Assembly (NCBI RefSeq): GCF_030848505.1
Contig: NZ_JAVDDU010000011.1
Coordinates: forward strand, 1-64,000
From: Marinimicrobium hydrolyticum
Lineage (GTDB): Bacteria; Pseudomonadota; Gammaproteobacteria; Pseudomonadales; Cellvibrionaceae
Length of the DNA stretch: 64,000 nucleotides
Direction: 5' to 3'
In this document: positions 1 to 64,000 of the stretch, in pieces
Numbering within the stretch: the first letter of the stretch is position 1
How the letters are laid out: each line of letters opens with the position of its first letter
Translations under genes and position numbers: made by a program
The notes under the pieces: model-generated
What the model was told of the DNA's origin: nothing
The model's input: only the letters and a program-made list of their open reading frames with translations
The model's database searches: none

Positions 1-61
1 CTGAACAATTTTGACAGTTTTTTTTGCTGGCGCATATTTCATTGATCGACGCAAGGGAAGA

Positions 62-1021
62 TCACTCATCTTTCGGCTTTTTGGGCGCCCGTCGAGGACG
101 TCTTTTTTTGGGACCGGTCACCTCCCCTTCAGGCTGCGGAGGTGTTTCGATCTGCCCTTCTCCCTCCGGGCCCCCTTCCTCCCGACCGTCACCCACCTGC
201 TCACTATCGCCTTTGCGCTGCAAGACCTCCCTGCGACGCCAAAGCCACAGCAGTGGCCCAGACACACCGTAGGTGACCGACATGAGCAACAGCATCAGGG
301 GTGGATTGATGGAAATCACCACAAATACTAGGATCACCAGCAACATGACGACAAAAGGTACCCGCCCCCTGAAGTCAATATCTTTAAAGCTGCTGTAGCG
401 AACGTTAGAAACCATCAGCAACCCGGCCAATACCGTTACCAGCGCTGCACCGGTGGCCAAAATCAAATCGGGCTCATAATTGTGTCCGAGCCACACCATG
501 GAGGCGAGCATCGCCGCCGCGGGTGGACTGGCCAGGCCGACAAAAAACTTTTTGTCGACCACGCCTATTTGGGTATTAAATCGAGCCAAGCGTAGAGCGG
601 CGCAAGCGGCGTAGATAAACGCGGCTGCCCAGCCGAGCTTGCCCAATGTGGACAGCGCCCAACTGAACATGACCAGTGCGGGCGCCAAGCCGAACGAGAC
701 CATATCGGAAAGGCTGTCGTACTGCTCGCCGAAAGCACTGGACGTTTTGGTCAAGCGAGCCACCCTTCCGTCCAGGCCATCCAGGATCATAGCCACAAAA
801 ATAGCTATAGCAGCGCCATTCAGATTGCCGTTCATGGCAGAAATAATGGCGTAAAAGCCTGCAAACAACGCACCGGTGGTAAATAGATTGGGTAGGAAGT
901 AAACCCCGCGGTGCCGGACTTTCTTGCCCCCCTCGGAGACAACCTCGAAGTGCTCGTCAAAGGGCAGGAGGCTCTCGTCCTCACGGGGAGTTTCTACCCC
1001 TTCGCCTTTGTCTGTACTCAT
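62..1021 (-). CDS. pssA: CDP-diacylglycerol--serine O-phosphatidyltransferase
   Basis: Inner-membrane enzyme that joins CDP-diacylglycerol and L-serine to give phosphatidylserine, the precursor of phosphatidylethanolamine. The CDP-alcohol phosphotransferase signature is complete: D81, D84-G85, A88-R89, G98, D102 and D106 (spacing D..DG..AR........G...D...D). Several hydrophobic segments follow, and the last ~50 residues are a charged tail rich in Glu, Pro, Lys and Arg that probably lies in the cytoplasm. I chose the ATG at 1021 (319 aa) over the in-frame GTG at 1027 because GAGG sits five bases upstream of it. It follows ilvC on the same strand, but a terminator lies between them, so it may have its own promoter. 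Family assignment is secure. Confidence 0.93.
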   Translation of the reverse strand: MSTDKGEGVETPREDESLLPFDEHFEVVSEGGKKVRHRGVYFLPNLFTTGALFAGFYAIISAMNGNLNGAAIAIFVAMILDGLDGRVARLTKTSSAFGEQYDSLSDMVSFGLAPALVMFSWALSTLGKLGWAAAFIYAACAALRLARFNTQIGVVDKKFFVGLASPPAAAMLASMVWLGHNYEPDLILATGAALVTVLAGLLMVSNVRYSSFKDIDFRGRVPFVVMLLVILVFVVISINPPLMLLLMSVTYGVSGPLLWLWRRREVLQRKGDSEQVGDGREEGGPEGEGQIETPPQPEGEVTGPKKRRPRRAPKKPKDE

Positions 1022-1091
1022 AATCACCTCTGATACTTGAATTCACCGCCCATTATGGCACGTAAGGACAGTCGCCCCCAGGGCCAGCCCC

Positions 1092-1122
1092 ATAAAAAAA
1101 CGCGGCCGAAGCCGCGTTTTGT
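1092..1122 (-). terminator. Rho-independent terminator after ilvC
   Basis: On the minus strand a 7-bp GC-rich stem (ACGCGGC/GCCGCGT) closed by a TTCG tetraloop is followed directly by a run of seven T. It lies 30 bases past the ilvC stop and upstream of pssA, so it should end the ilvC transcript. Confidence 0.85.
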
Positions 1123-1152
1123 TTACCTGAGTTCTGACTCAGCAATCCCGAC

Positions 1153-2288
<1,136 letters not shown>

Positions 2289-2301
2289 CAACGGATTACC
2301 C

Positions 2302-3177
2302 ATGGATCCCAACAAACTGCGCCTATTCGTCTCACTCGCCACCAGCCGCCATTTCGGACGCGCTGCTGCGCACTGCCACGTCAGCCCGTCGACCGTCAGC
2401 CGTAACCTCAAGCAGTTGGAGGACGAGCTGGGCTGCGCTCTGATGCTCAGGGACAACCGCTCCGTGTCTTTAACGCTAGAGGGCGAACGGTTTCTGCGCT
2501 TTGCCCGGGAGACGCTGCAGCACTGGGAAACCTTTCAAGATTCACTTCAAGGAAGCATGGGTGAATTGCGCGGCCAACTCAGCATCTACTGCTCGGTCAC
2601 GGCCAGCTACAGCTTCCTATACGATATCTTGACTCGTTTCCGAGTCGAGCAGCCCGGCATCGGCATCAAACTCCATACCGGTGATCCAGCCCAAGCCATT
2701 GAGCGGATTCTGGGCGGGCAAGAAGATATTGCTATTGCCGCTCGCCCCGCCAAGTTGCCCAAGGGACTGGGCTTTAAACCCATCGCACAATCCCCTTTGG
2801 TTTTTATCGGTCCCGCCGACCCGACCTTACTTTGGGGCTCTCGCGGCGAGACGCCATGGCAGCACTTGCCGATGATTATTTCCGAAGAGGGGTTGGCGCG
2901 CGAACGATTTAATCAATGGTGTCGAGAACAAGGGTTAACTCCCGACATTCACGCGGAAGTGAAAGGCAATGAGGCAATCGTGAGCATGGTGAGTCTGGGT
3001 TTTGGTATTGGCTTAGTACCCAGAATTGTTTTAGACAACAGCCCGCTGGCCAGTCGGGTAAAGCTCCTCCCGGATCAGCCTGATCTTGGACCTTTCGAAA
3101 CCGGTATTTGTGTTTTGGAAAAACGGCTGAAAAGTCCGATTGTAGCGGCGCTGTGGGAGCAGGTGGTTGGCAGCTAA
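2302..3177 (+). CDS. ilvY: LysR-family activator of ilvC (IlvY)
   Basis: Transcription factor expected to bind the shared ilvC/ilvY control region and activate ilvC when acetolactate or acetohydroxybutyrate accumulates, as known for E. coli IlvY. The N-terminal winged helix-turn-helix (about residues 3-60) has the IlvY hallmark SRHFGRAA and the recognition helix VSPSTVSR. The effector-binding domain follows, with close parallels to IlvY such as CSVTASYSFL and VSMVSLGFGIG. Length 291 aa is normal. The ATG at 2302 fits the family start, although no good Shine-Dalgarno precedes it. The divergent ilvC neighbour makes the assignment strong. Confidence 0.92.
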   Translation: MDPNKLRLFVSLATSRHFGRAAAHCHVSPSTVSRNLKQLEDELGCALMLRDNRSVSLTLEGERFLRFARETLQHWETFQDSLQGSMGELRGQLSIYCSVTASYSFLYDILTRFRVEQPGIGIKLHTGDPAQAIERILGGQEDIAIAARPAKLPKGLGFKPIAQSPLVFIGPADPTLLWGSRGETPWQHLPMIISEEGLARERFNQWCREQGLTPDIHAEVKGNEAIVSMVSLGFGIGLVPRIVLDNSPLASRVKLLPDQPDLGPFETGICVLEKRLKSPIVAALWEQVVGS

Positions 3178-3270
3178 TGGCTGAGTTTCCAGCGGCTGTG
3201 TCGTTGGGTTGCGAACTCAATCAAATTCGCTTAGTTCCCGAATATTCCAGAGTGGCACAGCGGAGAGTGG

Positions 3271-3436
3271 GGCAGGCATTCCCGGACTGTATGCGGCATG
3301 GGTGAGGGCAAGCGTTTGCAAGGCACTGCCTTGCGCGCAGACCGAACGACCGAAACCTATGGTTGAGGGCCGGTCCGCTTGCGGCCGCATCCAAGCCTAC
3401 ACGGATGTATTTACGGCGTGTCCGGGTGTGCCTGCC
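3271..3436. repeat. 166-bp element with 17-bp imperfect terminal inverted repeats
   Basis: The left end GGCAGGCATTCCCGGAC (3271-3287) and right end GTCCGGGTGTGCCTGCC (3420-3436) are inverted copies matching at 15 of 17 positions. Inside is a perfect small palindrome GCAAGGCA-C-TGCCTTGC (3318-3334). No coding capacity. It resembles a MITE-like or intergenic repeat unit. Copy number elsewhere in the genome cannot be seen here. Confidence 0.55.
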
Positions 3437-3487
3437 CCGCTCGTAGCACTTAATCAAAGCGCCGGAAGTCACAACTAAAATTTCGCA

Positions 3488-3635
3488 GCTTCGACTTTTC
3501 CGTTTCGGTAGCATTAGCCAGAAAATGGATTCCCGCCTTCGCGGGAATGACGAGGAGGATGTGGGAATGACGAGCAGGAGATGAGAATGACGGAGAATAT
3601 GCGGGAATGAAAGGGCAGCGGCAGAAAGTCGAAGC
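3488..3635. repeat. REP-like hairpin and degenerate GGAATGACG array inside an 11-bp inverted repeat
   Basis: A hairpin ATTCCCGC-CTTC-GCGGGAAT (3529-3548) of a kind common in proteobacterial intergenic repeats is followed by three more degenerate copies of its right arm (GGGAATGACGAG, GAGAATGACGGAG, GCGGGAATGAAAG). The whole is bracketed by GCTTCGACTTT (3488-3498) and its exact reverse complement AAAGTCGAAGC (3625-3635). Confidence 0.6.
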
Positions 3636-3668
3636 GTGAACCCCAGGAAAATTGCCTACGGTTCACGC
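3634..3668 (-). terminator. Hairpin downstream of ilvH, possible terminator
   Basis: A perfect 9-bp stem (GCGTGAACC/GGTTCACGC, 17-base loop) starts eight bases past the ilvH stop. On the minus strand it is followed by TTCGACTTTC, which is only weakly T-rich, so it may act as a transcript-end stabiliser rather than a true terminator. Confidence 0.45.
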
Positions 3669-3676
3669 TCCGGACT

Positions 3677-4168
3677 TTAGAGGCTCAACACCTTCTCGCC
3701 ACGGGAGATACCGGATACACCGCTACGCACCGTTTCGAGAATGGACGCTTCACCCACCGCCTGCAAAAAGGCATCCAGCTTATCGCTAGTACCGGAAACC
3801 TGAATGATGTACAGGCTGCTGGTTACATCGACAATCTGACCCCGGAAAATATCAACACAGCGTTTCACTTCCGCCCTCTGAGCGCCGGACGCTTTGACCT
3901 TAATCAGCATCAGTTCGCGTTCAATATGCGCGCCTTCGGTCAGGTCCACCAGCTTCACCACGTCAATCAATTTATTGAGGTGCTTGGTGATCTGCTCGAT
4001 CTTGTGATCGTCACCGATAGTGGTCAGAGTCAAACGCGATAGCGTCTCGTCTTCTGTGGGCGCTACGGTCAAACTTTCAATGTTGTAACCGCGCTGGGAA
4101 AACAACCCTACCACTCGCGACAAGGCACCCGGAGCATTTTCAATCAAAACTGAAATAATACGTCTCAT
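3677..4168 (-). CDS. ilvH: Acetolactate synthase isozyme III, small regulatory subunit
   Basis: Regulatory subunit of acetohydroxyacid synthase; it stimulates the large subunit and carries the valine feedback sites. The N-terminal ACT domain (about residues 2-75) begins RRIISVLIENAPGALSRVVG, with the typical GYNIESLTV segment. The second half is the C-terminal ACT-like domain. Length 163 aa equals that of E. coli IlvH. The ATG at 4168 lies one base after the ilvI stop, so the two are translationally coupled and form ilvIH. A hairpin follows the stop. Confidence 0.95.
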   Translation of the reverse strand: MRRIISVLIENAPGALSRVVGLFSQRGYNIESLTVAPTEDETLSRLTLTTIGDDHKIEQITKHLNKLIDVVKLVDLTEGAHIERELMLIKVKASGAQRAEVKRCVDIFRGQIVDVTSSLYIIQVSGTSDKLDAFLQAVGEASILETVRSGVSGISRGEKVLSL

Positions 4169-4169
4169 A

Positions 4170-5906
4170 TTAGGTGCGCTCCGTCTTGCTTAACCACATA
4201 TCACGCATGGAACCGTTTGGCGCTACATGCATGGGGTACACGTGTACTGAAGGGTCAACCATAATGTCCATAAATACCACACGATCTTTCATCGCGAAGC
4301 ATTCTTCCATCTTGGTTTTGAGATCTTTCTTGTCAGTAACTCGCATACCTACGTGGCCGTATGATTCCATCAGCTTAACAAAATCCGGCAAAGATTCTTC
4401 GTACAGGCTTTCCGAGTAGCGGCTTTCGTACTGCATATCCTGCCACTGCTTCACCATGCCTAACGCCTGATTGTTCAAGCAGATAATTTTGATGGGCAAA
4501 TGATATTGAGTGCAGGTGGAAAGCTCCTGAATACACATTTGAATACTGCCTTCACCCGTAACACAAGCGACCACCCCTTCCCGGTCGGCAATCTGCACGC
4601 CCATGGCCGCCGGCAAGCCGAAGCCCATGGTCCCCAGACCGCCGGAGTTGATCCAACGGCGAGGTTTATCGAACAGATAATACTGGGCCGCAAACATCTG
4701 GTGCTGCCCAACATCCGAAGTGACGTAAGCATCGCCTTTGGTCACTTCGTGCAGAGTACGAATCACGTCCTGAGGCATGATGGCGTCGCCATCGGTTTTA
4801 TAACGCGGTTTTGTATACAGACCGTGGCGGGCGCGCCACTCGTCAATCTGCTTCCACCAAGCGGCCAGGCCTTCCGCGTCGGGTTTCTTCTCGTCTTCTT
4901 TGAGCAACGCGAGCATTTCCGTAAGAACACTCTCCACTGAACCTACAATGGGTACGTCCGCCGCAACGGTTTTGGAGATGGAGGCCGGATCAATATCAAT
5001 GTGAATGATCTTGGCCGAAGGACAAAACTTACTCACGGTGTTAGTCACACGGTCATCAAAGCGCGCGCCAACGGCGAGCAGAACATCGCAATGATGCATG
5101 GCGGTGTTCGCTTCAAAAGTACCGTGCATGCCCAGCATGCCCAAAAACTGCCGATCAGTACCGGGGTAGCAACCCAAGCCCATCAAAGTATTGGTAACCG
5201 GAAAGTTGAGCTGGCGCGCCAGCGTGGTGAGCAACTCTGAAGCATCCCCCAGGATCACACCCCCACCGGCATAAATCATGGGACGCTTGGCTCCCAGCAG
5301 CAACTGCACGGCTTTTTTAATTTGCCCAGTATGACCCCGAGTCGCCGGCGTGTAGGAGCGCATTTTGACTTTCTGTGGATACTCGTACGGAAACGTCTCC
5401 GCTGGACTGGTGATGTCTTTGGGTACATCGATAACCACAGGCCCAGGGCGGCCCGTGGACGCAATGTAATAAGCTTTCTTGACGATTTCGGGAATCTCGC
5501 TGGCGTGCTTAACCATGAAGCTGTGCTTCACAATCGGCCGGGACACACCCACCATGTCAGTTTCCTGAAAGGCGTCTTCCCCGATGCGCTCGGAAGCCAC
5601 CTGACCGGAGATCACCACCATGGGAATAGAATCCATGTAGGCCGTCGCAATGCCTGTAATGGCATTGGTAGCACCGGGTCCGGAGGTTACCAGAACCGTG
5701 CCCACCTTGCCGGTAGCCCGGGCGTAACCGTCGGCGGCATGAGTGGCGGCCTGTTCGTGGCGCACCAAAATGTGTTTAACGTCTTTCTGCCGAAAAAGGG
5801 CGTCGTAAATATGCAGCGCTGCCCCACCGGGATAACCAAAGACGCACTCAACGCCCTCGTCCCGCAAGGATCGGATCAACATATCTCCGCCTGAAAGCAT
5901 GTCCAC
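4170..5906 (-). CDS. ilvI: Acetolactate synthase isozyme III, large catalytic subunit
   Basis: ThDP-dependent enzyme that condenses two pyruvates to acetolactate, or pyruvate with 2-oxobutyrate, at the head of valine/leucine/isoleucine synthesis. The N-terminal Pyr domain has FGYPGGAAL and the catalytic glutamate E51 (RHEQAA). The central FAD-binding domain follows. The C-terminal PP domain holds the ThDP/Mg motif, here GEGS instead of the more usual GDGS, ending in NN. I start it at GTG 5906 (578 aa) because GAGAGG lies seven bases upstream and the protein then begins like IlvI. The frame is open 25 codons further, without support. First gene of ilvIH, behind a long leader with alternative hairpins. 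Confidence 0.95.
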
Positions 5907-5932
5907 TTGATAACCTCTCAATAACTGAATGT

Positions 5933-5965
5933 TTGTGCGTGCCGGGGCGCACAAGGGATTGTGCG
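5933..5965 (-). promoter_or_regulatory. Mutually exclusive hairpins in the ilvI leader
   Basis: Read on the minus strand: CGCACAA (5965-5959), TTGTGCG (5954-5948), CGCACAA (5939-5933). The middle heptamer is complementary to both flanking ones, so only one of two 7-bp hairpins can form at a time. The set ends 13 bases before the ilvI Shine-Dalgarno. The geometry recalls an attenuator or translational switch, but there is no U-run, so control at translation would be more likely. Confidence 0.4.
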
Positions 5966-6201
5966 AGCGGGCACACGACAATAGGCACTAGCCTCCGCAT
6001 CGGGGCTGAGTCGCTCGAATCCGTGGTCAACTGGGTTTCCCGACCTCCGCGCTGGTAGCGACTGCGGCAGGCTCTGGGCAGGCGGCGTAGGTTAACGCGC
6101 CTCCGCGATAGCGGATGGTTCGATAAGCGGGTGGCTCACCGGAGTAGAGCATGGGTACCGAGGTTGTCGGCCGGCTCTACAGGCCATCTAGCGAGCCCGT
6201 A

Positions 6202-6229
6202 ATTCTGGCAAACTGACGCACAAAGTCAA
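6202..6229 (-). promoter_or_regulatory. Candidate sigma-70 promoter of ilvIH
   Basis: Minus strand TTGACT (6229-6224), 16-base spacer, CAGAAT (6207-6202). A start near 6195 would give an untranslated leader of almost 290 bases before ilvI. Confidence 0.5.
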
Positions 6230-6362
6230 GGGGCAAGCGACTTTCAGGGCGATTTACCGCCGTTTCGTGGCGCCCTGGGTCACACTTTGCGGATTTCGAG
6301 TTCGCCTGACGTCTAAATCAGGCTATAGTGAACGTATCGATGATCGGTACGGGTTCACCATT

Positions 6363-6770
6363 ATGAAATACGGCAGTTTCCTGATTGCGCTCCTAGTTCT
6401 GGCCGCTCTGCCCACCAGTGCGGACACCATATACCGCTGGGTGGACGATAACGGAGTCACTCAGTACACCGCTCACCCCCCTCGAGAGCGCGAATCCACC
6501 CGGGTGAACACCCGTTCCGGCCGCAGCGCACCCGTGGACAACACCACTCAGAGCAGCGCTTCTGAGCCTTCTCCAGCTGAAGAGCCAACAGCCCAGGCGG
6601 AGCCACCCGGGAACGAAGAGCCCTGTCAGGTGGCCAGACAAAATCTGAACACTCTGGAAAGGGGCGGACGTATTCGGGTTGAGGGCAGCGACGGCCCCCG
6701 TTTTATGGGGGAAGAAGAAATCCAGCAGCGCATTGAGGAAAACCGGGCATTTATCGACGAACACTGCTGA
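6363..6770 (+). CDS. DUF4124 domain-containing periplasmic protein
   Basis: Small exported protein of unknown function. An N-terminal signal peptide (about 20 residues ending TSA) is followed by the DUF4124 signature DTIYRWVDDNGVTQYTAHPP, typical of many gammaproteobacterial envelope proteins. The middle is a low-complexity Ser/Pro/Glu stretch. The C-terminal ~50 residues are acidic and helical, with one cysteine (PCQVA) and a terminal cysteine that could form a disulfide. The frame is open upstream to 6267, but ATG 6363 begins a proper signal peptide, giving 135 aa. Convergent with clpB; a hairpin separates them. Function cannot be inferred from context. Confidence 0.8.
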   Translation: MKYGSFLIALLVLAALPTSADTIYRWVDDNGVTQYTAHPPRERESTRVNTRSGRSAPVDNTTQSSASEPSPAEEPTAQAEPPGNEEPCQVARQNLNTLERGGRIRVEGSDGPRFMGEEEIQQRIEENRAFIDEHC

Positions 6771-6784
6771 ATCACACACCCTGA

Positions 6785-6808
6785 CTGACGGCAGTACTCC
6801 GCCGTCAG
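6785..6808. terminator. Hairpin between convergent DUF4124 gene and clpB
   Basis: Perfect 8-bp stem CTGACGGC / GCCGTCAG with an 8-base loop, in the 58-base gap between two converging genes. No long T-run on either side; possible bidirectional terminator. Confidence 0.5.
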
Positions 6809-6828
6809 CCAGTATTCCTTCGCAAACG

Positions 6829-9468
6829 CTACTGGTTCTCGAACCCCAGCCGATCCCCTTCCACCCGCGCATGGATGTTGTCACCGGGAGCGAAGCGGCC
6901 CTGCAGTATTTCCTGAGCCAATGGGTTCTCTATTTGTTGCTGAATAGCCCGTTTCAAAGGCCGAGCCCCATAAACCGGATCGAACCCCGCCTCAGCCAGC
7001 CGCTCCATCACCTCGTCGTCCAAACTCAGAGTCAGCTCCCGCTCGGCCAAGCGCTTACGCAACAGACCCAACTGAATATCGGCGATACCTCTAATTTGCT
7101 CCCGGCCGAGTGGATGGAACACCACCACCTCATCGACACGGTTGATAAACTCCGGCCGGAAGTGCTGCCCCACAACTTCCATCACCGCCGCCTTCATGGC
7201 GTTGTAGCGATTCTCGTTGTTAGTGGATTCACCGCGCCCGGCATCGGTGTCGAAACTGACCGTATCGAAGGACCGGTCCTCGGCCACATCCTGAATCCGG
7301 TCAGAACCGAGGTTGGAGGTCATAACAATCACCGTGTTGCGGAAATCCACGGTGCGGCCTTGCCCATCGGTAAGGCGACCGTCGTCAAGCACCTGCAACA
7401 GAATATTGAATACGTCCGGGTGGGCTTTTTCGACCTCATCCAAGAGCAGCACGGAGTAAGGCCGGCGACGCACCGCCTCGGTCAAGTAACCGCCCTCTTC
7501 ATAGCCCACGTAGCCCGGAGGCGCACCGATCAAGCGCGCCACTGAGTGCTTCTCCATAAACTCGGACATATCGATGCGCACCATGGCGTCCTGACTGTCG
7601 AACAGAAACTCCGCCAAGGATTTGCACAGCTCGGTTTTACCCACGCCAGTCGGGCCCAAAAACAAGAAGGAACCATTGGGCCGATTGGGCTCTGACAAAC
7701 CGGCCCGGGAACGACGCACGGCGTTGGCTACAGCTACCACCGCCTCGTCTTGACCCACAACGCGCTTGTGCAGAGCATCTTCCATGCGCAGCAGTTTATC
7801 CCGCTCACCTTCGAGCATTTTGGACACGGGGATGCCGGTCCATTTGGACACCACCTCGGCAATCTCTTCGTCCGTTACCCGATTGCGCAGCAGCTTCATC
7901 TCCATCATTTCCACCTGACTGGCCATGTCCAGTTGCTTCTCCAGCTCGGGAATCACCCCGTACTGCAGTTCGGACATGCGTCCCAAGTCCCCAGCTCGGC
8001 GGGCGGCTTCCATATCCAAGCGGGCCTGCTCCAGGTTGCTTTTGATTTCGTGAGAGCCTTGCAGTGCGGCTTTTTCCGCGCGCCAGACTTCATCCAAATC
8101 CGCGTACTCGCGCTCCAGATTGCTGATGTCCTCATCGATTTTCGCCAAGCGTTTTTTGCTTGCTTCGTCCTCGTCTTTTTTTACCGCTTCGCGCTCGATC
8201 TTCAACTGAATCAAGCGGCGCTCCAGCCGGTCCATTTCTTCCGGCTTGGAATCGATTTCCATGCGAATCCGGCTGGCCGCTTCATCGATCAAATCGATGG
8301 CCTTGTCCGGCAGTTGGCGATCAGTAATGTAACGCTGCGATAATTTGGCGGCGGCGATAATGGCCGAATCGGTAATGTCTACACCGTGGTGCACTTCGTA
8401 CTTTTCTTTCAGGCCGCGCAGGATGGCGATGGTATCCGCTTCGCTGGGTTCATCCACCAACACTTTTTGGAAACGCCGCTCCAACGCCGCGTCTTTTTCA
8501 ATGTACTTGCGGTATTCATCCAGCGTGGTGGCGCCCACACAGTGCAACTCGCCTCGCGCCAGCGCGGGCTTGAGCATATTGCCGGCATCCATGGAGCCCT
8601 CCGCCTTACCGGCGCCTACCATGGTGTGTAGTTCATCGACAAACAGAATGACTTGCCCTTCTTCCCGAGACAGCTCTTTCAGTACCGATTTGAGGCGTTC
8701 TTCGAAATCACCGCGGAACTTGGCACCAGCCAGCAAGCTGCCCAGGTCCAGCGATAGCAGACGTTTGCTTTTTAGGCCTTCCGGAACCTCTCCATTGACG
8801 ATGCGTTGAGCCAAACCTTCGACAATCGCGGTTTTACCCACGCCGGGTTCGCCGATCAGTACCGGGTTGTTTTTGGTGCGCCGTTGCAGCACCTGGATGG
8901 TTCGGCGAATTTCATCGTCACGGCCGATCACCGGGTCCAGCTTGCCAGCTTCGGCCCGAGCGGTGAGATCCAGTGTGTATTTTTCCAGCGCCTGGCGATT
9001 GCCCTCGGCATCGGCATCATCCACGGTTTCGCCTCCGCGCAGCTTTGAAACCGCCTCTTCTAACCGTTTGGGATCGCCGAATTTTTTCAGCAACTTGCCC
9101 AACTCACTGTCGCCATCGAGCATGGCGGCCAGCAGCAGAGTTTCGCTGGATACAAATTTATCTCCGCCCTTTTGGGCGCGGCGGTCGGCCAGGTTCAGCA
9201 GTCGCCCCAGCTCTTGGGACATGCTGACTTCACCCGTGGGGTTCTGGACTCGAGCCAGCCCCTCCAACGCTTTGGCGAGCGCATTGCGCACTCCTGTCAC
9301 GTCGAATCCGGCTTGGGCCAAGAGAGGGCGCACAGCGCCGCCTTGCTGATCCAGCAATGCCTGCAATAAGTGGAAGGATTCCAATTGACTGTGATCCCGT
9401 CCCACGGCCAGAGACTGCGCATCGGACAGGGCGGTTTGTAATTGGTTGGTCAAACGATCAATACGCAT
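6829..9468 (-). CDS. clpB: ATP-dependent disaggregase ClpB
   Basis: Hsp100 hexameric ATPase that extracts polypeptides from aggregates together with DnaK in the cytoplasm. The N-domain (residues 1-145) is followed by NBD1 with Walker A GEPGVGKT at 206-213 and Walker [10 protein letters not shown], the long M-domain coiled coil that marks ClpB rather than ClpA/C, then NBD2 with GPTGVGKTE and [13 protein letters not shown]. At 879 aa it is about 20 residues longer than E. coli ClpB. The extra residues are an acidic Asp/Asn/Ser-rich loop between the NBD2 sensor region (MTSNLGSD) and the helix ending VGQHFRPEF. Start ATG 9468 is the family start. A sigma-32-like promoter lies upstream at 9559-9587. 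Confidence 0.97.
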
Positions 9469-9558
9469 GGGATTTCCTCGTACTCTTTATGCCTTGATTG
9501 GCCTTAGGTGGAGGCCAGCCTTGGTCAGACTTTGGCAATAACCACAATATACTGAGGG

Positions 9559-9587
9559 AAATGGGGGCAAGCTCGGGCAAATGCAAG
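9559..9587 (-). promoter_or_regulatory. Sigma-32 (heat-shock) promoter of clpB
   Basis: On the minus strand CTTGCAT (-35, 9587-9581) is followed, about 14 bases on, by CCCCATTT (-10, 9566-9559). This is close to the RpoH consensus CTTGAAA-N13/15-CCCCATNT. It sits in the 166-base gap between pgeF and clpB, allowing clpB heat induction apart from the upstream rluD-pgeF transcript. Confidence 0.75.
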
Positions 9588-9634
9588 TCAGGGTGCAGAC
9601 GGGAGGGCTCCGGGCGGAAAACGTCGGCGCAGCG

Positions 9635-10387
9635 TTAAGGCGCCAACCAGATCAAACTAGCCATACGTCCGGTAACCCTGTCCCGGCGATAGGAGTAGAA
9701 ACGCTCCGAATCCGCATAGGTGCAATAGTCACCACCATAGATTTGGGTGACGCCCAGCGCGCTCAATTCAGCCCTGGCCAGGGCGTAGAGATCCGCAAAA
9801 AAATGCAACGGACGCACACCTGGGCTGAAGCTAGCCGCGATGCGGTCGGAGTGGGCTTGGTTCCGAGCGGAGCGGAAGAAGGCTTCCAGCACCTCTACAC
9901 CCACCTCAAAGTACTCTCGTGAGATGGCTGGTCCCAGATACACCAGTAAATCCTGCGGCCGATCATCGAAGCGGCTCACCGCACGTTTCACCACACCCTT
10001 GGCCAACCCTCGCCAGCCGGCGTGGACCGCCGCCACCTGAGTACCAGTGCGGTTGCACAAAAGCAACGGCAAGCAGTCGGCAGTGAGCACGGCACACGCA
10101 AGGCCGGGCGTGCGGCTGTAGCAACCGTCGGCGGTGCGTACGCGTCCATCAGCTCGAGCTGCAGGTACTTTGGTGCCATGAACCTGGGTCAACCACTGGG
10201 GATCTTCGGGCAGCGCCAGCTGTGCTCGTAAGCGCTCGCGATTGGCCACCACGGCACGCTCGTCATCCTCTACATGGAAAGCGAGATTGTTCGATGCGTA
10301 AGGTCCGTGACTTTGGCCCCCCGACCGCGTGGTGATGGCGGCGCGGACATTCGCAGGCGCGGGCCAATCCGGTAGAATCAAGGTCAC
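9635..10387 (-). CDS. pgeF: Peptidoglycan editing factor / multicopper-oxidase-like YfiH family
   Basis: YfiH/PgeF (DUF152) family cytoplasmic protein. Members have been linked to preventing L-Ser misincorporation into peptidoglycan precursors, and to purine nucleoside phosphorylase or laccase activities. Family motifs are present: WLTQVHGTKV, VLTADCLPLLL and VAAVHAGWRGL, whose His and Cys residues form the metal site. Length 250 aa is typical. ATG 10387 overlaps the rluD stop by four bases (ATGA), so it is translationally coupled to rluD; clpB follows, the same order as in E. coli. Family certain; biochemical role follows literature on homologues. Confidence 0.9.
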   Translation of the reverse strand: MTLILPDWPAPANVRAAITTRSGGQSHGPYASNNLAFHVEDDERAVVANRERLRAQLALPEDPQWLTQVHGTKVPAARADGRVRTADGCYSRTPGLACAVLTADCLPLLLCNRTGTQVAAVHAGWRGLAKGVVKRAVSRFDDRPQDLLVYLGPAISREYFEVGVEVLEAFFRSARNQAHSDRIAASFSPGVRPLHFFADLYALARAELSALGVTQIYGGDYCTYADSERFYSYRRDRVTGRMASLIWLAP

Positions 10388-11334
10388 TGTGTCTCTGCCT
10401 TCAGTTGAGCCAACAAGGCAACCATGTCCTCAGGCAAGGGCACCTGCCATTCGCAAGGTTCCCCGGTAACCGGGTGCTCCAGCCCCAGGCTGGCCGCGTG
10501 CAACGCTTGGCGGGGAAAGCTTTTTAGCGCCAAAACCAATTCCGGACTGGCGCCCTTGGGAATTTTGAAGCGCCCAGCGTAGGTGGGGTCTCCCACCAAT
10601 GGGAGGTTGATGTGCGCCATGTGCACCCGAATCTGGTGGGTGCGGCCGGTCTCAAGCTTGACTCTGATATGGGTGTGGCGGGTGAAACGGGTCAGGATTC
10701 GGTAATGAGTCACCGCTGGCTTGCCCGTGGCCACTACCGCCATTTGCTTGCGCTGCTTCGGGTGGCGGCCAATGGGCGCATCTACCCGACCGCCGCCGGT
10801 CATAGTGCCAATAACTACGGCTTCATACTCCCTTTTAACGTCCCGCGCCTGCAATTGCGCGACTAGATCGCTGTGGGCGGTTAGCGTTTTGGCTACCACC
10901 ATCAGGCCGGTGGTGTCTTTATCCAGACGATGCACAATCCCCGCTCGGGGTACATTGACTAGCTCTGGGCAGTGGTGCAGCAAGGCGTTTAGCAAAGTAC
11001 CCGTTTGGTTGCCTGCCGCGGGGTGAACCACCAACCCCGCCGGCTTATTGATCACCAATAAGTGTTCGTCCTCGTACACTATATCTAAGTCTATGGACTC
11101 GGGCTCCCACTCCCCTTGGGGCTCCAGTTGGGCCCGCAGCCATAGATTTTCACCCCCCAGCAGGCGCTCCTTAGGCTTGGCGGTACGTCCGGCTAAGGTT
11201 AGCTGGCCGTCTTTTATCCAGGACTGCAACCGCATCCGCGAAAACTCAGGGAACAAGGCGGACGCCGCCTGGTCGAAACGCATGCCGTTCATCTCGGCAG
11301 GTACCAGGACACTCTTTTCCAACAAATCTGTCAT
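10384..11334 (-). CDS. rluD: 23S rRNA pseudouridine synthase RluD
   Basis: Converts uridines 1911, 1915 and 1917 (E. coli numbering) in helix 69 of 23S rRNA to pseudouridine. The N-terminal S4 RNA-binding domain (about residues 15-75) is followed by the RluA-type catalytic domain, with catalytic aspartate D138 in HRLDKDTTGL. The C-terminal part has the conserved ETGRTHQIRVH. Length 316 aa is normal for RluD. It is divergent from bamD, the usual gammaproteobacterial arrangement, which favours RluD over RluA or RluC. Downstream pgeF overlaps it by four bases. Confidence 0.95.
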   Translation of the reverse strand: MTDLLEKSVLVPAEMNGMRFDQAASALFPEFSRMRLQSWIKDGQLTLAGRTAKPKERLLGGENLWLRAQLEPQGEWEPESIDLDIVYEDEHLLVINKPAGLVVHPAAGNQTGTLLNALLHHCPELVNVPRAGIVHRLDKDTTGLMVVAKTLTAHSDLVAQLQARDVKREYEAVVIGTMTGGGRVDAPIGRHPKQRKQMAVVATGKPAVTHYRILTRFTRHTHIRVKLETGRTHQIRVHMAHINLPLVGDPTYAGRFKIPKGASPELVLALKSFPRQALHAASLGLEHPVTGEPCEWQVPLPEDMVALLAQLKAETQ

Positions 11335-11492
11335 AACATCGATAACCTAAGCACCTGGTGAAGAGCATTTCCTCCCGATACCGGCCAGATTCAGGACTTT
11401 GGTATCCGAGACGCTCTGTGTTTAAATAGCTCGCCGTGCGCCCCATCGCTGGCGGCGGCACCTTGTTCACTTATTTAAGAGTCTAAAAATTT

Positions 11493-12371
11493 ATGCAAGC
11501 CCTGCGATTTTTGCTTATTGGCGGTCTGATACTGCTAACCGCCTGCTCTACCACGGACCGGGACGAGTATATCAGCGAGGCCGATCTATATCAGGCGGCT
11601 CAGGAGCAATTGGAGCGGGGCCAATGGGAGCCGGCGATCCGAAACCTGCGCAATCTGGAAGAGCACTTCCCCTTCGGCACCCATGCCGAGCAGGCGCAGC
11701 TTGAACTCATTTATGCCTACCACCGCTCCAACCAGCCCGATTTGGTAGCCGCTACGGCGGATCGCTTTATTCGTCTGCACCCCCAACATCGCAACGTCGA
11801 CTACGCCTATTACATGAAGGGCCTGAGCTCGTTTACGGAAGGCCGAGGGATGTTCGAGCGAGTATTGCCCACGGACTTGACCCAACGCGACCCCGGTGCA
11901 GCCCGGGAATCCCTGGCCCACTTCTCCCAGCTGCTCGCCCGCTTCCCGGACAGTGAATACGCCCCGGACGCCAAAAAGCGCATGCTCTATCTTCGTAATT
12001 TGCTGGCACGCTATGAGATTCACGTCGCCAACTATTATTTCAAACGCGGTGCCTACTTGGCGGCCACCAACCGCGGGCGTTTTGTTGTGGAGAACTTCAA
12101 CCAGACGCCAGCCGTACCCGACGCGCTAGCGGTAATGGTACAGGGGTACCAACTGCTGGAAATGCCCGAACTGAGAGATCAAACCCTGGAATTACTCCGC
12201 CTCAACTACCCAGAGCACCCGGCTCTGCGTCGCAACGGCGAGTTTAACTTTCAGTACCATTCGGATTCCGGGGACCGCAGCTGGCTGAGTCTGGCCACCT
12301 TTGGACTTTTTGACAAGCGCGATCCACCGGGTTTCGACAGCCGTGAGCTGTACGACCCCGAATACCGGTAA
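11493..12371 (+). CDS. bamD: Outer-membrane assembly lipoprotein BamD
   Basis: Essential TPR lipoprotein of the BAM complex that inserts beta-barrel proteins into the outer membrane. It has a lipoprotein signal peptide with lipobox LLTAC and lipidated C18. About five TPR repeats follow; conserved segments are EHFPFGTHAEQAQLELIYAY, DYAYYMKGL and RFPDSEYA. Length 292 aa is a little longer than in E. coli (245 aa), mostly in a C-terminal extension after the last TPR. The ATG at 11493 begins the signal peptide. Divergent from rluD and convergent with nadE. Confidence 0.95.
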   Translation: MQALRFLLIGGLILLTACSTTDRDEYISEADLYQAAQEQLERGQWEPAIRNLRNLEEHFPFGTHAEQAQLELIYAYHRSNQPDLVAATADRFIRLHPQHRNVDYAYYMKGLSSFTEGRGMFERVLPTDLTQRDPGAARESLAHFSQLLARFPDSEYAPDAKKRMLYLRNLLARYEIHVANYYFKRGAYLAATNRGRFVVENFNQTPAVPDALAVMVQGYQLLEMPELRDQTLELLRLNYPEHPALRRNGEFNFQYHSDSGDRSWLSLATFGLFDKRDPPGFDSRELYDPEYR

Positions 12372-12380
12372 TCATTGCTC

Positions 12381-12403
12381 CGGCTCCAGTCTCGCTGGAG
12401 CCG
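12381..12403. terminator. Hairpin between convergent bamD and nadE
   Basis: Perfect 8-bp stem CGGCTCCA / TGGAGCCG with a 7-base loop. It begins ten bases after the bamD stop and abuts the nadE stop codon. No T-run; probably a bidirectional transcript-end hairpin. Confidence 0.5.
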
Positions 12404-14032
12404 TCACTCCCCTGGGCGCCACCCTGAAGTAATGGGGTAACGCCGATCACGCCCAAAGCCCCGCTCAGTCATACGCACCCCAATGGGGGACTGGCGACGC
12501 TTGTACTCATTCAAGTCCACCAAGCGCACTATTCTCTCCACCACTTCACGCTCAAACCCTTGCGCAATAATGCTTTCCGCACTCTTGTCCTGCTCTACGT
12601 AGAGCGCCAGAATCTGATCCAGGGTCTCGTAGGGAGGCAAGTTGTCTTCGTCTTTTTGGTCCGGCGCCAACTCGGCCGATGGCGGGCGAGAAATCACACC
12701 GGGCGGAATGACTTCTCCCATACTGTTGCGGTAGCGAGCCAACTCAAACACCAGCATTTTCGGCACGTCTTTTAAGGCATCGAAGCCCCCGGCCATGTCT
12801 CCATAAAGCGTGGAGTACCCCACGGCCAGCTCACTTTTATTTCCCGTGGTCAGCACCAGATAGCCTTTTTTGTTGGACACGGCCATCAGAATCACCCCAC
12901 GACAGCGGGCCTGGAGATTTTCCTCGGTGGTATCCGCCTTCGTACCCTCGAAGGCGTCTTCCAATGCACCCGTAAAGGCTTCGTACATGGGCTCAATGCT
13001 GATGGTGCGGTAATTAACGCCCATCCGCTTGGCCTGATCAGCGGCATCGGCAATACTTTGTTCGGAGGTATATCGAAAGGGCATCATGATGGCTGATACC
13101 CGCTCCGCTCCCAAGGCGTCCACAGCGATCGCCAGGGTAAGCGCGGAGTCAATTCCGCCAGACAAGCCCAGCACCACCCCTTTAAAGCCGTTTTTGTTGA
13201 CGTAGTCCCGGGTCCCCAAAACAAGAGCGCGATAAGCCGAATCCAAATCGGTCATCTGCGGGGCCAGTTCCTGGTGGGCAATATGGACGGCCCCGTCCTG
13301 CCAATTGAGGGAAACGGCCACGGTGGTTTCTTCAAAAGACGGCAGGCGACGGCAAAGATCGCCTTGCGCACTCACCACCACGGACCCGCCATCGAACACC
13401 AGCTCGTCCTGTCCACCCACCTGGTTTACGTAGACTACCGGCATATGGCCTTGCAGGGCTCGCTCGGTTGTCAATTGTTCGCGTTCGCGCTGTTTGCCCA
13501 GATGAAAGGGAGAGGCGTTGAGGTTGAGCATAAGGCGGGCCCCCGCCTCGCGCGCCTGAGTCATTGGGCCGGAGTGCCAAATATCTTCACAGACGGTCAG
13601 CGCCGTCGGGATACCTTTGAAATCAAACACGCAGGCACTGTCACCGGGAACAAAGTAGCGCACCTCGTCAAAAACCTGGAAGTTGGGCAGGCATTGCTTG
13701 GCATACTCACATACCAGCTCCCCGTCACTGATCACGCCGGCCATGTTGAACACTCGGCCCGCCACCACGCGCGGATAACCCAGAATTAGGGTGATATCCA
13801 GCTTGGCGGCCTTAATGTCTTCCAAGGCCCGATCAATTCGCAACCCCATACTGGGGCGCAACAACAAATCTTCCGGGGGGTAACCACTTAGCACCAGCTC
13901 GGGAAACATAACCGCATCCGCGCCAAGCTGCTCCTGGGCATAGCGGGCCTGCTCGAGGACCTTGCGGGTGTTGCCTGGGATATCGCCCACCAGCGGGTTA
14001 ATTTGGGCCAGGGCGAGAGTCACATTTGCCAT
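12404..14032 (-). CDS. nadE: Glutamine-dependent NAD+ synthetase
   Basis: Last step of NAD synthesis: amidates nicotinic acid adenine dinucleotide using ammonia from glutamine. The N-terminal nitrilase-type glutaminase domain (about 1-250) has the catalytic triad glutamate E45 (FPELVLSGYPPEDLL) and the nucleophile cysteine in TVCEDIW. The C-terminal synthetase domain carries the ATP pyrophosphatase loop SGGIDSAL and TGNKSELAVGYSTLYGDMAGG. Length 542 aa fits the two-domain form rather than the short ammonia-dependent E. coli NadE. ATG 14032 is the natural start. Monocistronic between bamD and pilS. Confidence 0.95.
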   Translation of the reverse strand: MANVTLALAQINPLVGDIPGNTRKVLEQARYAQEQLGADAVMFPELVLSGYPPEDLLLRPSMGLRIDRALEDIKAAKLDITLILGYPRVVAGRVFNMAGVISDGELVCEYAKQCLPNFQVFDEVRYFVPGDSACVFDFKGIPTALTVCEDIWHSGPMTQAREAGARLMLNLNASPFHLGKQREREQLTTERALQGHMPVVYVNQVGGQDELVFDGGSVVVSAQGDLCRRLPSFEETTVAVSLNWQDGAVHIAHQELAPQMTDLDSAYRALVLGTRDYVNKNGFKGVVLGLSGGIDSALTLAIAVDALGAERVSAIMMPFRYTSEQSIADAADQAKRMGVNYRTISIEPMYEAFTGALEDAFEGTKADTTEENLQARCRGVILMAVSNKKGYLVLTTGNKSELAVGYSTLYGDMAGGFDALKDVPKMLVFELARYRNSMGEVIPPGVISRPPSAELAPDQKDEDNLPPYETLDQILALYVEQDKSAESIIAQGFEREVVERIVRLVDLNEYKRRQSPIGVRMTERGFGRDRRYPITSGWRPGE

Positions 14033-14314
14033 AAATAAGTACGCCTTTACGTCCGATCTTTGTGGCTGGGTCGCTTTACTGCGTATACTATTGCTATCGA
14101 AGCGGAAGGAAAGGCTACCCTTTCCATGTCATTCAATAATAAGGTCCATCGTCGGGAAATCGAGCCTAGCTGGCATAACAACAGGCCGAACGACAATCTT
14201 GCTCGACAGCGCGTCCCGAAGGGCGGGCATTGTCGGTCAAAAATGACTCTTTAGGCAAAAAATAATCGGCGACCTAGCCCCGCCCGCAGCCCTTTTTCGC
14301 GATCCTCAGTTCCT

Positions 14315-15922
14315 ATGAAAACAAGCACTGTCCAAAATATTCCCAATTACAGTACTTACGAATTACTACGGGTCTACACCTATTATCGCACGCTTCTGGG
14401 CAGCCTACTGCTGTTGATGTTCCAGGGACAAGTCGCACCCAGCATTCTGGGTTACGAAAATCCCGATCTATTCTTTTATACCTCGGCCATTTACACCGCC
14501 CTAAATGTGGTCACTTTAGGCCTCTTGTGGCGCGCCAAATTTCTCCCATCTGTCCAACAGCTGTTTGTATTGTTATTGATTGACCTGCTGGCCGTTGGGC
14601 TGTTGATGCACGCCAGTGGCGGCGCGCAGAGTGGCCTAGGATACTTGCTGCTGGTGGTGGTAGCGGCCGGCGGCATGCTGTTGCCGGGCCAACTGGCGGT
14701 ATTGCTGGCAGCGTTGGCGAGTATCGCTGTGCTGGGGGAAAGCATTAGCCGGATTTGGCTGTTATCCGCCGACTACCAAATCCTGTTTTCCTCAGGGGCG
14801 CTCGGCGCTTTACTGTTTTTCACCGCCATTGCCTTTCAATACCTGACCAAAAAAGTACGCACCACCCATGAGGAAGCCCAGAGTCAGGCCGAACAGGCGG
14901 CGCACCTGCAAAAACTGGCACAACTCATTGTAGAGCGTATGCGCACAGGGATTCTGGTCCTGAACCCGAACCAGCATATTGATTTATTTAACAAGTCGGC
15001 AGCAAACTTACTGGCGATTCCCACGACGAAACAGGCTGACCTAACGCTGGCAGATTTACCGGAGCTGCAAGAGCATCTCCAGCAATGGCGCCAACACGCG
15101 TCTCCCCTTCCTCCTGTGCGAGTAGGCGCCGATACCGCCAGTGAAGTGAAAATCAACTTTGCCCCCCTGGGCGAAGACGACCAGTCCGACATTCTAATTT
15201 TTGTTGAAGATAACCGCCTAATCACCCAGCAGGCGCAACAATTAAAGTTGGCCTCCCTGGGTCGCCTGACGGCCAGCATTGCCCATGAAATTCGCAATCC
15301 TCTGGGCGCCATCAGCCATGCCAGTCAGTTGCTGGCAGAATCGGAAAATCTTGAATCTGATGATTTGCACTTGTTGTCGATCATTGATAATCACAGCAAG
15401 CGGGTGAATCAAATCATCGAGAATGTCCTTCAGCTATCCCGTCGAAGAACTGCTACCCCGCAGCAAGTGGATCTCGACCTGTGGCTGCCGAAGTTCATTA
15501 GCGATTACAGCACCGAATCGGGCCAACAAGACGACATTGAGTTGCGCCTGCTGTCCAGCAACATCATCGCCAAATTCGATCCGGGTCAGCTTCACCAGGT
15601 GCTGAGCAACCTATGCGATAATGGCCGACGCTACAGCAAGCTGGCCATCGGCAAGAGTCGAGTAAAACTGGAGGCGGGCATCGAAAAGCAAGCACAGCAG
15701 CCGTACATTCGCGTCATTGACTGGGGCAAAGGAATCGATAAGCAAGAACGCAAACATGTGTTCGAGCCTTTTTACACCACCTCTAATACCGGATCTGGGC
15801 TAGGCTTATATATATGCAAGGAACTGTGTGAGGCGAATCAGGCGTTTATTCACTATACACGCACCAAAGAAGGCCTAAGCTGCTTCCATATCCAACTGGC
15901 GCACCCTGACCGAGCATTATAA
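14315..15922 (+). CDS. pilS: Sensor histidine kinase PilS
   Basis: Membrane histidine kinase partner of PilR that governs sigma-54-dependent type IV pilin expression; in Pseudomonas it senses the pilin level in the inner membrane. Six hydrophobic segments fill about residues 20-175, followed by a linker and PAS-like region. The HisKA domain has the phosphorylated H324 in SIAHEIRNPLGAISHASQLL. The ATPase domain shows the N-box (NLCDNGRRYS), DWGKGI and GSGLGLYICKEL. Length 535 aa matches PilS. ATG 14315 opens the first membrane region. pilR follows after 18 bases, so they are co-transcribed. Confidence 0.94.
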   Translation: MKTSTVQNIPNYSTYELLRVYTYYRTLLGSLLLLMFQGQVAPSILGYENPDLFFYTSAIYTALNVVTLGLLWRAKFLPSVQQLFVLLLIDLLAVGLLMHASGGAQSGLGYLLLVVVAAGGMLLPGQLAVLLAALASIAVLGESISRIWLLSADYQILFSSGALGALLFFTAIAFQYLTKKVRTTHEEAQSQAEQAAHLQKLAQLIVERMRTGILVLNPNQHIDLFNKSAANLLAIPTTKQADLTLADLPELQEHLQQWRQHASPLPPVRVGADTASEVKINFAPLGEDDQSDILIFVEDNRLITQQAQQLKLASLGRLTASIAHEIRNPLGAISHASQLLAESENLESDDLHLLSIIDNHSKRVNQIIENVLQLSRRRTATPQQVDLDLWLPKFISDYSTESGQQDDIELRLLSSNIIAKFDPGQLHQVLSNLCDNGRRYSKLAIGKSRVKLEAGIEKQAQQPYIRVIDWGKGIDKQERKHVFEPFYTTSNTGSGLGLYICKELCEANQAFIHYTRTKEGLSCFHIQLAHPDRAL

Positions 15923-15940
15923 GAAGAGGAGCATAAGACG

Positions 15941-17314
15941 ATGAGCCGCAAGCGCGCCCTGGTTATTGACGACGAGCCGGACATTCGCGAACTCCTGGAA
16001 ATCACCCTAGGTCGCATGCAGATTCTCACCGATAGTGTCGACAGCGTTAAGCGCGCGAAAGAGCATCTGGATAAGGCCAACTATCAGTTGTGCCTGACGG
16101 ATATGCGTTTGCCGGATGGTAACGGGCTGGAAATCGTGGAATACATTCAGCAATACCAGCCAGGGCTGCCGGTTGCGGTGATAACCGCTCATGGCAGTAT
16201 CGACAGTGCCATCGAATCCATGAAGGCGGGTGCGTTTGACTTTGTTAGCAAGCCGGTAGACCTTGGCGCCCTGCGAAAACTGGTGACCACTGCCATCCAA
16301 TCCAGCGAGTTGCCCCAGGGGGATGCTCAAAATCAGGGGCTGATTATCGGTCAGTCCACCGCCATCCAAAGACTCGGCGCCAGCATTCTTAAGCTGTCCC
16401 GATCCCAGGCACCCGTGTACATCAGCGGTGAGTCCGGCACTGGGAAGGAGTTAGTGGCACGATCCATTCATCACTTGGGGCCTAGATCCAACCAGGCGTT
16501 TGTACCGGTAAACTGCGGAGCCATTCCCCGGGAACTGATGGAGAGCGAGTTTTTTGGCCACAAAAAAGGCAGCTTTACCGGCGCCCACCAGGACAAAGCC
16601 GGCCTCTTTCAAGCGGCCGAGGGCGGAACCCTTTTTCTGGATGAAGTGGCCGACCTTCCCCTGGATATGCAAGTGAAACTGTTACGTGCGATTCAGGAAA
16701 AGGCTCTTCGGCCCGTGGGTGGTCAGGAAGAAATCAAAACCGACGTGCGCATTCTGTGCGCCACCCACAAACAATTGGAAGAAGAGGTTAATGCCGGTCG
16801 TTTTCGTCAAGACTTGTTTTACCGTCTGAATGTCATACAGCTGAATGTGCCGCCTCTGCGCGAGCGCCGTGAAGACATTCCCTTACTGGCCCGACATCTG
16901 TTAGAAAAGCTTGCCAGTGCCGTCAATTTTCCAGTCCCGCAATTAACGCCGGCGGCGCTCAAGCTTTTATGCGAATACCCCTTCCCGGGTAACGTGCGGG
17001 AGCTGGAGAACGTACTAGAACGCACCTTTACCTTGTGTGAAAGCGACGTAATAGACGCGGAAGATCTACACCTGCCAGGCGCCCGCCCCCCACGCAGTGG
17101 GCCACAACAACAACCGCAAGGTGAACTGGATCACCCGGCTCGCTGCGCCGAGTACCCGTCTCTGGATGAATATCTGCAAGATATTGAAAAAGAAGTGCTG
17201 TGCAGCGCTTTGGAAGCGGCCAAGTGGAACAAAACCCAGGCCGCAAAAAACCTGGGTATTAGTTTTCGATCACTGCGGTATCGACTGCGAAAACTGGGGT
17301 TGGATGGGGAATAA
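15941..17314 (+). CDS. pilR: Sigma-54-dependent response regulator PilR
   Basis: NtrC-family activator phosphorylated by PilS; it remodels sigma-54 RNA polymerase at pilin promoters. The receiver domain (1-120) has acidic pocket D10-D11 and phosphoacceptor D54 (CLTDMRLPDG). The AAA+ domain holds Walker A GESGTGKE (163-170) and the sigma-54-contacting loop GSFTGA (210-215). The C-terminal Fis-type helix-turn-helix reads TQAAKNLGISFRSLRYRL. Length 457 aa is as expected. GAGGAG precedes ATG 15941. No clear -24/-12 site was found ahead of the adjacent minor-pilin operon, so its main target is probably a pilin gene outside the window. Confidence 0.95.
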   Translation: MSRKRALVIDDEPDIRELLEITLGRMQILTDSVDSVKRAKEHLDKANYQLCLTDMRLPDGNGLEIVEYIQQYQPGLPVAVITAHGSIDSAIESMKAGAFDFVSKPVDLGALRKLVTTAIQSSELPQGDAQNQGLIIGQSTAIQRLGASILKLSRSQAPVYISGESGTGKELVARSIHHLGPRSNQAFVPVNCGAIPRELMESEFFGHKKGSFTGAHQDKAGLFQAAEGGTLFLDEVADLPLDMQVKLLRAIQEKALRPVGGQEEIKTDVRILCATHKQLEEEVNAGRFRQDLFYRLNVIQLNVPPLRERREDIPLLARHLLEKLASAVNFPVPQLTPAALKLLCEYPFPGNVRELENVLERTFTLCESDVIDAEDLHLPGARPPRSGPQQQPQGELDHPARCAEYPSLDEYLQDIEKEVLCSALEAAKWNKTQAAKNLGISFRSLRYRLRKLGLDGE

Positions 17315-17328
17315 ACCATCCAATCAAC

Positions 17329-17754
17329 CTACCAGCAGCTGCCCGCATCGGTCCCAGTAGCACCGCGGACCCCCGCTTGATTCAAGGTAAGCGTCGTGCA
17401 CTTGGCATCGCTCGCTTGCATGGTTCCCGCAACAGGAGTAGCCGTTAATGTATAAGTGGTGTTGGTGACCGCGCCGGTAATGGTGTAAAGCCCTTCCCTG
17501 GACGTAATCGCGTTTGTTCCGGTAATCGCGGCATGCACCGCACAGTCGTCATCATCATAGGCACTGTACGCGGTAAAGCACCTCTGCAAACGCTGAGCCA
17601 CACTACTAAGTTCAGCCTTGGCATCTGCCCGGTTGGTGCTGCGCACGTACTCGGTGTAAGCCGGGAAAGCAAAAGCCGCAATCACCCCGATAACAGCCAC
17701 AACTACCATCGCCTCAATAAGTGTGAAGCCGCGTACTGATTTTTTTCGTACCAT
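17329..17754 (-). CDS. pilE: Type IV minor pilin PilE
   Basis: Minor pilin expected in the pilus-initiation complex with FimT, PilV, PilW, PilX and PilY1. The class III prepilin signal is cut after G9 (RG|FTLIE), leaving an N-methylphenylalanine and E14 as the conserved Glu+5. The hydrophobic helix runs to about residue 32. The globular part has C119 and C140, which would form the C-terminal disulfide loop. Length 141 aa fits PilE. It is the last gene of the leftward operon, 15 bases after the pilY1 stop. Start ATG 17754 gives a short leader typical of the family. Confidence 0.9.
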   Translation of the reverse strand: MVRKKSVRGFTLIEAMVVVAVIGVIAAFAFPAYTEYVRSTNRADAKAELSSVAQRLQRCFTAYSAYDDDDCAVHAAITGTNAITSREGLYTITGAVTNTTYTLTATPVAGTMQASDAKCTTLTLNQAGVRGATGTDAGSCW

Positions 17755-17769
17755 CTTGAACTTCCTCGA

Positions 17770-20700
17770 TTATCGCAATTGCCGCCAGGACATGCGGCCC
17801 AAGGCACCGCCAGGCAACTCACCTTTTTCTATGTCTATATCCCCGCGAATATTGCTGGTAGGAATATAGGCGTTTTCCCCACCCCGAATAACATCGGATA
17901 AGGACAAAACAGCATAGTCAAGCGCCAAACCGTCTGCTCCTAAAATTGAGTGCGTCGGATACCGGTCCCCAACCGCAATCAGCTCCATCAACCAGCCACT
18001 GCCACCCAAAGCGCATGGATGATCAGAAGTAATCAAGGTCGGGAACAACAATCGGTCGAAAATCAAAAGCGGCTTGCTGATGACCCGCTCGCCGGTTAGC
18101 GTACTTTCTCCATCCCAAAAATCCAAATACCAACCCCGTTTTGAACCTTCCCCAGCCCACCAGCTGTCATCATCGTTTTTACCAATCTGCCTAACTCGTC
18201 GATCACCTTCATCTACCTGACTTCCCTCGTTGTCAACAAAACCTTCGTAATCTATGGTCTTTTCCATTAGGTCGCTACGGTCGGTAGTGGTAATGCGCGT
18301 ACCAGTGTCCGCAAGTGCGTAGAAGCTTTGCACTGTGTCACCGGGCTGGTTATCCTCATTCGTCAAATAACTGCCTGTACCGAAATAGACCATGACTGCA
18401 TTGTCTTTTTTGGCATTGCGGCCGAGGGTGGGCGCGGCAGTGATGGGTTGCACTCTATCCACCTCGCCACTTGTATCTCGAGCGGTGAAGAAAGGATCTG
18501 TACCAAACGACGATCCCCAATGAGCAACCTGATTGTGGGTGAAACTGAATTTCCACATACGCCCCAATAGGTCCCCCGCGTAAGCATGCGTAATTACGCC
18601 CCGACCATCAGGGAGCAATGCGGGCGCAGCCATGCCGTTACCAGATTCGTCATCGGTGCTCATCACTTTGGTGTTGCTTCCCTTGGGTTCATTCAGATTA
18701 ACCATGACCAAACTGGCTTTTCCATCGTTAGAATTGTAGCCGTTACCAAAAAATATTTTCCAGCCTTTGTCCGTTGGTGCAACCAAAGGCTGCCCGGTAA
18801 TATGGCCTATTTCTGGGTAGTCATCTTCAGTCAATTCGAATAAAACATTATTTTCGTTAAAGTTGTCCGGGTCAGTGACATCCAGAACGAATATACCTTT
18901 TCCTCCAGCCCCTAGCGTTCCCACGAGAATGTTACGCCATTTGGTCACGCTATTGTGAGTAAAGTAAGCATCGCCCACGAAGATAGGACCGTCGACATTA
19001 TAGCGGTGAGGATTCGAAGAATTGCCGTAATTCGATTTGGTAAGATTCTCCAGCTGGTCATAAATCATGGAGGGGACATAAGCAAACAGTTCATCGCCTG
19101 ATTCAGCATTAAAAGCGTGCATCATTCCACCATTCGCCCCGATATACAGAACTTCTGTGCGGCCATGTTTAACGTCCCGAAGGTACTCACCATAGGGGTC
19201 GGCGTCCGCGGTTCGACCACCGAGTGTGGCGGGCAAATTATGAAAGTGATAGTTTTGAGATCCCGCATAAATCGGATTAGAGTTCACAATGTCGCCCAGG
19301 AGAGTCTCTTCGCGTTCTCTCAGGCCGGGCACGTCCTCCCCCCGCAACCACCTCAGAGTATCAATTGATCCAAGAGCCTCCTGCTGCGCCGCTGATATGG
19401 AGTCCCATAGAAAACGAACCCCTGTCGTTCCATCGTATGTCACAATGTTCCGATCATCGGGATCGCGGAACTTATCCAGCCCTGTACTCCATGCCAGCTC
19501 TTCTCCGATACCACCTTCCGCCGTCAGAGGGATAGCTTTGATTTCCCCTGTCCAGTGTTTACTGTTGAACAGCGCCTGGTAAATTACCGTATCCGTGCCA
19601 AGCCGTGTGGAGTTGGTTGCTACTGCTGACGCAGACCCCGCGGCCTCGGCCACATTAAAAAATGCGTCTCGTAAAGATTGTTCTAGCTCCCGAGGATCGG
19701 TTGCATAGTAATAGGTTTCAGGCGGGTTCGCAGCTATCTCTGAGATTTCTGTATCATCATCGTGATACCCACCCCATTTCGCAGCGTAGTACAGTGGCTG
19801 TTCAAGTGGGCTACCGGTGGAGGTCCCTATTAAATGGGTGCTTTCGGTAGCGCCATCGCCTACATGACAACCATTCAAATCATCATTTTCGTCATCGCTA
19901 GCACAACCCAAAATATTAGCGCCCGCTACAGTTACAGGCGAACTCGAAAAGCCGTTGATACCTGAGTGCACATGAAACCCATCCGATGTCGTACCGCTAA
20001 TCACATAGCCAAATCCCAGCTCATGGGGGGTAGAGTCAGCTATGACATTCGTCTTAACCTTGGCATTAAGCGACGTAATCTCGTAGTCGATGATGCCCCA
20101 CATATCCTGGTCAAAGTCACCGCCTTGTTCGCTATCTTCCCAGTTTACGTAGAGCTTTCCAGAGTGCGTAAGTGCACCGTCAACCACGCTTTCACTTTGT
20201 TCAACAATTTTGAAATCGACGATCGCACAATTGGTGGGAACATCCGTTCTCTGGCTGCGACATGCAGGCTGAATAACAACCGTTTGGCTTTCCGATCCTG
20301 GCACAGGTACAGATACGCGCGGAACGGCTGGCGCCAGAGCAACGCCATAGGTCCGCACTGTTTGACGACTTGCCTCTGTCACGCCGGTTAAAGGAATCCC
20401 CTTCGATCTGGCGTAGTGCGCCAAACCTGCAATCTGATAACTTCCTCCCAGGCGAGGAGCATCTGGGCAAGTACCCTGAACATTGGAAAGCCCCGACACA
20501 TTCTTCGCTGTGCAGAGTTCGTTATCGGAGCCAACTTCGTCACTGCCTAACACTTTCCCTACGAAGAACTCGTTTCCCTCAATTCCCTCCGCGACACCAA
20601 TTGCATCTGTTTGATTCGCTAGTGAATCGGAACCCTGGAGAATATCTGAGGCACCACTTAGTTGATCCCCGTCATAAGAGCTGGTTGACGCATTGAATTG

Positions 20701-22119
20701 CACAACACTAAGCGGAGCGCAATAATTTGCGCTGGATACCGGAGCGGCCCACACAGCAGTATTTAGGCCGGCAATACGACTGGAATCGTCGACATCAAAA
20801 TCCGAAGTCTTCGGTAGGCCTGCCAAGTAGCGCAATGACTCCAAATAAATCTCTGACTGGGGATTGCCCCAGTTGCTACACGTTCCATCGCTGAAGGTAT
20901 GCTCACCCCACTCACAAGCGTCGCTTCCTGTCGCGCCAAAGTAAGTTCCGTTCTCATAGCGGTACCCATAAATACGCAATCGGTTGAGGGTGTTTATTAT
21001 CCCTTCAAAATCATCCAACGCATCTCCCACAGGGACTATGAAGGTACCGTTATCAGCATCGATCTCATCAGTAACACTACCAATATTTTTACGCAACACA
21101 CCGCCAGACTTGTTTTTTCCAAAGGATCCGGTCATCAAACCGAACAGTATGGAATTATCCTCACCAAACTCTTGTAGCAAACCTGTGGGTTTGAGAGAGG
21201 TCCCATAGGATTCGCAGTTTTCATTATTCGCTTCATTCGTCCAATTCGAATCACAAACCACAACACGCACGCTATACTCTTTTTCCCCTAGACCTTTTTC
21301 TTTCTTCGGGCTGTCGGCGTACGCCTGAATACCAGTCAAAGTCGGGTCATTGCCATTCTTTCCTCTATCGCTTTGGGAGATATCGTCGCGCCATCGACAT
21401 TGCCAACGCTCGTTACTGGCCCACAGAGAATAGTTTCCTTTTACCGTACGCAGCAACGGAGGTGAAGTGACGTTTTGAGACAGTGAGTTGTCACCGGGAT
21501 CGGTGACATTACATAGAGTAACGCCTCGATCCCTAGCATCCTCTGCGGCACTGTTGCTTCCGAACGGCGTTAGTCGGTTTACATCGTCCCCCCCATAATA
21601 TTTCGCGAACGAATGGGCGTCTGCAGGTAGAAAGCTTCGTTCAAGCACTGTTTCTCCCGGAGTATCAACTGCGCGATAGCCGCCATAGAGAATTTTACGA
21701 ACCGCATCCATACGGGTCATGGTAGCCCAATTGAGAAAGTTTCCGCTCCACTCATCAGCCGTTTCACCCAAATTACAATAGCCTGACTCATCTACGTCAT
21801 TGCTAGGTTGATACCGATCGCCATCCGTGCTGTACACATAGCATTTGGTGCTATCAAAGTAGCCATAGTAATCATAATCGTGGATATAAGTGGTATCAGG
21901 GCTGCCATCCTTCGTAATATCCGAGTAATCATCATAAAGCTTAAAATACAATTGATGATCATTCGACATATTAAGCATCACTAGCGGGCGCACGGGGTGC
22001 GACAGGAAGAGAGGGTTTTGTGCTAGATCCAATGAAGCGACACTGTGAGTGCTCGCCAGACTGATCCCGGCAGCAAATAACATCAGGCAAAATTTTGTGG
22101 TAATCGCCTTTATATTCAT
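17770..22119 (-). CDS. pilY1: Type IV pilus-associated adhesin/assembly protein PilY1
   Basis: Large secreted protein at the pilus tip; homologues act in adhesion, pilus extension and surface sensing. Signal peptide: MNIKAITTKF through a hydrophobic core to HSVAS. The N-terminal ~850 residues are a variable, Cys/Asn/Asp-rich region. The C-terminal ~550 residues are the PilC/PilY1 beta-propeller, with PIYAGSQ, VLYIGANGGMMHAFN, NILVGTLGAGGKGIFVLDVT and YAGDLLGRMWKF. The calcium loop that usually precedes YAGDL (DxNxDGxxD) is absent: the segment reads LLPDGRGVITHA. ATG 22119 has AGGAG eight bases upstream; the 25 codons before it are not needed. 1449 aa. Confidence 0.93.
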   Translation of the reverse strand: MNIKAITTKFCLMLFAAGISLASTHSVASLDLAQNPLFLSHPVRPLVMLNMSNDHQLYFKLYDDYSDITKDGSPDTTYIHDYDYYGYFDSTKCYVYSTDGDRYQPSNDVDESGYCNLGETADEWSGNFLNWATMTRMDAVRKILYGGYRAVDTPGETVLERSFLPADAHSFAKYYGGDDVNRLTPFGSNSAAEDARDRGVTLCNVTDPGDNSLSQNVTSPPLLRTVKGNYSLWASNERWQCRWRDDISQSDRGKNGNDPTLTGIQAYADSPKKEKGLGEKEYSVRVVVCDSNWTNEANNENCESYGTSLKPTGLLQEFGEDNSILFGLMTGSFGKNKSGGVLRKNIGSVTDEIDADNGTFIVPVGDALDDFEGIINTLNRLRIYGYRYENGTYFGATGSDACEWGEHTFSDGTCSNWGNPQSEIYLESLRYLAGLPKTSDFDVDDSSRIAGLNTAVWAAPVSSANYCAPLSVVQFNASTSSYDGDQLSGASDILQGSDSLANQTDAIGVAEGIEGNEFFVGKVLGSDEVGSDNELCTAKNVSGLSNVQGTCPDAPRLGGSYQIAGLAHYARSKGIPLTGVTEASRQTVRTYGVALAPAVPRVSVPVPGSESQTVVIQPACRSQRTDVPTNCAIVDFKIVEQSESVVDGALTHSGKLYVNWEDSEQGGDFDQDMWGIIDYEITSLNAKVKTNVIADSTPHELGFGYVISGTTSDGFHVHSGINGFSSSPVTVAGANILGCASDDENDDLNGCHVGDGATESTHLIGTSTGSPLEQPLYYAAKWGGYHDDDTEISEIAANPPETYYYATDPRELEQSLRDAFFNVAEAAGSASAVATNSTRLGTDTVIYQALFNSKHWTGEIKAIPLTAEGGIGEELAWSTGLDKFRDPDDRNIVTYDGTTGVRFLWDSISAAQQEALGSIDTLRWLRGEDVPGLREREETLLGDIVNSNPIYAGSQNYHFHNLPATLGGRTADADPYGEYLRDVKHGRTEVLYIGANGGMMHAFNAESGDELFAYVPSMIYDQLENLTKSNYGNSSNPHRYNVDGPIFVGDAYFTHNSVTKWRNILVGTLGAGGKGIFVLDVTDPDNFNENNVLFELTEDDYPEIGHITGQPLVAPTDKGWKIFFGNGYNSNDGKASLVMVNLNEPKGSNTKVMSTDDESGNGMAAPALLPDGRGVITHAYAGDLLGRMWKFSFTHNQVAHWGSSFGTDPFFTARDTSGEVDRVQPITAAPTLGRNAKKDNAVMVYFGTGSYLTNEDNQPGDTVQSFYALADTGTRITTTDRSDLMEKTIDYEGFVDNEGSQVDEGDRRVRQIGKNDDDSWWAGEGSKRGWYLDFWDGESTLTGERVISKPLLIFDRLLFPTLITSDHPCALGGSGWLMELIAVGDRYPTHSILGADGLALDYAVLSLSDVIRGGENAYIPTSNIRGDIDIEKGELPGGALGRMSWRQLR

Positions 22120-22144
22120 GATGCATGCTCCTGCCAAATTAGGC

Positions 22145-22696
22145 CTAGCGTTTAAAGGTGGTTTGAAGAATAACGGTAGATTCTTGGGTGGCACCGTACC
22201 CTATACTGGTGATCCGGTAGAGTACGGCGTCCTCTGTATTTAGGCTGTTTTCAAAGTCAATTGCGCCGCCATCTACCCCGGCCATAACAGAATAAGTCAC
22301 CTCTTCGATCACATACCTAGGAGGTTGGCTGACTCTTTCTATATCTAACGTTGACTGAACCGATTGCGTAGCCCAATTGTAATTATCCCAGTAGCCCGTG
22401 CGGACCGAACTTGGGATCGCTTCAATCAGGCCAGCCGTACTCCCATTAAACTGCGGAAGTGTCGCTTGGTTAAAGTACATCTCCGCTTCTCGCAGCGCCG
22501 CTTCAGCCGCCTGGAATGCAAGATTTCGGTCTCGTACGTTGCCTGCCATTAACTCCTGCAAGCTGCTACCACGGATGGCTGCCAGGGCCACCAGACTGAT
22601 CAGCAGCACCATAATCAAACCCACGATCAACACAACGCCTCGCTGTGAATCTCGCTGTTTGAAGTGACCCTTAAAATTTAGCGCTAAACGACCCAT
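22145..22696 (-). CDS. pilX: Minor pilin PilX
   Basis: Inner-membrane minor pilin of the pilus-priming complex. Prepilin-like cleavage site QRG|VVLIVGL; as in other PilX proteins there is no Glu at +5. The conserved post-helix segment ELMAGNVRDRNLAFQAAEAAL is diagnostic for PilX. I start it at ATG 22696 (183 aa) because AGGAG lies six bases upstream. An ATG at 22717 directly follows the pilW stop but has no such site. pilY1 starts 25 bases downstream. Confidence 0.9.
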   Translation of the reverse strand: MGRLALNFKGHFKQRDSQRGVVLIVGLIMVLLISLVALAAIRGSSLQELMAGNVRDRNLAFQAAEAALREAEMYFNQATLPQFNGSTAGLIEAIPSSVRTGYWDNYNWATQSVQSTLDIERVSQPPRYVIEEVTYSVMAGVDGGAIDFENSLNTEDAVLYRITSIGYGATQESTVILQTTFKR

Positions 22697-22717
22697 AACA
22701 ATCTCCTGCAGTGCCAT

Positions 22718-23788
22718 TCAGGGAAGGCGGCTGCGAATCCCAATGGTGTTAACGAAGACCTGGCGCATCCGCCTGTCGCTATCGTCGGGTGTAACCGTAG
22801 TCCCATTAAATGTGTAAGGCTGCGGCTCTTCCAGTACATTGTTATTCAGACTTACCACAAGTAGTTGTACCCTTACACTGAGCACATCATCCCAATTGCT
22901 TCCTACTGCTGCCGCATCTAGGTATTCGTTGGGTACGCCATTGCCGTCGGTGTCCAAACCGTAAGTCAACTGCATGTTCTCCACACCCTCCAGCACCTCT
23001 TGAGCCGCTGAATTTCCTATTTTTTGCCATAAGCCTGGGCGGCCCGCATCATTCGTCGCGATATAATAAAAGTTTGTAGTTACCCTTATAATCTCAGAGT
23101 CTGGTCCAAACTGCTCCTCCGGCGGGCCGGAGTTTCCACCCCACGATGCTGTATCGTTACCGGGCGAGAATCCCCCATCACCGGCTTCTCCTTTTTTCGA
23201 GTGCACAACATTACCATTGCTGCCCTGTATATTAGTGATTTGAAAAGCCCTGGCTTTTTCACAATCGGTGATGATGACAACGTCTCCCTTACACAACCCA
23301 CTGATCATATTGTCACTGCCATTGTTACATGCGTTGGCAACCACACTGTCAGTGGCAATCTTTAGACTGGTCGAGTTTTTGTCACTGACCACATGAGCAC
23401 TATTGCCGCTGGCACTGCGTACAACTAGTATATCGGTGCCTGTCAAAGCGGCGGGGTACCCCGTTGGTTGACCCGTGCCAGCTGTAGCTCCTTCGATGCC
23501 CACACCAAAGCCGTAAAGTACCTCTGCCTCTGCATCGTCAATTTTAAGAGTGTTGGTGAACTCCATATTGCGGCTCATACATCCCATGAATCCGGCCATA
23601 CGAATGTCCCTTGACATAAATTCCATGGCCAATCGGCCGTTTTCTTGAACCCGGGAGATGGCCTGATGAGTGGTATAAACAGTCCGACTGGAGAGAAACA
23701 TTTGCATAACACCCGTCATTAGCACCAACCCCAGGGTAATGGAAATCATGAGCTCGACTAGGGACAGCCCTTGTTGCTTGCGCATCAA
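22718..23788 (-). CDS. pilW: Minor pilin PilW
   Basis: Minor pilin of the initiation complex. Prepilin site QQG|LSLVELM with Glu+5, then a hydrophobic helix. Conserved PilW features are RVQENGRLAMEFMSRDIRMAG and a cysteine-containing GCMSR segment. The body has several small disulfide candidates and a D-D-N loop (DTDGNGVPNEYLD) that could bind calcium. The C-terminus (RQVFVNTIGIRSRLP) is the usual PilW end. Length 356 aa is normal. ATG 23788 overlaps the pilV stop by four bases. Confidence 0.9.
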   Translation of the reverse strand: MMRKQQGLSLVELMISITLGLVLMTGVMQMFLSSRTVYTTHQAISRVQENGRLAMEFMSRDIRMAGFMGCMSRNMEFTNTLKIDDAEAEVLYGFGVGIEGATAGTGQPTGYPAALTGTDILVVRSASGNSAHVVSDKNSTSLKIATDSVVANACNNGSDNMISGLCKGDVVIITDCEKARAFQITNIQGSNGNVVHSKKGEAGDGGFSPGNDTASWGGNSGPPEEQFGPDSEIIRVTTNFYYIATNDAGRPGLWQKIGNSAAQEVLEGVENMQLTYGLDTDGNGVPNEYLDAAAVGSNWDDVLSVRVQLLVVSLNNNVLEEPQPYTFNGTTVTPDDSDRRMRQVFVNTIGIRSRLP

Positions 23789-24282
23789 ATTGGACTCCTC
23801 ATTTGGCTGGTGTAGGTGAACGTTGAAGTATCTTCGCTCTCAAGCCCGGAAGTATTTTGTTCCTCCCATCGGACAGTAACCGTACAAACCCTCGTGTCAT
23901 TATCACATTCAATGCCTCCAGAACCCCCGGGAAGCGTAGCTTCAATTAATGCTCGCCACTCCCCTAAGTCTCTTTGAGCCAAAGGAGCATTAGCGGTCGG
24001 TGCATCATCATCCAGTTCCAAGTTGTACGCAGCGAGTTCACGCCAGTTAATTCGCACCCGGTCCAATATGTCATAAGCAAAGATGTTAGCTTGCGAGCGC
24101 AGATACGCACTGTGATTGAACTGCAAGGAGCGGGTCTGTAAAGCCGTTAGTGTCAACAAGGCGGTAGAGAGGATTATCATTGTCACCAGCACTTCAATAA
24201 GGCCCACCCCCCGAATACGGTAGGCCCAAGGGCATGTTGGCTTTCCGCCTTTATTCGTCATCGCAGTCTGCATTGGTTGCAC
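23785..24282 (-). CDS. pilV: Minor pilin PilV
   Basis: Minor pilin. Prepilin cleavage site RG|VGLIEVLVTM with Glu+5, then ALQTRSLQFNHSAYLRSQANIFAYDILDRVRIN, the PilV-typical helix (shown in pieces in the family as ALQ...SAYxRSQA...DR.R.N). Two cysteines in GGIECDNDTRVCTV form a likely disulfide. Start is uncertain: ATG 24282, 24273 or 24261 are all in frame, overlap the end of fimT and lack a clear ribosome-binding site, so the leader length is unresolved. Up to 165 aa. Confidence 0.87.
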   Translation of the reverse strand: MQPMQTAMTNKGGKPTCPWAYRIRGVGLIEVLVTMIILSTALLTLTALQTRSLQFNHSAYLRSQANIFAYDILDRVRINWRELAAYNLELDDDAPTANAPLAQRDLGEWRALIEATLPGGSGGIECDNDTRVCTVTVRWEEQNTSGLESEDTSTFTYTSQMRSPI

Positions 24283-24781
24283 GAGCTACCCCTCCCCGGT
24301 TGACAGTAATGGTACGGGCGGAGTCGCCGGTACAACCCTCAATTTTCGAACTGATCACTACATTGCCGGCTCGGGCGAGCGCCCCCACGCCTGTAAAACG
24401 GAAGAAGTTGGTATCGGCACCATTTTGGGTAACCGTTATGGATGCGTTTACGTTTGGAGCCTCCCAGTTGCGGAGCACGGTAGTCACCGCCAGGGCAGCG
24501 GTATCAGAGGTCGCGCCATCGGTAAAAACGATCCAACCGTCAGTCCAATTTCCGATGCAGGCAGTACCGTTCGAGCTGGCGCAAAGAGAGACCCGGCCAC
24601 CCCTTTTCACTGCTTCAGCACGGGCGTAATTGATCGCGGCGATCAGATCGTCCCCCAAAGTAGTGGAACGGCTGTCTCGCACCATGGTATTAAAGTTCGG
24701 AATCGCAAACGCCACCACGATGGCAAGCACTACCATGGTCACCACAAGCTCGATCAAGGTAAATCCGCGCATTCGTCGCAT
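24251..24781 (-). CDS. fimT: GspH/FimT-family pseudopilin
   Basis: First gene of the minor-pilin operon. Class III signal of only six residues, MRRMRG|FTLIELVVTM, with Glu+5 at residue 11. The GspH/FimT domain follows, with DDLIAAINYARAEAVKRGG, the cysteine pair around ASSNGTACIGNW and the DGWIVFTD signature. A second cysteine pair (GCTGD...ADCDD) lies at the C-terminus. Length 176 aa. Could also be named fimU by position; FimT and FimU cannot be told apart with certainty here. Confidence 0.88.
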   Translation of the reverse strand: MRRMRGFTLIELVVTMVVLAIVVAFAIPNFNTMVRDSRSTTLGDDLIAAINYARAEAVKRGGRVSLCASSNGTACIGNWTDGWIVFTDGATSDTAALAVTTVLRNWEAPNVNASITVTQNGADTNFFRFTGVGALARAGNVVISSKIEGCTGDSARTITVNRGGVARATNADCDDE

Positions 24782-24991
24782 ATTTCAACAACCTATTCGT
24801 TATATGGCCAGCTAATAAAAGCGGGCTATTTTTATAAGCAGATCATCTCACTGCACTGTGGACGCTGAATTCTACGGCTAGTATATTGATGAAACCTAAC
24901 ACACACGGTTTGTTTCCGTGCTGTTTAGGCGATATGCGGTCGACAGGGATGTATGAACGGCGCGCCACATTGACAATCCAAGGAGGGATTT

Positions 24992-25507
24992 ATGGCTTCT
25001 CGTGGTTTTACTTTAATTGAACTTCTCGTAGTCCTGATCGTGCTGATGCTGTTGGTGGCCATCGGCATTCCCAACTTATCCCAACACATTCGAGAGAGTC
25101 GCACCCAATCTCAGGCCCAGGAACTGTTCCAGGCAGTCCAGGTGGCCCGCACCCATGCCATCACCACCAACAGTCGCGTCACTCTCCGAGCAACGGGGAG
25201 CTGGAATGAGGGCTGGCAGGTGTTTATGGATCCAAATCACAACGGCGAACTGGATCCTGGGGAGAAATTACTGGCCAGTAGTGGCCCCATAAAAGGCACT
25301 CACATCGTAGGCAATCATTGGGTCGCCAGGCACATTTCATTTATCGGTACGGGCGAGAGCCGCTTTGCGAATGGCAGTTCCGGTGGAGCCTTTCAGGCGG
25401 GACGAATAACCGTGTGCGGAGAGGAAGGAGAACGCGGGTATCAGTTGGTACTGGCGCGCAGCGGCCGCATGCGCATGAACACCATCGAGTCGGAGCAGTG
25501 CTTGTAG
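24992..25507 (+). CDS. Second GspH/FimT-like pseudopilin
   Basis: Prepilin signal MASRG|FTLIELLVVL with Glu+5 (E10), a hydrophobic helix and the GspH/FimT domain (QAVQVARTHAITTNSRVTL). Residues 80-91 form a complete EF-hand-type loop, DPNHNGELDPGE, with D, N, N, G, L, D and E at positions 1, 3, 5, 6, 8, 9 and 12; such loops are known in this family. C-terminal cysteines (TVCGEE, EQCL) may pair. A strong AAGGAGG site lies upstream of ATG 24992. It is divergent from the fimT operon, so it is expressed separately and may serve pili or a type II secretion-like assembly. Confidence 0.88.
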   Translation: MASRGFTLIELLVVLIVLMLLVAIGIPNLSQHIRESRTQSQAQELFQAVQVARTHAITTNSRVTLRATGSWNEGWQVFMDPNHNGELDPGEKLLASSGPIKGTHIVGNHWVARHISFIGTGESRFANGSSGGAFQAGRITVCGEEGERGYQLVLARSGRMRMNTIESEQCL

Positions 25508-25520
25508 GTGTAGCTACACC
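25507..25520. other. Perfect 14-bp palindrome after the second fimT-like gene
   Basis: GGTGTAGCTACACC overlaps the last base of the stop codon and precedes the convergent ispH stop by 20 bases. Without a loop or T-run it is a weak terminator candidate; it could be a protein-binding site. Confidence 0.3.
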
Positions 25521-25540
25521 GCCTGCGCCAAACTGAGTGT

Positions 25541-26491
25541 CTAGCGCAGTTCTCTGGGTAAACTGAAACTGATGTTTTCAGGAATGCCGTCGAGCTCTAA
25601 AGGCGGTTGGGCGCCCAAACTCTGCAAGTGCTGAATGACCCGCTCCACGAGCACCTCCGGTGCCGAAGCACCGGCGGTAATGCCAATGGCGCTCTTGCCT
25701 TCCAACCACTCGGAACGAATGCACTCGGGACCGTTAATCAGATAGGCCTCGGCACCGCAACGCTCGGCCAACTCACGCAAACGGTTGGAATTGGAGCTGT
25801 TTTGGGACCCCACCACGAGCACCAGTCCGCACTCCAGTGCGAGTTGACGCACGGCGTCCTGGCGATTGGTGGTGGCGTAGCAGATGTCGTCTTTGCGTGG
25901 CCCCTGAATGAGCGGGAATTTTTGCCGTAGGGCGTCGATAACCTTGGCGGTATCGTCCATGGACAAAGTGGTTTGGGTAACGTAGGCCAAACGCTCCGGG
26001 GTGTTTACTTCCAGAGCCGCCACGTCAGCTTCGTTTTCTACCAGGTAAATCGCGCCGCCTTTGCGGTTGTCGTACTGGCCCATGGTGCCCTCGACTTCCG
26101 GGTGACCGGCATGACCGATCAACACGCACTCGCGACCCTCGCTGCTGTAACGCATGACTTCAATATGTACTTTTGTCACCAGCGGGCAGGTGGCATCGAA
26201 TACTTGCAGACCTCGCACTTCCGCTTGGTTACGCACCGCGCGGGATACGCCGTGGGCGCTAAAAATTACAATGACATCGTCTGGCACTTCGTCCAGCTCA
26301 TCCACAAAGATAGCGCCCCGCTCGCGCAGGGTATCCACCACAAACTTGTTGTGCACCACTTCGTGACGTACATAAATAGGCGCGCCAAACACATCCAGGG
26401 CGCGATTCACGATATCAATGGCCCGGTCCACACCCGCACAGAAACCGCGGGGATTGGCCAATTTAATTTGTAGCGGGGCGGTGGCTTGCAT
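25541..26491 (-). CDS. ispH: 4-hydroxy-3-methylbut-2-enyl diphosphate reductase
   Basis: Last enzyme of the MEP isoprenoid pathway; reduces HMBPP to IPP and DMAPP with a [4Fe-4S] cluster. Cluster cysteines are C18 ([12 protein letters not shown]), C102 ([11 protein letters not shown]) and C204 ([11 protein letters not shown]). SAHGVS and [13 protein letters not shown] are the other family motifs. ATG 26491 (316 aa, same length as E. coli IspH) has TGGAG five bases upstream and is preferred over the in-frame ATG at 26512. Last gene of the ribF-ileS-lspA-fkpB-ispH block. Confidence 0.95.
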
Positions 26492-26555
26492 TGGAGCTCC
26501 AAAATTGGTCATTCGTAATACAGCAGCGGCTTCGAAGGTGGCTCTTCAATACCTG

Positions 26556-27011
26556 TCAGTGTAACTGGGCGGGCTCGACCCGTAAAATCGCCACTTCAAA
26601 GACGATTTCACGGCCCGCGAGCGGATGATTAAAATCCACCACGACTCGTTCGTCATCGAACTCCACAACAACACCCGGTAGTTCCGTTTTCTGGGCGTCG
26701 GCAAAAGACAACACCAGCCCCTCCTCCAATTCCAGACCTTCCTCGAACTGCTCGCGCGGCATTTCCTGAACGTTGCTGGGATTGTGCTGGCCGAAGCCCT
26801 CTTCGGGCTCTATGTGAAAAGCGCCCGTGTCACCCGCCTTTAGGCCAAACAGCGCTTTTTCAAAACCCGGTAGCAATTGTTCATCACCCACCGTGAAAGT
26901 GGCCGGATCGGCTTCGAAATTGGAATCGATCTCCTCACCGCTGGGAAAGCGTAAAGCAAAATGTAGGGTCACGCTGGTTCCCGGGCCCACCACCAGTTCA
27001 GGGTCAGTCAT
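26556..27011 (-). CDS. fkpB: FKBP-type peptidyl-prolyl isomerase
   Basis: SlyD/FkpB-like cytoplasmic prolyl isomerase. The split FKBP core starts VTLHFALRFPSGEEIDSNFE and continues with LLPGFEKALFGLKAGD and the acidic EPEEGFGQHNPSN. The inserted IF domain lies at about residues 75-125. It lacks the His-rich metal tail of SlyD. Length 151 aa matches E. coli FkpB (SlpA), which also sits between lspA and ispH. Start ATG 27011 overlaps the end of lspA by eight bases. Confidence 0.92.
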   Translation of the reverse strand: MTDPELVVGPGTSVTLHFALRFPSGEEIDSNFEADPATFTVGDEQLLPGFEKALFGLKAGDTGAFHIEPEEGFGQHNPSNVQEMPREQFEEGLELEEGLVLSFADAQKTELPGVVVEFDDERVVVDFNHPLAGREIVFEVAILRVEPAQLH

Positions 27012-27504
27012 GGGATGGATTCTCCTTACTGAACAGCATGTCGAAAATTAGCAAAAAGGCTCCCACCGTAATGGCGGAGTCGGCAATATTGAAAGCGGGA
27101 AAGTAATAGTCCCGGTAGTGCACGACAATAAAGTCCACCACATACCCCAGCATCAAGCGGTCGTACACATTGCCCAGCGCGCCACCTAAGATAAGTGCCA
27201 GTGCCAACGCTTCCAGCGGCTTGGCGACACAAACTTTCGCCAGCCAAATCACCAGCACTACACTCACACCCAACGCCAGTACCGTAAAGAACCAGCGCTG
27301 CCACCCACCGGCATCCGCGAGAAAGCTGAACGCCGCGCCGGGATTGTGCAAGAGCGTAAAATTAAAAAACGGTGTAAACACCACCGGCTCGCCATAAGTC
27401 AGTGCGGCGGACACCCACTGTTTGCTGATCTGATCCAACAGCAGGACGACCAACGCAAAGGCGTACCAGCGCCAAACCTGGCGAGGAAACGTGAGGGATT
27501 TCAT
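27004..27504 (-). CDS. lspA: Lipoprotein signal peptidase (signal peptidase II)
   Basis: Inner-membrane aspartyl protease that removes signal peptides from prolipoproteins such as BamD. Four membrane helices. The catalytic dyad is D124 (GYVVDFIVVHY) and D142 (FNIADSAI); GGALGNVYDRL and LHNPGAAFSFL are family motifs. I use ATG 27504 (166 aa, near the E. coli 164 aa). A TTG at 27525 is in frame, and neither has a strong ribosome-binding site. It follows ileS after a 71-base gap that holds a long hairpin, and overlaps fkpB by eight bases. Confidence 0.94.
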   Translation of the reverse strand: MKSLTFPRQVWRWYAFALVVLLLDQISKQWVSAALTYGEPVVFTPFFNFTLLHNPGAAFSFLADAGGWQRWFFTVLALGVSVVLVIWLAKVCVAKPLEALALALILGGALGNVYDRLMLGYVVDFIVVHYRDYYFPAFNIADSAITVGAFLLIFDMLFSKENPSHD

Positions 27505-27543
27505 AAATAACTTACTGTTGTGCAATCTCAGTTCTCGAATGGG

Positions 27544-27570
27544 CCGCCGGCCGCAGCTTGCGTCCGGCGG
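27544..27570. other. Intercistronic hairpin ileS-lspA
   Basis: Seven base pairs (CCGCCGG/CCGGCGG), one mismatch, four more pairs (CGCA/TGCG) and a GCT loop, in the gap between co-directional ileS and lspA. On the gene strand no T-run follows, so partial attenuation or an RNA-processing or stability function is more likely than full termination. Confidence 0.45.
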
Positions 27571-27575
27571 GTGTT

Positions 27576-30374
27576 TTAGGCGTAACGTCTTTGCTCACCG
27601 GGGCCGTCCACATTCTCCACGCAGCGGCCACAGATTTCGGGGTGAGAAGAATGGATGCCTACATCTGGGCGATGATGCCAACAACGCGCGCATTTGGCGT
27701 ATTCGGATTTGCGGGCTTCCACTTTCAAGCCTTCCACCGCCGTCAGCTCTGCCTCTGTTGCATCGATCAGGGGCCTAACTTCAGCGCTGGAGGTAATCAG
27801 AACGAAGCGCAACTCATTGCCCAAGCGGTCCAAAAGCAGGTGCAGCTCTTCATCGCAATACAGAACCACCTCGGCGCCGAGTGAGCCGCCCAGCTCTCCA
27901 TTGCCGCGCTTGGCTTCCAGCACCTTGTTCACTGCATCCTTAACCTCCGCAATACGCTGCCAATCCTCTTGGCTGAAACTGGTTTCCGAAGGCGCTGGTA
28001 GTGGGTACCATTCGGCGTAAAACACGGAGCCGGATTGATCGCCGGGGATCAGTGGCCAGATTTCGTCGGCCGTGAAGCTCAATATGGGCGCAATCCAGCG
28101 CACGAAGGCCTGCATCACTTGGTGCAAAGCCGTTTGCGCGGAACGCCGGGGCAAGCTGTCGGCACGAGTGGTGTACTGACGGTCTTTAATGATATCCAGA
28201 TAAAACCCACCCAGATCCACCACACAAAAATTGTGCAACTTTTGATAAATCTGGTGGAACTGGTAGTCATCATAGGCGCGAATGATATCTGTCTGAAGCT
28301 CCGCTGCCCGGTTAAGAACCCAGCGATCAAGCGCCAGCATCTCATTCGGCTCTACGGCGTCTTGTGCCGGGTCAAAACCGTTCAGGTTGGCGAGCATAAA
28401 ACGCGCCGTGTTACGAATGCGGCGGTAAGAATCGGCGGTGCGTTTGAGAATTTCGTCAGAGACGCTCATCTCGCCGGAAAAGTCCGTTGCCGCCACCCAC
28501 AGGCGCAACACATCCGCACCCAATTCTTTCATCACTTTTTGCGGTGGCACCACGTTGCCTACGGACTTGGACATCTTGCGGCCCTGCGCGTCCACGGTAA
28601 AACCGTGGGTCAGCACCGCTTTGTAAGGCGGTGTACCGTGCATGGCCATAGCGGTTTTCAGGGAGGACTGAAACCAACCCCGGTGTTGATCCGAGCCTTC
28701 CAGATACAAGTCTGCGGGGTAACGCAGCCCTTCGCGCTGCGCAAGCACCGCAAAATGGGTAACCCCGGAATCAAACCAAACATCCAGGGTATCGGTGACT
28801 TTCTCATACTCAGCCGAGTCATCGCCGAGAAGTTCGCCCGGGTGCAAATCAAACCAGGCATCCATCCCGTCTGTTTCCACTCTTTGAGCCACCGCTTCGA
28901 TCAGCTTAGGGGTATCCGGATGCAATTCGCCGGTTTGTTTATGCACAAACAACGCAATGGGTACGCCCCAGGTACGCTGACGGGAAATGCACCAGTCCGG
29001 AGAGGAAGCCAGCATGGAATCAATACGCGCACGGCCCCAATCGGGCACCCATTGCACTTGCTCGACGGCGTCTTTCACCTGCTCGCGCAATTGATTTTTG
29101 GTCATACTCACAAACCACTGGGGCGTGGCGCGGAAGATCAACGGCGTCTTGGTGCGCCAGCAATGAGGATAACTGTGAGTAATTTTGCTGTGCGCCAACA
29201 GGGCTTGCTTTTCTTCCAACAAAGCAATGACTTTGTCATCCACCTTGTACACATGATCGCCGGCGAAAATTTCTACATTGTCCCGGTACAGACCATTGTC
29301 GTCGATGTAGTTAAGCGTCCCTATACCGTACTTCTGCCCCACGGAAAAGTCATCGATGCCGTGATCGGGCGCGGTATGAACGCAGCCGGTACCCGCTTCG
29401 GTGGTCACGTGGTCACCACAAATTACGGGTACTTGGCGATTGTAAAACGGATGTCTAAGCTGCAACTGCTCGAGCGCTTTGCCGGTACAGTGGCCGACGA
29501 CTTGATGGCCCTCTAGGCCAGCGCGTCGCAGTACTGACGGCAGCAGTGCTTCGGCCACCAGCCAACGCTCCTCTCCAGCCTGCACCATCACGTAATCCAG
29601 TTCAGGATGTACGCTCACCGCCTGGTTGGCGGGAATGGTCCAGGGTGTGGTGGTCCAAATAACCAGGGACAGTGGGCCCGTCCCGGTCAAATCCGGTATG
29701 GCGTGGGCCACTGCGTCCGGGTCGGTAAAGGCGAACTTCACGTCGATGGAGTGAGAGGTTTTATCCTGATACTCCACTTCCGCTTCCGCCAGCGCGGAGC
29801 CACCCACTACGCTCCAGTAAACTGGCTTAAAGCCTTTGTGCAAATGACCGCGCTCGGCGATTTTACCCAAGGCGCGAATGATGTCGGCCTCAAAGGCGTA
29901 ATCCATGGTGAGGTAAGGATTGTTCCAGTCACCCAGCACCCCCAAGCGCACAAAATCTTCTCTTTGACCGTTCACTTGTTTGGCGGCGTACTCGCGGCAT
30001 TTTTGCCGAAAGGTTTTTACGTCCAGCTTGACCCCGGCCTTGCCGTGCTTTTTCTCCACATTGTGTTCAATCGGCAGACCATGACAATCCCAGCCGGGCA
30101 CATAGGGAGCATCAAAACCGCTCAGAGTTTTGCTCTTGACGATGATGTCTTTAAGAATTTTGTTAACCGAGTGGCCGATATGAATATCGCCGTTGGCGTA
30201 AGGGGGGCCATCGTGCAGGATAAATTGCTCCCTGCCCTGGCGAGCAGCGCGAATTTGCTGGTAAAGCTGGTCTTTGTTCCAGCGTTCCAACATCGCCGGC
30301 TCGCGTTGGGCCAGGTTCGCCTTCATGGCGAATTCGGTATGGGGCAGATTCAATGTGGCTTTATAGTCGGTCAT
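27576..30374 (-). CDS. ileS: Isoleucyl-tRNA synthetase
   Basis: Class I synthetase charging tRNA-Ile, with an editing (CP1) domain that clears Val-tRNA-Ile. HIGH motif DIHIGHS near residue 60 and KMSKS in [13 protein letters not shown]1 signatures are [13 protein letters not shown] and [10 protein letters not shown]. Zinc-binding C-terminus [12 protein letters not shown] ... ICGRC is the bacterial type. Length 932 aa. Follows ribF by six bases and precedes lspA, the conserved gammaproteobacterial order. Confidence 0.97.
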
Positions 30375-30380
30375 GGCTTG

Positions 30381-31343
30381 TCAGGATTCGCCCGAATTGT
30401 GGTTTTGAAAATAGTCTCGTGCCTGCTGTATGTCGTCCTGCAGCTGTGCACGCAAATGTTCCAGAGAAGGAAATTTTTGTTCGTCTCGCAGCCGGTGATG
30501 AAACACCACATTAATTTTGGCACCGTACAAGAGCGCCGAAAAATCCAGCAAGTGTACTTCCAACAGCGGTTTGACGGTTCCGCTCACCGTCGGCCGCACA
30601 CCCACATTGGCTACGCCGGGACACAAGCGCCCATCCGGCAGGTGAGCGGTAATGGCAAATACACCCTGCAAGGGTGAGCGATAGCGCTGCAACTGCACAT
30701 TGGCGGTAGGCACCCCCAGCTGGCGTCCCAACTGCCGACCGTAAACAACCCGCCCACTGATGGCGTAGGGGCGTCCCAGGAGCCGAGCCGTTAGCTCAAA
30801 GTCCCCATCCTGAAGCGCCTGTCGAATTCGGGTGCTGCTCACCCGTTTGCCGTCGATTTCCAAGGTGCAGGTATCGCTGACGGTAAAACCGCGCTCACGC
30901 CCCATCTGTTGGAGCAGTGCAAAATCACCGCTGCGATCGCAGCCGAAGCGGAAGTCATCTCCCACCACCAAATGCTTGATGTCGAGAGCCTCTACCAAAA
31001 TCTGCTCAACGAATTCACGCGCGGATAAGCTGCGCAACTCCAGGTTAAAACGCAGGCACAGCACCCGTTGTACGCCCGCCGCGAACAGCGCCTCGACCTT
31101 TTCGCGCAAGCGTGTCAAACGCGCTGGAGCGGCGTCGCCGGCAAAAAATTCGTGCGGCTGAGGCTCAAAAATGATCACCACGGCAGGCAGACAATGAACA
31201 TCAGCGGCCCGGGTCAACTGACCCAGGATCGCTTGATGCCCAAGATGCACACCATCGAAAGAACCGATAGTGGCGACACAGCCGCGATGTCGGGGGCGCA
31301 AATTGTGCAGCCCGCGGATAAATTCTCTGGGGGCCTGGTTCAC
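30381..31343 (-). CDS. ribF: Bifunctional riboflavin kinase / FAD synthetase
   Basis: Makes FMN from riboflavin, then FAD. The N-terminal FMN adenylyltransferase domain starts with GSFDGVHLGHQAIL and includes VVGDDFRFGCDRSGD and the SSTRIRQ segment. The C-terminal flavokinase domain has LGVPTANVQL and the VHLLDF end. The open frame extends to 31556, but those 71 codons have no family likeness. The best-placed start is GTG 31343, giving 320 aa (E. coli 313), though its ribosome-binding site is weak. An extended -10-like TGTATACT (31391-31398, minus strand) sits about 50 bases upstream. Confidence 0.92.
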   Translation of the reverse strand: MNQAPREFIRGLHNLRPRHRGCVATIGSFDGVHLGHQAILGQLTRAADVHCLPAVVIIFEPQPHEFFAGDAAPARLTRLREKVEALFAAGVQRVLCLRFNLELRSLSAREFVEQILVEALDIKHLVVGDDFRFGCDRSGDFALLQQMGRERGFTVSDTCTLEIDGKRVSSTRIRQALQDGDFELTARLLGRPYAISGRVVYGRQLGRQLGVPTANVQLQRYRSPLQGVFAITAHLPDGRLCPGVANVGVRPTVSGTVKPLLEVHLLDFSALLYGAKINVVFHHRLRDEQKFPSLEHLRAQLQDDIQQARDYFQNHNSGES

Positions 31344-31473
31344 GGTGTTACCGGCATGCCTCAGTTGAATGGGTCCTTGTAAGGGGCGTGAGTATACAGG
31401 AGCGCTCCCGCAGGAGTAAGGGGTCAGCGCAGCGGGTACCGGCGCTAAACTCTTGGGCCCTAGCGGCTTTGAC

Positions 31474-33177
31474 TCAGGACTTGCTGACCAGTTCAGCGCC
31501 GCGACGCACCAGACAGCGTGGCCCCATATCGTTTGCGTAGGTGTGGCTAACGCCATCGATAGTGATGTTAACGTTGGCGTGCAACTGCCGCTTTACGTCC
31601 ACCAAGGCATCCTGGGAAGCTTCCTGGCGAGCGGTCAGGCGCTGAATGAGACTCAGCAGGCGTTGCCTGCGCTGTCGTTGTGCGTCCAGCGTGTTGCGGA
31701 TTTTCTCCAGTTTTTCCGGCGCCGGCCCCTGAACGCCCGCCTGCTCAATCGCGTCCAGCACCGGCTGCAGTTTCTGACAATTGTGCTCACACAAGAGTAC
31801 GGCCTGCTTCAAAGCTTCCATCAACCGCCGCTTGGGATTGGCTTTGCCGATGCGAATTTCCGTATAGACGCTGGCATCGCTGCCGAGGATATTGGCTATC
31901 AGGCGCTGCGCGGCAAACGCCCGCCCCCCGATCAAGCAGCCCTTGCCCCCAGCTTGTCCAACCAATATCGAGCCCTGGCTGTGTAAATGGCTCTGCATGA
32001 CATATTCCCGAACCTGGATATTGCCACCGGCGACCAAGTCGGCCAGGTTAACGAACTTGGCGCTCAGGTCGCCACCAGCACGCAATTGTGTGCGCAGTTG
32101 CAAGTGGTTTTGATTATCCCTGCCGAGGTCTTCGCCAATGACCCCGCCAGCGACGACCAGATTTTTGCGGGCGTGGACTTCGGCCTTCTCCACCATGCCG
32201 CGAATGACAATATCGCCGCTGGCGCGTACCACAAAGCCGCTGGTCACATCGCCGGTGACCTCCAAAGATCCATCAAAGTCGATATTGCCGGTACTTAGGT
32301 CAACGTCCTTCACTATTAATGTGGGGTCCACCCGCATTCCGTGAGCAACCTCCACCGGGTGGCCCTTGATCGCGGCTATGAGAAGATCGCCATCTTCCGG
32401 GGAGACTTGAGCGCCCTCGATGTCCTTGCCATACCCAAAGTCCTTTCCAGGTTTCGGCTTCAGCGGTTCTCCAATAACGTTAAGGCCGGGCTTTCCGGCC
32501 GTGGCGGCGTGACGGCGCATTAGAGGCGTCCCCGGCTCCACAACCACAAACTCATGCAGCTGATGCATGTCCACGCGTCCGCGTTCGTCTTCGCTCAGAT
32601 TCAGTTCTCGGCAAGTTTCCACCAGTGGTTCAAATCGGGTATCCCGCCCAGGCTCTGCAGGCAGAGCTTTAGCGACACACACATTTTCCCCCTGGCCCAT
32701 GGCCACCACCTCATCTAAAGCCGCCGACAAAATACAGGGATCCGGAACTTTAAGCTCGATAAGCGCTTGTCGCAGGCTCTGCCGGGTAGGCGAATCTCCA
32801 CCGTAAGCGCGCGTAACTGTCACAAACACAGCGTCTTTTTCCTTGCTGATGCGCCAGTCGTAGCGGGCGTCACGCCGCTCAGCGACGGTGTATTCACCGG
32901 TTTCGGCCTTATTGGCTTTAAGTACTATGGGCTGAAGGGTTTCATCGGGCGCAAAGTAGCGGTCGTAACTTTCTTCCGCTAATTGGTGGCGCAGCCCTTC
33001 TAAGGTGACTACCGAGGCATCGGGGGCAGGAACCAGATGGGCGAGGACGCAGTGACTGGCAGAATCGTAACTGAGTTGGATAAGTGAGGCGCGTGGGGGC
33101 CTGGCGTCGGAGTCTTCGAACCCCGACGCTGGGGGGGACCTGCCCGTAATGTTGTTTTCTGTGTCGCCCATATTCAC
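31474..33177 (-). CDS. FapA/DUF342 family protein
   Basis: Member of the FapA (DUF342) family; a Vibrio homologue affects flagellar polar organisation and glucose uptake, but the molecular activity is not settled. An N-terminal region of about 170 residues is followed by a right-handed beta-helix of repeating short strands (about residues 200-450; e.g. GDVTSGFVVRASGDIVIRG) and a Gln/Arg/Leu-rich coiled coil (about 465-540). No signal peptide or membrane helix. 567 aa from GTG 33177; an ATG two codons later is equally possible. It lies between murJ and ribF, which are usually adjacent. Confidence 0.85.
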   Translation of the reverse strand: MNMGDTENNITGRSPPASGFEDSDARPPRASLIQLSYDSASHCVLAHLVPAPDASVVTLEGLRHQLAEESYDRYFAPDETLQPIVLKANKAETGEYTVAERRDARYDWRISKEKDAVFVTVTRAYGGDSPTRQSLRQALIELKVPDPCILSAALDEVVAMGQGENVCVAKALPAEPGRDTRFEPLVETCRELNLSEDERGRVDMHQLHEFVVVEPGTPLMRRHAATAGKPGLNVIGEPLKPKPGKDFGYGKDIEGAQVSPEDGDLLIAAIKGHPVEVAHGMRVDPTLIVKDVDLSTGNIDFDGSLEVTGDVTSGFVVRASGDIVIRGMVEKAEVHARKNLVVAGGVIGEDLGRDNQNHLQLRTQLRAGGDLSAKFVNLADLVAGGNIQVREYVMQSHLHSQGSILVGQAGGKGCLIGGRAFAAQRLIANILGSDASVYTEIRIGKANPKRRLMEALKQAVLLCEHNCQKLQPVLDAIEQAGVQGPAPEKLEKIRNTLDAQRQRRQRLLSLIQRLTARQEASQDALVDVKRQLHANVNITIDGVSHTYANDMGPRCLVRRGAELVSKS

Positions 33178-33209
33178 AGATTAGCACACCCGCGGCGATC
33201 TGCCGCATA

Positions 33210-34799
33210 TCAGTGCATACCTCGAAAATGGCTGATTTTCACGCCGACTACGCGCAATATAACGGCATATACCAACAAACCACCCAAGCACAGAATTGCC
33301 AGGCGACTGCCCCGCTGCCACCAAAGGGGCTCTGCCCAATCCGGCCAAACGCTCAAGGCCAAAAACAACACCGCCACCATAGCCGCATTGGCCACGCCGT
33401 ATTGCAAAAACAAGCGTCGCCAGCCTGATTGCGGCCTGTAAACGCCCGCCCGCCGAAGCCCTCGGTACAGTAGCCATACGTTAAGGTAGGCAGACAAAGC
33501 CGTGGCCAACGCCAAGCCCACGTGGCCGATGTTGAACCAGTAATACAGAGGCGCCACCAGGATGAGGTTCATGCCCATATTGGCCGCCATGGCGATAATG
33601 CCTATGCGGACCGGTGTTTTCATATCCTGACGGGCAAAATAACCGGGGGCAAGAATCTTGATTAGCATAAAGCCCAACAGCCCGAGCGCATAGGCTTGCA
33701 GACTATAGCTGGCCATTTGCATATCCCGAACGGTGGTTTCACCGTACTGAAACAAGGTAAAGAGGATCGGCTTGGCCAACACCACCAACGCCAAGGCGGC
33801 AGGCACAGCGAGGAGTAAAATGGCCCGCAGTGCCCAGTCGATTGTGCGACTGAATTGTTCAGTGCTCTCGGCGGCATGAAGCCTCGACAAACTGGGCATA
33901 ATGACTGTCGCCAGAGCAATGGCAAAAACACCGTTGGGCAGCTCCACCAGACGGTCCGAATAATATAACCAGGAGACACTTCCCGTGGGCAGAAAGGAGG
34001 CCAAGATTGTATCCAGCATCAGGTTAATCTGACTCACTGAAACGCCAAACATGGCGGGCGCCATAAGCCAGAGTACCTTCTTAACCCCGGGGTGACGCCA
34101 ATCCACTTTCGGAGACGGCAACAGGTGTACCTGTCGTAAAAACGGCAACTGGAAAAGCAGCTGACAGACCCCTGCCACAATTACCCCCCACGCCAATACA
34201 TAGGCAGGCGTAAGCGCCAACGGTGCGGCCATAAACGCGGCGCTGATTAAACTGATGTTCAACAGAACGGGCGTAAAGGCGGGGATGGCAAAGCGGTCGT
34301 AGCTGTTCAAAATGGCGCCCGCGAAACCCGTTAAAGACACCAGCAGCAGATACGGAAACGTAATACGAATCAGATCGACCGTCAGAGCAAACTGCTCCGG
34401 CGAATTAAACCAGAAACCGGGGGCGAACATGGCGGCCACCACCGGTGCTCCCACCACCGCCAGCAAAGTAATCAGGATCAAAACGGAACCCAGGCACCCG
34501 GCTACGCGGTCCACCAAATCCTGCACAGCAGCGTGTACACCGTTGTGGCGATATTCGGATAACACCGGCACAAATGCCTGGGCAAACGCCCCTTCTGCAA
34601 ACAGACGGCGCATAAAGTTGGGGATTTTAAAGGCAACAAAAAACGCGTCGGCGCCGGAACCGGCACCCAAGACTCGGGCAAAGATGATGTCTCGAACCAA
34701 ACCCAATACGCGCGAGAGCATGGTCATGGAACCGACGACCGAGCTCGAGCGAAGCAGTCCATGGGCGCGTCGGGGTTGTGGTACGGCTGACTCAGACAC
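33210..34799 (-). CDS. murJ: Lipid II flippase MurJ
   Basis: MOP-superfamily integral membrane protein that flips lipid II across the inner membrane for peptidoglycan synthesis. About 14 membrane helices in 529 aa. The first helix region carries the MurJ hallmark LSRVLGLVRDIIFARVLGAG and GADAFFVAFKIPNFMRRLFAEGAF, with arginines lining the central cavity. GTG 34799 has GGAAGAGA seven bases upstream. Downstream are a FapA-like gene and ribF. The GH9 gene lies upstream on the same strand, separated by two hairpins. Confidence 0.96.
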   Translation of the reverse strand: MSESAVPQPRRAHGLLRSSSVVGSMTMLSRVLGLVRDIIFARVLGAGSGADAFFVAFKIPNFMRRLFAEGAFAQAFVPVLSEYRHNGVHAAVQDLVDRVAGCLGSVLILITLLAVVGAPVVAAMFAPGFWFNSPEQFALTVDLIRITFPYLLLVSLTGFAGAILNSYDRFAIPAFTPVLLNISLISAAFMAAPLALTPAYVLAWGVIVAGVCQLLFQLPFLRQVHLLPSPKVDWRHPGVKKVLWLMAPAMFGVSVSQINLMLDTILASFLPTGSVSWLYYSDRLVELPNGVFAIALATVIMPSLSRLHAAESTEQFSRTIDWALRAILLLAVPAALALVVLAKPILFTLFQYGETTVRDMQMASYSLQAYALGLLGFMLIKILAPGYFARQDMKTPVRIGIIAMAANMGMNLILVAPLYYWFNIGHVGLALATALSAYLNVWLLYRGLRRAGVYRPQSGWRRLFLQYGVANAAMVAVLFLALSVWPDWAEPLWWQRGSRLAILCLGGLLVYAVILRVVGVKISHFRGMH

Positions 34800-34924
34800 A
34801 GATCAATCTCTTCCAGGAGTGAACAACCGGCGCTTGACTCCGGCCACTGCGATTCAATGCCCGCATTATCCACAGTCCCGACACTAAGATACAGCGCGGC
34901 GCGTCAAAGGCACCCTACTGGCAC

Positions 34925-34948
34925 AAAAAAGCCAGCGCTAAGGCTGGC
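34925..34948 (-). terminator. Rho-independent terminator after the GH9 gene
   Basis: Minus strand stem GCCAGC/GCTGGC with a 6-base loop, followed at once by six T. It lies about 65 bases beyond the cellulase stop and insulates murJ from it. Confidence 0.8.
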
Positions 34949-34970
34949 CAAGAGAGGTTAAGCGAAGATC

Positions 34971-34990
34971 GGGAGCCCAGGCGGGCTCCC
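34971..34990. terminator. Strong hairpin just past the GH9 stop
   Basis: Perfect 8-bp stem GGGAGCCC / GGGCTCCC with a 4-base loop, 24 bases after the stop codon. No T-run on the gene strand; probably protects the mRNA 3' end together with the terminator at 34925-34948. Confidence 0.5.
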
Positions 34991-35013
34991 TTTACAGAGT
35001 GGCCTTACGGCAC

Positions 35014-38000
35014 TCAGTTACCGCAGACCGGCCCCCTGATCTCGGGAATGCCGGCAGGGACAACGGGGGTGCCCGGTGGTGGTGGGCCGGAGCTACCATC
35101 CAAGTGGATGGTCAGCGTGTCGCCGGGATAGAGGGTGCCGTTCCAGTGTTTGTTGGTCAGGCGATATTGATTGCCCGCACCGGACAGAGTCGCCACATCC
35201 GCGTCCCAAGTGCCCGGACCGCCCCAGGCGCCTAAGGTGGTGTGATCCGGGTAGGCCAGCAGCACTTCCCAGGAGTTCATCACGGCGCCACTGGTGTTTT
35301 CGATAGTCAGTAGAGCATTCCACTTGTTGTGGTACTCGTGTGTTTGGTAAGTCACCTCGTAACCACACGCGCCGCCGACTTGCTCACCTACTTGATACAC
35401 CGTAACGGTTTGAGTGAGAGTCCCGTCGGTTACCGTGATAGTGCCGGTACGCTCTGACCCTCCATTGTAGCTCACGGTCACGGTGAAGCTACCCGCGCCA
35501 CTGCCCTGAGCGTTATTCACCGTAATCCAACCGGCGTTGCTTTCCGCTACCCAACTGACATTGCCAGTGACATTGACGGATTGGGTACCACCATTAACGT
35601 CGAAGGAAAGACTGGAAGGTGATACGCCCAACTGGTCCGGATCCTGAACACCTCCACAGGGGCCGATCAGTATCCAAGGACCCCACGAGAAGCTTTCGTC
35701 GGGGGCTGGCTCGTTGGCATCGGGGTTGATCCACCACTCGTTGTAGTACTCAGCGCCGTTGTGGGATACCACTGTACCGGGCGTCGGGTACTCTTCAGTG
35801 GGAGACCAGGCTGGAGCCTGACATACACCCACAGTTGAGCCGGTAACACTCACCCGAGCCGGGTCTGAAACAACGCCTGCAGCACTTACTATGACGTAAG
35901 TGAAGCTGTCGTTACCGTCAAAGTCATCGCTCGGAGTGTAGGTGGCTACGCCGTTGGTGATGACCACTTGCCCGTAAGTGGGGCCTTGGTCCAAGGCATA
36001 GGTGTCTCCCGCCGCACCATTGTTCAAGGCGCGTAAATCCAGCGAATCGGTAACGTCCAGATTGATGCTGCCATCCAGCGCCACCAACGGATCACCGTCA
36101 CAGGACGCAGGCTGCTGATCACTCGCCAACTCCGCCATATAAGCCACGGCCCAGGCAAAGGGCGCATTCCAGTTGATGGTCACTTCGTTCTGGGCGTAGG
36201 CCTTAATGTGATCTACGTAGCAGGTCAACGGTGGGCAGTCTGGGTCGAGGACTTGTGCGGCCACATCGTCTTCCCAGTCGCCCACTGTCATGTTGGGTCC
36301 ACCGACCATAACGCCACGAGGTGGCTCGGGAAAATGGTGCACTTCGGCGTTAGCCCATACCCGATGGTGCGGCTCCTGCACGGGTCGCTCACCCACTCCG
36401 GTAACATAAGAAATATCCATGGGGTTACGGCCCAACAGGTAACTCATGCTGGTTTGCATGGCATCCGCATACAGTGGGTTACATTGACTAAAGTCATGGG
36501 CTAAGCCCAGCACAATCATGTTATTGACAATGTTGGCGTTGGAGCCCCAATACATCTCTTCTGCGTTGAAATTCAAACCGTAGCTGTTCTGAGTTTCTTC
36601 CGCGTAACGGCGGGCGGTGTTCTGTATGGCTACGCGCGCCTGGGCTACCCAGTCAGGATCGGCCGACATAGCCTCACCAGCGGTGGCCAACGAAACAACT
36701 CCCAGCCCATCGGTCTGGAACCAACTAAACGCAGACAAACCATCATCCAGTTGCAGGTGAGCCGCATAGTTGTCCATGTCAGCCGCGTACTGGGCATCTC
36801 CAGTCGCCAAGTACAGCTCGGTTGCTGCCCAGTAACGTTCATCCTCGACGTGATCCCAAGAGGATTCGTCGGGGTTCAACACGTTGTCCTCATAGGCCCC
36901 GCCGCCGTCGAATTGTTGTTGAGTTGGCGGTGAACGTAGGAAGGGTCCGGTCACGGCCGCATCAAAGGCACGTACCGCACGATCAAGGCAGGCTTGCGCA
37001 AAGTCTGCATAACCTGGGTATTCCCGAAAGATCCGGTAACACTGGGCACCGACGGCGGCAAAATTCAAAGTCGCTGCCGTAGAAGGTGGCCAAACGTACC
37101 GAGTAGACGGATCTTCATGGGGGTAACTGGGAAGTCCTGGCCAGCTATCACCGTGCATCTTGTGGTATACCATGCCTTCGTAAATTGCACCTTCCGGAAC
37201 CTGCATTTTCATAATCCAATCAAGCTGCCACTTGGCTTCGTTAAGCAAATCCGGCAAACCGTCGCCTTGCTCGTCGGCTGGCAGATGCATACGGCCATCC
37301 CCAAACGGCGTCACATCACTCAGGTGCTTGAATCGCTCATACTGGTTCAAGAGCGTCCACACCGAGATGCCACCATTGACCACATACTTGCCGTAATCGC
37401 CAGCATCGTACCAGCCACCGGACACATCCAGCGTCAAACATTCTTCAAGAAACGCCGGATCCAAATGATCCTGTGGCAAGCTCGCGATGCTCGGGTTACA
37501 ACCTAAGGTCTGTATGGCATCATCGCCCAGATGGCCAGCGGGACGAGCCAAGTCTTCGCCCACCACATCGGCACTGATTTCGATGCCCGCCCGGTTCATA
37601 TAGAAATACGCCAGAGCGTCATACCGGAGTTCATCATATAAATCGTTGGCGATGGCAAAGGAACGGCCGATGATTTCAGTGCCGCCTTCATCGACCACTA
37701 AGCGATAACCTTCTCCCAGGACATCGAGTTCAACTCTGGAAAAATCGATGCTCTGGATTTGGTTACCAGAGCCCGCGTCGAATCCGGCGGGAATGGTCTG
37801 CCCACCATCTACACGCGAACCGTTGTACTGCAATTGCCAATCTCTCGGCGTATTGTCCGCCCCTTCGGGCAAAACGTAAGTCGCGCGCATGGCCAGGCCG
37901 GGAATGTAGCCCAATTGGTTGGCCTGAATCGGTGAAACGGGCTCTTCTTCCCGAACGTAAGGAGATGGCGGGCCCTTGAGTTCTACGTCACCAATACAAA

Positions 38001-38520
38001 TGGTGGTGTTCGCCGGAACCAGGGAACCGCCTCCCATATGGAAACCGACGTACGCGCCCCGGTATTCCCGAGTGGAAGAATGGGTCCACTCAATGGTTTC
38101 GGGGCTGCCAGCACTCAATGCATGCGTGCGCGAAAGTACCGGCGCTCCCCAGTTAGCGGCATGTGGCGGTTCATGGGCTATAAACGAATTCACAGCGGCG
38201 TCGCCGTCGCTTTCTAAAGTTGCGGAGAACGTATAGGTTTCACCCGCCTGAATGTGTAGTCGCTCGACGCGGAAAGTGATGTTCCAAGCCTCAATTCCGG
38301 TCTCATTTACTGTCACACACATCCGTCCGTCGGAGGTATTGACATCAAAGTCCGCTGCGGTTCCCCAGCCCGAACTATTAACCCACGGATAAGTCTTTCC
38401 GTCTTCAAATGTGCTGTCTATCCAATCGATGTCTTGCCCCATCACGTGAGAATTGCCGACGCCCAACAGCGCGACGGCAAGAAACGCCCAGGGCTTGGCC
38501 GTTCTTTTTAGTCTGAACAT
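35014..38520 (-). CDS. Secreted multidomain family 9 glycoside hydrolase (cellulase)
   Basis: Predicted extracellular endoglucanase on cellulose or mixed beta-glucan. In order: signal peptide (1-28); CBM4/9-like module (30-185); Ig-like CelD N-terminal domain (195-290); GH9 catalytic (alpha/alpha)6 barrel (295-798); cadherin/Ig-like domain (808-893); CBM5/12 (899-955, WSPTEEYPTPGTVVSHNG); BACON domain (964-1044); CBM2-like module framed by C1052 and C1166. Catalytic residues are D372 and D375 (YDAGDYGKY), H718/H719 (QEPHHR) and proton donor E779 (NEVTINWNAPFAW). 1168 aa; AAAAGGAGC precedes ATG 38520. No poly-serine linkers, unlike many Cellvibrio or Saccharophagus cellulases. Divergent from an AraC-type gene that probably controls it. 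Confidence 0.93.
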   Translation of the reverse strand: MFRLKRTAKPWAFLAVALLGVGNSHVMGQDIDWIDSTFEDGKTYPWVNSSGWGTAADFDVNTSDGRMCVTVNETGIEAWNITFRVERLHIQAGETYTFSATLESDGDAAVNSFIAHEPPHAANWGAPVLSRTHALSAGSPETIEWTHSSTREYRGAYVGFHMGGGSLVPANTTICIGDVELKGPPSPYVREEEPVSPIQANQLGYIPGLAMRATYVLPEGADNTPRDWQLQYNGSRVDGGQTIPAGFDAGSGNQIQSIDFSRVELDVLGEGYRLVVDEGGTEIIGRSFAIANDLYDELRYDALAYFYMNRAGIEISADVVGEDLARPAGHLGDDAIQTLGCNPSIASLPQDHLDPAFLEECLTLDVSGGWYDAGDYGKYVVNGGISVWTLLNQYERFKHLSDVTPFGDGRMHLPADEQGDGLPDLLNEAKWQLDWIMKMQVPEGAIYEGMVYHKMHGDSWPGLPSYPHEDPSTRYVWPPSTAATLNFAAVGAQCYRIFREYPGYADFAQACLDRAVRAFDAAVTGPFLRSPPTQQQFDGGGAYEDNVLNPDESSWDHVEDERYWAATELYLATGDAQYAADMDNYAAHLQLDDGLSAFSWFQTDGLGVVSLATAGEAMSADPDWVAQARVAIQNTARRYAEETQNSYGLNFNAEEMYWGSNANIVNNMIVLGLAHDFSQCNPLYADAMQTSMSYLLGRNPMDISYVTGVGERPVQEPHHRVWANAEVHHFPEPPRGVMVGGPNMTVGDWEDDVAAQVLDPDCPPLTCYVDHIKAYAQNEVTINWNAPFAWAVAYMAELASDQQPASCDGDPLVALDGSINLDVTDSLDLRALNNGAAGDTYALDQGPTYGQVVITNGVATYTPSDDFDGNDSFTYVIVSAAGVVSDPARVSVTGSTVGVCQAPAWSPTEEYPTPGTVVSHNGAEYYNEWWINPDANEPAPDESFSWGPWILIGPCGGVQDPDQLGVSPSSLSFDVNGGTQSVNVTGNVSWVAESNAGWITVNNAQGSGAGSFTVTVSYNGGSERTGTITVTDGTLTQTVTVYQVGEQVGGACGYEVTYQTHEYHNKWNALLTIENTSGAVMNSWEVLLAYPDHTTLGAWGGPGTWDADVATLSGAGNQYRLTNKHWNGTLYPGDTLTIHLDGSSGPPPPGTPVVPAGIPEIRGPVCGN

Positions 38521-38574
38521 TTTGGCTCCTTTTAAATTGTTGTTAGCTGGCCGTCAACTTCACACCAGTAAAAA

Positions 38575-38588
38575 CCCAATAAATTGGG
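38575..38588. promoter_or_regulatory. Inverted repeat upstream of the GH9 gene
   Basis: CCCAAT-AA-ATTGGG, perfect six-base arms, centred about 60 bases upstream of the cellulase start. Candidate operator or promoter element. Confidence 0.4.
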
Positions 38589-38623
38589 AGCCGGCATATT
38601 CCATAAATTCTTCTCAAGCGTCG

Positions 38624-38691
38624 TCAAACCTTCTGCAATTCATAAATCCGAACGTTCAAACTTCTGCACTCTGCGCTGTGTTTATCCGAAC
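38624..38691. promoter_or_regulatory. Tandem imperfect direct repeats, candidate AraC-type binding sites
   Basis: TCAAACCTTCTGCA (38624-38637) recurs as TCAAACTTCTGCA (38656-38668), and each is followed by ATCCGAAC (38646-38653 and 38684-38691). Period is 32-38 bases. Direct repeats are the usual binding mode of AraC-family regulators, and the divergent neighbour is one. Confidence 0.45.
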
Positions 38692-38956
38692 ATTAAAAAC
38701 TGATGTCGGCCGGTTAAAGGCGTAACAAATTGTCGTCAGGAAACATGCGCCACAATTAACATCGTCGTCCTCGCCAACTTGATAGCGCAAACATCATTGA
38801 GCGGATTCCATTCATGTGAAGCAGTGTGCAGAATCGACGGAAAAAACGGCTGCTTAATACTGACAGTCGGTGTATTATTTCGCGCTCCGTCTGACAGGCA
38901 CGAATGGATGAGCGACGGAAGGCGCCATACTTATACGATAATAAATCGGTGTTGTG

Positions 38957-40138
38957 ATGGATCAGGTGATATTCAATACCCATGATGTCGTGCTGTTAAT
39001 GACAGCCTATCAATGCATACTTTTCGCGATATTATTGTTCACTCTAAGAAATGAATTTTGGCTGCGAAACACATTGCTAGCCTTATTTCTCTTGCAGCAT
39101 GCGGCGATACCACTGGACATCCTGATTAATTTTGGCGCCGAATTTCGCAACATCGCACTCTCCATTTCTCCCAACCTCTTTTACGTATTTGACTACGGCT
39201 ACTGGTTGGAAGGACCGCTGTTGCTTTGGTACACCCGATCGCTGATCTATAAGAGTTATCAACTGACATGGAAAGACACCCTGTACTTGCTACCGGCTGC
39301 GGCTTATCTGATTTATCAGTTTTTCTTTTACTACAGCCTGGATATGGATCTAAAGCGCGCCCTGCAAGAGGGCTATAGTTTGCACATAGCCCCCCAGTAC
39401 ATGAACTATGTTTCGCTGTTTAGAGAAGTGTTTCGTACCGCCCTGGGGGTATTGTGCTTGGTAGAACTTACTCGGTATCGCAAGCACTTAAAGCGCAATT
39501 ATTCCGACATTGAAAAACTGGATCTTTCCTGGCTGACCCTACTGGTAACAGGATTTCTACTCATCCGCGCCTGGTCGGTGCTGGTCGTTTTCTTTGTGAT
39601 GCTGGCGATTATGTACGGCGTGCAGGTGAATTTTGAAATTATGGGACTACTGGGCAACTACACCACCTTTGTCCTTATTAGCGTGCTGATATTTTTTAGT
39701 TTGCGCCACTCGAGCATTTGCGAGGGGATGGATCAACGTTACAACGATAGCGAGTGCGCCGAAGAACCGCCAAAAATTCAACCCCAACAAGCCGCTCGGC
39801 TAACGCGCGCCATGGAAGAAGAAAAGCTGTATCTTACACCGCTCACCTTGGACAGGTTGGCCGAGCACCTTTCACTTAACCCCCGCACCGTATCCACCAT
39901 TATCAATAGGCATTTCCACTGCAATTTTTTTGAGTTTGTGAACAGCTATCGTGTAGAAGAAGCCAAGCGGCTTTTAGCCTGCGAAGGAAATGACAAGAGT
40001 GTACTCAACATCATGTACGACGTCGGATTTAACAGCAAAGCCACGTTTAACACGCTGTTTAAACGCAAGGTGGGTATGACACCCACCGACTATCGAAAGA
40101 AAGTCGCGCAAGCTCAGCTGGGCCCTCAACCCTCTTAA
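38957..40138 (+). CDS. Membrane-anchored AraC-family transcriptional regulator
   Basis: The N-terminal ~250 residues form about seven hydrophobic helices (e.g. AYQCILFAILLF, LLPAAAYLIYQFFFYY, LLVTGFLLIRAWSVLVVFF). The C-terminal ~105 residues are a two-HTH AraC domain (LTLDRLAEHLSLNPRTVSTIIN ... VLNIMYDVGFNSKATFNTLFKRKVGMTPTDYR). This architecture is known in marine polysaccharide degraders and suggests sensing within the inner membrane, with DNA bound close to it. 393 aa from ATG 38957; a GTG one codon earlier is possible. Its divergent neighbour is the GH9 cellulase, the likely target. The ligand is unknown. Confidence 0.85.
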   Translation: MDQVIFNTHDVVLLMTAYQCILFAILLFTLRNEFWLRNTLLALFLLQHAAIPLDILINFGAEFRNIALSISPNLFYVFDYGYWLEGPLLLWYTRSLIYKSYQLTWKDTLYLLPAAAYLIYQFFFYYSLDMDLKRALQEGYSLHIAPQYMNYVSLFREVFRTALGVLCLVELTRYRKHLKRNYSDIEKLDLSWLTLLVTGFLLIRAWSVLVVFFVMLAIMYGVQVNFEIMGLLGNYTTFVLISVLIFFSLRHSSICEGMDQRYNDSECAEEPPKIQPQQAARLTRAMEEEKLYLTPLTLDRLAEHLSLNPRTVSTIINRHFHCNFFEFVNSYRVEEAKRLLACEGNDKSVLNIMYDVGFNSKATFNTLFKRKVGMTPTDYRKKVAQAQLGPQPS

Positions 40139-40232
40139 CTGCCTGTGCGGTTTCAACGGTCACGTTTAACACTCGCCACCCGCTAGCGGTCCAGACCTGC
40201 ACACGCGAGCTTGGGGTGGCGCCCCGTCCAAC

Positions 40233-40261
40233 TTGAGGGGCCGCCCTATTTACCCTACTAT
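40233..40261 (+). promoter_or_regulatory. Candidate promoter of the Mrp-like operon
   Basis: TTGAGG (40233-40238), 17-base spacer, TACTAT (40256-40261); start of transcription near 40268, about 35 bases before the first gene. Confidence 0.5.
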
Positions 40262-40301
40262 CTATAGACTGTTTACGGCTAACGAGGCCAATGGAGTACC
40301 C

Positions 40302-40790
40302 GTGCATACAGTCCTGGCAAGCAAAACGCTTACGGATGGGTTTTACTGGCTGCTTACCTATACCATTATCTGGTGGCTGCTCACCGGAGGTACCGGTTGG
40401 GCTTTTGGCGCGTTATGGATACTTGGCGCCTGTGCAGTTTCCTTACTCCTTCGAGTGCGCCCAAAACGCTTCAAACTTTTACGTCTACCGGGTTTTCTGA
40501 CCTTCTTTAGCTACCAGCTGTGGGCTGGCGGCTGGGATGTGGCACGCCGCGCTCTACACCCTCGACGCCCCCTTAATCCAGGTTGGGTGAAATATTCCTT
40601 CCACTGCACGGACCCGCAGGAGCGTATTTTGTTATCCGCCATGGTAGGGCTGCTTCCCGGCACTCTGGCCTCTCAAGTCGATGGCGACCAGCTGTGCGTG
40701 CATACGCTGGATTTAAGCCAACCCTGGCATCACACAGTGGCGGACTTGGAGGTGCACCTAACTCGTCTACTGGGAACCGAAGACTCATGA
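40302..40790 (+). CDS. mrpE: Na+/H+ antiporter subunit E (MnhE/MrpE)
   Basis: Small membrane subunit of a multisubunit cation/proton antiporter. Two or three N-terminal hydrophobic helices, then a cytoplasmic domain with the MnhE pattern LPGFLTFFSYQLWAGGWDVARRAL and ILLSAMVGLLPGTLASQVDGD, close to the family consensus (ltPGT...D...l.VH.Ld). I choose GTG 40302 (162 aa) since GGAG lies five bases upstream. The frame is open to TTG 40233, which would overlap the promoter. First gene of an eight-gene run; its stop overlaps mrpF by four bases. Confidence 0.9.
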   Translation: MHTVLASKTLTDGFYWLLTYTIIWWLLTGGTGWAFGALWILGACAVSLLLRVRPKRFKLLRLPGFLTFFSYQLWAGGWDVARRALHPRRPLNPGWVKYSFHCTDPQERILLSAMVGLLPGTLASQVDGDQLCVHTLDLSQPWHHTVADLEVHLTRLLGTEDS

Positions 40791-41050
40791 TCGTACTGGC
40801 CGTCATCCTGCTGTGCACCGTGCTCGCGGGACTGTGGCGGGTGGTGTTGGGACCCACCCGAGTGGATCGGCTGCTCGCGATCCAGCTGTTTGGCACCACT
40901 GGCGCCGCGGTGCTTTTAATTGTGGCTCAGACTCTGGCGATACCCGCGTTGCGGGATGTCGCATTGGTCCTGGCTCTGCTGGCCGCAGTGGTGTCCGCTG
41001 CTCTAGTGCAATTTCTACGCAGGTCCACCCAAAAAGAGGACCCACGATGA
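40787..41050 (+). CDS. mrpF: Na+/H+ antiporter subunit F (MnhF/MrpF)
   Basis: Three-helix membrane protein of 87 aa. Diagnostic for MnhF is GLWRVVLGPTRVDRLLAIQLFG (R-V-x-GP-x-x-x-DR-x-x-A), followed by RDVALVLALLAAV. ATG 40787 overlaps the mrpE stop (ATGA), and its own stop overlaps mrpG the same way, so translation is coupled along the operon. In homologous Mrp complexes E, F and G form one end of the membrane arm near the sodium path. Confidence 0.92.
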   Translation: MIVLAVILLCTVLAGLWRVVLGPTRVDRLLAIQLFGTTGAAVLLIVAQTLAIPALRDVALVLALLAAVVSAALVQFLRRSTQKEDPR

Positions 41051-41364
41051 ACGAAGTACTCTACTGGCTAAGCTGGCCACCGTTGCTGGTTGGCACCTTC
41101 TTTTTTGTGGCTGGCACCGTGGGGATGCTGCGCTTCCCCGACGTCTACAGTCGGCTACACGCCCTGACCAAGGCGGACACCCTGGGCCTAGGGCTGATTG
41201 TTTTAGGGCTTTGTCTACGCGCCCAAACGTGGCAAGAAGTGCCCGTGATGATATTCATTTGGTTACTGATTGTGGCTTCCGGTGCCACCGCGTGCCAACT
41301 GTTGGCCCGTTATCAAAGAGAACAAGAGGCTGGCATAAAGGAGGAGCGTCGTGCCCAACCCTGA
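41047..41364 (+). CDS. mrpG: Na+/H+ antiporter subunit G (MnhG/MrpG)
   Basis: Three-helix subunit, 105 aa. The PhaG/MnhG pattern is clear: GTFFFVAGTVGMLRFPDVYSRLHALTKADTLGLGLIVLG, of which RFPDVYSRLHA-TK-DTLG is the core. The C-terminus is charged and cytoplasmic. ATG 41047 overlaps the mrpF stop. The next gene starts inside its last codons at GTG 41351. Confidence 0.93.
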   Translation: MNEVLYWLSWPPLLVGTFFFVAGTVGMLRFPDVYSRLHALTKADTLGLGLIVLGLCLRAQTWQEVPVMIFIWLLIVASGATACQLLARYQREQEAGIKEERRAQP

Positions 41365-42262
41365 ATGGCTGATGGACGGCACTCTGGGATTATTGCTGAT
41401 CGTGCTGGCCGTCGCGGTGCTTCACGCTCGCACGCCCTACGCCAGTATCGTACTGTTTATCACCTTCGGCTTATTGCTCGCCATCACCTGGGCACGCCTG
41501 GGAGCGCCCGATCTGGCGCTAGCGGAGGCGGCGATTGGCGCCGGGCTCACAGGCGCTTTGCTGCTCGGTGCTCTAGCCCACGCTCGCCCCGAAAGGCCTT
41601 CCACTAAACTCACGGCGCAAAAAATTCCCGCCACGGTTTTTGCTGCTTTGGTGCTCGCACTGCTACTAAAAGCCGTGTGGCCACTGGACGAAGGCCCCCT
41701 GCCATTGCCCGCTTTGGTCCAGGAGAATCTGCAGGATAGCGGCGTATCCCATCCCGTTACCGCCGTGCTTCTGAATTTCCGCGCCTGGGATACCTTACTG
41801 GAACTTCTTGTGGTGCTATTCGCACTGCTGGGGCTGCGCCAGCTGCGCCCCGCCTCCCTGGCCACTCCCGAGCCTTGGCCGCTGCTGCTGGCGTGGAGCC
41901 AAATTTTGGCGCCACTGGCCGTACTCATTGGCGGCTACCTATTGTGGCGCGGCACAGCGGCTCCTGGCGGGGCGTTCCAGGCGGGCGCCCTGCTCGCGGC
42001 TGGGGCTGTAGTTTTGCGTTTGAACGGACTATTGCCCTCACTGAGTTGGCACCAGTGGCCAATTAGGGTGCTGGTTCTGATGGGCGTGGCCCTGTTTTTA
42101 GGTGTGGCAGCCGCGACCGCTTGGCTGGGAGAGGGTTGGTTGGTTTATCCACGGGTGTGGAACACAACACTGATTGTCACTATCGAGGTGGCGGCTACGC
42201 TTTCCATCGCCGCCACTCTGGCACTTCTCGTGGCCGGCGGCCGGGAGGAGCTGCGCGAATGA
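41351..42262 (+). CDS. mrpB: Fused DUF4040 (MbhD-like) and MnhB-domain antiporter subunit
   Basis: Membrane subunit combining two modules. The N-terminal ~80 residues are the DUF4040/MbhD domain (ITWARLGAPDLALAEAAIGAGL), which in canonical Mrp is the C-terminal part of MrpA. After a linker, the C-terminal ~150 residues are the MnhB domain (ILAPLAVLIGGYLLWRGTAAPGGAFQAGALLA). 303 aa from GTG 41351 with GGAGG eight bases upstream. In this operon it seems to take over the MrpA tail, since no full-length MrpA is present. Stop overlaps mrpC by four bases. Confidence 0.85.
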   Translation: MPNPEWLMDGTLGLLLIVLAVAVLHARTPYASIVLFITFGLLLAITWARLGAPDLALAEAAIGAGLTGALLLGALAHARPERPSTKLTAQKIPATVFAALVLALLLKAVWPLDEGPLPLPALVQENLQDSGVSHPVTAVLLNFRAWDTLLELLVVLFALLGLRQLRPASLATPEPWPLLLAWSQILAPLAVLIGGYLLWRGTAAPGGAFQAGALLAAGAVVLRLNGLLPSLSWHQWPIRVLVLMGVALFLGVAAATAWLGEGWLVYPRVWNTTLIVTIEVAATLSIAATLALLVAGGREELRE

Positions 42263-42558
42263 GTCTAAGCCTGTTTTACCTTTGTGTTGGAACCACGCTC
42301 TGGCTGCTGGGGCTGCACGGCATGCTGCGTCAAAGTCATGTATTGCGCCGAATTATCGCCGTCAACATTATGGGTGGTGGTGTCTTTACCGTCATGGTAG
42401 CTCTGGCGATTCGCAGCGACCCGGTGGATCCGGTTCTGCAGGCACTGGTCGTCACTGGCTTGGTAGTAGCGGTGAGCGCCACCGCTTTTGCTCTGCGCCT
42501 GGCAAGCTCGGAAGCTGTGGCACAGCGTGAAAAGCAGCAAGAGGAGGCCCCTCGGTGA
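42259..42558 (+). CDS. mrpC: Na+/H+ antiporter subunit C (MnhC/NuoK-like)
   Basis: NuoK-homologous three-helix membrane protein, 99 aa. LLGLHGMLRQSHVLRRIIAVNIMGGGV and DPVLQALVVTGLVVAVSATAFAL match MnhC, in which the DP-x-x-QALVLT-IVI segment is highly conserved; here it reads LQALVVTGLVV. ATG 42259 overlaps the preceding stop. In complex I the NuoK counterpart carries membrane glutamates; here none is evident in the first two helices, as is usual for MrpC. Confidence 0.9.
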   Translation: MSLSLFYLCVGTTLWLLGLHGMLRQSHVLRRIIAVNIMGGGVFTVMVALAIRSDPVDPVLQALVVTGLVVAVSATAFALRLASSEAVAQREKQQEEAPR

Positions 42559-43988
42559 ATCTCGCGCTGCTAAGCATGTTGCTGCCTCTGGCCACTGCAT
42601 TGCTGTTGCTGGCGTTGCGCTCAAGAAGTGCGTTGCTGGTGATACTGAGCAGCGCTCTTGCCCTAGGTGCAGGTTCTGGCGCTCTGTTTCAGGTGGTGGA
42701 CGGGGGCAGCGAAACATTGCTTTTGGGTGGCTGGGACAGCCCATTGGCGATACGTTTTCATCTTACGCCGGTCACTGGGATGTTACTGGCGTTTACCGCA
42801 CTGATTCATTTCCTCGTGGCCATCTATGCCGCGCGCAGTCGTCATAGCCAAACTCGTCACAGCGACTACTGGCCACTGTCTTGCCTACTGCACGGTAGCC
42901 TGGCTGCGCTCTGGCTGTCCCGTGATTTATTCAATTGGTACGTCACGCTAGAACTGTTAGGGCTGATTTCGGTGGCACTGGTCGCCCTGGCAGGGCCGAA
43001 AGCTTACCGCGCCGCATTGCGCTACCTGCTCTTATCCTTAATGGCCTCGCTTTGCTATCTACTTGGAGTCGCCTTGCTGTATGGGCAGTATGGCGTGCTT
43101 GATGTAGGCCTGCTGGCGGAAGTTACGCAAGCGGATCACACCACCAGCGCCGCCCTGATGCTGATGACGCTGGGACTGATGCTTAAGGCCGCCCTCTGGC
43201 CCCTGCATCTTTGGTTGCCTCCCGCCCACGCGGGTGCACCCACAGCGGTGAGTGCTCTGCTCTCGGCGCTGGTAGTAAAAGGCCCCTTATTCATTTTGTG
43301 GTTGCTTTGGAGTCAAGCCGCACCTGCGGAAATTGGCCAACAGGCGGGATTCCTGATGGCAGTGGCCGGGGTTCTGGCCCTGCTCTCCGGTGGTTGGTCC
43401 GCGATGCGCACACCCTACATTAAGACCTTAGTGGCTTATTCCACTGTCGCTCAGTTAGGGTACGCCCTCATGGCGCTTGGCTTGTTGCTGTTCTGGCAAA
43501 TTCCGGAGCTGCATGTGGCTCTGTGGTTGTTCGTGCTCGCCCATGGCTTGGCCAAGTTATCCATGTTTCTGGCCGCCGGTGAAATGCAAGCCACTTTGGG
43601 AAGTCGACGCCTGACGTCATTGAAAGGCGCCACGCAAACCGTCCCGGTGGCCATGTTTGCCTTTGCGGTGGCCGGGGGCAGCTTGATCGGGCTTCCCCCG
43701 AGCGGTGGCTTTCTCGCCAAGTGGGTGCTGCTTCAGCCTCTGTTTCTGGAACCGAGCCATTGGCCCTGGGCCGTAGGCGTTTTATTGGGAACTTTGGCCA
43801 GCGCCGTTTACGTGTTTAGGGTGGTAAGCCTGGCGTTTGACCGAGCTGAGCCCATGGGCCCCAATTACCGCCCGGATCGATTCGCCCAGTGGTTAACGAT
43901 GTTGCCGGCACTTTTGGTGTGGGGAATGGCACTGGTCAGCGAGCCGCTGATTGAATGGTTGACCGGCGTGACGAGGGTGAGTGCATGA
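42555..43988 (+). CDS. mrpD1: Antiporter-like subunit 1 (MrpD/NuoM-N type)
   Basis: Polytopic membrane protein of 477 aa with the proton-conducting membrane transporter domain. The ion-path residues expected from NuoL/M/N and MrpD are present: E133 (WYVTLELLGL), K211 (LGLMLKAALWPLHLWLPPAH) and K242 (SALVVKGPLF). GTG 42555 overlaps the mrpC stop by four bases. First of three consecutive paralogous antiporter-like subunits. Confidence 0.88.
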   Translation: MNLALLSMLLPLATALLLLALRSRSALLVILSSALALGAGSGALFQVVDGGSETLLLGGWDSPLAIRFHLTPVTGMLLAFTALIHFLVAIYAARSRHSQTRHSDYWPLSCLLHGSLAALWLSRDLFNWYVTLELLGLISVALVALAGPKAYRAALRYLLLSLMASLCYLLGVALLYGQYGVLDVGLLAEVTQADHTTSAALMLMTLGLMLKAALWPLHLWLPPAHAGAPTAVSALLSALVVKGPLFILWLLWSQAAPAEIGQQAGFLMAVAGVLALLSGGWSAMRTPYIKTLVAYSTVAQLGYALMALGLLLFWQIPELHVALWLFVLAHGLAKLSMFLAAGEMQATLGSRRLTSLKGATQTVPVAMFAFAVAGGSLIGLPPSGGFLAKWVLLQPLFLEPSHWPWAVGVLLGTLASAVYVFRVVSLAFDRAEPMGPNYRPDRFAQWLTMLPALLVWGMALVSEPLIEWLTGVTRVSA

Positions 43989-45502
43989 ACCCGACTATTG
44001 CCGCCATGCTGCCGCCAGCGATTGTACTGACCTCGCTCATTCCCGGGCTGCTGATTTTTGCCCTGAGAGAAGATCAATATCGCCTGCGCACGCAGTTGAA
44101 CATGGCGGGTGTGTTTTTGAAACTCGCCCTGGTCGGGCTGATGCTTTACGGCGTCAACCAGGGCCTGAGCTTCCGCTTCGCGCTGCCCTTTTTGCCCGGC
44201 GGCGAGTTGATCCTGCACGCTGATGCCATGTCCCTACAATTTGTGGCGCTGTCGTCGGTGCTGTGGTTAGCCACCACAATTTACGCCATCGGTTACTTGG
44301 AAGGCGCTCCCTTGCGTTCCCGCTTCTTTGGCTATTTCAGCTTGTGTGTGAGCGCAACGGTAGGCCTGGCGTTGGCCGGCAACCTGGTCACCTTTCTGCT
44401 CTTCTATGAACTCCTGACACTGGCCACTTTTCCGCTGGTGGTGCACCGGGGCACGGCGGGCGCTATGCGCGCCGGGCGGATTTATTTGGCCTACACACTA
44501 GGTGGGGGCACCCTGCTACTGATGGGCGTGGCCTTGCTACACGCATTGACGGGCAGTCCGGAGTTTGTGCCCGGCGGTTATCTGGCGCCCCTGGTGGATA
44601 GTCATCGCGCCGGCCTGATACTGGCGTTTGTGCTGTTGGTTGCCGGGCTGGGCGTGAAAGCAGCGTTAATCCCGATGCACGGTTGGCTACCGACGGCCAT
44701 GGTGGCACCAGCGCCAGTCAGCGCCCTGCTGCACGCTGTGGCGGTGGTTAAGGCAGGCGCCTTTGGCATTATGCGTGTGGTGTATGACGTTTACGGTGTG
44801 GAGCCCATGCAGCTGCTGCAGCTAACTCAGCCATTACTCTGGTTGGCGGCCGCGACCATTATGTACGGCTCCATCAAAGCCTTGCAGCAGCAAGAACTTA
44901 AAAAGCGGCTGGCTTATTCAACCGTCAGCCAGGTGTCCTATATCACGCTCGGCGTCGCTTTGTTGGGGCCGGTGGCGGCTGTTGGAGGCATGGTGCATCT
45001 GGTCCACCAAGGGCTGATGAAAATCACCCTGTTCTTCTGCGCCGGGAATTTTGCCGAAACACTGCATGTGCACCGGATACGACAAATGAATGGCCTGGGC
45101 AAACGTATGCCTTTTACCATGGCTGCGTTCACCGTAGGCGCTTTGGGCATGATCGGCGTACCACCCATCGCCGGCTTTATCAGCAAGTGGTATCTGGGCT
45201 CAGGCGCACTGGAGGTCGACCAAGGGTGGGTCATTGTGATTCTGGTGATCGCGGGGCTACTTAACGCCGCCTATTTTTTACCCCTGGTGTATCGGGGCTG
45301 GTTTATGCGCGCACCCGAAACCTGGCCGGGAGACGCCAAACTTGGCGGCGGCATACCCGGGCGGCGAGAAACCCATTGGATGCTGCTGTGGCCCACTGTG
45401 TTCACGGCCGTCCTGTCTCTGCTGGCCGGCATCCTCGCCGGTACGGACCTTAGCCCCCTCGCCTGGGCGCAATTAATTGTGCAGCGGGAGTTTGGGTTGT
45501 GA
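43985..45502 (+). CDS. mrpD2: Antiporter-like subunit 2 (MrpD/NuoM-N type)
   Basis: Polytopic proton-conducting transporter domain, 505 aa. Key residues are E142 (LLFYELLTLA), K225 (GLGVKAALIPMHGWLP) and K256 (HAVAVVKAGAFG). The MHGWLPTAMVAPAPVSALLHAV region is the strongest family match, near NuoM/MrpD and hydrogenase MbhH subunits. ATG 43985 overlaps the previous stop; the longer open frame from 43955 is not needed. Second of three paralogues. Confidence 0.88.
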   Translation: MNPTIAAMLPPAIVLTSLIPGLLIFALREDQYRLRTQLNMAGVFLKLALVGLMLYGVNQGLSFRFALPFLPGGELILHADAMSLQFVALSSVLWLATTIYAIGYLEGAPLRSRFFGYFSLCVSATVGLALAGNLVTFLLFYELLTLATFPLVVHRGTAGAMRAGRIYLAYTLGGGTLLLMGVALLHALTGSPEFVPGGYLAPLVDSHRAGLILAFVLLVAGLGVKAALIPMHGWLPTAMVAPAPVSALLHAVAVVKAGAFGIMRVVYDVYGVEPMQLLQLTQPLLWLAAATIMYGSIKALQQQELKKRLAYSTVSQVSYITLGVALLGPVAAVGGMVHLVHQGLMKITLFFCAGNFAETLHVHRIRQMNGLGKRMPFTMAAFTVGALGMIGVPPIAGFISKWYLGSGALEVDQGWVIVILVIAGLLNAAYFLPLVYRGWFMRAPETWPGDAKLGGGIPGRRETHWMLLWPTVFTAVLSLLAGILAGTDLSPLAWAQLIVQREFGL

Positions 45503-47145
45503 CGGGTCTTTGGTGGTTAGGCATCCCGCTGGCTCCCTTGCTGGCCATGCCCCTGATGTGGCGCTGGCGAGACCGTGTCGCGCCCTGGTTATGGCTGGCC
45601 TGCGTGCCCGCCTTCCTAGCGGCTTTGTATCCGCCCGCCAGTCACAGCATGGCCTGGCTGTGGCCAGGGGCCACTTGGGGTGGAGACGATCTGGTGACCC
45701 GCGCCTTTTTGGGGTTTAGTGCCTTACTGTGGGCCTGTGCCAGCCTTTACGCCTCACAAAGTGAACGCACACACCCACGGCGGCGGCGCTTCTGGACTTT
45801 TTGGTTAATCACTCTTAGCGGCAACCTGCTGCTGATTATCGCTCAGGATGGTGTCAGCTTTTACGTGGGGTTCACGTTAATGAGCTTGTGCGCCTATGGC
45901 CTGGTTGTACACACCGGCGGAGCCGAGCCCCGTCAGGCGGGACGCCTGTATGTACAGCTGGCGGTGCTGGGTGAAATGTTTCTTTACGCCGCCCTGCTAG
46001 TGCGCATTCATGAAGCCGGTGGCGCCCTGGATTTTGAGGCATGGCAAACAGCGCCGCTAGGTATCCCCACAGCCATCCTTCTACTGTTGGGGTTTGGGAT
46101 AAAAGCGGGCTTTTGGCCACTGCATATCTGGCTGCCCCAAGCGCACCCCGCCGCTCCGGCAGCGGCCAGTGCGATTCTGTCTGGAGCTATGATCAAGGCC
46201 GGCATCTTAGGTCTGTGGCGTTTTATGCCGCAGGATGATCCGCTGCTGGCGGATTGGTCCCAATGGTTGTTTGCCATCGGCCTCTTCAGTGCTTTTTACG
46301 GCGTAGTGCTGGGCATATTGCAGACTCGGGCCAAGGCGGCCTTGGCGTATTCCTCGATCAGCCAAATCGGTTATCTGTTAATCATTCTGTCCCTGTCCTG
46401 GAATAATCCAGGGACTCATGAACTCTGGGTCGCCTTGTTGGCACTCTATGCGGTACACCACGGCCTGGCCAAAGGCGCACTGTTTATGGGTGCGGGGCTG
46501 GCGAGTCGCCATCGTTTATCTGTCGGCCAGTGGTTTTTGATGCTAATCCCTGCGCTGGCCATTGCCGGTTTGCCTTTAACCAGTGGCGGAGCGGTAAAAA
46601 CACTACTGAAAGGCAGTCTGACTGAAACGGCTCTGGGAAATTGGCTGCCCTTGATCACTTGGGGTTCTTTTGCTTCCGCATTGGTACTCGCGCGCGCGCT
46701 ATGGCTGATGAAGCAAAAACAGGGGGATCAAACAACAGTTTCCCGGCGACTGACTTACCCTTGGGCTTTTTTGTGTTGCGCCCCACTGCTTTTACCTTGG
46801 GTTTGGGATGAGATGCGCACAGCGATGCTGGCAAGCCTTACGTTGTATGACGCCTGGTCGATCATCTTGCCCTTGGTCGTGGCGGGCGCCTTAATTGCCA
46901 TAGCCTTGGGACAGGGTTGGACAATACCGCGCGCACTGGTACCGCTGCCCAACCCAGCGATTTACGCATCCTTATGGGTGAAGCGTCTACTGCAGTGGCG
47001 CGCCCGAGGCCTCATGGTGATTACCCTCGATAAGACGCAGTGGCGCCAGAGAGAACGCAAGTGGAATCGGTTTTGGCAGCAAGGCACGGTGGCCGTCAGT
47101 GCTTGGCTACTGTGCTTTCTGCTGTTATTGGGTTGGGTCTGGTAA
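45499..47145 (+). CDS. mrpD3: Antiporter-like subunit 3 (NuoL/MrpA-D type) lacking the TM5 glutamate
   Basis: 548-aa polytopic member of the same family. Lysines K203 (GFGIKAGFWPLHIWLPQAHP) and K234 (GAMIKAGILG) are kept, but the otherwise conserved membrane glutamate is threonine T126 (YVGFTLMSL, where relatives have F-E-L-M). After the transporter core there is a long C-terminal extension with extra hydrophobic helices and an amphipathic Arg/Lys-rich stretch, recalling the NuoL C-terminal arm. GTG 45499 overlaps the mrpD2 stop. Last gene of the operon. Confidence 0.83.
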   Translation: MTGLWWLGIPLAPLLAMPLMWRWRDRVAPWLWLACVPAFLAALYPPASHSMAWLWPGATWGGDDLVTRAFLGFSALLWACASLYASQSERTHPRRRRFWTFWLITLSGNLLLIIAQDGVSFYVGFTLMSLCAYGLVVHTGGAEPRQAGRLYVQLAVLGEMFLYAALLVRIHEAGGALDFEAWQTAPLGIPTAILLLLGFGIKAGFWPLHIWLPQAHPAAPAAASAILSGAMIKAGILGLWRFMPQDDPLLADWSQWLFAIGLFSAFYGVVLGILQTRAKAALAYSSISQIGYLLIILSLSWNNPGTHELWVALLALYAVHHGLAKGALFMGAGLASRHRLSVGQWFLMLIPALAIAGLPLTSGGAVKTLLKGSLTETALGNWLPLITWGSFASALVLARALWLMKQKQGDQTTVSRRLTYPWAFLCCAPLLLPWVWDEMRTAMLASLTLYDAWSIILPLVVAGALIAIALGQGWTIPRALVPLPNPAIYASLWVKRLLQWRARGLMVITLDKTQWRQRERKWNRFWQQGTVAVSAWLLCFLLLLGWVW

Positions 47146-47258
47146 CCGCCCGCCAGTGTTTACCAACCTTAGTGGCTGGCAGCACTCGGTATTTGCTACT
47201 ATGCCCTGCAATGGGTCACCTTACAGCGTGGCGCCGCAACGAACTTTTGGAGGTAATC

Positions 47259-47846
47259 ATGAAAAAGCAACTCGTTTTGGGCGTTCTGATCTCTTCACTG
47301 ACGGTATCGGCGCACGCGTATCAGGACTTATCCGCCGAAGTGCTGCTGGGCATCTCAAATCAACGCACCGACTTTGGCGATGGTGACCGAGCCTCCGGCG
47401 ATAGCACTTCGTTCGGCTTACGGGGAGCTTACTCTTTTAACCCCAATGTGGCCGTTGAACTGTCCTATCAAAACTACGGCAGCTACGACGATCGCTGGGT
47501 CGACGAGTTTGGCCGCATAGACGAAACGTTTAAATCTTCGGCACTGATGGCTGGAGTGAAGATGAGCTTGCCACTGCAAGCGGGATATTCGTTGGTGGGC
47601 CGTGTCGGCGCCTCGCATTGGAATTTTGAGCTTGAGGAAATCGACTCAGAATTCCCCGGAGAAGTGTTCGTATTTGACGATAGCGGCACCGGGCTTTACT
47701 ACGGCGTGGGCGTACAGCTTGATATTACTCAAGATTTGTTCATCGGGGTGGAGTACACGGCAACCCAAATGGATGTCACTTTAGGTGGTTTTTCCGTGGA
47801 TCACCGGGCGCGTAATATTGCGGCGTCTCTGGGCTTTCGGTTTTAA
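47259..47846 (+). CDS. OmpA-like eight-stranded beta-barrel outer-membrane protein
   Basis: Outer-membrane barrel of 195 aa. Signal peptide MKKQLVLGVL...SAHA cut before YQD. Alternating amphipathic strands (SFGLRGAYSFNPNVAVELSYQNYG, GLYYGVGVQLDITQDLFIGVEYTATQM in the sequence) end in aromatic F at the C-terminus (SLGFRF), the BAM recognition signal. Resembles the OmpA/OmpW-type N-terminal barrel without a peptidoglycan-binding domain. An ideal TGGAGGTAATC precedes ATG 47259. Substrate or role unknown. The upstream Mrp operon may read into it. Confidence 0.8.
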   Translation: MKKQLVLGVLISSLTVSAHAYQDLSAEVLLGISNQRTDFGDGDRASGDSTSFGLRGAYSFNPNVAVELSYQNYGSYDDRWVDEFGRIDETFKSSALMAGVKMSLPLQAGYSLVGRVGASHWNFELEEIDSEFPGEVFVFDDSGTGLYYGVGVQLDITQDLFIGVEYTATQMDVTLGGFSVDHRARNIAASLGFRF

Positions 47847-47847
47847 T

Positions 47848-47865
47848 CGTCTGCCCACACAGACG
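47848..47865. terminator. Hairpin between convergent barrel gene and thioredoxin-like gene
   Basis: CGTCTG-CCCACA-CAGACG fills almost the whole 19-base gap between two stop codons. T-rich bases on both sides (TTTTAA, TTACT) suit a weak bidirectional terminator. Confidence 0.5.
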
Positions 47866-48351
47866 TTACTCAATTCCCGAAGCGTCGCCATCAAGCTCAA
47901 GCAACGTCTTTACGGTCGCCATCGACAGGCGGCCGGAGCGGGTAAGTTTGTTGCCTCGACCATCAAAGAAAAGCGCGCGGGGCAGTTCGCCGCGCCAATC
48001 AGGATCAAGGGCATAACCCAGAACCGCGGGCACCTCATCCCCGTAGGCATATCTCGGCCCGTCACTTCTCAGCTCATCCAAAACCTCACCGTGCTCCTTA
48101 TGCAACGGCTCGACCGCCACTGAGATGACTTGCACCTGTTCGCGCGTTCGATTCAGTTCGCCCAACTCCTGTAAATAGTGTTTGCAATGTGGGCAGTCCA
48201 GAGACCAAAACGCCACAACCGTGGGAACAGTGTAGCTGTTCGGGTTACCAAGATGGCTGGCGGTGGCACGATCCAGGGTTTGAATCTCGGCGCTAGCGGC
48301 AGACGCCAAGACCATCAGGCTCAGCGCTACCCAGCCAAATAATTTTTTCAT
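47866..48351 (-). CDS. Periplasmic thioredoxin-like (TlpA-type) protein with CPHC
   Basis: 161 aa. Signal peptide of about 21 residues (ending ASA). A thioredoxin fold follows, with redox motif C53-P-H-C56 in FWSLDCPHCKHYL and a cis-proline region near ELPRALFFDGRG. The CPHC active site is DsbA-like and oxidising in character, but the overall length and sequence are TlpA/AhpC-like. Its start overlaps the stop of the upstream propeller lipoprotein gene (ATGA), so the two are one transcription and translation unit. Probably acts on the partner's cysteines. Confidence 0.82.
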   Translation of the reverse strand: MKKLFGWVALSLMVLASAASAEIQTLDRATASHLGNPNSYTVPTVVAFWSLDCPHCKHYLQELGELNRTREQVQVISVAVEPLHKEHGEVLDELRSDGPRYAYGDEVPAVLGYALDPDWRGELPRALFFDGRGNKLTRSGRLSMATVKTLLELDGDASGIE

Positions 48352-49565
48352 AGGGAGTAAACCTCAACGCCCGCCAGCTCTGTATGCCATACAACCAAAA
48401 GCTTGTCGCCCTGCTGGGCCAGGCGCGGTTGATCCACTCGGCCAGAGGTACTGCTTAAGCTCTGTACTGATTCAAAAGTCTTACCACCATCGGAAGACGT
48501 TTGGGTATACAGGTGAGTACGCTCACCGTCGAATTCGTTCCACACCAAGGTGACGAGGTCTCCGCGTACGGCCACATCGGCATGAGCCGCTCGCGAACCA
48601 CCTACCGACCGCTGGCCTTCGGGCTCCCCGCTTTGCAAGTGGCCATAAAAAACCTGAGGTTCGCCTTCGCGAACATTGAACCATACGGAGTGGCGCGTAC
48701 CGTCATCCGCAACAGCCAATCCGGGGCCGTGATGCGGGCAGGCGTCGATCGCCCAGCGGTCAAAGGTAGCGCGCTGAACCGGGCCGGGGACCTGCGCTGG
48801 ATCCAAGCGAAGCAGTGCGTGGTCGCGCTCATTGGGCTCAAACACATGCCGCCAAAGCACCAGGGCTGAGCCATCCACATCTTCTTCGAACGCAATACGA
48901 CAGCACTCGCAGGCGTGATCAGCCAGTTTGAATTCGGGCGCAAAGCTGCGGCCATGATCTGTGGACACGGCGGCGTATATACCCGCGCCCCTGTACTCTT
49001 CACCGGCCGCGTGAGCGATTTCCATATCGCGTTTGTCTATCCACACCAGCAAGACGTCCCCCGACTTGGTGACCAACAGAGAGTCGAATCGGTGCGTGAT
49101 TTCGCTCCGGTCCCGGTGGACGGTGAAGGGTTCATTAAACGTACGCCCGTCCCCAGAGCGGGCCAGGCGAATCTCACCAGTAAAGCGTTTGGCCAGAGGG
49201 TGGGTCCAACTCACCAGCAGTCCGCCGTCTTTGGCCAGAGCCACTTTAGGTCGGTTTTCACCATTGGCGGAGATGGCTTCCGGCTCAGCGTTGATACGCG
49301 TCGGCGCGTTCCAATTGGCGCCCAGATCTGGGCTCGAGTAGAGAGCCAGGTGTTCGCCCTCTCGGACCACAATGTGCAAGTTGCCGTCGGCGGCCAGTGC
49401 GGCACCGGTACCCAGTTGCGCGGGTTCCGCCTGAGTGACCAAGCCTGCGAGCGAGGAAGGGGGGGAGTGGGAGGTGCAAGCGAAAAGGCTGGTTAGCCCA
49501 AGCAGGATCAACCATAACTTTATTCCGCCACGGAAAAACTGACTCACGGCAACCACCTTTTTCAC
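48348..49565 (-). CDS. Sialidase-fold (BNR-repeat) lipoprotein with CECC cluster
   Basis: 405-aa exported protein. Lipoprotein signal with lipobox LFAC and C30. The rest is a six-bladed sialidase-type propeller with Asp-box-like repeats (SSPDLGANW, STDHGRSFAP, SSDGGKTFE). The sialidase active-site arginine triad is not evident, so catalytic sialidase activity is doubtful. Striking residues are C219-E-C221-C222 (HACECCRIAF) and D274-A-C276-P-H278-H279 (WAIDACPHHGPG), which could form a metal or thiol site. Operon with the CPHC thioredoxin-like gene downstream. Function unknown. Confidence 0.75.
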   Translation of the reverse strand: MKKVVAVSQFFRGGIKLWLILLGLTSLFACTSHSPPSSLAGLVTQAEPAQLGTGAALAADGNLHIVVREGEHLALYSSPDLGANWNAPTRINAEPEAISANGENRPKVALAKDGGLLVSWTHPLAKRFTGEIRLARSGDGRTFNEPFTVHRDRSEITHRFDSLLVTKSGDVLLVWIDKRDMEIAHAAGEEYRGAGIYAAVSTDHGRSFAPEFKLADHACECCRIAFEEDVDGSALVLWRHVFEPNERDHALLRLDPAQVPGPVQRATFDRWAIDACPHHGPGLAVADDGTRHSVWFNVREGEPQVFYGHLQSGEPEGQRSVGGSRAAHADVAVRGDLVTLVWNEFDGERTHLYTQTSSDGGKTFESVQSLSSTSGRVDQPRLAQQGDKLLVVWHTELAGVEVYSL

Positions 49566-49610
49566 GCGCCCGCGGATAATGACTTTGACAAGCTACTGTA
49601 AGTGAAATGC

Positions 49611-49633
49611 CCAGACCTGGCAATCAGGTCTGG
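49611..49633. terminator. Hairpin after the DegT-family aminotransferase gene
   Basis: Perfect 9-bp stem CCAGACCTG / CAGGTCTGG with a five-base loop, 11 bases past the minus-strand stop at 49645. T-content after it is modest (GCATTTC); likely transcript end of the aminotransferase operon. Confidence 0.55.
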
Positions 49634-49644
49634 GGGGATCGTTC

Positions 49645-50736
49645 TTAAAGCACTTCGGCCACGGCGGCGACGACTTCGCGGGCCTGAGCCTCCGTCATGC
49701 CGGGAAACATCGGTAGCGACAAGCACTCCTCCGCCACCTGCTCACAGACTGGAAATGACAGTTCTTGAAAGGTATCCCGGCAAACGCTCTGGCGATGCAA
49801 GGGCACCGGGTAATAAATGGCTGAACCTATGTCGCGCTGTTGCAGGGCGTCACGTAACCGATCCCGCTCGCTGAGCAAGATGGTGTATTGCCCATACACG
49901 TGGTGGCAGCCATCCAAAATCTTGGGAGTCCGAATACCGAGCTTGGACAACTCCTGATCGTAAATGGCCGCGACAGCGCGACGCGACTCATTGAACTCTT
50001 CCAAGTGACGGAGCTTGATGCGCAGCGCGGCCGCCTGAACTTCATCCAAGCGGCTGTTGTAACCCACTACGTCGTGATAGTAACGAGTGCGGCTGCCGTG
50101 GTTGCGCAGTACGCGCACAGCGTCCGCCAGCTCGTCGGAATCGGTGGTAATTAAACCACCGTCTCCGTATCCGCCCAGGTTTTTCGTAGGGAAAAAGCTA
50201 AAGCAGCCCGCGTCCCCCAAAGCGCCAACGGAAGTTCCGTGGTACCGAGCCCCAAACGCTTGGGCGCAATCGCCGATGACTCGCAGATTGTGTTTTTGCC
50301 CCAGTTCCAAAAACGGTTTCATGTCCGCCGCCTGACCGAACAGGTGCACGGGCAGTACCGCACGAGTACGCTCTGTGACTACAGAAGCGGTAGCATCCGG
50401 ATCCAAATTCATGGTCGCCGGATCGATATCCGCAAATACGGCTGTAGCGCCACACTGATAGATGGCTTCCAGCGTGGCAATAAAGGTAAACGGCGAGGTA
50501 ATCACCTCATCACCCTCACCAACGCCCGCCGCCAACAGTGCCAGGAGCAACGCGTCAGTGCCAGAGGCGACACCAATGGCATGTTTCACTCCGTGGTAAA
50601 CCGCAGCCTCGTCCTCAAAATTTTGTACGTTGGGTCCCATAATAAACTGCCCACTGTCGAGAACTTCGTTCACGGCTTGGACAACTTCCGTGCGCACACG
50701 CGCATGCTGCGGATGCGGATCAAAAAGAGGCACCAT
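49645..50736 (-). CDS. DegT/DnrJ/EryC1-family nucleotide-sugar aminotransferase (GnnB/WbpE-like)
   Basis: PLP enzyme expected to transaminate a 3-keto nucleotide sugar. Family motifs: GSGQFIMGP-type start region (DSGQFIMGPNVQNFE), ASGTDALLLALLA, GDCAQAFGA and the Schiff-base lysine in FSFFPTKNLGGYGDGG, then RNHGSRTRYYHDVVGYNSRLDEVQAA. 363 aa from ATG 50736, with AAGGTG eight bases upstream; the frame extends 57 codons further without family support. It follows a Gfo/Idh dehydrogenase gene by seven bases. Such a pair makes UDP-GlcNAc3N (GnnA/GnnB) or a WbpB/WbpE product; no other O-antigen genes are nearby. Confidence 0.85.
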   Translation of the reverse strand: MVPLFDPHPQHARVRTEVVQAVNEVLDSGQFIMGPNVQNFEDEAAVYHGVKHAIGVASGTDALLLALLAAGVGEGDEVITSPFTFIATLEAIYQCGATAVFADIDPATMNLDPDATASVVTERTRAVLPVHLFGQAADMKPFLELGQKHNLRVIGDCAQAFGARYHGTSVGALGDAGCFSFFPTKNLGGYGDGGLITTDSDELADAVRVLRNHGSRTRYYHDVVGYNSRLDEVQAAALRIKLRHLEEFNESRRAVAAIYDQELSKLGIRTPKILDGCHHVYGQYTILLSERDRLRDALQQRDIGSAIYYPVPLHRQSVCRDTFQELSFPVCEQVAEECLSLPMFPGMTEAQAREVVAAVAEVL

Positions 50737-50743
50737 TAAGTGT

Positions 50744-51838
50744 TCACCTTGTTGTTTTGGATTGATCAATAAGAGATGTGCGGGAAAAGAATGGCTCCCG
50801 GGTTTCCGGGTGGTGGTCGTGAGCCACATAGCCGCTGCCCTTAAGCTTGCCGTCACCCAAGGGCAAGGGCTCATTGGAGCTCTTTCCTTTTTCGATGGCT
50901 TCGGCAATACGAATGGCGGTATCTAAAGCCAACATGCCGTCAGTACCGGTTACGACGGGTTCCCCTCCCGTCTTAACGGCTTCGAGAAAAGCGGCCACTT
51001 CGGCTCGCAACGTATCTTCGTTCTCCAGCTGAAGTTCGTCCACATCCAAACCACCGCCTTCGGTTTGCCGTTGCGTCACAATGGTTTTTTTCTGCATGTC
51101 CAGGCACGTGTAGGCCTGATGCTGAAACAGATGAAGGGTTCTTTGCGGCTCCATACTGACGCGACTGGCCGTGAGGTTTGCCACTGTGCCATTTTCAAAT
51201 TGCACAACCGCATTCACCAAATCCAGTGCATCAGAGTAGACCGAAATGCCTTTGGCCTGAACACTTTGTACCGGAGAGCGCACCAGCGATTGCACCAAAT
51301 CGATGTCGTGAATCATTAAGTCCAAAACGACACTGACGTTTGCGGCACGCTGCCGAAACTGGGTCAGCCTATGAGTTTCAATATAAGTGGGATTGCGTAG
51401 ATCATCGGGGAGGTGACTAAAGGCGGGATTGAAACGCTCCACATGCCCCACCTGCAGGGTTACGCCGTTTTTCTTGGCAAGCTGAATCAGCTCCTCCGCC
51501 TGCTCCGTGGTTTCCGTAATGGATTTCTCCACCAGAACGTGCACCCCTGCCTCCAAAAAATCTTTGGCCACAGCGTAATGTTGTCCCACGGGTGTCACCA
51601 CACTGACCACGTCCACCAAGCCAATGAGATCCTCATGGTCGGTATAGGCATGAGCACCGTATTCCGTGGCTATTTTTTCAGCGCCCTCTAAATTGTGGTC
51701 CACTACGCCAACCAGATCGCAGCCCGGCAAAGTGGCGTACTTTTCGGCGTGAAAGGTACCGAAATACCCCAGGCCAACGACACCGGCTCGAATGGGTGCT
51801 GCGGTTTCTGAACCTGAAGCAGCCGTCGTGCTCCCCAT
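50744..51838 (-). CDS. Gfo/Idh/MocA-family nucleotide-sugar 3-dehydrogenase (GnnA/WbpB-like)
   Basis: NAD(P)-dependent oxidoreductase of 364 aa. The Rossmann start is GVVGLGYFGTFHAEKY (residues ~18-33), followed by VEKSITET (catalytic Lys of the EKP-type motif), GHVERFNPAF and LDLMIHDIDLVQSLV, the last typical of UDP-GlcNAc 3-dehydrogenases. Likely oxidises C3 of UDP-GlcNAc (or its uronic acid), giving the substrate for the aminotransferase encoded just downstream. The first ~15 residues are low-complexity Ser/Thr/Ala, and the true start could be internal. Divergent from yebG. Confidence 0.83.
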   Translation of the reverse strand: MGSTTAASGSETAAPIRAGVVGLGYFGTFHAEKYATLPGCDLVGVVDHNLEGAEKIATEYGAHAYTDHEDLIGLVDVVSVVTPVGQHYAVAKDFLEAGVHVLVEKSITETTEQAEELIQLAKKNGVTLQVGHVERFNPAFSHLPDDLRNPTYIETHRLTQFRQRAANVSVVLDLMIHDIDLVQSLVRSPVQSVQAKGISVYSDALDLVNAVVQFENGTVANLTASRVSMEPQRTLHLFQHQAYTCLDMQKKTIVTQRQTEGGGLDVDELQLENEDTLRAEVAAFLEAVKTGGEPVVTGTDGMLALDTAIRIAEAIEKGKSSNEPLPLGDGKLKGSGYVAHDHHPETREPFFSRTSLIDQSKTTR

Positions 51839-52017
51839 AACTAATCCCCTATTCCCTAAAATCTGGGTAAATTTAGCCGCTCAGGATAACGGATCAGGGG
51901 CGCCGATTCCAGTCTGTAGGCGGCCTCCAGCGCACACGAGCCCTCACTCAACGCGTTTTAAAAAGCCCTTTATGGAAGCGCCCTATTATCGCTTGACAGG
52001 CAGCCACCCAGGAATTA

Positions 52018-52033
52018 CTGTATATACAAACAG
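52018..52033 (+). promoter_or_regulatory. LexA (SOS) box of yebG
   Basis: CTGTATATACAAACAG, a perfect CTGT-N8-ACAG with an AT-rich core and flanking TA/CA as in the extended consensus. It lies 35 bases ahead of the yebG start, overlapping where its promoter should be. Confidence 0.88.
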
Positions 52034-52067
52034 CAACCATCAACTTTGGGTCAAAGAGGGCAAAATT

Positions 52068-52391
52068 ATGGCCGTTATCGCCGTGTGGCAATGTGATAGG
52101 GACGGAAGTATGTTTGAAGACAAAAAGCAGGCGGAGGAACACGACAAGTATCTGGAACTGGCTGCCAACATTACTCAGCTTATAGAGTCCGAAGTTGAAG
52201 GCCTTAGCGAAGGCCACAGCGAAGCCATTGGCCTGCTGCTGGCCAAGAGACGCGAGATTTTGAGCAAAGCCTGCAAGGGCAAACCGGAGCTGCTGCTGGA
52301 ACCGTTTGAGGACCCTCAGCCCAAGAACACCGGTCACCAGGAGCAGGCCGAGGAGGACAGCAAAGTGGCCAACTTCGCGGCCCGTTCGTAG
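52068..52391 (+). CDS. yebG: DNA damage-inducible SOS protein YebG
   Basis: Small cytoplasmic SOS-regulon protein of unknown biochemical role. The YebG pattern is clear: MAVIAVWQCDRDG, then FEDKKQAEEHDKYLELAANI and EAIGLLLAKRREILSKACKG, matching the tandem helices of E. coli YebG. The C-terminal ~25 residues are Glu/Gln-rich. 107 aa from ATG 52068; the upstream frame extends to 51792 but crosses the LexA box and promoter. Damage induction is predicted from the LexA box at 52018-52033. Confidence 0.9.
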   Translation: MAVIAVWQCDRDGSMFEDKKQAEEHDKYLELAANITQLIESEVEGLSEGHSEAIGLLLAKRREILSKACKGKPELLLEPFEDPQPKNTGHQEQAEEDSKVANFAARS

Positions 52392-52617
52392 CACTCTCTT
52401 TTTTTGCACTCAGCCGTGCGTTTTTTCCACTGCACCTCTCCTCAATGGGTGCGGTGGCTTTTTGGCCAACCACTAAGCGCTGCCATTTTTCGCCACAATT
52501 AAACTTCCCCCTGCCCCTTTTCCGCCATGGGCACGCCCACTTCCTTTTGTTTAATAACTCTGTAGCCAGCGATACGTAGCTTACTCAGACGTTCTCTCAA
52601 CAAAAGGAAACACTCCG

Positions 52618-53337
52618 ATGAAAAAAACTCTCGTTATTAGCAGTCTAGTGGCGGCCAGCGCCAGCATTACCCTACCCGCCGCCCATGCAGAAGAAAAACA
52701 CTCCGGCTTGAAGCAATTCGGCGCCAGCAGTTTGGCTTTGGCCGGTGGCGCCGCCCTTGGCGGACCAGTAGGCCTGATCGTTGGAAGCATCAGCGCCGTT
52801 GCCGTCAGTCAGCAGATGAACAAGTCCAGCCGGACGCGCACCCGCGAACGGAATCAGCTCCAAACCGAGCAGGCAAGACGCCTCATTGAGGAGCCGTTAA
52901 CCCAACCCCACCAAAACGTAACCGTGTACCAGCCACACAATCCAATCGTAGAGGAGTTGGCCCAGAATGACTCTCGCCTACACATACACTTTCACTCTGG
53001 AAAAGACGACCTGACCCCACGCAACTTGGAGCAGATCAACCAATTAGCCAAAGCGTTACGCGATCAGCCTGAGTTACACGTCAAACTGCTCGGTTACGCG
53101 GACGCGCGCGGAACCGAGGGGTACAACCAAGTGTTGTCGGAATATCGCACTCGCAATGTGGAAGACTACCTAGTGCGCGCCGGCGTTGCGGCCGATCGAA
53201 TCCAGCGCGAAGCGTACGGTGCCAGCCGATCCAGAATGCGCAAGGGCGACGAAGAGGGCTACGCACAAGACCGTTATGTGGCCGTTGAAATCTTCACCCC
53301 CAGCGAAGTCACTGAAAACCTCGCAAAAGCGTATTAA
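52618..53337 (+). CDS. OmpA-family protein with glycine-rich membrane segment
   Basis: 239 aa. Signal peptide of about 24 residues (ending AHA). A Gly/Ala-rich hydrophobic stretch (ALAGGAALGGPVGLIVGSISA) resembles a glycine-zipper domain. A basic linker follows, then a C-terminal OmpA-like peptidoglycan-binding domain (about 115-230; GYADARGTEGYNQVLSEYR ... VEDYLVRAGV). Similar architecture occurs in sortase-associated PdsO proteins, but no sortase gene is in the window. AAAGGA precedes ATG 52618. Likely envelope-tethering function, unproven. Confidence 0.82.
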   Translation: MKKTLVISSLVAASASITLPAAHAEEKHSGLKQFGASSLALAGGAALGGPVGLIVGSISAVAVSQQMNKSSRTRTRERNQLQTEQARRLIEEPLTQPHQNVTVYQPHNPIVEELAQNDSRLHIHFHSGKDDLTPRNLEQINQLAKALRDQPELHVKLLGYADARGTEGYNQVLSEYRTRNVEDYLVRAGVAADRIQREAYGASRSRMRKGDEEGYAQDRYVAVEIFTPSEVTENLAKAY

Positions 53338-53343
53338 CCAACC

Positions 53344-53371
53344 CCCGGCGTCGGTAGGAGGCGGCGCCGGG
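53344..53371 (+). terminator. GC-rich hairpin after the OmpA-like gene
   Basis: CCCGGCG / CGCCGGG, 14-base loop, a few bases beyond the stop, followed by a C-run rather than a T-run. Weak terminator candidate. Confidence 0.35.
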
Positions 53372-53536
53372 TTCCCCCCCCCAGGCTAGGTTTCACAGAC
53401 ACCACTGCCGCGTGCTGAATCGCACCTGAGTGCTGCGGTTAATGGACGCGTCGTGTAAACTCGGGATTCCCCCGGGGCGTGCGCGCCCGGTTTGTTGAGG
53501 CCTGTATTCAGGCAAAGCTTTCAAGATGGAATCCCT

Positions 53537-54529
53537 ATGCAGAAAATCCGTTGGGGTGTACTCAGCACCGCCAAGATCGCCCGCACCAAAGTTATTCCCG
53601 CTATCCAGTCCTCCGAACGCGGCGAGGTAGTCGCAATTGCCTCCCGCAGATTCGACAGCGCCCAAGCGGCCGCCCGCGATCTGGGAATCGCCAGAGCTCA
53701 TGACAGCTATGAAGCTCTACTTGCCGACCCCGCCGTAGATGCCATTTACAATCCCCTGCCCAACCACCTGCACGTGCCCTGGTCCATCAAGGCGCTGGAA
53801 GCGGGCAAACATGTACTGTGCGAAAAACCCATAGGATTGAACAGCGCCGATTTGGAACAGTTGTTGGCGGCCGCGGCTAAACGGCCAGAGCTCAAACTCA
53901 TGGAAGCGTTTATGTATCGCTTCCACCCCCAGTGGGATTCTATTAAGCCCTGGTTGGCCAAAGATCTGGGACAGGTTCGCCTTATCAACGCGTTTTTTGG
54001 CTACAACAACCGCAACGCGGACGATATCCGTAACCTGCCGGATATCGGCGGCGGTGGCTTAATGGATATTGGTTGCTACGGCATCTCACTGGCGCGCTTG
54101 GTGTACGGCTGCGAGCCGCAGCGTGTAATTGCCAGCCTGAGGCCGCTGCCTGGTTATCAGGTGGACTGTCTTGCCACCGCCATGCTGGAGTTCCCTGAGG
54201 GCATCGCCACCTTTACCGCCAGCACCAAAACCGAACCCACCCAGTGGGCGGAAATTCATGGCGAAGCCGGACTCATGCGGCTGGAGAAACCCTTCAACCC
54301 AGAGCCGGGACAGGACGCCAAAGTACACCTGCAGCTGAGCGGCGCCCATCAAAGTCACAATTTCTGCGAGGGCAATCAGTATCAATTGATGGCCGATGCC
54401 TTTGCCAAAAGCATTCAGGACAACACACCCGTTCCCACCCCTCTTTCGGATGCGCAGGGGAATATGCGCGTACTGGATGCTTTGTTTGCCAGCTCCAGGG
54501 AAAACCGTTGGATCGAGATAAACGCTTAA
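53537..54529 (+). CDS. Gfo/Idh/MocA-family sugar oxidoreductase
   Basis: 330-aa NAD(P)-dependent dehydrogenase. Start motif WGVLSTAKIARTKVIPAIQ (Rossmann, with A replacing a Gly as in dihydrodiol/xylose dehydrogenase-like members), VLCEKPIGLN with catalytic Lys, and EAFMYRFHPQW, GGGGLMDIGCYGISLARLVYG. These fit the glucose-fructose oxidoreductase/D-xylose dehydrogenase branch; substrate cannot be fixed. ATG 53537 begins the Rossmann fold, and the 15 codons upstream lack support. It stands alone, before ndh. Confidence 0.85.
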   Translation: MQKIRWGVLSTAKIARTKVIPAIQSSERGEVVAIASRRFDSAQAAARDLGIARAHDSYEALLADPAVDAIYNPLPNHLHVPWSIKALEAGKHVLCEKPIGLNSADLEQLLAAAAKRPELKLMEAFMYRFHPQWDSIKPWLAKDLGQVRLINAFFGYNNRNADDIRNLPDIGGGGLMDIGCYGISLARLVYGCEPQRVIASLRPLPGYQVDCLATAMLEFPEGIATFTASTKTEPTQWAEIHGEAGLMRLEKPFNPEPGQDAKVHLQLSGAHQSHNFCEGNQYQLMADAFAKSIQDNTPVPTPLSDAQGNMRVLDALFASSRENRWIEINA

Positions 54530-54636
54530 TCGATTTACCCGAAGCAATAAAATTTTGTCGGGCAGTTTGCATAATTATCAGTTGATCGCAATGAAACTTC
54601 CGGCGCACAAAATCGTCGGCTTGAAGGATTTGAATC

Positions 54637-55929
54637 GTGAAGAAAATTGTCGTGGTAGGCGGGGGCGCAGGGGGATTAGAGCTCGTTACCAAGCTGGGCC
54701 GAAAGCTAGGGCGCAAGAAAAAAGCGGAAGTCATTCTTATCGATCGAGATACCACGCATTTGTGGAAACCTCTATTGCACGAAATCGCTGTGGGCACTAT
54801 GGATGAAGGGGTGGACGCGGTCAGTTACCGAGCCCACGCCATTGCCAACGGTTTTCATTTTCGCGTCGGCAGCCTTACCGAAATCGATCGGGACAAACAG
54901 CAAGTGGTGCTCGCCCCGGTTTTGGATGGCGACGGTGTGGAATACATCCCAGCCACGCGCATCGATTACGACTATCTGGTTCTTGCCATTGGATCCGTGT
55001 CCAACGACTTTGGCACGCCCGGTGTAGCACAGCACTGTATATTTTTGGATAGTCCTGCCCAGGCACACCGCTTTCGCAATAAATTGCTCCATCGATTTTT
55101 GCGCATCCAGCGTATCCCCGACGAACCGGACTGTGTACGCATTGCGATTGTTGGAGGTGGCGCGACGGGGGTGGAGTTGTCCGCCGAGTTGCATCATGCG
55201 GTGGCAGAATTCCATAACTACGGTTTTGATGCCGTAACCAACGAACACTTAAAGGTCACATTACTGGAGGCGGGACCGCGCATCCTACCCGCCTTACCCG
55301 AGCGGATCTCAGCCGCAGCCACCCAAGAGCTCACCCAAATCGGCGTGGAAGTGAAGCTGAGTACCGCCGTTACTTCCGCAGACGCGCTCGGATTGCATAC
55401 CAGCACCGGCGAAACGATTCCCGCCGACTTGATGGTATGGGCCGCCGGAATCAAAGTGCCGGATTTCATGGCGAATATCGCCGGCCTGGAAACCAATCGC
55501 ATCAATCAGCTAACGGTGAATGAGTTTCTGCAGACCACCAAAGATCCAGCGATATTTGCCATCGGAGACTGCGCCTCCTTTACACAGCCAAACGGGACAA
55601 AAGTACCACCCCGAGCGCAATCAGCTCACCAAATGGCAAGTACCTGCTATCGCAATCTGAACGCGTTACTAGACAATAAGCCTATGCACAGCTATGTCTA
55701 TCGAGATCACGGTTCGCTTGTGTCGCTGGCCAACTATTCCACGGTAGGTAGCCTAATGGGAAATCTCACCGGAGGAAGCCTGTTCATCGAGGGCCGAATT
55801 GCGCGTGTGGTCTATATTTCCCTCTACCGCATGCACCAGATCGCGGTACACGGTTTGGCTAAAACCGGCCTGATGATGCTTGCCGGACGAATCAATCGTT
55901 GGCTTAGGCCCAGGCTTAAACTGCACTGA
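54637..55929 (+). CDS. ndh: Type II NADH:quinone oxidoreductase (NDH-2)
   Basis: Membrane-associated flavoenzyme that passes electrons from NADH to quinone without pumping protons. The N-terminal FAD-binding GGGAGG at residues 8-13, the NADH-binding [15 protein letters not shown], and the second FAD motif FAIGDCASF are all present. [16 protein letters not shown] and the C-terminal amphipathic region ending [10 protein letters not shown], which would bind the membrane, fit NDH-2. 430 aa from GTG 54637, with AAGGA eight bases upstream. Monocistronic. Confidence 0.92.
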
Positions 55930-56080
55930 TCAGCCGTTTACGAAGATTCGCCGACATTGGCACGGTGGGGTAAATGGTGAGGTGCATTAAGTTAACCTAT
56001 CTTTACAGCGGCTAGTCATAGTAAGGGCCGCTAAAGCAAGGCACAATCGCTCTGGTCTGAATGACAACAAGCGATAAGCC

Positions 56081-56782
56081 ATGATTCGACTGCACAATAT
56101 TCACAAATACTACGGTTCCGGCGAACAATCCCTGCACGTACTCAAAGGCATTGACCTGCACATTGCCGAAGGTGAGCTAGTGTCCATTATGGGTTCTTCC
56201 GGCTCGGGCAAGTCCACCCTGTTGAATATTCTGGGGCTGCTGGATAGCCACGATGTAGGCGACTACACGCTGGCGGGAACGCCCATCGTACGCTTGCGGG
56301 AGAAACACGCTGCACGCCTGCGCAACCAATTTATTGGGTTTGTGTTCCAATCATTCAACCTGCTGCCTTTCAAAAACGCCATGGAGAATGTCGCGCTTCC
56401 GCTGTATTACCAAGGCGTGGGACGCCGTGCCCGCAACGAGGCCGCCAAAGCGTACCTGGATATGGTGGGCTTGGCCGATCGCGCCACTCACATGCCCAAC
56501 GAGCTGTCTGGCGGACAGAAGCAACGTGTCGCCATTGCCCGGGCGCTGGTGACTCAGCCCAAAGTCATTTTGGCGGACGAGCCCACGGGCGCTTTGGACA
56601 GCACCACCACTGAAGAGGTGATGGAGATCATCAAAGAGGTGCACGGCAAAGGCAATACCATCGTAATCGTCACGCACGAGCACGACATCGCCGCCCAGAC
56701 CCAGCGCTGCATCACTCTGAAAGATGGCCTGATTGTCCCTGACACAGTACTTTCCTCCGAAACTGCACAGGTGGTTGGGTGA
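56081..56782 (+). CDS. MacB-type ABC exporter, ATPase subunit
   Basis: LolD/MacB-class ATPase (MJ0796-like), 233 aa. Walker A GSSGSGKST at 38-46, Q-loop VFQSFNLLPF, signature LSGGQKQRVAIARAL, Walker B VILADEP followed by TGALDS, and H-loop VTHEHD. The gene is followed by two permeases (GTGA overlap with the first) and a HlyD-type adaptor. This set normally powers mechanotransmission by a periplasmic assembly that exports peptides, antibiotics or lipids, with an outer-membrane channel from elsewhere. Substrate unknown. Confidence 0.92.
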   Translation: MIRLHNIHKYYGSGEQSLHVLKGIDLHIAEGELVSIMGSSGSGKSTLLNILGLLDSHDVGDYTLAGTPIVRLREKHAARLRNQFIGFVFQSFNLLPFKNAMENVALPLYYQGVGRRARNEAAKAYLDMVGLADRATHMPNELSGGQKQRVAIARALVTQPKVILADEPTGALDSTTTEEVMEIIKEVHGKGNTIVIVTHEHDIAAQTQRCITLKDGLIVPDTVLSSETAQVVG

Positions 56783-58032
56783 TCGACGGATTTCAGGAAA
56801 TTCTCTACACCCTGAAGCAGAACAAGTTACGCACAGGGCTGACCGCCTTTGGCGTGTTCTGGGGGATCTTCATGCTGGTGCTATTGCTGGGCGCGGGACA
56901 GGGCCTGCAAAACGGCATGACCGGCAGCTTCAGCAACGACATGAGCGACAGCATCTGGATCAGTGCTGGGCGCACCGCTCTGCCCTACCAAGGCTTACCT
57001 ACCAATAGACGCATCCAGCTTACCGAGTCGGATATGCGAGCTATCAGGGAGCAAATCCCTGGCGTGCGCTTTATTTCCAGCGAGAACGCCGTCGGCTCCT
57101 TCCGCCAGTCAGATACCTTAGTTACTTATCAACGGCGCTCGGGAAGTTTCGGGGTGTTCGGGGTGGCGGACGAGTACTTTGACATTAAGGCTAACGTCGG
57201 CTTTCCCGGTGGGCGCAAGCTCAACCCTCTTGATGCCCACCAGAGCCGCAAGGTCGTAGCCATTGGGACCTTGGTGGAACAGGCTCTGTTCGCCCCTGGG
57301 GTCAGCGCCATTGGCGAGGCCATTACCATCAATGGGGTGCAGTTCACTGTGGTGGGCATATTTTATGACAGCGGCCGGGAAGGCCGCATGTCCGAGCGCA
57401 TTTACCTCCCCCAAAGCGCCTACGCCGCCATTTTTGGCGGCGGTGAGCGGGTTTCCGTGGTCGGCGTTCGCCCCGAACTTGGCGTCGATGGCTTTGAGGT
57501 AGAGCGTCGCATCCGTGAATTGCTGCAGCGCCGCCATCAGGTTTCCCCGAACGACCGGCGCGCGATCCGCACCCACAATATGGCCCTGCAAGCCGAACGC
57601 TTTAACGCCATATTCACGGGTATCAACGCTTTCCTCTGGTTCGTGGGTCTGGGCACTCTCGCGGCGGGTATTGTCGGGGTGAGCAACATCATGATCATTA
57701 CCGTCAAAGAACGCACGCGGGAAATTGGCGTACGTAAAGCCTTAGGGGCGACACCCTCATCCATTGTCGGCACCTTGATGCTGGAATCCATCCTGGTCAC
57801 CAGTATCGCCGGTTACACGGGCCTGGTGTTGGGCGTGGCGCTGCTGGAGGGAGTCTCCTTCAGCCTTGAAGCACTCAACATACAACTGAGCTATTTCCAG
57901 CAACCAGAAGTGGATTTTCAGCTAGCGCTCACCGCATTAGGGCTTCTAGTAGGCGTCGGCGCACTGGCAGGACTGGTGCCTGCCGTGCAGGCGGCGAGGA
58001 TTATGCCGGTGGAGGCTATGCGTGCTGATTGA
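56779..58032 (+). CDS. MacB-type ABC exporter, permease 1 (FtsX-like)
   Basis: 417 aa, four membrane helices: one at the N-terminus (KLRTGLTAFGVFWGIFMLVL), a large periplasmic MacB_PCD domain (about 45-270), then three C-terminal helices with the FtsX motif KERTREIGVRKALGATPSSIVG. GTG 56779 overlaps the ATPase stop. Clearly paralogous to the next gene; the two probably form a heterodimeric transmembrane unit. Confidence 0.9.
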   Translation: MIDGFQEILYTLKQNKLRTGLTAFGVFWGIFMLVLLLGAGQGLQNGMTGSFSNDMSDSIWISAGRTALPYQGLPTNRRIQLTESDMRAIREQIPGVRFISSENAVGSFRQSDTLVTYQRRSGSFGVFGVADEYFDIKANVGFPGGRKLNPLDAHQSRKVVAIGTLVEQALFAPGVSAIGEAITINGVQFTVVGIFYDSGREGRMSERIYLPQSAYAAIFGGGERVSVVGVRPELGVDGFEVERRIRELLQRRHQVSPNDRRAIRTHNMALQAERFNAIFTGINAFLWFVGLGTLAAGIVGVSNIMIITVKERTREIGVRKALGATPSSIVGTLMLESILVTSIAGYTGLVLGVALLEGVSFSLEALNIQLSYFQQPEVDFQLALTALGLLVGVGALAGLVPAVQAARIMPVEAMRAD

Positions 58033-59287
58033 TTTGGAGAAGTGGCAGGAAATCCTCACCACCCTGAAGCAGCACAAATTGCGCACGGGGCTGACCGCCT
58101 TTGGCGTTTTCTGGGGCATTTTCATGTTGGTGATTTTGCTGGGCGCCGGTAAGGGGTTGGAGAACGGCGCCACCGCCAACTTTGGCGAAGTCTCCAATGT
58201 GGTGTTCATTTGGTCCGCGGGCCGGACTCAGACAGCGTACGGCGGTTTAGCCCAGGGCCGGCGCATTACTTTAAAAACCGAGGACGTGGACCGCATCAAG
58301 GAGCGTGTCCCGGAAGTGGAGTTCGCCGGCGGTTTTAATCGCCTCGGTGGCTGGGGCACCGAGCAATACATTATCCGCGGCGATAACAGTGGGCCTTTTT
58401 CGGTGCGCGGATCACACCCCAACATGGCTCATTTGCACTCCCTTGAGGTTACCCAGGGTCGGTTTATCAACCCGCTCGATTGGGAGGAGCGACGCAAAAT
58501 TGCCATCATTGGCCGCGGCGTCCAGCACGTACTGTTCGAATCCTGGGAGGATCCCATCGGGCAGGACATCAACATTCACGGCGTGAACTTTACCGTGGTG
58601 GGCACCTTTAACTCCCGCTCGACCGGCGACAACGCGGCCGACGAAGAGGAGGCCATTTACATTCCCAACCGTACCTTGCGCCACACTTTTAACCAAATGG
58701 GCTGGATCGGCAATATCACACTGATTCCCAAGCCGGGCGTGCACGCCGCCGATGTGGAAACCAAAGTCCGAAATCTTTTGCATGAACACCACCGGGTACA
58801 CCCCAGCGATCGCGGCGTGTTCGGCAGCTGGAACATGCAGGACGCTTATGATCGGGTGCAGGGCTTGTTCACGGGTATTGCGGTGTTCAGTTGGGTGGTG
58901 GCCATAGGCACTATCTTGGCCGGCGCCATCGGCGTCGGCAATATCATGCTCATCGTGGTAAAAGAGCGGACCCGAGAAATCGGCCTACGCAAAGCGCTGG
59001 GGGCGACGCCCGCCTCTATTGTGAGCATGATCGTGCAGGAATCCATACTAATTACCGCTGTCGCTGGCTATTGCGGGCTGGTGGCGGGGGTATTGTTACT
59101 TGAAGGACTCAATGCCTTACTGGTCAGTGCGGGCGTGAGCGGTAGTATCTTCGCGCAGCCTGAGATCGACTTTACCACCTCCATGGTGGCCGTAGGCCTG
59201 TTGGTCCTTGCCGGTTTTCTGGCCGCTCTGTTACCCGCCGTTAAAGCGGCCAGAGTCAACCCCATTGTCGCCTTGCAGGACGAGTAG
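58022..59287 (+). CDS. MacB-type ABC exporter, permease 2 (FtsX-like)
   Basis: 421 aa with the same layout as permease 1; the first helix region (KLRTGLTAFGVFWGIFMLVI) is almost identical between them, as is KERTREIGLRKALGATPASIV near the end, while the periplasmic domains differ much more. This suggests an old tandem duplication with diversification of the periplasmic part. GTG 58022 lies inside the last codons of permease 1 (11-base overlap). Confidence 0.9.
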   Translation: MLIDLEKWQEILTTLKQHKLRTGLTAFGVFWGIFMLVILLGAGKGLENGATANFGEVSNVVFIWSAGRTQTAYGGLAQGRRITLKTEDVDRIKERVPEVEFAGGFNRLGGWGTEQYIIRGDNSGPFSVRGSHPNMAHLHSLEVTQGRFINPLDWEERRKIAIIGRGVQHVLFESWEDPIGQDINIHGVNFTVVGTFNSRSTGDNAADEEEAIYIPNRTLRHTFNQMGWIGNITLIPKPGVHAADVETKVRNLLHEHHRVHPSDRGVFGSWNMQDAYDRVQGLFTGIAVFSWVVAIGTILAGAIGVGNIMLIVVKERTREIGLRKALGATPASIVSMIVQESILITAVAGYCGLVAGVLLLEGLNALLVSAGVSGSIFAQPEIDFTTSMVAVGLLVLAGFLAALLPAVKAARVNPIVALQDE

Positions 59288-59314
59288 TCCCCAGATTTAT
59301 CAACAGGAGTCACC

Positions 59315-60388
59315 ATGAAACGCTTTTTGTCACTAACCGGTGTGGTTTTACTGCTGGGAACATTTGTCGGTACCACGTGGTTTCTATATCAAAAATCACA
59401 GCAGGACCCAGTGGTGTACCAGACCGACACACCTTACGTAACAGACATTGTCACCAAGACTGTGGCCATTGGTTCGATCAAACCTCGCAGAGAGATCGGC
59501 ATCAAATCGCAAGTATCCGGCGTGGTGGACGAATTGTTTGTGGAGCCGGGTCATTCGGTCGAGCGCGGAGATCTGATTGCCCGCATTCGTTTGATCCCGA
59601 ATATGGAGCACTTGAACCAGGCGCAATCTCAACTGGAAAGCGCCCGCATCAATTTCCGCAATGCCGAGCGGGAACTGCAACGCCAACAGCGCCTGTTCGC
59701 GGACAAGCTGATTTCCGAGTCCGAATACAACCGCTTTATGCTCACCTACGAGCTTCAGAAGGAAGCCGTAAAGGCGGCCGAGAACAATGTCTCTTTGATC
59801 CGCGAAGGCTCCACCACCACAGCCGATCAAACCTCCAACCTGGTGCGCGCCACCGCGAACGGGATGATTCTCGACGTACCGGTAGAGGAAGGGGTGTTTG
59901 TTATCGAATCCAACACCTTCAACGAAGGCACCACCATCGCGAGTATTGCCGACATGACGGATTTGATATTTGAAGGCCGTGTGGACGAGTCCGAAGTGGG
60001 CAAACTGCGAGAAGGCATGGAGTTGTTGCTCAACATCGGTGCTCTGGACGGGGAGAGATTTACCGCCGACCTGGAGTACATCTCACCAAAAGGTATCGAG
60101 GATCAGGGCACCATCAACTTCGAAATCCGGGCGGCAATAAAGCTCAATCCCGATTTCTTCCTACGCGCGGGCTACAGCGCCAATGCCGATATCATCCTGG
60201 ATCAACGGGAGCAAGTACTCGCGATCAACGAGGGCAACCTTCTGTTTATCGAAGGGGGGACTTACGTCGAAGTGGCGGTTGGGGACCAGCGCTTTGAGCG
60301 GCAGCGCGTTCGTACCGGCATCTCTGACGGTATCAATATTGAGATCCTCGACGGTCTGAGTGAAAACACGGTGATCAAGCGTTTGTAA
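59315..60388 (+). CDS. HlyD/MacA-type periplasmic adaptor (membrane fusion protein)
   Basis: 357 aa. An N-terminal membrane anchor (LTGVVLLLGTFVGTTWFLY) is followed by the lipoyl half-motif GIKSQVSGVVDELFVEPGH, a coiled-coil hairpin (about 95-165; LNQAQSQLESARINFRNAERELQRQQ region), and beta-barrel and membrane-proximal domains ending NTVIKRL. CAGGAG lies six bases before ATG 59315, 27 bases after permease 2. It completes a tripartite-type exporter with the ABC genes upstream; no TolC gene is present in the window. Confidence 0.9.
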   Translation: MKRFLSLTGVVLLLGTFVGTTWFLYQKSQQDPVVYQTDTPYVTDIVTKTVAIGSIKPRREIGIKSQVSGVVDELFVEPGHSVERGDLIARIRLIPNMEHLNQAQSQLESARINFRNAERELQRQQRLFADKLISESEYNRFMLTYELQKEAVKAAENNVSLIREGSTTTADQTSNLVRATANGMILDVPVEEGVFVIESNTFNEGTTIASIADMTDLIFEGRVDESEVGKLREGMELLLNIGALDGERFTADLEYISPKGIEDQGTINFEIRAAIKLNPDFFLRAGYSANADIILDQREQVLAINEGNLLFIEGGTYVEVAVGDQRFERQRVRTGISDGINIEILDGLSENTVIKRL

Positions 60389-60442
60389 CTGTGCGGCCCC
60401 ATTCGGAGCTTTTACTCCAATAGGCGCGGGGAGCGGCTTGTC

Positions 60443-60471
60443 TTGACAGGCGGTTCCCCCCTGCCTAGGAT
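60443..60471 (+). promoter_or_regulatory. Sigma-70 promoter of ispB
   Basis: Perfect -35 TTGACA (60443-60448), 17-base spacer and TAGGAT (60466-60471); transcription would start near 60478, 30 bases before the ATG. Confidence 0.75.
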
Positions 60472-60507
60472 GCCAACCCTCAATAAATCGAAGAGCACCG
60501 CCATCCC

Positions 60508-61470
60508 ATGCTGCCTTTTCATCAAGTCGTCGCCGACGACTTTACGGCCGTAAACCAGCGCATCATTACCCAGTTGCACTCAGATGTGCCGCTGGTGGAG
60601 GATATCGGCCATTACCTGATAGCGGCCGGCGGGAAGCGGCTGCGGCCCCTCATGGTGCTTCTGAGCGCCAATGCACTGGGCTATCGCGGGCGCGAGCATG
60701 TGGATCTGGCCGTAATCATCGAGTTTATTCACACCGCGACTCTGCTTCATGACGATGTGGTGGACACCTCCAATATGCGGCGCGGCCGGCCTACGGCCAA
60801 CGCTGAATGGGGCAACGCCCCCAGCGTCCTGGTGGGCGATTTTCTGTACTCACGGGCCTTTCAAATGATGGTCGCGCTCGGCAACATGGACATTATGGCC
60901 GTGCTGTCCAACACCACCAATTTGATCGCGGAAGGCGAGGTCCAACAGCTGGTTAACGCCAAAGACCCCGCAGTTACCGAGGAAAACTACTTCTCGGTGA
61001 TCAGGAAGAAAACCGCCATTCTCTTTGATTCCGCCTGCGAAGTCGCCGCCTTACTGTGCGGCGCCAACGCCCAGCAGCGTGCCGCCATGAGCGCTTACGG
61101 CCAAAAAGTGGGCACGGCTTTCCAGTTAGTGGACGATGCGCTGGATTACCGCGGAGACGCCGCCGCCCTGGGTAAGAATCTGGGTGATGATCTGGCAGAA
61201 GGCAAACCAACCTTGCCCCTGATCCACGCGATGCGCCAAGGCAGCCCGGCCGAATCCGAACTGATCGCTAATGCCATTCGCAATGGCGACGCCAGCCAAT
61301 TAAAGACCATTGTGTCCATCGTGGAAGCAAGCGGAGCCATGGACTACACATTGGAATGTGCTCGGCAAGAAGTCAGCGCCGCTTTGGAGCAATTGCAACA
61401 GCTCCCGGACAATGAATACACCCAGGCGATGGCTACCTTAGCCAAATTCTCCCTGGAGCGCAGCTATTGA
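60508..61470 (+). CDS. ispB: All-trans octaprenyl-type diphosphate synthase
   Basis: Polyprenyl synthetase that builds the ubiquinone side chain from farnesyl diphosphate and IPP. The two Asp-rich motifs are DDVVD at 82-86 (LLHDDVVDTSNMRRGRPTAN) and LVDDALDYRGD near 210. GGKRLRPLMVLL, VGDFLYSRAFQMMV and EGKPTLPL complete the family pattern and align well with E. coli IspB. Length 320 aa. Chain length (C40 or C45) cannot be fixed from sequence alone. Not next to rplU as it is in E. coli. Confidence 0.94.
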   Translation: MLPFHQVVADDFTAVNQRIITQLHSDVPLVEDIGHYLIAAGGKRLRPLMVLLSANALGYRGREHVDLAVIIEFIHTATLLHDDVVDTSNMRRGRPTANAEWGNAPSVLVGDFLYSRAFQMMVALGNMDIMAVLSNTTNLIAEGEVQQLVNAKDPAVTEENYFSVIRKKTAILFDSACEVAALLCGANAQQRAAMSAYGQKVGTAFQLVDDALDYRGDAAALGKNLGDDLAEGKPTLPLIHAMRQGSPAESELIANAIRNGDASQLKTIVSIVEASGAMDYTLECARQEVSAALEQLQQLPDNEYTQAMATLAKFSLERSY

Positions 61471-61495
61471 CCCTTGATTCCCTCTCAACCCTAGC

Positions 61496-61523
61496 TAGAC
61501 AAGCGCCCCACAGCAGGTAGAAT
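61496..61523 (+). promoter_or_regulatory. Sigma-70 promoter of fabA
   Basis: TAGACA (61496-61501), 16-base spacer, TAGAAT (61518-61523), each 5/6 to consensus. Start near 61530, leader about 50 bases. Confidence 0.65.
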
Positions 61524-61579
61524 GGCCCCCTTTGCCATCTCTCACTGGCCAACGAGCGCAACACAACAGAGTTAACACT

Positions 61580-62104
61580 ATGAGTTCCTTTGTCCCCAAG
61601 AACGCCTACAGCCGCGAAGAATTGCTGGAATGCGGCCATGGCCGCCTCTTTGGCCCCGGCAACGCTCAGTTGCCCGTGCCCAACATGCTTATGCTGGACC
61701 GAATTGTTCACATCAGTGAGGACGGCGGAGAATACAGCAAGGGCGAGATTATCGCCGAGTTGGATATTACTCCGGACCTGTGGTTTTTTGATTGCCACTT
61801 CCCCGGCGATCCAGTAATGCCAGGCTGCTTGGGGCTGGATGCCATGTGGCAGTTGGTCGGTTTTTACCTAGGTTGGCGCGGAAATCCTGGCCGAGGACGT
61901 GCTCTTGGCTGCGGAGATGTGAAATTTACCGGGCAAATCCTGCCCAGCGCGAGCAAGGTTAGCTACCATATCAACCTGAAGCGGGTTATCGAGCGCAAGC
62001 TGATCATGGGCATCGCCGATGGCCGGGTGTCCGTTGACGGGAAAGATATCTATTTCGCCAACGATTTGCGGGTAGGACTGTTCCAAAATACGGATAGTTT
62101 TTAA
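61580..62104 (+). CDS. fabA: 3-hydroxydecanoyl-ACP dehydratase/isomerase
   Basis: Dehydrates 3-hydroxyacyl-ACP and isomerises trans-2- to cis-3-decenoyl-ACP, the branch point to unsaturated fatty acids. Active-site H73 ([15 protein letters not shown]) and D87 ([12 protein letters not shown]). 174 aa from ATG 61580 (E. coli 172); the frame is open 16 codons upstream, which overlap the leader. fabB follows after 165 bases with its own promoter, the usual pairing for anaerobic-type unsaturated fatty acid synthesis. Confidence 0.96.
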
Positions 62105-62185
62105 CCAATGAGCCGGTGCTCTGCATCTTGGAGCACAGCCGCCATCGGCGGGCGAAAGCGGTTCAGCTAGCGCCATGATTGCTGC

Positions 62186-62212
62186 TTGATCGGTGCCGTT
62201 GTGTGGCATAAT
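62186..62212 (+). promoter_or_regulatory. Probable fabB promoter
   Basis: TTGATC, 15-base spacer, CATAAT with TG one base before it (extended -10, TGG-CATAAT). The spacer is short, but the extended -10 compensates. It lies in the fabA-fabB gap about 60 bases before the fabB start. Confidence 0.5.
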
Positions 62213-62269
62213 AGTCACCTGAAGAATAAAACAGAGTCAGGCTCTGTCATGAGATATAAGAGGTAGCCT

Positions 62270-63484
62270 ATGAAACGTGTTGTAGTTACCGGCATGGGCA
62301 TTGTGTCCTGTTTGGGAAATGATACATCGTCGGTATTGGAAGCACTGCGCAGCGGCCGCTCAGGCATTAAGTTTCAGGAAGCGTACCAAGAAATGGGATT
62401 TCGCAGCCACGTCGCAGGGTCTGTGGATATCGACCTGAAAGAGTGTATTGATCGCAAGATATTGCGCTTTATGGGCGACGCAGCCGCGTTTTCGTACATT
62501 TCCATGGAACAGGCGATCGCGGACGCTGGCCTGGACGAATCATTGGTATCCAATGAGCGCACCGGCATCATCATGGGCTCCGGTGGCGCCTCCTCCAAGA
62601 ACCTGGTGGAAGCCTCAGACATCCTTCGGGAAAAAGGCTTGAAGCGCGTGGGGCCTTACCGGGTCACTCAAACCATGGGAAGCACCACCTCAGCCTGCTT
62701 GGCTACACCTTTCAAGATTCGCGGACTCAACTATTCCATCTCTTCGGCGTGTGCGACCAGCGCGCACTGTATTGGCAGTGCGATGGAGCAGATTCAGCTG
62801 GGCAAGCAGGACATCGTTTTCGCCGGCGGCGGTGAAGAGGAGCACTGGACCCTAACGTGCTTGTTCGACGCCATGGGTGCCCTCTCTACCAAATACAATG
62901 ACACCCCGGAAAAGGCTTCTCGCGCCTACGACGCCCAGCGTGACGGCTTCGTCATCGCCGGTGGTGGCGGTTGCTTGGTACTGGAAGAGTTGGAACACGC
63001 CAAAGCACGCGGCGCAAAAATTTACGCAGAAGTTGTCGGTTACGGCGCCAACTCCGATGGCTACGATATGGTCGCACCCTCCGGCGAAGGTGCTGTGCGC
63101 TGCATGCAACAAGCATTGGCCACCACGCAAGGCGATGTCGACTACATCAACGCCCACGGCACCAGCACCCCCGTTGGGGACTTGGCTGAACTCAAGGCCG
63201 TTCGCGCCACATTTGGCGACAAAATTCCGCCCATCAGCTCCACCAAATCTCTTACCGGCCACTCCCTAGGGGCCACTGGCGTTCAGGAAGCGATTTATTC
63301 ATTGCTGATGATGCAGAACAACTTCATCTGTGCTTCAGCGAATGTCGATGAGCTCGATAGTGAGGCTGCGGATGTCCCCATCGTTACTGAACGACGGGAC
63401 AATGTGCGTCTGGAGCGAGTGATGTCCAATAGCTTCGGATTTGGCGGCACCAACGCTTGCCTGGTGTTCCAACGCCTGGATTAA
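62270..63484 (+). CDS. fabB: 3-oxoacyl-ACP synthase I
   Basis: Condensing enzyme that elongates cis-3-decenoyl-ACP, needed for unsaturated fatty acids. Catalytic C161 ([13 protein letters not shown]), and two histidines in [13 protein letters not shown] and [11 protein letters not shown]. 404 aa; E. coli FabB is 406. AAGAGG precedes ATG 62270. It works with FabA encoded just upstream. Confidence 0.96.
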
Positions 63485-63548
63485 ACCTGTCGCCGGTGTC
63501 CCGCGCCTCCCGCAAGCCGGGGGGCGGCGGATCAACCCCTCTGAGAAT

Positions 63549-63568
63549 GAGCCGCTAATCAGCGGCTC
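63549..63568. terminator. Hairpin between convergent fabB and the sugar-reductase gene
   Basis: Perfect 8-bp stem GAGCCGCT / AGCGGCTC with an AATC loop, overlapping the stop codon of the minus-strand gene and 65 bases past fabB. No T-run. Confidence 0.4.
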
Positions 63569-64000
63569 TGCTCATGGTGCCATTGCTTAATCAGCGGCAC
63601 CAGGCTGGGGCGCCAGGAACGCGCCTGAATGCCGAAGTTATCCCGGGCTTTATGGCAGCTCAGTACTGCACTGACCGGCTCAGTCTCAGGTAACTGATCA
63701 ATACGCTCTACACTTGGCGGCTCCGCCAAAAAGTCCAACTGCTGTAGACTGTGTATCACTTGCTCGGCAAATTCTGCGTGGGTACAGGCATCACTGCTGC
63801 AATAGTGCATCACGCCCCAATTCTCAGCGCCGCAACAAATTTGTTTCGCCATCGCGACGGCTACCCGTGCCGCATCCGAGAAAGCTGTGGGAGCACCGCG
63901 CAGGCGAGTGTTCACCTGGACCGGTTCGCCACTCATAAGCTGCTTGAGTAAGCGCGTCAGCGGATTGTCCCCATAACTCCCCAGCACCCAGCTCAAGCGC
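63559..64000 (-). CDS. RmlD-like sugar nucleotide reductase, C-terminal part (cut by window edge)
   Basis: About 146 codons of an NAD-dependent sugar reductase related to dTDP-4-dehydrorhamnose reductase. Visible are RLSWVLGSYG (end of the Rossmann core), then the substrate-domain pattern NPLTRLLKQLMSGEPVQV, AFSDAARVAVAMA and WGVMHYCSSDACTHAEFA. The end WRPSLVPLIKQW is typical of RmlD-type proteins (W-R-x-x-L). The N-terminal cofactor-binding half lies beyond position 64000, and the in-window TTG at 63996 is not the start. Confidence 0.8.
   Translation of the reverse strand, partial: RLSWVLGSYGDNPLTRLLKQLMSGEPVQVNTRLRGAPTAFSDAARVAVAMAKQICCGAENWGVMHYCSSDACTHAEFAEQVIHSLQQLDFLAEPPSVERIDQLPETEPVSAVLSCHKARDNFGIQARSWRPSLVPLIKQWHHEQSR

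Follow-up and report, generated by a model that had tools for sequence, protein, structure and literature searches.

A cysteine-containing propeller and its thioredoxin-like partner as a candidate periplasmic copper-capture module

The window, which is the whole 64,000-nucleotide stretch of DNA analysed, encodes a predicted seven-bladed propeller with four invariant cysteines and, in an overlapping gene, a thioredoxin-like partner. Judged from the two proteins and from the gene neighbourhoods of their relatives, the pair is rather likely to be a periplasmic copper-capture module, and it is probably a route of extracytoplasmic copper capture that has not been described before. The observations on which this reading is built are the anatomy of the gene pair, the invariant cysteines, the coupling to thioredoxin and receptor genes, the copper genes in the context and a fusion with copper-protein domains. 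Little is known about the passage of copper through the periplasm once a TonB-dependent receptor has imported it, and the family would be a second, testable route. The family, whose members combine four invariant cysteines with a thioredoxin of their own, has so far been labelled merely 'sialidase family protein'; it is widespread and occurs in ammonia oxidisers and relatives of methanotrophs (Nitrosomonas, Crenothrix, Methylococcaceae). The key enzymes of ammonia oxidisers and methanotrophs need copper.

The gene pair and the conservation of its cysteines

The four-base overlap (ATGA) of the two ORFs and the three cysteine motifs given in the preliminary description were all recovered from the translations. 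The motifs read C219-E-C-C-R and D274-A-C-P-H-H-G-P in the propeller and C53-P-H-C in the partner (Table 1). The propeller ORF begins with GTG, and a second possible GTG start lies six codons further in. A terminator-like hairpin between the upstream gene and the pair suggests that the pair has its own promoter. According to the window translations, Mrp-type antiporter genes lie on one side of the pair and sugar genes on the other, with neither a copper gene nor a receptor adjacent, and these neighbours yielded no clue to the function of the pair. The ORF run at 40233-47145 on the plus strand, which is convergent with the pair, reads like a complete Mrp/Mnh-type Na+/H+ antiporter operon.

Table 1. 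Positions of the gene pair, its motifs and the upstream hairpin in the window.
Feature	Positions	Strand	Remarks
Propeller gene	48348..49565	-	405 aa; exported; possible lipoprotein (C30)
Thioredoxin-like partner gene	47866..48351	-	161 aa; exported; translationally coupled via ATGA
C219-E-C-C motif of the propeller	48900..48911	-	loop between blades 3 and 4
C276-P-H-H motif of the propeller	48729..48740	-	loop between blades 4 and 5
CPHC redox motif of the partner (C53, C56)	48184..48195	-	from translation and alignment A3
Terminator-like hairpin 3' of the upstream sugar-aminotransferase-like gene	49610..49634	-	weak: 3 such sites against 1.9 expected by chance

Alignment of the propeller with its homologues (alignment A1) revealed that C219, C221, C222, C276, P277 and G280 are invariant in all 73 rows, down to 22% identity, and that H278, H279 and H158 are kept in 69, 64 and 66 rows, respectively. 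Given this invariance, the cysteine motifs are beyond chance, and the possibility that the cysteines are unconserved among orthologues is contradicted. C-x-C-C and C-P-H are present in all 84 ORFs from the 78 loci of the contig collection together with L001-L006; the 78 loci were retrieved by a peptide-pattern search with six peptides, and the set is biased because two of these contain the motifs. Among 58 related genomes, six have the propeller protein and all six keep the motifs. An order-wide profile search matched 49 of 293 genomes, many of them weakly, and CxCC and CP are kept in the best 30 loci without exception, the search profile itself containing the motifs. The plasmid records gave 63 matches, all below 60% identity; the four that were read all keep CxCC and CP, with VN in place of HH. 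The best 30 loci of the order sample split into subfamily A (C[EQV]CCR...CPH[HQK]G, 20 loci), to which the window protein belongs, and subfamily B (CDCC...GCPVNGP, 10 loci). Since H278 and H279 are replaced by V and N in subfamily B, the histidines cannot be universal ligands. The proposed lipoprotein character is plausible for the window protein, in which C30 follows a hydrophobic stretch, but lipidation is not conserved, as a simple pattern finds a lipobox-like site in only 8 of the 78 relatives. Locus L132 (G169:C100) carries two propeller copies in succession, of which the second is partial (302 aa), and no thioredoxin gene separates them.

The model of the partner (P0002; AF2, pLDDT 88.4) matches ResA, DsbF/DsbE and CcmG in Foldseek. 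In Pfam, P0002 gives thioredoxin-type matches below threshold, and none of the families reaches its cut-off. The partner combines a predicted thioredoxin fold, CxxC, a proline before the strand that faces the active site and an export signal, as do proteins of the ResA/TlpA/CcmG type. C53, C56, W119, P124 and G140 are invariant in alignment A3, the rows of which were selected for CxxC, and the family consensus is DPxWxGELPR. A3 holds 49 rows chosen from 74 downstream CxxC ORFs and the window protein, and leaves out the CusF-like ORFs after L015, L017, L022 and L023; these are counted in the 74, so a CxxC ORF downstream in 74 of 82 loci overstates the number of thioredoxin genes.

A gene of the partner family directly follows the propeller gene in 68 of the 77 testable loci of the contig collection and in 17 of 18 subfamily A loci of the order sample. 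The two genes are thus conserved together, and homologues with both cysteine clusters (73/73) and a linked thioredoxin gene (68/77), for which a search had been proposed, do exist. In four of the nine loci without such a gene in this position (L015, L017, L022 and L023), the propeller is longer. A domain scan resolves L015 into propeller, CusF and SCO1 in one protein, which has no thioredoxin partner, and the other three resemble it in length and cysteines. SCO1 is itself a copper protein of thioredoxin fold. Natural single-chain fusions of propeller and thioredoxin occur in L016, L101, L104 and L105. The conservation, the translational coupling and the fusions fit a role in which the partner would keep the propeller cysteine cluster reduced, in line with the control of its redox state surmised in the preliminary description.

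The regions downstream of the thioredoxin gene hold further recurrent genes. Translations of six loci (L058, L059, L060, L066, L067 and L069, from Nitrosomonas and one Burkholderiales MAG) read as fatty-acid oxidation genes in this position, 3-hydroxyacyl-CoA dehydrogenase-like in all six and also thiolase-like in most. In L072 and L075, three gene families follow in identical order, beginning with a secreted family that also lies near the receptor in L031 and L037.

Fold of the propeller and a candidate metal site

The model of the window propeller (P0001; AF2, pLDDT 90.1, pTM 0.86) has its best structural matches in the PLL/PHL lectins, CylK and BT3686-type propellers (VIA-align, Z about 28–31), with the PLL/PHL lectins on top (Z about 31); sialidases are also among the matches. 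Propellers of this kind are seven-bladed, and the DSSP strands of the model fall into seven blades. The sialidase fold of the preliminary description is therefore a loose term, and the six-bladed sialidase was replaced by a seven-bladed propeller, which fits the structural matches and the DSSP strands better. The Pfam family BNR_2 scores 27.9 on P0001 against a gathering cut-off of 31.4, and 32.4 on the relative L015. The sub-threshold BNR_2 score and the sialidase and lectin matches would suit a sialidase-like or carbohydrate-binding protein of an ordinary kind, without catalytic activity, in which the cysteines are incidental, but the cysteines are invariant at 22–24% identity and the genes stand in receptor, thioredoxin and copper contexts, which makes this reading very improbable.

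According to the model and DSSP, the CECC motif lies just before the inner strand 225–228 of blade 4, and the CPHH motif just before the inner strand 282–285 of blade 5. Model and alignment place other conserved residues in equivalent inter-blade loops, namely R105/P106, H158/F160, H328 and D378/P380. Positions conserved in at least 90% of the rows number 14 of 66 in the windows around those loops and 29 of 289 elsewhere, several of the 29 looking like Asp-box residues. Propeller loops of this position share one face near the axis, so that a single site formed by the CECC and CPHH loops is plausible. The model thus offers a candidate soft-metal site that would comprise C219, C221, C222 and C276 and probably H278/H279 and H158.

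The same cysteines might instead form a structural zinc site or disulfides, with the thioredoxin as a dedicated folding factor and the propeller binding another ligand, for example a copper chelator or a partner protein. Disulfide isomerisation, too, would be compatible with four invariant cysteines and a thiol-disulfide partner, and PLL-type propellers bind ligands. However, the vicinal cysteines of CxCC are unusual for a structural disulfide, conserved histidine and R/P residues occupy the equivalent loops, and L015 carries CusF and SCO1 in place of a thioredoxin partner, an arrangement not expected if the thioredoxin served for folding alone. We regard this explanation as unlikely.

Receptors, copper genes and an alternative partner in the gene neighbourhood

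A gene for a TonB-dependent receptor lies directly upstream of the propeller gene in 64 of the 71 loci with enough sequence, and in 9 of 11 subfamily A loci of the order sample. For the receptor and thioredoxin counts, 26 duplicate or short loci were dropped, L140-L147 were left out and the groups were formed without L004-L006; because the profiles were built partly from the same loci, these counts identify the neighbours and are no independent test of their identity. TonB, ExbB or ExbD is near in several loci. None of the examined receptors is recognised by TIGR01778, the profile of the known copper receptor (31.5 bits; cut-off 472), and the nearest profiles are haem and siderophore types (TonB-hemlactrns, hemin, siderophore), all below cut-off. 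The receptor of L082 (CAMCRC010000002.1), titled as a Klebsiella pneumoniae MAG, clusters in the tree with those of Pseudomonadales/Gammaproteobacteria MAGs of a different group, and the bin is likely mislabelled.

The window organism encodes a receptor of the kind typical of propeller operons (P0003) elsewhere in its genome. P0003 matches at 55% identity and 910 bits, whereas the next receptor reaches 27 bits, and it nests among the propeller-linked receptors in a FastTree tree. Since the propeller-linked receptors fall into several separate clades of the tree, the module is associated with more than one type of receptor. P0003 is divergent from a copper-translocating P-type ATPase 204 nt away (TIGR01511, 550.8 bits; cut-off 397). 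The ATPase has a double HMA domain, and the two genes share the 204-nt divergent promoter region (L148:7931-12931, own genome C29), where no CueR-like site was recognised by eye. CusF was sought in this genome and not found.

Copper genes appear beside the relatives of the pair. A leader ORF of the form CxxC...R[AG]PP immediately precedes the receptor gene in 19 of 60 operons, and the opposite strand of those loci has none. All ten leader-type ORFs tested, some of them beyond the 19, score above the DUF2946 cut-off; no such leader was seen for the window pair. DUF2946 is the CruR family, reported to regulate a receptor operon of Bordetella pertussis that copper represses (PMC9426467). A scan of 128 nearby proteins (A4) found CusF_Ec in four, SCO1 in two and ferritin-like proteins in two. 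A4 consists of 113 of the 144 nearest neighbours and 15 mostly upstream, operonic-looking ORFs added by choice, and its DUF2946 count is no unbiased frequency because four of the added ORFs were already known as a DUF2946 cluster.

Subfamily B is found among copper genes more directly. In one genome 3 nt separate its propeller gene from the preceding CusA gene of a CusC-CusB-CusA operon, the CusB of which has seven heavy-metal-binding stretches. On all four Roseobacteraceae plasmids viewed it lies in copper islands with a copper oxidase, a copper-binding protein, plastocyanin, CopC/CopD or a P-type ATPase. Three subfamily B loci (L123, L125 and L126) have no copper gene among the neighbours scanned, L127 includes a receptor, and two thioredoxin-like neighbours occur in L124. 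The proposed look for copper genes nearby therefore succeeded in relatives (CusF, SCO1, DUF2946, CusCBA, copper islands) but not beside the window pair. The CusF and SCO1 fusion, the DUF2946/CruR leaders, CusCBA, the copper islands and the CopA-type ATPase make copper the metal to which the gene context points.

The association of subfamily B with CusCBA and plasmid copper-resistance genes, and the copper-exporting type of the ATPase beside P0003, could also mean that the module serves to guard the cell against excess copper, or to detoxify it, and not to acquire copper. Against this, subfamily A is tied to import receptors (64 of 71 loci), and DUF2946 leaders accompany copper-repressed import genes in Bordetella (PMC9426467); we give detoxification little probability.

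Receptors of the P0003 type occur in 30 genomes of the two samples (the 58 relatives and the 293-genome order sample), and 15 of these have a subfamily A propeller. In 13 receptor genomes without the propeller, a PepSY_TM gene directly follows the receptor gene (13/13 by homology, five of them scanned and confirmed with Pfam). The remaining two have neither partner: G056 has TonB beside the receptor, and G018 is a fragment. The exclusivity of 15 against 13 concerns PepSY_TM adjacency to the receptor, not absence from whole genomes. No homologue of the PepSY_TM set was seen in any propeller locus, several of which have short flanks. Twelve genomes of the order sample, from seven genera, have both receptor and propeller, against an expected 20 x 17 / 293 = 1.2; the Fisher values ignore relatedness, and six of the 12 double-positive genomes belong to one genus. 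Eight of the 20 order-sample genomes with a subfamily A propeller are without a P0003-type receptor; L131, L135 and L136 have another receptor type beside the propeller, and L137 has none adjacent.

PepSY_TM proteins include ferrisiderophore reductases (PMC13038864). One of them, CrpH, has its gene together with that of the copper receptor CrtA and has been put forward as a reductase of copper in the periplasm (PMC13038864, PMC12914433). The exchange of PepSY_TM with the pair suggests that the pair may also supply the reducing step. It is conceivable, at somewhat less than even chance, that propeller and thioredoxin act in the periplasm as a reductase and receiver of copper that is driven by thiols. 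The pair would then replace the haem-based PepSY_TM reductase without being homologous to it, with the same receptor type served by either.

The ferrisiderophore reductases among the PepSY_TM proteins (PMC13038864), together with the TonB-hemlactrns, hemin and siderophore profiles of the receptor, also suit an iron or haem uptake system, in which the receptor would import a ferric siderophore or haem and the pair would release iron in the periplasm. These profiles are all below cut-off, however, iron genes beside the pair are few (the 2 ferritin-like proteins of 128), and the DUF2946 leaders, CusF, SCO1, CusCBA and the copper islands favour copper, so that we consider iron uptake quite unlikely. 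The two-protein envelope metal system of the preliminary description is thus well supported by the context, with copper indicated; haem iron, its other example, is weakly possible only, through the best but sub-threshold family of the receptor.

Proposed mechanism and comparison with known systems

In the copper-capture module that we propose, copper chelates would enter via the TonB-dependent receptor, which in the window organism is encoded elsewhere, beside the CopA-type copper ATPase. The soft-metal site on one face of the propeller would accept the copper, most likely as Cu(I), and the propeller thiols may be the reductant for chelated Cu(II). The partner would keep the propeller cysteines in the thiol state or return them to it, as TlpA does for ScoI (PMC6696091). 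Copper would then pass to downstream acceptors such as CusF- or Sco-type chaperones and cuproenzymes. Copper binding, the Cu(I) state, the reduction and the direction of transfer are steps that we infer from sequence and gene context.

A search of the open PMC literature found no paper on the propeller family, though this does not prove that there is none. Publications from 2026 deal with the Bordetella copper receptor and its PepSY_TM partner (PMC12914433, PMC13038864), and neither contains the word 'propeller'. Covalent haem c is unlikely, as neither P0001 nor P0002 contains the CxxCH attachment motif. The PLL/PHL lectins, the BT3686-type glycoside hydrolases and the CylK propeller domain share 8–14% identity with the propeller and are taken here as structural matches only. 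CusF and SCO1/SenC, which are fused to the propeller in L015 and lie nearby in a few loci, are different domains, i.e. partners rather than relatives.

TlpA of Bradyrhizobium is a periplasmic thioredoxin-fold reductant that acts on the cysteines of the copper protein ScoI (PMC6696091). The partner described here shares its thioredoxin fold class (Foldseek), but has its own consensus, DPxWxGELPR, and its supposed client is a seven-bladed CxCC/CPHH propeller instead of Sco or CoxB.

Membership of the CrtA receptor family was rejected for three receptors (L028, P0003 and L009) by sequence comparison with 9RVQ. This CrtA structure is absent from the matches of the L028 receptor (E up to 1e-5) and of P0003 (E up to 1e-3), and matches the L009 receptor only over residues 75–260 (51 bits). 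The closest known arrangement is the CruR-CrtA-CrpH operon of Bordetella pertussis, which consists of a DUF2946 leader, a copper TonB-dependent transporter and a PepSY_TM putative copper reductase. Both kinds of operon have a DUF2946-type leader (among the propeller operons, 19 of 60), a TonB-dependent receptor and a periplasm-facing accessory, with TonB/ExbBD in some cases (PMC12914433). In the propeller operons, in contrast, the accessory is the propeller-thioredoxin pair in place of PepSY_TM.
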